NCBI GenBank assembly: GCA_023489025.1
Contig: JAMDCN010000127.1
Coordinates: 1-9,185, forward strand
Direction: 5' to 3'
From: Deltaproteobacteria bacterium
GTDB lineage: Bacteria > Desulfobacterota_E > Deferrimicrobia > Deferrimicrobiales > Deferrimicrobiaceae
DNA: 9,185 bases
Positions 1-9,185 of the stretch are shown piece by piece (position 1 is the stretch's first letter; every line of letters begins with the position of its first letter). The position numbers were made by a program, and so were the translations under genes. Below the pieces are notes generated by a model, which was not told the origin of the DNA, ran no database searches, and saw only the letters and a list, made by a program, of their open reading frames with translations.

Positions 1-1
1 C

Positions 2-109
2 TTGAGGATCAAGAACGGGAACATGACACAGGCGGCCGCCTTCCTGCGCATCCCCAGGCATGTCCTGATCTACCGGCTCGAAAAGTACGGGATCCGCCGC
101 GAGGCGTGA
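2..109 (+). CDS. Sigma-54-dependent activator (bEBP), C-terminal fragment with Fis-type HTH
   Basis: Only the last 35 residues are present; the gene begins outside the window. The translation contains GNMTQAAAFL followed by RIPRHVLIYRLEKYGI, the Fis-type helix-turn-helix that ends AtoC/ZraR/NtrC-class response regulators, and stops at TGA 107-109. Family members bind upstream activator sequences and remodel sigma-54 RNA polymerase through an AAA+ domain, which is not visible here. Two sigma-54 promoters with matching upstream inverted repeats lie directly downstream on the same strand, so this protein is the obvious candidate to control them. That link is inferred from position. Whether a receiver domain and a partner histidine kinase exist cannot be seen. 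Confidence 0.85.
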   Translation: MRIKNGNMTQAAAFLRIPRHVLIYRLEKYGIRREA

Positions 110-130
110 ATGGACATCCCCCGGCCCGGC

Positions 131-165
131 CTTGAAGAATAGCCTCTCGTTCTTCAAGACTATTC
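131..165. promoter_or_regulatory. Putative upstream activator site 1 (inverted repeat)
   Basis: CTTGAAGAA (131-139) is a perfect 9-bp inverted repeat of TTCTTCAAG (150-158), with a 10-base spacer; GAATAG (137-142) also pairs with CTATTC (160-165). The centre, about 144.5, is about 134 bp before the predicted start of transcription at 279. On the minus strand it reads GGCTATTCTTCAAG, close to GGATATTCTTCAGT at the second site (603-614 region), and both sites carry GAACGAGAG (minus strand 152-144 here). I infer an enhancer site for the sigma-54 activator. The T-rich stretch after it means it could instead, or also, act as a weak terminator for the regulator gene. Confidence 0.5.
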
Positions 166-185
166 GTCTTTCTTGTCTTGTCGCT

Positions 186-204
186 GTCCTTCCTTCCGAA
201 GGAC
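186..204 (+). other. Short inverted repeat / stem-loop
   Basis: GTCCTTC (186-192) and GAAGGAC (198-204) form a perfect 7-bp inverted repeat with a 5-base loop. No T-run follows directly, so it is a poor match to an intrinsic terminator. It lies between the putative activator site and the IHF-like site. Its role is unknown. Confidence 0.3.
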
Positions 205-211
205 ATCGCCG

Positions 212-224
212 CAACTATTTGATG
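212..224 (-). promoter_or_regulatory. IHF-like site upstream of sigma-54 promoter 1
   Basis: Read on the minus strand the bases are CATCAAATAGTTG, which match the IHF consensus WATCAANNNNTTR at every fixed position except the first. The centre (218) is about 61 bp before the predicted transcript start at 279, between the putative activator site and the promoter, where IHF usually bends DNA for sigma-54 activation. The second promoter has an IHF-like site in the same orientation and at nearly the same distance, which raises confidence above that of a lone match. Confidence 0.5.
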
Positions 225-252
225 TTAAAGCATTAGCCTTCAAATGGTCTTA

Positions 253-268
253 TGGCACGCCCGGTGCA
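253..268 (+). promoter_or_regulatory. Sigma-54 promoter 1 (-24/-12)
   Basis: TGGCACGCCCGGTGCA matches the sigma-54 consensus TGGCACRNNNNTTGCW, with GG and GC exactly 10 bases apart. The only weak base is G for the first T of the -12 element, which the second promoter shares. The predicted start is near 279, giving a leader of about 60 bases before the 72-aa gene at 341. The preceding activator gene and the IHF-like site fit sigma-54 control. Confidence 0.8.
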
Positions 269-340
269 TTCTGCGTCGGACAAGACCGGGAACGGCGCCG
301 TCGCAGGTGGAATGGAAACAACGATGAAAGGGGGAGTCAC

Positions 341-559
341 ATGAGACCCGTCACGGTGTACCGGGTGGATTACTTGAAGAAGACCAGGGTCCCGATCGGC
401 GAGATCCGGGAGCGGAGGAGGACTGACCGGGGCGGCAACCTCCTCGACCTGCTCAGGCTCGCGCGAAAGATCTACGGGGCAGGCCCGGAGGATGCCATCC
501 ACATCGCCGTCGACAAACGGGAGGCGCAGCGGGCCTGGATGAAGCATCTGGTGGCATAA
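341..559 (+). CDS. Conserved-looking small basic protein of unknown function (72 aa)
   Basis: I chose the ATG at 341 because AAAGGGGGAG lies just upstream and the start follows sigma-54 promoter 1; extension of the frame to 173 would pass back through the promoter. The product begins MRPVTVYRVDYLKKTRVPIG and is soluble, with no signal peptide, membrane segment or cysteine. It has a charged middle (EIRERRRTDRG, about residues 21-31) and a helical-looking second half (LLDLLRLARKIYG) that ends in basic residues. The pattern recalls short conserved hypothetical proteins I associate with Geobacter-type genomes, but I cannot name a domain. It appears to be a single-gene transcription unit, since a second sigma-54 promoter follows. 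Its own regulated promoter, matching that of the metal operon, suggests a linked role such as a cytoplasmic accessory or regulatory factor; this is inference. Confidence 0.75.
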   Translation: MRPVTVYRVDYLKKTRVPIGEIRERRRTDRGGNLLDLLRLARKIYGAGPEDAIHIAVDKREAQRAWMKHLVA

Positions 560-573
560 CGGCCCGGCGTGGC

Positions 574-614
574 GAACGAGAGAGGAATACTCTTCAATCG
601 ACTGAAGAATATCC
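574..614. promoter_or_regulatory. Putative upstream activator site 2 (inverted repeat)
   Basis: TCTTCA (591-596) and TGAAGA (603-608) are inverted around a 6-base spacer. With one mismatch the arms extend to ATACTCTTCA and TGAAGAATAT. The centre (about 599.5) is about 131 bp before the predicted start at 731. GAACGAGAG (574-582) precedes the arms and also occurs, on the opposite strand, in site 1. The arms match site 1, but their relative orientation differs: arms face inward here and outward there. The distance from the promoter is almost the same in both. I infer a binding site for the sigma-54 activator. Confidence 0.5.
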
Positions 615-661
615 TTCGGTGTTCGGATTTCAAATACGCCAGTCCCTCTCGTCTGCTTATA

Positions 662-674
662 TAACAACTGGATA
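662..674 (-). promoter_or_regulatory. IHF-like site upstream of sigma-54 promoter 2
   Basis: Read on the minus strand the bases are TATCCAGTTGTTA, matching the IHF consensus WATCAANNNNTTR at all fixed positions but one. It sits in an AT-rich stretch (about 655-690) in an otherwise GC-rich window. Its centre (668) is about 63 bp before the predicted start at 731, between the putative activator site and the promoter. Confidence 0.5.
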
Positions 675-704
675 ATATTTGAATTTTTCCTACAGATCTT
701 TGGG

Positions 705-720
705 TGGCACGACCCGTGCT
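705..720 (+). promoter_or_regulatory. Sigma-54 promoter 2 (-24/-12)
   Basis: TGGCACGACCCGTGCT has a perfect -24 element and the exact 10-base spacing between GG and GC. As in promoter 1, the -12 element reads GTGC rather than TTGC. The predicted start is near 731, leaving a short leader with GGAGG at 744-748 before the ATG at 759. It should drive the DUF2318/ABC operon and perhaps the genes beyond. Confidence 0.82.
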
Positions 721-758
721 TTAGTTTAGGCCAACTATTTTCCGGAGGTTTTCGAACC

Positions 759-1268
759 ATGGCGGTGAATCGCAGGAAGGGCATGATCATCGGTGGGGTA
801 GTCGCTGGAATCGTGGTTGTCGTCGTTGCGGCCGTTTCCGCCGGCGTGCTGGACGGTTTCTTTAAAAAATCCCCCGCGGAAACGGCGAAAGCGGCGGGAG
901 TGGTGGAGACGGCGGACGCCGTGAAGATCCCCCTGAAGGCCCTCGATTCCGGGAAAGCCCTCTTCCTGTCGTTGGAGTCGGAAGGGCGGCCGTTGTACTA
1001 CTTCGCCTTGAAAAGCCAGGACGGCGCGTATCGGGCGGCGCTCGACGCCTGCGACGTCTGCTTCAAGTCGAACCGCGGGTACCGGCAGGAAGGGGACCTC
1101 ATGGTCTGCAACAATTGCGGCCAGACCTTTCCCTCCAACCGGATCGGGGAGATCAAGGGCGGTTGCAATCCCCATCCTCTGGCGCGGGGAATCGACGGGC
1201 GGAATCTCGTGATCCGAAAGGCCGACATCGCCGAACGCAAGGATTACTTCGCCCTCAAGCGGTCATGA
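759..1268 (+). CDS. Membrane-anchored DUF2318 cysteine protein
   Basis: This 169-aa protein has one N-terminal membrane span (about 8-31), then a short linker and a periplasmic DUF2318 domain (about 60-169). Cysteines are arranged as CDVCF (98, 101), CNNC (117, 120) and GGCNP (136), the family signature, and likely bind a metal or metal cluster. DUF2318 proteins in Campylobacter (the Cj1658-Cj1665 region) and in uropathogenic E. coli are encoded with FTR1/P19-type iron transport and with FtsX-type ABC subunits; their biochemistry is largely unknown. Here it is the first gene after sigma-54 promoter 2, with GGAGG 10 bases before the start, and it is followed after 34 bases by the permease. The likely role is metal or electron handling for that transporter, which is inference. 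Confidence 0.85.
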   Translation: MAVNRRKGMIIGGVVAGIVVVVVAAVSAGVLDGFFKKSPAETAKAAGVVETADAVKIPLKALDSGKALFLSLESEGRPLYYFALKSQDGAYRAALDACDVCFKSNRGYRQEGDLMVCNNCGQTFPSNRIGEIKGGCNPHPLARGIDGRNLVIRKADIAERKDYFALKRS

Positions 1269-1302
1269 GCGTCCGTCGCGGATTCCGAACGGAGAGTCGT
1301 TC

Positions 1303-2454
1303 ATGAACATACGAAAGCTGGCCTGGAAGAACCTCTTGCGGCGCAAGTCGCGAGCCGTTTTCACGGGCCTCGGGATCTTCCTCGGGATCGCCACGTTCGT
1401 CGCGATCTCGTCGATCACCTCGCAGATGGAAGGGGCGGTCCAGGACCAGTTGGACCGGTTCGGCGCGAACATCGTGGTCTCTCCGAGGGCCGAGCAGCTC
1501 TCCCTGGGGTTCGGGAACATGACCCTCGGAGGAACGGAGGTGACCTACTCCCGCCTCACGATGGCGGACAAGGAGCGGATCGCGTCGATCCACCACAAGG
1601 ACCGGATCCGTTCCATCGTCCCCTTCCTGGTTACCGCCGCGGACGCCTCCGGGAAGAACCTCGTCTGGATGGGGCTCCCCGCCGCGGACATGGCTGGAGC
1701 CCGTCCTTGGTGGAAGATCCAGGGGGGGATGGGGCTGAAACGCGGAGAGGTGCTGCTGGGCGCCGAAGCGGCGGCGCTGCTCGACAAGGGGGCGGGGGGG
1801 ACCGTGACGGCCGGGAAACGCCTGTTCCGCGTCGCCGGGGTGCTTCAGCCGACGGGGGAGAAGGAGGACGGGATGGTCATCGCCGACATCGCGGACGTGC
1901 AGGTGCTGGCGAAGAGGCCTGGCGCAGTGACGTATTTCGAGGTGGCGGCGCTATGCAAGAATTGCCCGGTGGAGCAGATCGTGGCGCAGATCGGGCAAGC
2001 GTTGCCCGGCGCGCGGGTGTCGGCGATCCGGCAAGTGGTGGAGAGCCGGAAGGCCGCGGTGGAGCAGCTTCGGCGCCTCGGGTTCGGCGTCTCGGCGATC
2101 GTGCTGTTGATCGGGGGACTCATGGTGCTGGTGACCGTGATGGGCGGGGTACAGGAGCGCACGCGCGAGATCGGGGTCTTGCGGGCGGTCGGTTTCCGGA
2201 AACGCTCGATCTTCTCCCTCCTGTTCTGGGAGACCGGCTGGGTGTCGCTCCTCTCCTCGCTGCTCGGGGCGGGGACGGGAATCGCCGTCGCGTACATTGC
2301 GTCGCCGGTGTTCGGGATCGAGCATCCCTCGGTCGTCTTCTCACCGGCGATCTTCGGCGCCGTCGCCGGCCTCTCACTCGGGTTGATCGGGGCCATTCCG
2401 CCGGCGCGGCGCGCGGCCGCCCTGTCGCCCACGGAAGCGATCCGCAGCCTTTGA
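1303..2454 (+). CDS. MacB/FtsX-type ABC transporter permease
   Basis: This 383-aa protein has MacB-like topology: a basic N-terminus (LAWKNLLRRKSR), one membrane span (about 19-40), a large periplasmic domain (about 41-258), and three spans (about 260-281, 304-333 and 347-368). The cytoplasmic loop ERTREIGVLRAVGFRKRSI (about 285-303) is the typical FtsX/MacB coupling segment, and the C-terminus has the conserved PPARRAAALSPTEAIRSL. An unusual CKNCP motif sits in the periplasmic domain (Cys218, Cys221). The adjacent ATPase gene starts 23 bases after the stop. This superfamily usually does mechanical work on periplasmic substrates or lipoproteins rather than forming a solute channel. Campylobacter has two such permeases beside DUF2318; only one is present here, so a homodimer is likely. 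Confidence 0.9.
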   Translation: MNIRKLAWKNLLRRKSRAVFTGLGIFLGIATFVAISSITSQMEGAVQDQLDRFGANIVVSPRAEQLSLGFGNMTLGGTEVTYSRLTMADKERIASIHHKDRIRSIVPFLVTAADASGKNLVWMGLPAADMAGARPWWKIQGGMGLKRGEVLLGAEAAALLDKGAGGTVTAGKRLFRVAGVLQPTGEKEDGMVIADIADVQVLAKRPGAVTYFEVAALCKNCPVEQIVAQIGQALPGARVSAIRQVVESRKAAVEQLRRLGFGVSAIVLLIGGLMVLVTVMGGVQERTREIGVLRAVGFRKRSIFSLLFWETGWVSLLSSLLGAGTGIAVAYIASPVFGIEHPSVVFSPAIFGAVAGLSLGLIGAIPPARRAAALSPTEAIRSL

Positions 2455-2477
2455 AAAAAACACGAGTGGGAGAAACG

Positions 2478-3191
2478 ATGGAACCGATCATTCACCTGAA
2501 GGACGTTTCGATGGTCTACGGAGGCAACGGTACCCGGACGACGGCGCTGGCCGGGATCTCCTTCGATGTTCTGCAGGGGGAGTACCTCGTCATAACGGGG
2601 GAGTCGGGGGCGGGGAAGAGCACTATGCTGACGATCCTCGGGGGGCTCCAGGTCCCTACCGAAGGGGCGGTTCGGATCGGCGGCTCCGATCTCTCCGCGC
2701 TCCCGGCGGACGGCTTGGCCGACTTCCGGCGGAAGACGATCGGTTTCGTCTTCCAGGCGTACCACCTCCTCCCGTACCTGACGGCGCGGGAGAACGTGAT
2801 GGTGCCCATGTCCCCGGAGCGGGTCCCGCCCCGGGAGAAGGAGGAGCGGGCCAACGACCTTCTCGCCTCCGTGGGGCTGGCCGGGAAGGAGGATCGCCTC
2901 CCTTCGCAGCTGTCCGGCGGAGAGAGCCAGCGAGTGGCGATCGCGCGTGCCCTGGTCCACGATCCCCCCGTGTTGCTGGCGGACGAGCCGACGGGGAACC
3001 TCGACAGCGCGACGGGAGAGCAGATCCTCGACCTGTTCTCCGGGTGGCACGGCCGGGGGAAGACGGTCCTGATGGTCACGCACAACAAGGCGAACCTCTC
3101 CCGCGCCACTCGGTCCATCCGCCTGCGCGATGGGCAGGTCGAGGAGGATCGGTTATTGCAATCTTTTTCCGCGGAGCCGGCGGCGGTCTGA
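2478..3191 (+). CDS. ABC transporter ATP-binding protein (MacB/LolD type)
   Basis: This 237-aa ATPase is complete. It has Walker A GESGAGKST (41-49), a Q-loop glutamine at 93, signature LSGGESQ (145-151), Walker B VLLADEP (165-171), a D-loop NLDS (174-177) and a switch histidine at 202 (VTHN). The sequence between Q-loop and signature (VFQAYHLLPYLTARENV) is typical of the LolD/MacB/FtsE group that partners FtsX-type permeases. The start at 2478 is supported by GGGAG at 2468-2472; the frame remains open upstream in a shadow of the permease gene. It should energise the permease encoded directly upstream. The C-terminal tail past residue 225 is short and unremarkable. Confidence 0.92.
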   Translation: MEPIIHLKDVSMVYGGNGTRTTALAGISFDVLQGEYLVITGESGAGKSTMLTILGGLQVPTEGAVRIGGSDLSALPADGLADFRRKTIGFVFQAYHLLPYLTARENVMVPMSPERVPPREKEERANDLLASVGLAGKEDRLPSQLSGGESQRVAIARALVHDPPVLLADEPTGNLDSATGEQILDLFSGWHGRGKTVLMVTHNKANLSRATRSIRLRDGQVEEDRLLQSFSAEPAAV

Positions 3192-3194
3192 ACG

Positions 3195-3219
3195 CAGGTC
3201 ATCAACACAGGTCATCAAC
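3195..3219 (+). repeat. Two tandem copies of a 13-bp unit
   Basis: CAGGTCATCAACA (3195-3207) is followed at once by CAGGTCATCAAC (3208-3219), so the unit occurs almost exactly twice in the short gap between the ATPase stop and the next start. It may be a slippage duplication or a paired protein or RNA site. Confidence 0.7.
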
Positions 3220-3237
3220 GGAAGAAAGGAAAGAGCG

Positions 3238-3498
3238 ATGGAAGAAGCGGGAAAGGGAAAGCAGGAGTCAACGGGAACACAAGCGTCGACGGAAACGGCC
3301 GCAACGGGGGAACCGCAATCCGTGGAGAGCCGGCGAGGCCCTGGCTGGAAAGCATGGGTGCTCTCCATTCTCGCGGCGATCATCCTGTCGGTGACGGCGA
3401 CGCTGCTTCTTGGAGGATCCGGTTCCTTCCGGTCGGATCGCGCGGCGGCGGAGGGAGCGGGTCGCAGCTGCTGTCCCCCCGCGGTTGCGGAGAAGTGA
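3238..3498 (+). CDS. Small single-span membrane protein with a C-terminal Cys-Cys pair
   Basis: The 86-aa product starts at ATG 3238, with AAGGAAAG just upstream. Residues 1-36 are hydrophilic and low in complexity (Thr, Glu, Gly, Ala). Residues 37-59 (KAWVLSILAAIILSVTATLL) form one membrane span, and the tail carries GRSCCPPAVAEK with adjacent cysteines at 78-79. I recognise no named family. The likely orientation is N-terminus inside and Cys pair in the periplasm, where it could bind a soft metal such as Cu(I) or take part in thiol exchange. It lies 46 bases after the ATPase and 14 bases before the next small gene, so it is probably part of the same transcript. Function is inferred only from location and the Cys pair. 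Confidence 0.7.
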   Translation: MEEAGKGKQESTGTQASTETAATGEPQSVESRRGPGWKAWVLSILAAIILSVTATLLLGGSGSFRSDRAAAEGAGRSCCPPAVAEK

Positions 3499-3512
3499 GG
3501 GGAGAACGTGTG

Positions 3513-3779
3513 ATGACATCGCGCAACGAGAAGGGCGAGGCCGTGACGTTCGCGGTCATGGGGATCATGATGGTGGGCGGCTTGCTCCTCTGGATGTTCT
3601 CCGGACACTCTCACATGTTCGGGATGCATGGGGGGAGGCATCCGGCGTCGGAGGTTCGCTCCGGAGAACGCCATGAGGGTGTGCTTGATGCGCAGGAGGG
3701 ACACCCGGGTGAAGTGGGGGATGATGTGCCGGAGCGGGATCGCCTGCAGACTCCCGGCGGAGACGAAAGGAATCCTTAG
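3513..3779 (+). CDS. Small His/Met-rich membrane protein
   Basis: The 88-aa product starts at ATG 3513 (a GTG at 3510 is the alternative), behind GAGGGGA. It has one membrane span (about 11-29), followed directly by GHSHMFGMHGGRH (31-43), a His/Met cluster likely to bind copper or a similar metal. The tail (44-88) is charged; its end (GEVGDDVPERDRLQ) only faintly recalls the SHOCT helices that close many small His-rich membrane proteins. Third codon positions are strongly G/C up to about 3650 and clearly less so after, while the +1 frame is GC3-rich to about 3780. A frameshift in the tail is therefore possible. It probably belongs to the DUF2318/ABC transcript and is the last gene before the pump operon. 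Confidence 0.6.
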   Translation: MTSRNEKGEAVTFAVMGIMMVGGLLLWMFSGHSHMFGMHGGRHPASEVRSGERHEGVLDAQEGHPGEVGDDVPERDRLQTPGGDERNP

Positions 3780-3808
3780 CGCGCCCCCTTCTTATTTTCC
3801 AAATGGTA

Positions 3809-3838
3809 TTCAGATTTTATTCGCCGCAGACAGATAAT
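3809..3838 (+). promoter_or_regulatory. Possible weak sigma-70 promoter before the efflux operon
   Basis: In the AT-rich 108-base gap before the outer-membrane-factor gene, TTCAGA (3809-3814) and GATAAT (3833-3838) are 18 bases apart, a tolerable -35/-10 pair. No -24/-12 sigma-54 motif is visible in this gap. A 10-bp palindrome, ATCACGTGAT (3883-3892), overlaps the start codon and might be an operator or chance. The operon may instead be read through from the sigma-54 promoter, since I see no convincing terminator here. Confidence 0.3.
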
Positions 3839-3887
3839 ATAAGGGTGCTGCGAAATAACCCGGGCGGACTGTGGAAAGGGTGATCAC

Positions 3888-5270
3888 GTGATGAAGAGGC
3901 GAGCGATGAGGATCGGCGAAGGAATCATGACACCGGGAAGAACCCTCTTCTTCCTCCTGGCGATCTCGATCGCGTCGCCGTGGGCGAGTCCGCTCCGGGC
4001 GGAAGAGCCGCCTCGGCCGGTGGGTTATTACGTCGACGCGGCGTTATCGGGTTATCCATCTCTGGCGTCCATGCGGCAGCGGATCACGATGAAGCGAAAC
4101 GAGGCGATCCGCGCGGGGGCGCTGGACGATCCCAAGGGGTGGGTTGCGATCAGCAACGTCCCGGTCCGGACCGGATCGTTCCGCGAAGAAGATATGACGG
4201 GGAAGGAGATCGGCTTCTCCCAGATGATTCCCTACCCGGGGAAGCGGGCGCACGCGGTGCGGATCGTCGAGAAGGAGAAGGATGAGGCGGAATTCGACCT
4301 GGCGGAGATGCGGAACATGCTCCGCGCGGACGTCAAGATGACCTATGCGGAGCTGACCACCGTACGGGCGCAGGCGGACGTGGTGCGCCAGGTCCGGGCC
4401 GTGCTGGACCAGGTGGTGCAGGTTTCCACGGAGATGCTCGCGGTCGGGAAGGGGAGGCAGCCCGATGTTCTCCGGGGGCAGGTAGAGTTCCAGAAGATGC
4501 GGGAGATGCTGCTTACGCTGGAGAACCGGGAAAAGGTCCTCTCGATCCGCCTGAATACCCTCGCGGTGCTCACTCCGGACGCGCCGGTGCCGGCGCTGGA
4601 CAACCTCGTCGAGTTTTTCCCGGGGTACAACGTGGAGGAGCTCCGGGCGATCTACAGGGCGGAGCGCCCGGCGCGGCAGGCGATCCAAGCCCGGATCGAA
4701 AAGGGGAAGTTGGGCGTCCTGCACGCGGAGCACGAGTACAAGCCGGACTTCGAGATCTCCACCTCCTACATGCAGCGTGACCCGATGCCGGACGGGACGA
4801 AGCGCCCGGACATGTTCTCCGCCATGGTGTCGATGACCCTTCCGATATGGAGGAAAGAGAAGATCGAGCCGGGGATCCGGGCGATGGCGGCGGAGAAGGA
4901 GATGGCGATTCGCGACGAGGAGACCCTTGACGCCGAGGCGGCCAACGCGATCGACGGTTCGCTCGCGTCCCTTTCGAACTTCGCGGCGGTGGCGAAGCTG
5001 TACCGGACGACCCTCATCCCCCAGGCGGAGCAGTCGGTCCGGTCCAACCTCGAAGCGTACCAGGTGGGGGAGATCGACTTCCCGATGCTCATGGATTCCC
5101 TGGTCGCGGAGCTCAACTTCCGCAAGGAGTACGCCGGGATGGTAGGCGAGATGCACTCGACGAAGGCCCGGCTGGAGGCGGCTGTGGGCAGGGAACTCGA
5201 TGGAGCAGCAACGGATCCCGGTGGGAGCGCACCTCCGGAAACGAAGAATTCCGACGGAGAGGGACGATGA
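3888..5270 (+). CDS. TolC-family outer-membrane efflux protein (CusC-like role)
   Basis: This product of about 460 aa opens with a signal peptide whose hydrophobic core (TLFFLLAISIASPWA, 19-33) ends near LRA-EE (38/39). Starts at GTG 3888, ATG 3891 and ATG 3927 are all possible; 3927 gives the most compact signal peptide and has AAGGA just before it. The mature protein is rich in long amphipathic helices, with GKEIGFSQMIPYPGKR (about 105-120) and AMVSMTLPIWRKEKIEPGI (about 307-325). These are the repeated strand-entry motifs of TolC-type factors linked to heavy-metal pumps. I see no lipobox cysteine, unlike E. coli CusC. The stop overlaps the adaptor start by 4 bases (ATGA), which indicates translational coupling. 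It forms the outer-membrane duct for the pump encoded downstream. Confidence 0.9.
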   Translation: MMKRRAMRIGEGIMTPGRTLFFLLAISIASPWASPLRAEEPPRPVGYYVDAALSGYPSLASMRQRITMKRNEAIRAGALDDPKGWVAISNVPVRTGSFREEDMTGKEIGFSQMIPYPGKRAHAVRIVEKEKDEAEFDLAEMRNMLRADVKMTYAELTTVRAQADVVRQVRAVLDQVVQVSTEMLAVGKGRQPDVLRGQVEFQKMREMLLTLENREKVLSIRLNTLAVLTPDAPVPALDNLVEFFPGYNVEELRAIYRAERPARQAIQARIEKGKLGVLHAEHEYKPDFEISTSYMQRDPMPDGTKRPDMFSAMVSMTLPIWRKEKIEPGIRAMAAEKEMAIRDEETLDAEAANAIDGSLASLSNFAAVAKLYRTTLIPQAEQSVRSNLEAYQVGEIDFPMLMDSLVAELNFRKEYAGMVGEMHSTKARLEAAVGRELDGAATDPGGSAPPETKNSDGEGR

Positions 5271-6880
5271 GCGACGAGAAGAAGGCAGGGGTGGAGGGAT
5301 CCGGGATGCCCGGGGAAATCGGGGGATCGGGTGAGGCGCCGCCGAAGGGACCCGGAAAGAAGAAACGGCGCTGGATCTACTACGTCGTGGCAATCGTGGT
5401 TGCCTTGGCCGGCGGCGTCGCGTATCTCTACTTCAGCGGTTGCCTGGGCGGTGGCGGCGGCGCGGACAACACGGCGGGCGTGCACGCCCAATCCGACAAG
5501 TACACCTGCGGCATGCACCCGTTCATCTTCTCCGACAAGCCGGGAAACTGCCCCATCTGCGGGATGAAGCTGACGAAGATCGAGGGCTCGGCGGGTCCCG
5601 GCGTCGCTGCCGTCGCTCCTTCGGCGCCCGCCGCGAAACCTTCGGGAGGCCCGCGGAAGATCCTCTTTTACCGCAGTCCGATGAACCCCAACGTCACATC
5701 GCCGACTCCGTCCAAGGACTCGATGGGGATGGACTTCGTTCCGGTGTACGAGGACGAGGCCAGGGGGAGCGGGGGCGGCGCTGCTTTGCCCGAGGGGTAC
5801 GCCAACGTCCGAGTGGGGATGGAACGAGCGGAGATGGCCGGGATACAGAGCGCGGCCGCGGTGCGGGAGACGATCAGCCGGCCGGTGCGGGCCGTGGGGC
5901 TCGTCGTGCCCGATGAAAAGCGCGTCCGCCGCGTCCAGACGAAAATCGACGGCTGGATCGAAAAGCTCCACACCAATTTCACCGGAGAATTGGTGAGGAA
6001 GGGGCAGCCGCTCATGGATATATACTCCCCGGACCTCGTGGCTACCCAGCGGGAATACCTGCTGGCGAGGGCGGGCGCGGACCGGATGAAGGAGAGCCCG
6101 TACGAGGATGCGCGGCGGATGTCTTCCGGCCTCGTCCAGGCCGCCCGGACGCGCCTGAAGCTCTTCGACGTTCCGGAAAGCTTCATCGAGGAACTGGAGC
6201 GCACGGGCAAGGTGCGGCGCATCGTCACGCTGAACGCGCCGGTGTCGGGCTACGTGACGGGCAAGGAGATCTTCGAGGGGATGCGCGTCTCGCCGGGGAT
6301 GGATCTGCTCACCGTGACCGACCTCTCCCGCGTCTGGATCGATGCCTATCTCTACGAATACGAGGCGCAGTTCGTGCGCGTCGGGCAAACCGCCGTTCTC
6401 GATACGGAGGCCGATCCGGGGTCGAAGATGAAAGGGCGGATCGCCTACATCTATCCCACGATCTCGCCCGAGACCCGCACGCTCAAGGTGCGGTTCGACT
6501 TTCCCAATCCCGGTCTTCGCCTGAAGCCGCAGATGTACGCCAACGTCTCGCTCGGTCTGCATAGCGTGACAGGTGTCGTCATCCCCGACTCGGCGTTGAT
6601 CGAAACCGGTACCCGCGTGATCGCATTCGTGGATGCGGGAGGCGGCAGCTTCGAGCCGCGCGAGGTGAAGGTGGGCGTCCGTGGCGACGGCAAGGCGCAG
6701 ATCCTTTCCGGCATAAAGGCGGGCGAAAACGTCGTGGTGGGCGCCAACTTCCTGCTCGACTCGGAGTCGAAGCTGCGGGCGGCGCTCACGAAGATGACCG
6801 GCGGCGCGTCCGCGCCCTCGCAGCCGCAACCGAAGCCGCAAGGGCAGGTTGATCACACGGGCCACGGAGGCGGGCAATGA
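5267..6880 (+). CDS. cusB: CusB-like RND periplasmic adaptor with heavy-metal-binding domains
   Basis: This 537-aa membrane-fusion protein has a basic N-terminus, one inner-membrane span (about 36-57) and a Gly-rich linker. A heavy-metal-binding domain (79-106) follows, YTCGMHP then CPICGMKL, with Cys81, His84, Cys95 and Cys98. A second, Cys-free copy (133-162) has the FYRSPMNP and SMGMDFVPVY motifs usual in CusB. The adaptor core starts near 180: barrel-sandwich halves around 224-260 and 316-350, with a helical hairpin between them, then beta-barrel and membrane-proximal domains to about 505. The C-terminus ends DHTGHGGGQ. CusB collects Cu(I)/Ag(I) and hands it to CusA. GGAGAGGG precedes the start, and 4-bp overlaps join it to both neighbours. 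Codon preference changes within the gene, near 6180. Confidence 0.92.
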   Translation: MSDEKKAGVEGSGMPGEIGGSGEAPPKGPGKKKRRWIYYVVAIVVALAGGVAYLYFSGCLGGGGGADNTAGVHAQSDKYTCGMHPFIFSDKPGNCPICGMKLTKIEGSAGPGVAAVAPSAPAAKPSGGPRKILFYRSPMNPNVTSPTPSKDSMGMDFVPVYEDEARGSGGGAALPEGYANVRVGMERAEMAGIQSAAAVRETISRPVRAVGLVVPDEKRVRRVQTKIDGWIEKLHTNFTGELVRKGQPLMDIYSPDLVATQREYLLARAGADRMKESPYEDARRMSSGLVQAARTRLKLFDVPESFIEELERTGKVRRIVTLNAPVSGYVTGKEIFEGMRVSPGMDLLTVTDLSRVWIDAYLYEYEAQFVRVGQTAVLDTEADPGSKMKGRIAYIYPTISPETRTLKVRFDFPNPGLRLKPQMYANVSLGLHSVTGVVIPDSALIETGTRVIAFVDAGGGSFEPREVKVGVRGDGKAQILSGIKAGENVVVGANFLLDSESKLRAALTKMTGGASAPSQPQPKPQGQVDHTGHGGGQ

Positions 6881-9185
6881 ACCCGCACGGTGCGGGATCG
6901 CCCGGCGAGCCCGTGAAAGACACCTTCATCCAGCGCATCATCGGGTTCTGCGCGGTCAACCGCTACCTCACGCTGCTCGCGGTGACCGCGCTGTGCGCGT
7001 TCGCCGTCTACACGTTCAAGGAGATCCGTCTCGACGCGCTGCCGGACCTGTCCGACACGCAGGTCATCGTCTACTCGAAGTGGGACCGGTCCCCCGACAT
7101 CATCGAGGACCAGGTGACGTACCCGATCGTGGCGGCGCTGCTGGGCGCTCCGAACGTCAAGGCGATCCGCGGTTTCTCCGACTTCGGCTTCTCGTACGTG
7201 TACGTGATCTTCCAGGACGGCACCGACATCTACTGGGCCCGCTCCCGCGTGCTGGAATACATGTCCAAGATCCAGTCGCGGCTGCCCAAGGGAGTGCAGA
7301 CCGAGCTGGGGCCCGACGCCACGGGCGTGGGCTGGATCTACCAGTACGCGCTGGTCGACCGCTCCGGCACGCAGTCGCTCGACCAGCTCCGCTCGTACCA
7401 GGACTGGACTCTGCGCTACGCCTTCCAGTCCGTTCCCGGGGTATCGGAAGTCGCATCCATCGGCGGCTTCCAGAAGCAGTACCAGGTGACGGTCGATCCG
7501 AACAAGCTGGCGTCCTACGGCATTCCGATCACCATGGTCAGCGATGCCATACGGGAGTCGAACAACGAGGTGGGCGGGCGCCTCATCGAGTTCGCGGGCG
7601 CCGAATACATGGTGAGGGGACGGGGATATATAAAGAACCCGTCCGATCTGGAAAACGTGGTGCTGAAGACAGGCGCCGGCGGGGTTCCCGTCCTGCTGAA
7701 GGATGTCGGCCACGTGGCGTTCGGCCCCGAGATCCGGCGCGGCGTCTCCGACCTCGACGGGCTGGGCGACCACGTGGGCGGCATCATCGTGATGCGCTAC
7801 GGCGAGAACGCGCTCAACGTCATCGACCGGGTCAAGGCGAAGATGAAGGAGCTGGAGCCGTCGATGCCGAAAGGGGTCGAGTTCGTTCCGACCTACGACC
7901 GCTCCGACCTCATCCACCGGGCGATCGGGACGCTCAAGCACGAGCTCGGGGTCGAGATGGTCATCGTCGCGCTCGTGATCCTCTTTTTCCTGTGGCATGC
8001 CCCTTCCGCGCTGGTGCCGATCATCACGATTCCCGTCTCGGTGCTGTTGTCCTTCATTCCCCTCTACTACATGGGGGTGACGGTCAACATCATGAGCCTG
8101 GCCGGCATCGCCATCTCGATCGGCGTGCTCGTCGACGGGTCTATCGTCGAGGTCGAAAACGCCTACAACAAGATCTACCACTGGGACGCCGGCGGGCGGA
8201 AAGGCGACTTCCACGCGATACGTCTCGAGGCGCTGAAGGAGGTCGGCCCTTCCGTCTTCTTCTCGCTGCTCGTCATCGCCGTCGCGTTCCTCCCCGTCTT
8301 CACGCTGGTCGACCAGGAAGGGAGGCTGTTCAAGCCGCTGGCGTATTCGAAGAACCTGGCGATGGCGCTGGCCGCGCTCCTCGCGATCACGCTCAACCCG
8401 GCGCAGCGGATGATGTTCGCCCGGATCGACCCGTACACCTTCAAGCCGAAGTTCCTCGCGAAACTGGCCACGCACGCTTTCGTCGGAAAATATTATTCCG
8501 AAGAGAGGCACCCGGTCAGCCGCGTGCTCTTCCGCGTCTACGAGCCGGCGTGCCGCTTCGTGCTGCGCCGCCCGAAAACGGTCATCGCCGCCGCATTGGT
8601 GGCGCTGGCGGTGAGCGTTCCCGTCTACTTCAAACTCGGCAGCGAGTTCATGCCGCCGCTCAACGAAGGCACCATGCTCTACATGCCGACGACGCTGCCG
8701 GGGCTTTCCGTCGCGCAGGCGCAGGACCTGATGATCCGCATGGACAAGCTGCTGAAAAGCTTCCCCGAAGTCGAGCGCGTCTTCGGCAAGGCGGGGCGCG
8801 CCGACACGTCCACCGACCCGGCGCCGTTCTCGATGATGGAAACCACCGTGGTGCTGAAAGACCCGTCGAAGTGGAGCGCCAAGGAGCGCTGGTACTCGAA
8901 CTGGGCGCCCGATTTCCTGAAGGCCGTGTTCCGGCCCATCTGGCCCGACCATATCTCGTGGGACGAGCTCGTGGCGAAGATGGACGGCGTCGTCCGCTTT
9001 CCCGGCGTCACCAACGCCTGGACGATGCCGATCAAGGCGCGCATCGACATGCTGACGACCGACGCTGAAGCACGAGCTCGGGGTCGAGATGGTCATCGTC
9101 GCGCTCGTGATCCTCTTTTTCCTGTGGCATGCCCCTTCCGCGCTGGTGCCGATCATCACGATTCCCGTCTCGGTGCTGTTGTCCT
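6877..9185 (+). CDS. cusA: CusA-like heavy-metal efflux RND pump, 3' incomplete and chimeric at the end
   Basis: The start overlaps the adaptor stop (ATGA), with GGAGG 6 bases upstream. The first 728 codons (to 9060) read as a typical HME-RND inner-membrane proton antiporter: span 1 at about 30-47, GPDATGVGWIYQYALVD in the first porter domain, spans 2-4 at about 359-423 with the charged SIGVLVDGSIVEVEN segment (Asp420), and EFMPPLNEGTMLYMP in the second periplasmic half. The three methionines that bind copper in E. coli CusA are all matched: Met603 (LYMPT), Met653 (FSMMETT) and Met725 (RIDMLTT). This supports Cu(I)/Ag(I) rather than Zn/Co as substrate. From 9061 the sequence becomes an out-of-frame copy of 7929-8053, so the final 41 codons are not genuine protein; about 300 C-terminal residues are missing. 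Confidence 0.93.
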   Translation, partial: MNPHGAGSPGEPVKDTFIQRIIGFCAVNRYLTLLAVTALCAFAVYTFKEIRLDALPDLSDTQVIVYSKWDRSPDIIEDQVTYPIVAALLGAPNVKAIRGFSDFGFSYVYVIFQDGTDIYWARSRVLEYMSKIQSRLPKGVQTELGPDATGVGWIYQYALVDRSGTQSLDQLRSYQDWTLRYAFQSVPGVSEVASIGGFQKQYQVTVDPNKLASYGIPITMVSDAIRESNNEVGGRLIEFAGAEYMVRGRGYIKNPSDLENVVLKTGAGGVPVLLKDVGHVAFGPEIRRGVSDLDGLGDHVGGIIVMRYGENALNVIDRVKAKMKELEPSMPKGVEFVPTYDRSDLIHRAIGTLKHELGVEMVIVALVILFFLWHAPSALVPIITIPVSVLLSFIPLYYMGVTVNIMSLAGIAISIGVLVDGSIVEVENAYNKIYHWDAGGRKGDFHAIRLEALKEVGPSVFFSLLVIAVAFLPVFTLVDQEGRLFKPLAYSKNLAMALAALLAITLNPAQRMMFARIDPYTFKPKFLAKLATHAFVGKYYSEERHPVSRVLFRVYEPACRFVLRRPKTVIAAALVALAVSVPVYFKLGSEFMPPLNEGTMLYMPTTLPGLSVAQAQDLMIRMDKLLKSFPEVERVFGKAGRADTSTDPAPFSMMETTVVLKDPSKWSAKERWYSNWAPDFLKAVFRPIWPDHISWDELVAKMDGVVRFPGVTNAWTMPIKARIDMLTTDAEARARGRDGHRRARDPLFPVACPFRAGADHHDSRLGAVV
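7929..8053 (+). repeat. Direct repeat, copy 1 (inside cusA, in its natural frame)
   Basis: This segment encodes TLKHELGVEMVIVALVILFF and what follows, the start of the second membrane-span cluster. It is the in-frame original of the copy found at 9061-9185; the offset is 1132 bases. Confidence 0.95.
9061..9185 (+). repeat. Direct repeat, copy 2 at the window end (probable assembly join)
   Basis: It is identical to 7929-8053 except at 9067 (G for C at 7935), including an unbroken run of 118 bases from 9068 to the last base. The offset of 1132 is not a multiple of three, so the cusA frame is broken. The mismatch changes CTC to CTG, silent for Leu in the natural frame, which suggests a real second allele or paralogue rather than a read error. 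Confidence 0.95.

Follow-up and report, generated by a model that had tools for sequence, protein, structure and literature searches.

The window, that is, the whole stretch of 9,185 nucleotides analyzed here, carries two predicted sigma-54 promoters of the same design, one ahead of a gene for a 72-aa protein and the other ahead of an FtrD-ABC-Cus-type operon, and the two units very probably form one regulon under the NtrC-type regulator whose gene ends at position 109. Judged from sequence, this would be a well-supported new regulon of a known type. Table 1 lists the genes in their order from left to right. The tail of the regulator gene comes first, then the 72-aa gene, then the gene for the FtrD-like protein; next come genes for a permease of the FtsX/MacB type, an ABC-transporter ATPase and a further small protein, and the last three encode an outer-membrane efflux protein, an adaptor like CusB and a truncated pump of the CusA/CzcA type.

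Table 1. Genes and candidate promoter elements of the window (positions are those of the window)
Feature	Position	Strand	Remark
NtrC-type response regulator, C-terminal end (Fis-type HTH)	2..109	+	last 35 codons; remainder outside the window
Upstream half-site GAATAGCC, small-gene promoter	137..144	+	rank 4 in the window with the held-out model
Upstream half-site GACTATTC, small-gene promoter	158..165	+	rank 3 in the window with the held-out model
IHF-like site CATCAAATAGTTG	212..224	-	1 mismatch
Sigma-54 -24/-12 element TGGCACGCCCGGTGCA	253..268	+	counterparts upstream of relatives in G009:C69 and G004:C34
72-aa protein, multi-copy family	341..559	+	without Pfam match
Upstream half-site GAATACTC, FtrD promoter	585..592	+	rank 2 in the window with the held-out model
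Upstream half-site GAATATCC, FtrD promoter	607..614	+	rank 1 in the window with the held-out model
IHF-like site TATCCAGTTGTTA	662..674	-	1 mismatch
Sigma-54 -24/-12 element TGGCACGACCCGTGCT	705..720	+	orthologous promoters found in relatives
FtrD-like (DUF2318) protein	759..1268	+	PF10080, 99.8 bits, above the gathering cut-off of 26.3
FtsX/MacB-type ABC permease	1303..2454	+	PF02687, PF12704
ABC transporter ATPase	2478..3191	+	PF00005 (domain scan on 2487-3191)
Small conserved operon protein, start uncertain	3130..3498	+	tblastn matches: L055/L004, L072, L087, L071, L092
Outer-membrane efflux protein	3906..5270	+	PF02321 (domain scan on 3888-5270)
Heavy-metal RND periplasmic adaptor (CusB-like)	5267..6880	+	PF16576, HMBD; RND_mfp above cut-off
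CusA/CzcA-type RND pump, incomplete	6877..9067	+	reading past about 9067 doubtful

Within the operon, the adaptor scored below the cut-off of CusB (NF007303, 172 vs 390 bits) and above that of the general adaptor family TIGR01730 (118.8 vs 94.9), and the CusA/CzcA-type pump gave 653 bits with TIGR00914 on the truncated protein 6877-8940, the cut-off being 701.45. The final 118 bases of the window (9068-9185) are an exact copy of an earlier stretch (7936-8053) within the CusA-like gene; this terminal repeat seems to break the CusA-like reading and probably reflects faulty assembly at the end of the contig. The FtsX and FtrD proteins were 84% and 73% identical, respectively, to their counterparts on G004:C34. 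No match was found in the viral contigs searched, and a plasmid search returned only FtrD relatives of less than 60% identity, none with 80% query coverage.

A sequence-only reading of this DNA had placed two -24/-12 elements with the same GTGC variant ahead of the small gene and the operon, and both were recovered as exact matches to TGGCACGNNNNNTGCW. With up to one mismatch allowed, this pattern matched the window only at 253-268 and 705-720, both on the plus strand, compared with a mean of 0.21 matches in 200 window shuffles, six of which reached two. Each element has GG at -24, GC at -12 (in both cases within GTGC) and the canonical spacing of a sigma-54 promoter, and the two gave the top two sigma-54 scores in the window.

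The same reading had also described inverted repeats centred at about -134 and -131. Inverted repeats are indeed present in the window (131-139/150-158, 134-145/157-168 and 582-599/600-617), and the repeat of the operon promoter coincides with the half-site pair 585-592/607-614; at the small-gene promoter, however, the repeat 131-158 is not the conserved unit, which consists instead of the half-sites 137-144 and 158-165 with a centre at about -128. The upstream site is best described as two 8-bp near-palindromes of the GAATATTC type, at 137/158 and 585/607, with a spacing of 21-22 bp. From the 38 half-sites of 19 orthologous FtrD/DUF2318 promoters we derived a half-site model (consensus TGAAGAATATTCTTCA), with the window excluded and the small-gene promoter absent from the training set. 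Its four best matches in the window were those at 607, 585, 158 and 137, and the corresponding pairs scored 37.1 (585/607) and 25.0 (137/158), compared with 2.9 for the next pair, leaving aside register-shifted versions of the 585 pair, which reach 10.0, and with a maximum of 12.1 in 100 mononucleotide shuffles of the window; the test was not fully blind, because visual inspection of an alignment containing the window had first revealed the half-site. Among other held-out promoters, three on G009:C69 scored 25.8 (a relative of the small gene, with two mismatches in the left half-site), 25.1 (site 8556, shifted by about 22 bp) and 22.3 (site 844), values similar to the 25.0 of the small-gene promoter in the window. 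The small-gene promoter on G004:C34 kept the -24/-12 element, and its upstream pair was weak and displaced (13.6 vs the shuffle maximum of 12.1).

We then compared the promoters of FtrD across the 26 genomes of the class of G002, which are uncultured bacteria with mostly fragmented genomes. FtrD was found at 23 places in 21 of them. Two divergent places (44% and 31% identity) lacked a convincing site (best scores 1.7 and 6.0 bits), and 21 were close relatives (61-75% identity), two of which lie at contig edges, leaving 19 with upstream sequence. All 19 carry a -24/-12-like element 56-182 nt upstream of the matched start (scores 8.9-17.6), with GTGC at -12 in 16, TTGC in two and GTGA, which lacks GC, in one. 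Likewise, all 19 carry the half-site pair with at most one mismatch per half-site, the half-sites starting at -116 to -120 and -95 to -99 relative to the -24 element and lying 20-22 bp apart. When the 19 FtrD promoters, the two of the window and four others were aligned, 19 of the 25 had the pair with at most one mismatch per pair, compared with 0.02 on average and never more than 1 in mononucleotide shuffles, the FtrD orthologs not being independent samples. The presence of both elements in all 19 close orthologs with upstream sequence, together with the recognition of the window sites by the held-out model, supported the earlier proposal that both promoters answer to one enhancer-binding protein. 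At one place (G009:C38, 1869-2105; L227), a single half-site pair appears to be common to two divergent sigma-54 promoters, one of which faces FtrD.

The IHF-like sites that had been proposed on the minus strand of both promoters were also found, as one-mismatch matches to WATCAANNNNTTR at 212-224 and 662-674, but their support comes from recurrence in related promoters and not from the window alone, in which 1.22 such matches are expected and 70 of 200 shuffles reached two. Eleven of the 25 promoters have an IHF-like site with no more than one mismatch in the stretch that separates the half-sites from the -24 element, compared with 1.36 in mononucleotide shuffles, some of the promoters resembling copies of one another; eight of the 11 sites share one place (-35 to -37, minus strand). 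In the remaining 14, the best IHF-like site has two or more mismatches. IHF-alpha scored above its cut-off in 22 of the 26 genomes, and rpoN was matched in 24 (above the cut-off in 23) and not found in G004 and G005.

A scan of the genome with a -24/-12 matrix and a motif from the two inverted repeats had been suggested as a check; here the class was scanned with the composite pattern GAATANTC, 82-112 bases, YGGCAY, 6 bases, TGC. It returned 53 matches, corresponding to 47 distinct promoters in 18 of the 26 genomes, and a single match for the backwards control, which may understate the chance level. Fourteen of the 47 are FtrD promoters, the kind from which the pattern had been derived, and 32 of the other 33 were examined. 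A P-ATPase is encoded by the first called gene downstream in G005:C6, G001:C247 and G019:C7 and by the second in G007:C1 and G010:C43, an outer-membrane efflux protein (TolC) and a multicopper oxidase follow the site in G026:C67, and several sites precede genes for small secreted proteins with an ETGxxP-like motif. Eight distinct proteins of this last kind were noted (e.g. L052:8637-8891, L181:781-1068, L235:9529-9804 and L236:1041-1349), four of which have, in the 300 nt upstream, a sigma-54 site scoring 10 bits or more. Five matches (G023:C2, G022:C94, G015:C90, G004:C72 and G027:C42) showed by eye no clear second half-site, the last overlapping a called gene on the opposite strand, and look like chance matches. 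In a larger group of 247 genomes, at least 81 composite matches were counted among those listed, compared with nine control matches. The pattern was rarer outside the class, with 63 of the matches listed in 239 genomes (49 with a match), than within it (53 in 26). In G028, from outside the class, composite sites precede an NtrC-type regulator gene, a gene with an N-terminal heavy-metal-binding domain adjoining an ACR_tran pump gene, and an outer-membrane efflux gene beside a histidine kinase. These sites look real, and the system may therefore reach beyond the class.

In G009, the relative of the regulator (L052:12102-13472, minus strand) has the Response_reg, Sigma54_activat and HTH_8 domains and adjoins a histidine kinase gene. 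It scored below the NCBIfam cut-offs of ZraR (NF007689, 365 vs 760 bits), NtrC (TIGR01818, 433.6 vs 558.6) and AtoC (NF008469, 458 vs 714). Regulator-kinase pairs occur in relatives (e.g. L052, L250 and L251); the window itself shows no kinase, and no kinase gene was called beside the regulator copies of G019:C7 and G026:C67. As for the signal, the target genes point to copper or a copper-like metal, since they include P-ATPases with HMBD or YHS domains, the outer-membrane efflux protein with the multicopper oxidase, and the Cus-type RND genes. The metal may nevertheless not be copper, because the regulator-kinase pair is followed in some genomes by an NRAMP gene (L249, L251, L252, L254 and L256) and in others by a ZnuA-type uptake locus (L253 and L257), neighbours that leave room for other metals, and no diagnostic sensor domain was seen in the G009 kinase. 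A regulon that answers another metal, or envelope or redox stress, is possible, though less probable than one for copper.

The sequence-only reading had named the activator ending at 109 as the likely regulator, and it is still the best candidate. Its 35-aa C-terminus showed 64-83% identity over 24-35 aa to one NtrC-type response-regulator subfamily, and no other match was found for it in loci L165-L262, six of which (L184-L189) had been chosen for other NtrC-type proteins. It is improbable that the sigma-54 promoters are real while the half-site pair is bound by some other enhancer-binding protein. Such proteins are plentiful, as 169 of the 195 NtrC-type matches to the G009 member in the 26 genomes (E up to 1e-100) fall outside the subfamily, which among the matches listed has at least 26 copies, some of them partial, at 73% identity or higher in 20 of the 26 genomes, the next listed identity being 52%. 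With the divergent FtrD of G027 left out of the count, FtrD and the subfamily were found together in 18 genomes, FtrD alone in two, the regulator alone in two and neither in four (p = 0.013). The two with FtrD alone, G015 and G017, carry the site without a detected subfamily member, as would suit another binding protein, but the regulator gene of G017 may be missing from the bin, because this is only 1.1 Mb; in G008 and G016 the regulator is present, and neither FtrD nor a composite match was found. Besides the match of the C-terminus, linkage also argues for the subfamily, a member of which lies within about 10 kb of FtrD at seven of the 21 close FtrD places (G019:C7, G010:C190, G026:C67, G012:C119, G021:C190, G021:C181 and G020:C74), and the composite site of G018:C71 has the subfamily regulator gene as the second called gene downstream.

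That the matching architecture of the two promoters exceeds chance had been claimed from the window alone, and on this point the shuffles for the -24/-12 pattern, the conservation of the pair, the held-out model and the composite scan with its backwards control all agree, so that a chance origin of the sites is disfavoured. That the repeats serve as terminators or form RNA structures, with fortuitous -24/-12 matches, is extremely improbable, for although both repeats lie shortly past the stop codon of an upstream gene, the distance from the pair to the -24 element is kept in 19 of 19 orthologous promoters in which other upstream sequence differs, and the composite pattern stands far above its backwards control in the class.

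On the preferred reading of one regulon under the regulator ending at 109, a histidine kinase would sense metal stress at the envelope and phosphorylate the NtrC-type regulator, dimers of which would bind the two near-palindromic GAATATTC-type sites, 20-22 bp apart, at a distance of about 95-120 bp ahead of the -24 element. The DNA in between may be bent by IHF, and the AAA+ ring would then open the sigma-54 polymerase complex. The small protein and the metal-export genes would in this way be made together via one phosphorylated regulator.

The small gene exists at 341-559 as had been described, but it is no orphan as the earlier reading had it. The family is multi-copy, with 75 places in 24 of the 26 genomes of the class and one to nine matches in each, one of the nine in G009 being a fragment. 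In the wider group it was found in five of 148 genomes, three of which (G001, G009 and G011) are members of the class. A protein search with the 72-aa protein returned 59 proteins including its own, and some relatives carry the labels Desulfobacteria, Deltaproteobacteria, Candidatus Deferrimicrobiota or Candidatus Deferrimicrobium, so that the genomes compared here are probably Deferrimicrobium-like. The protein matched no Pfam family and no sequence of a solved structure, and comparison of its model (mean pLDDT 80.7) with the PDB gave no convincing fold match, the PaaB fold (3egr_B) being at most a possible one. Sigma-54-like sites of at least 10 bits lie within 300 nt of the matched start at 26 of the 75 family places, the other 49 having none. 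By comparison, such sites were found for 14 of 170 called genes that had 100 nt or more of intergenic DNA, all from loci around family members, for 17 of 956 raw open reading frames, some of them spurious, and for one of 75 family places on the reverse strand. Most of the sigma-54-like sites of the family differ from the type seen in the window, and other activators are therefore likely for it. On G004:C34, a family relative is followed by a stand-alone receiver and by the FtrD operon, and a -24/-12 element of the GTGC type is present in both promoters. In another branch of the family (L090, L091, L089, L061 and L095), a related sigma-54-like site (such as AGGCTCGGTAATTGCA) lies 32-33 nt before the matched start, and the small gene is followed by a cold-shock-like gene and then by a larger gene.

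Stand-alone receivers (L055:5662-6129, minus strand, and L052:1008-1523, plus strand) adjoin genes of the small family downstream of sigma-54 sites; they share 56-57% identity with the receiver end of the NtrC-type regulator and are possible phosphate sinks. A wider and unlikely proposal would be a sigma-54 regulon for metal stress that spans the class and has new small proteins among its targets. In it the 72-aa family, multi-copy and enriched for several kinds of sigma-54-like promoter, would act in this group as a general effector or modulator of sigma-54 responses; it would be produced along with metal export and, in some cases, with a stand-alone receiver as a competitor for phosphate.

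Paired activator sites, an IHF site and a -24/-12 element make up the general layout of sigma-54 promoters, and the promoters described here share this layout and differ from the general class in the sequence of the site and in regulon membership. ZraSR of enteric bacteria is a two-component system for a sigma-54-linked metal stress response. The present system resembles it in kind, as far as the available part of PMC12316311 describes it, but the G009 regulator lies under the ZraR cut-off and the targets are others. Our literature search found no paper joining DUF2318 with sigma-54, and among the papers listed no title or abstract opening describes this regulon. In gut Firmicutes, DUF2318-domain proteins fall within the CsoR copper-homeostasis regulon, and the available part of the paper in question (PMC4938975) does not mention sigma-54. 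Copper is likewise not mentioned in the available main text of the sigma-54 regulome paper on Desulfovibrio vulgaris (PMC4641369) or in that of a two-component target map (PMC3333781).

Sigma-54 control of a DUF2318/metal-efflux locus had been called unusual compared with MerR or CusRS control, a claim that has to be qualified by a precedent in Myxococcus xanthus, where, according to the available part of PMC3707914, the response regulator and histidine kinase CorSR act, with expression data, on the curA copper operon, which has four putative sigma-54 promoters and encodes a cupredoxin, a multicopper oxidase and a P-ATPase. CorSR, as that part describes it, is the closest precedent, likewise pairing a Response_reg, Sigma54_activat and HTH_8 regulator with a histidine kinase; it differs in that CorS has a HAMP domain, none being found in the G009 kinase, in that here the two-site GAATATTC-type element recurs across the class, and in that the targets here include the FtrD-ABC-Cus-type operon and small proteins (PMC3707914). 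Two guessed promoters have thus become a candidate regulon of an uncultured lineage, for which the site is defined, a regulator proposed and the targets listed, and a family of small proteins has gained a testable context. If true, it would add, beside CorSR, a further case of copper-type defence run by sigma-54.
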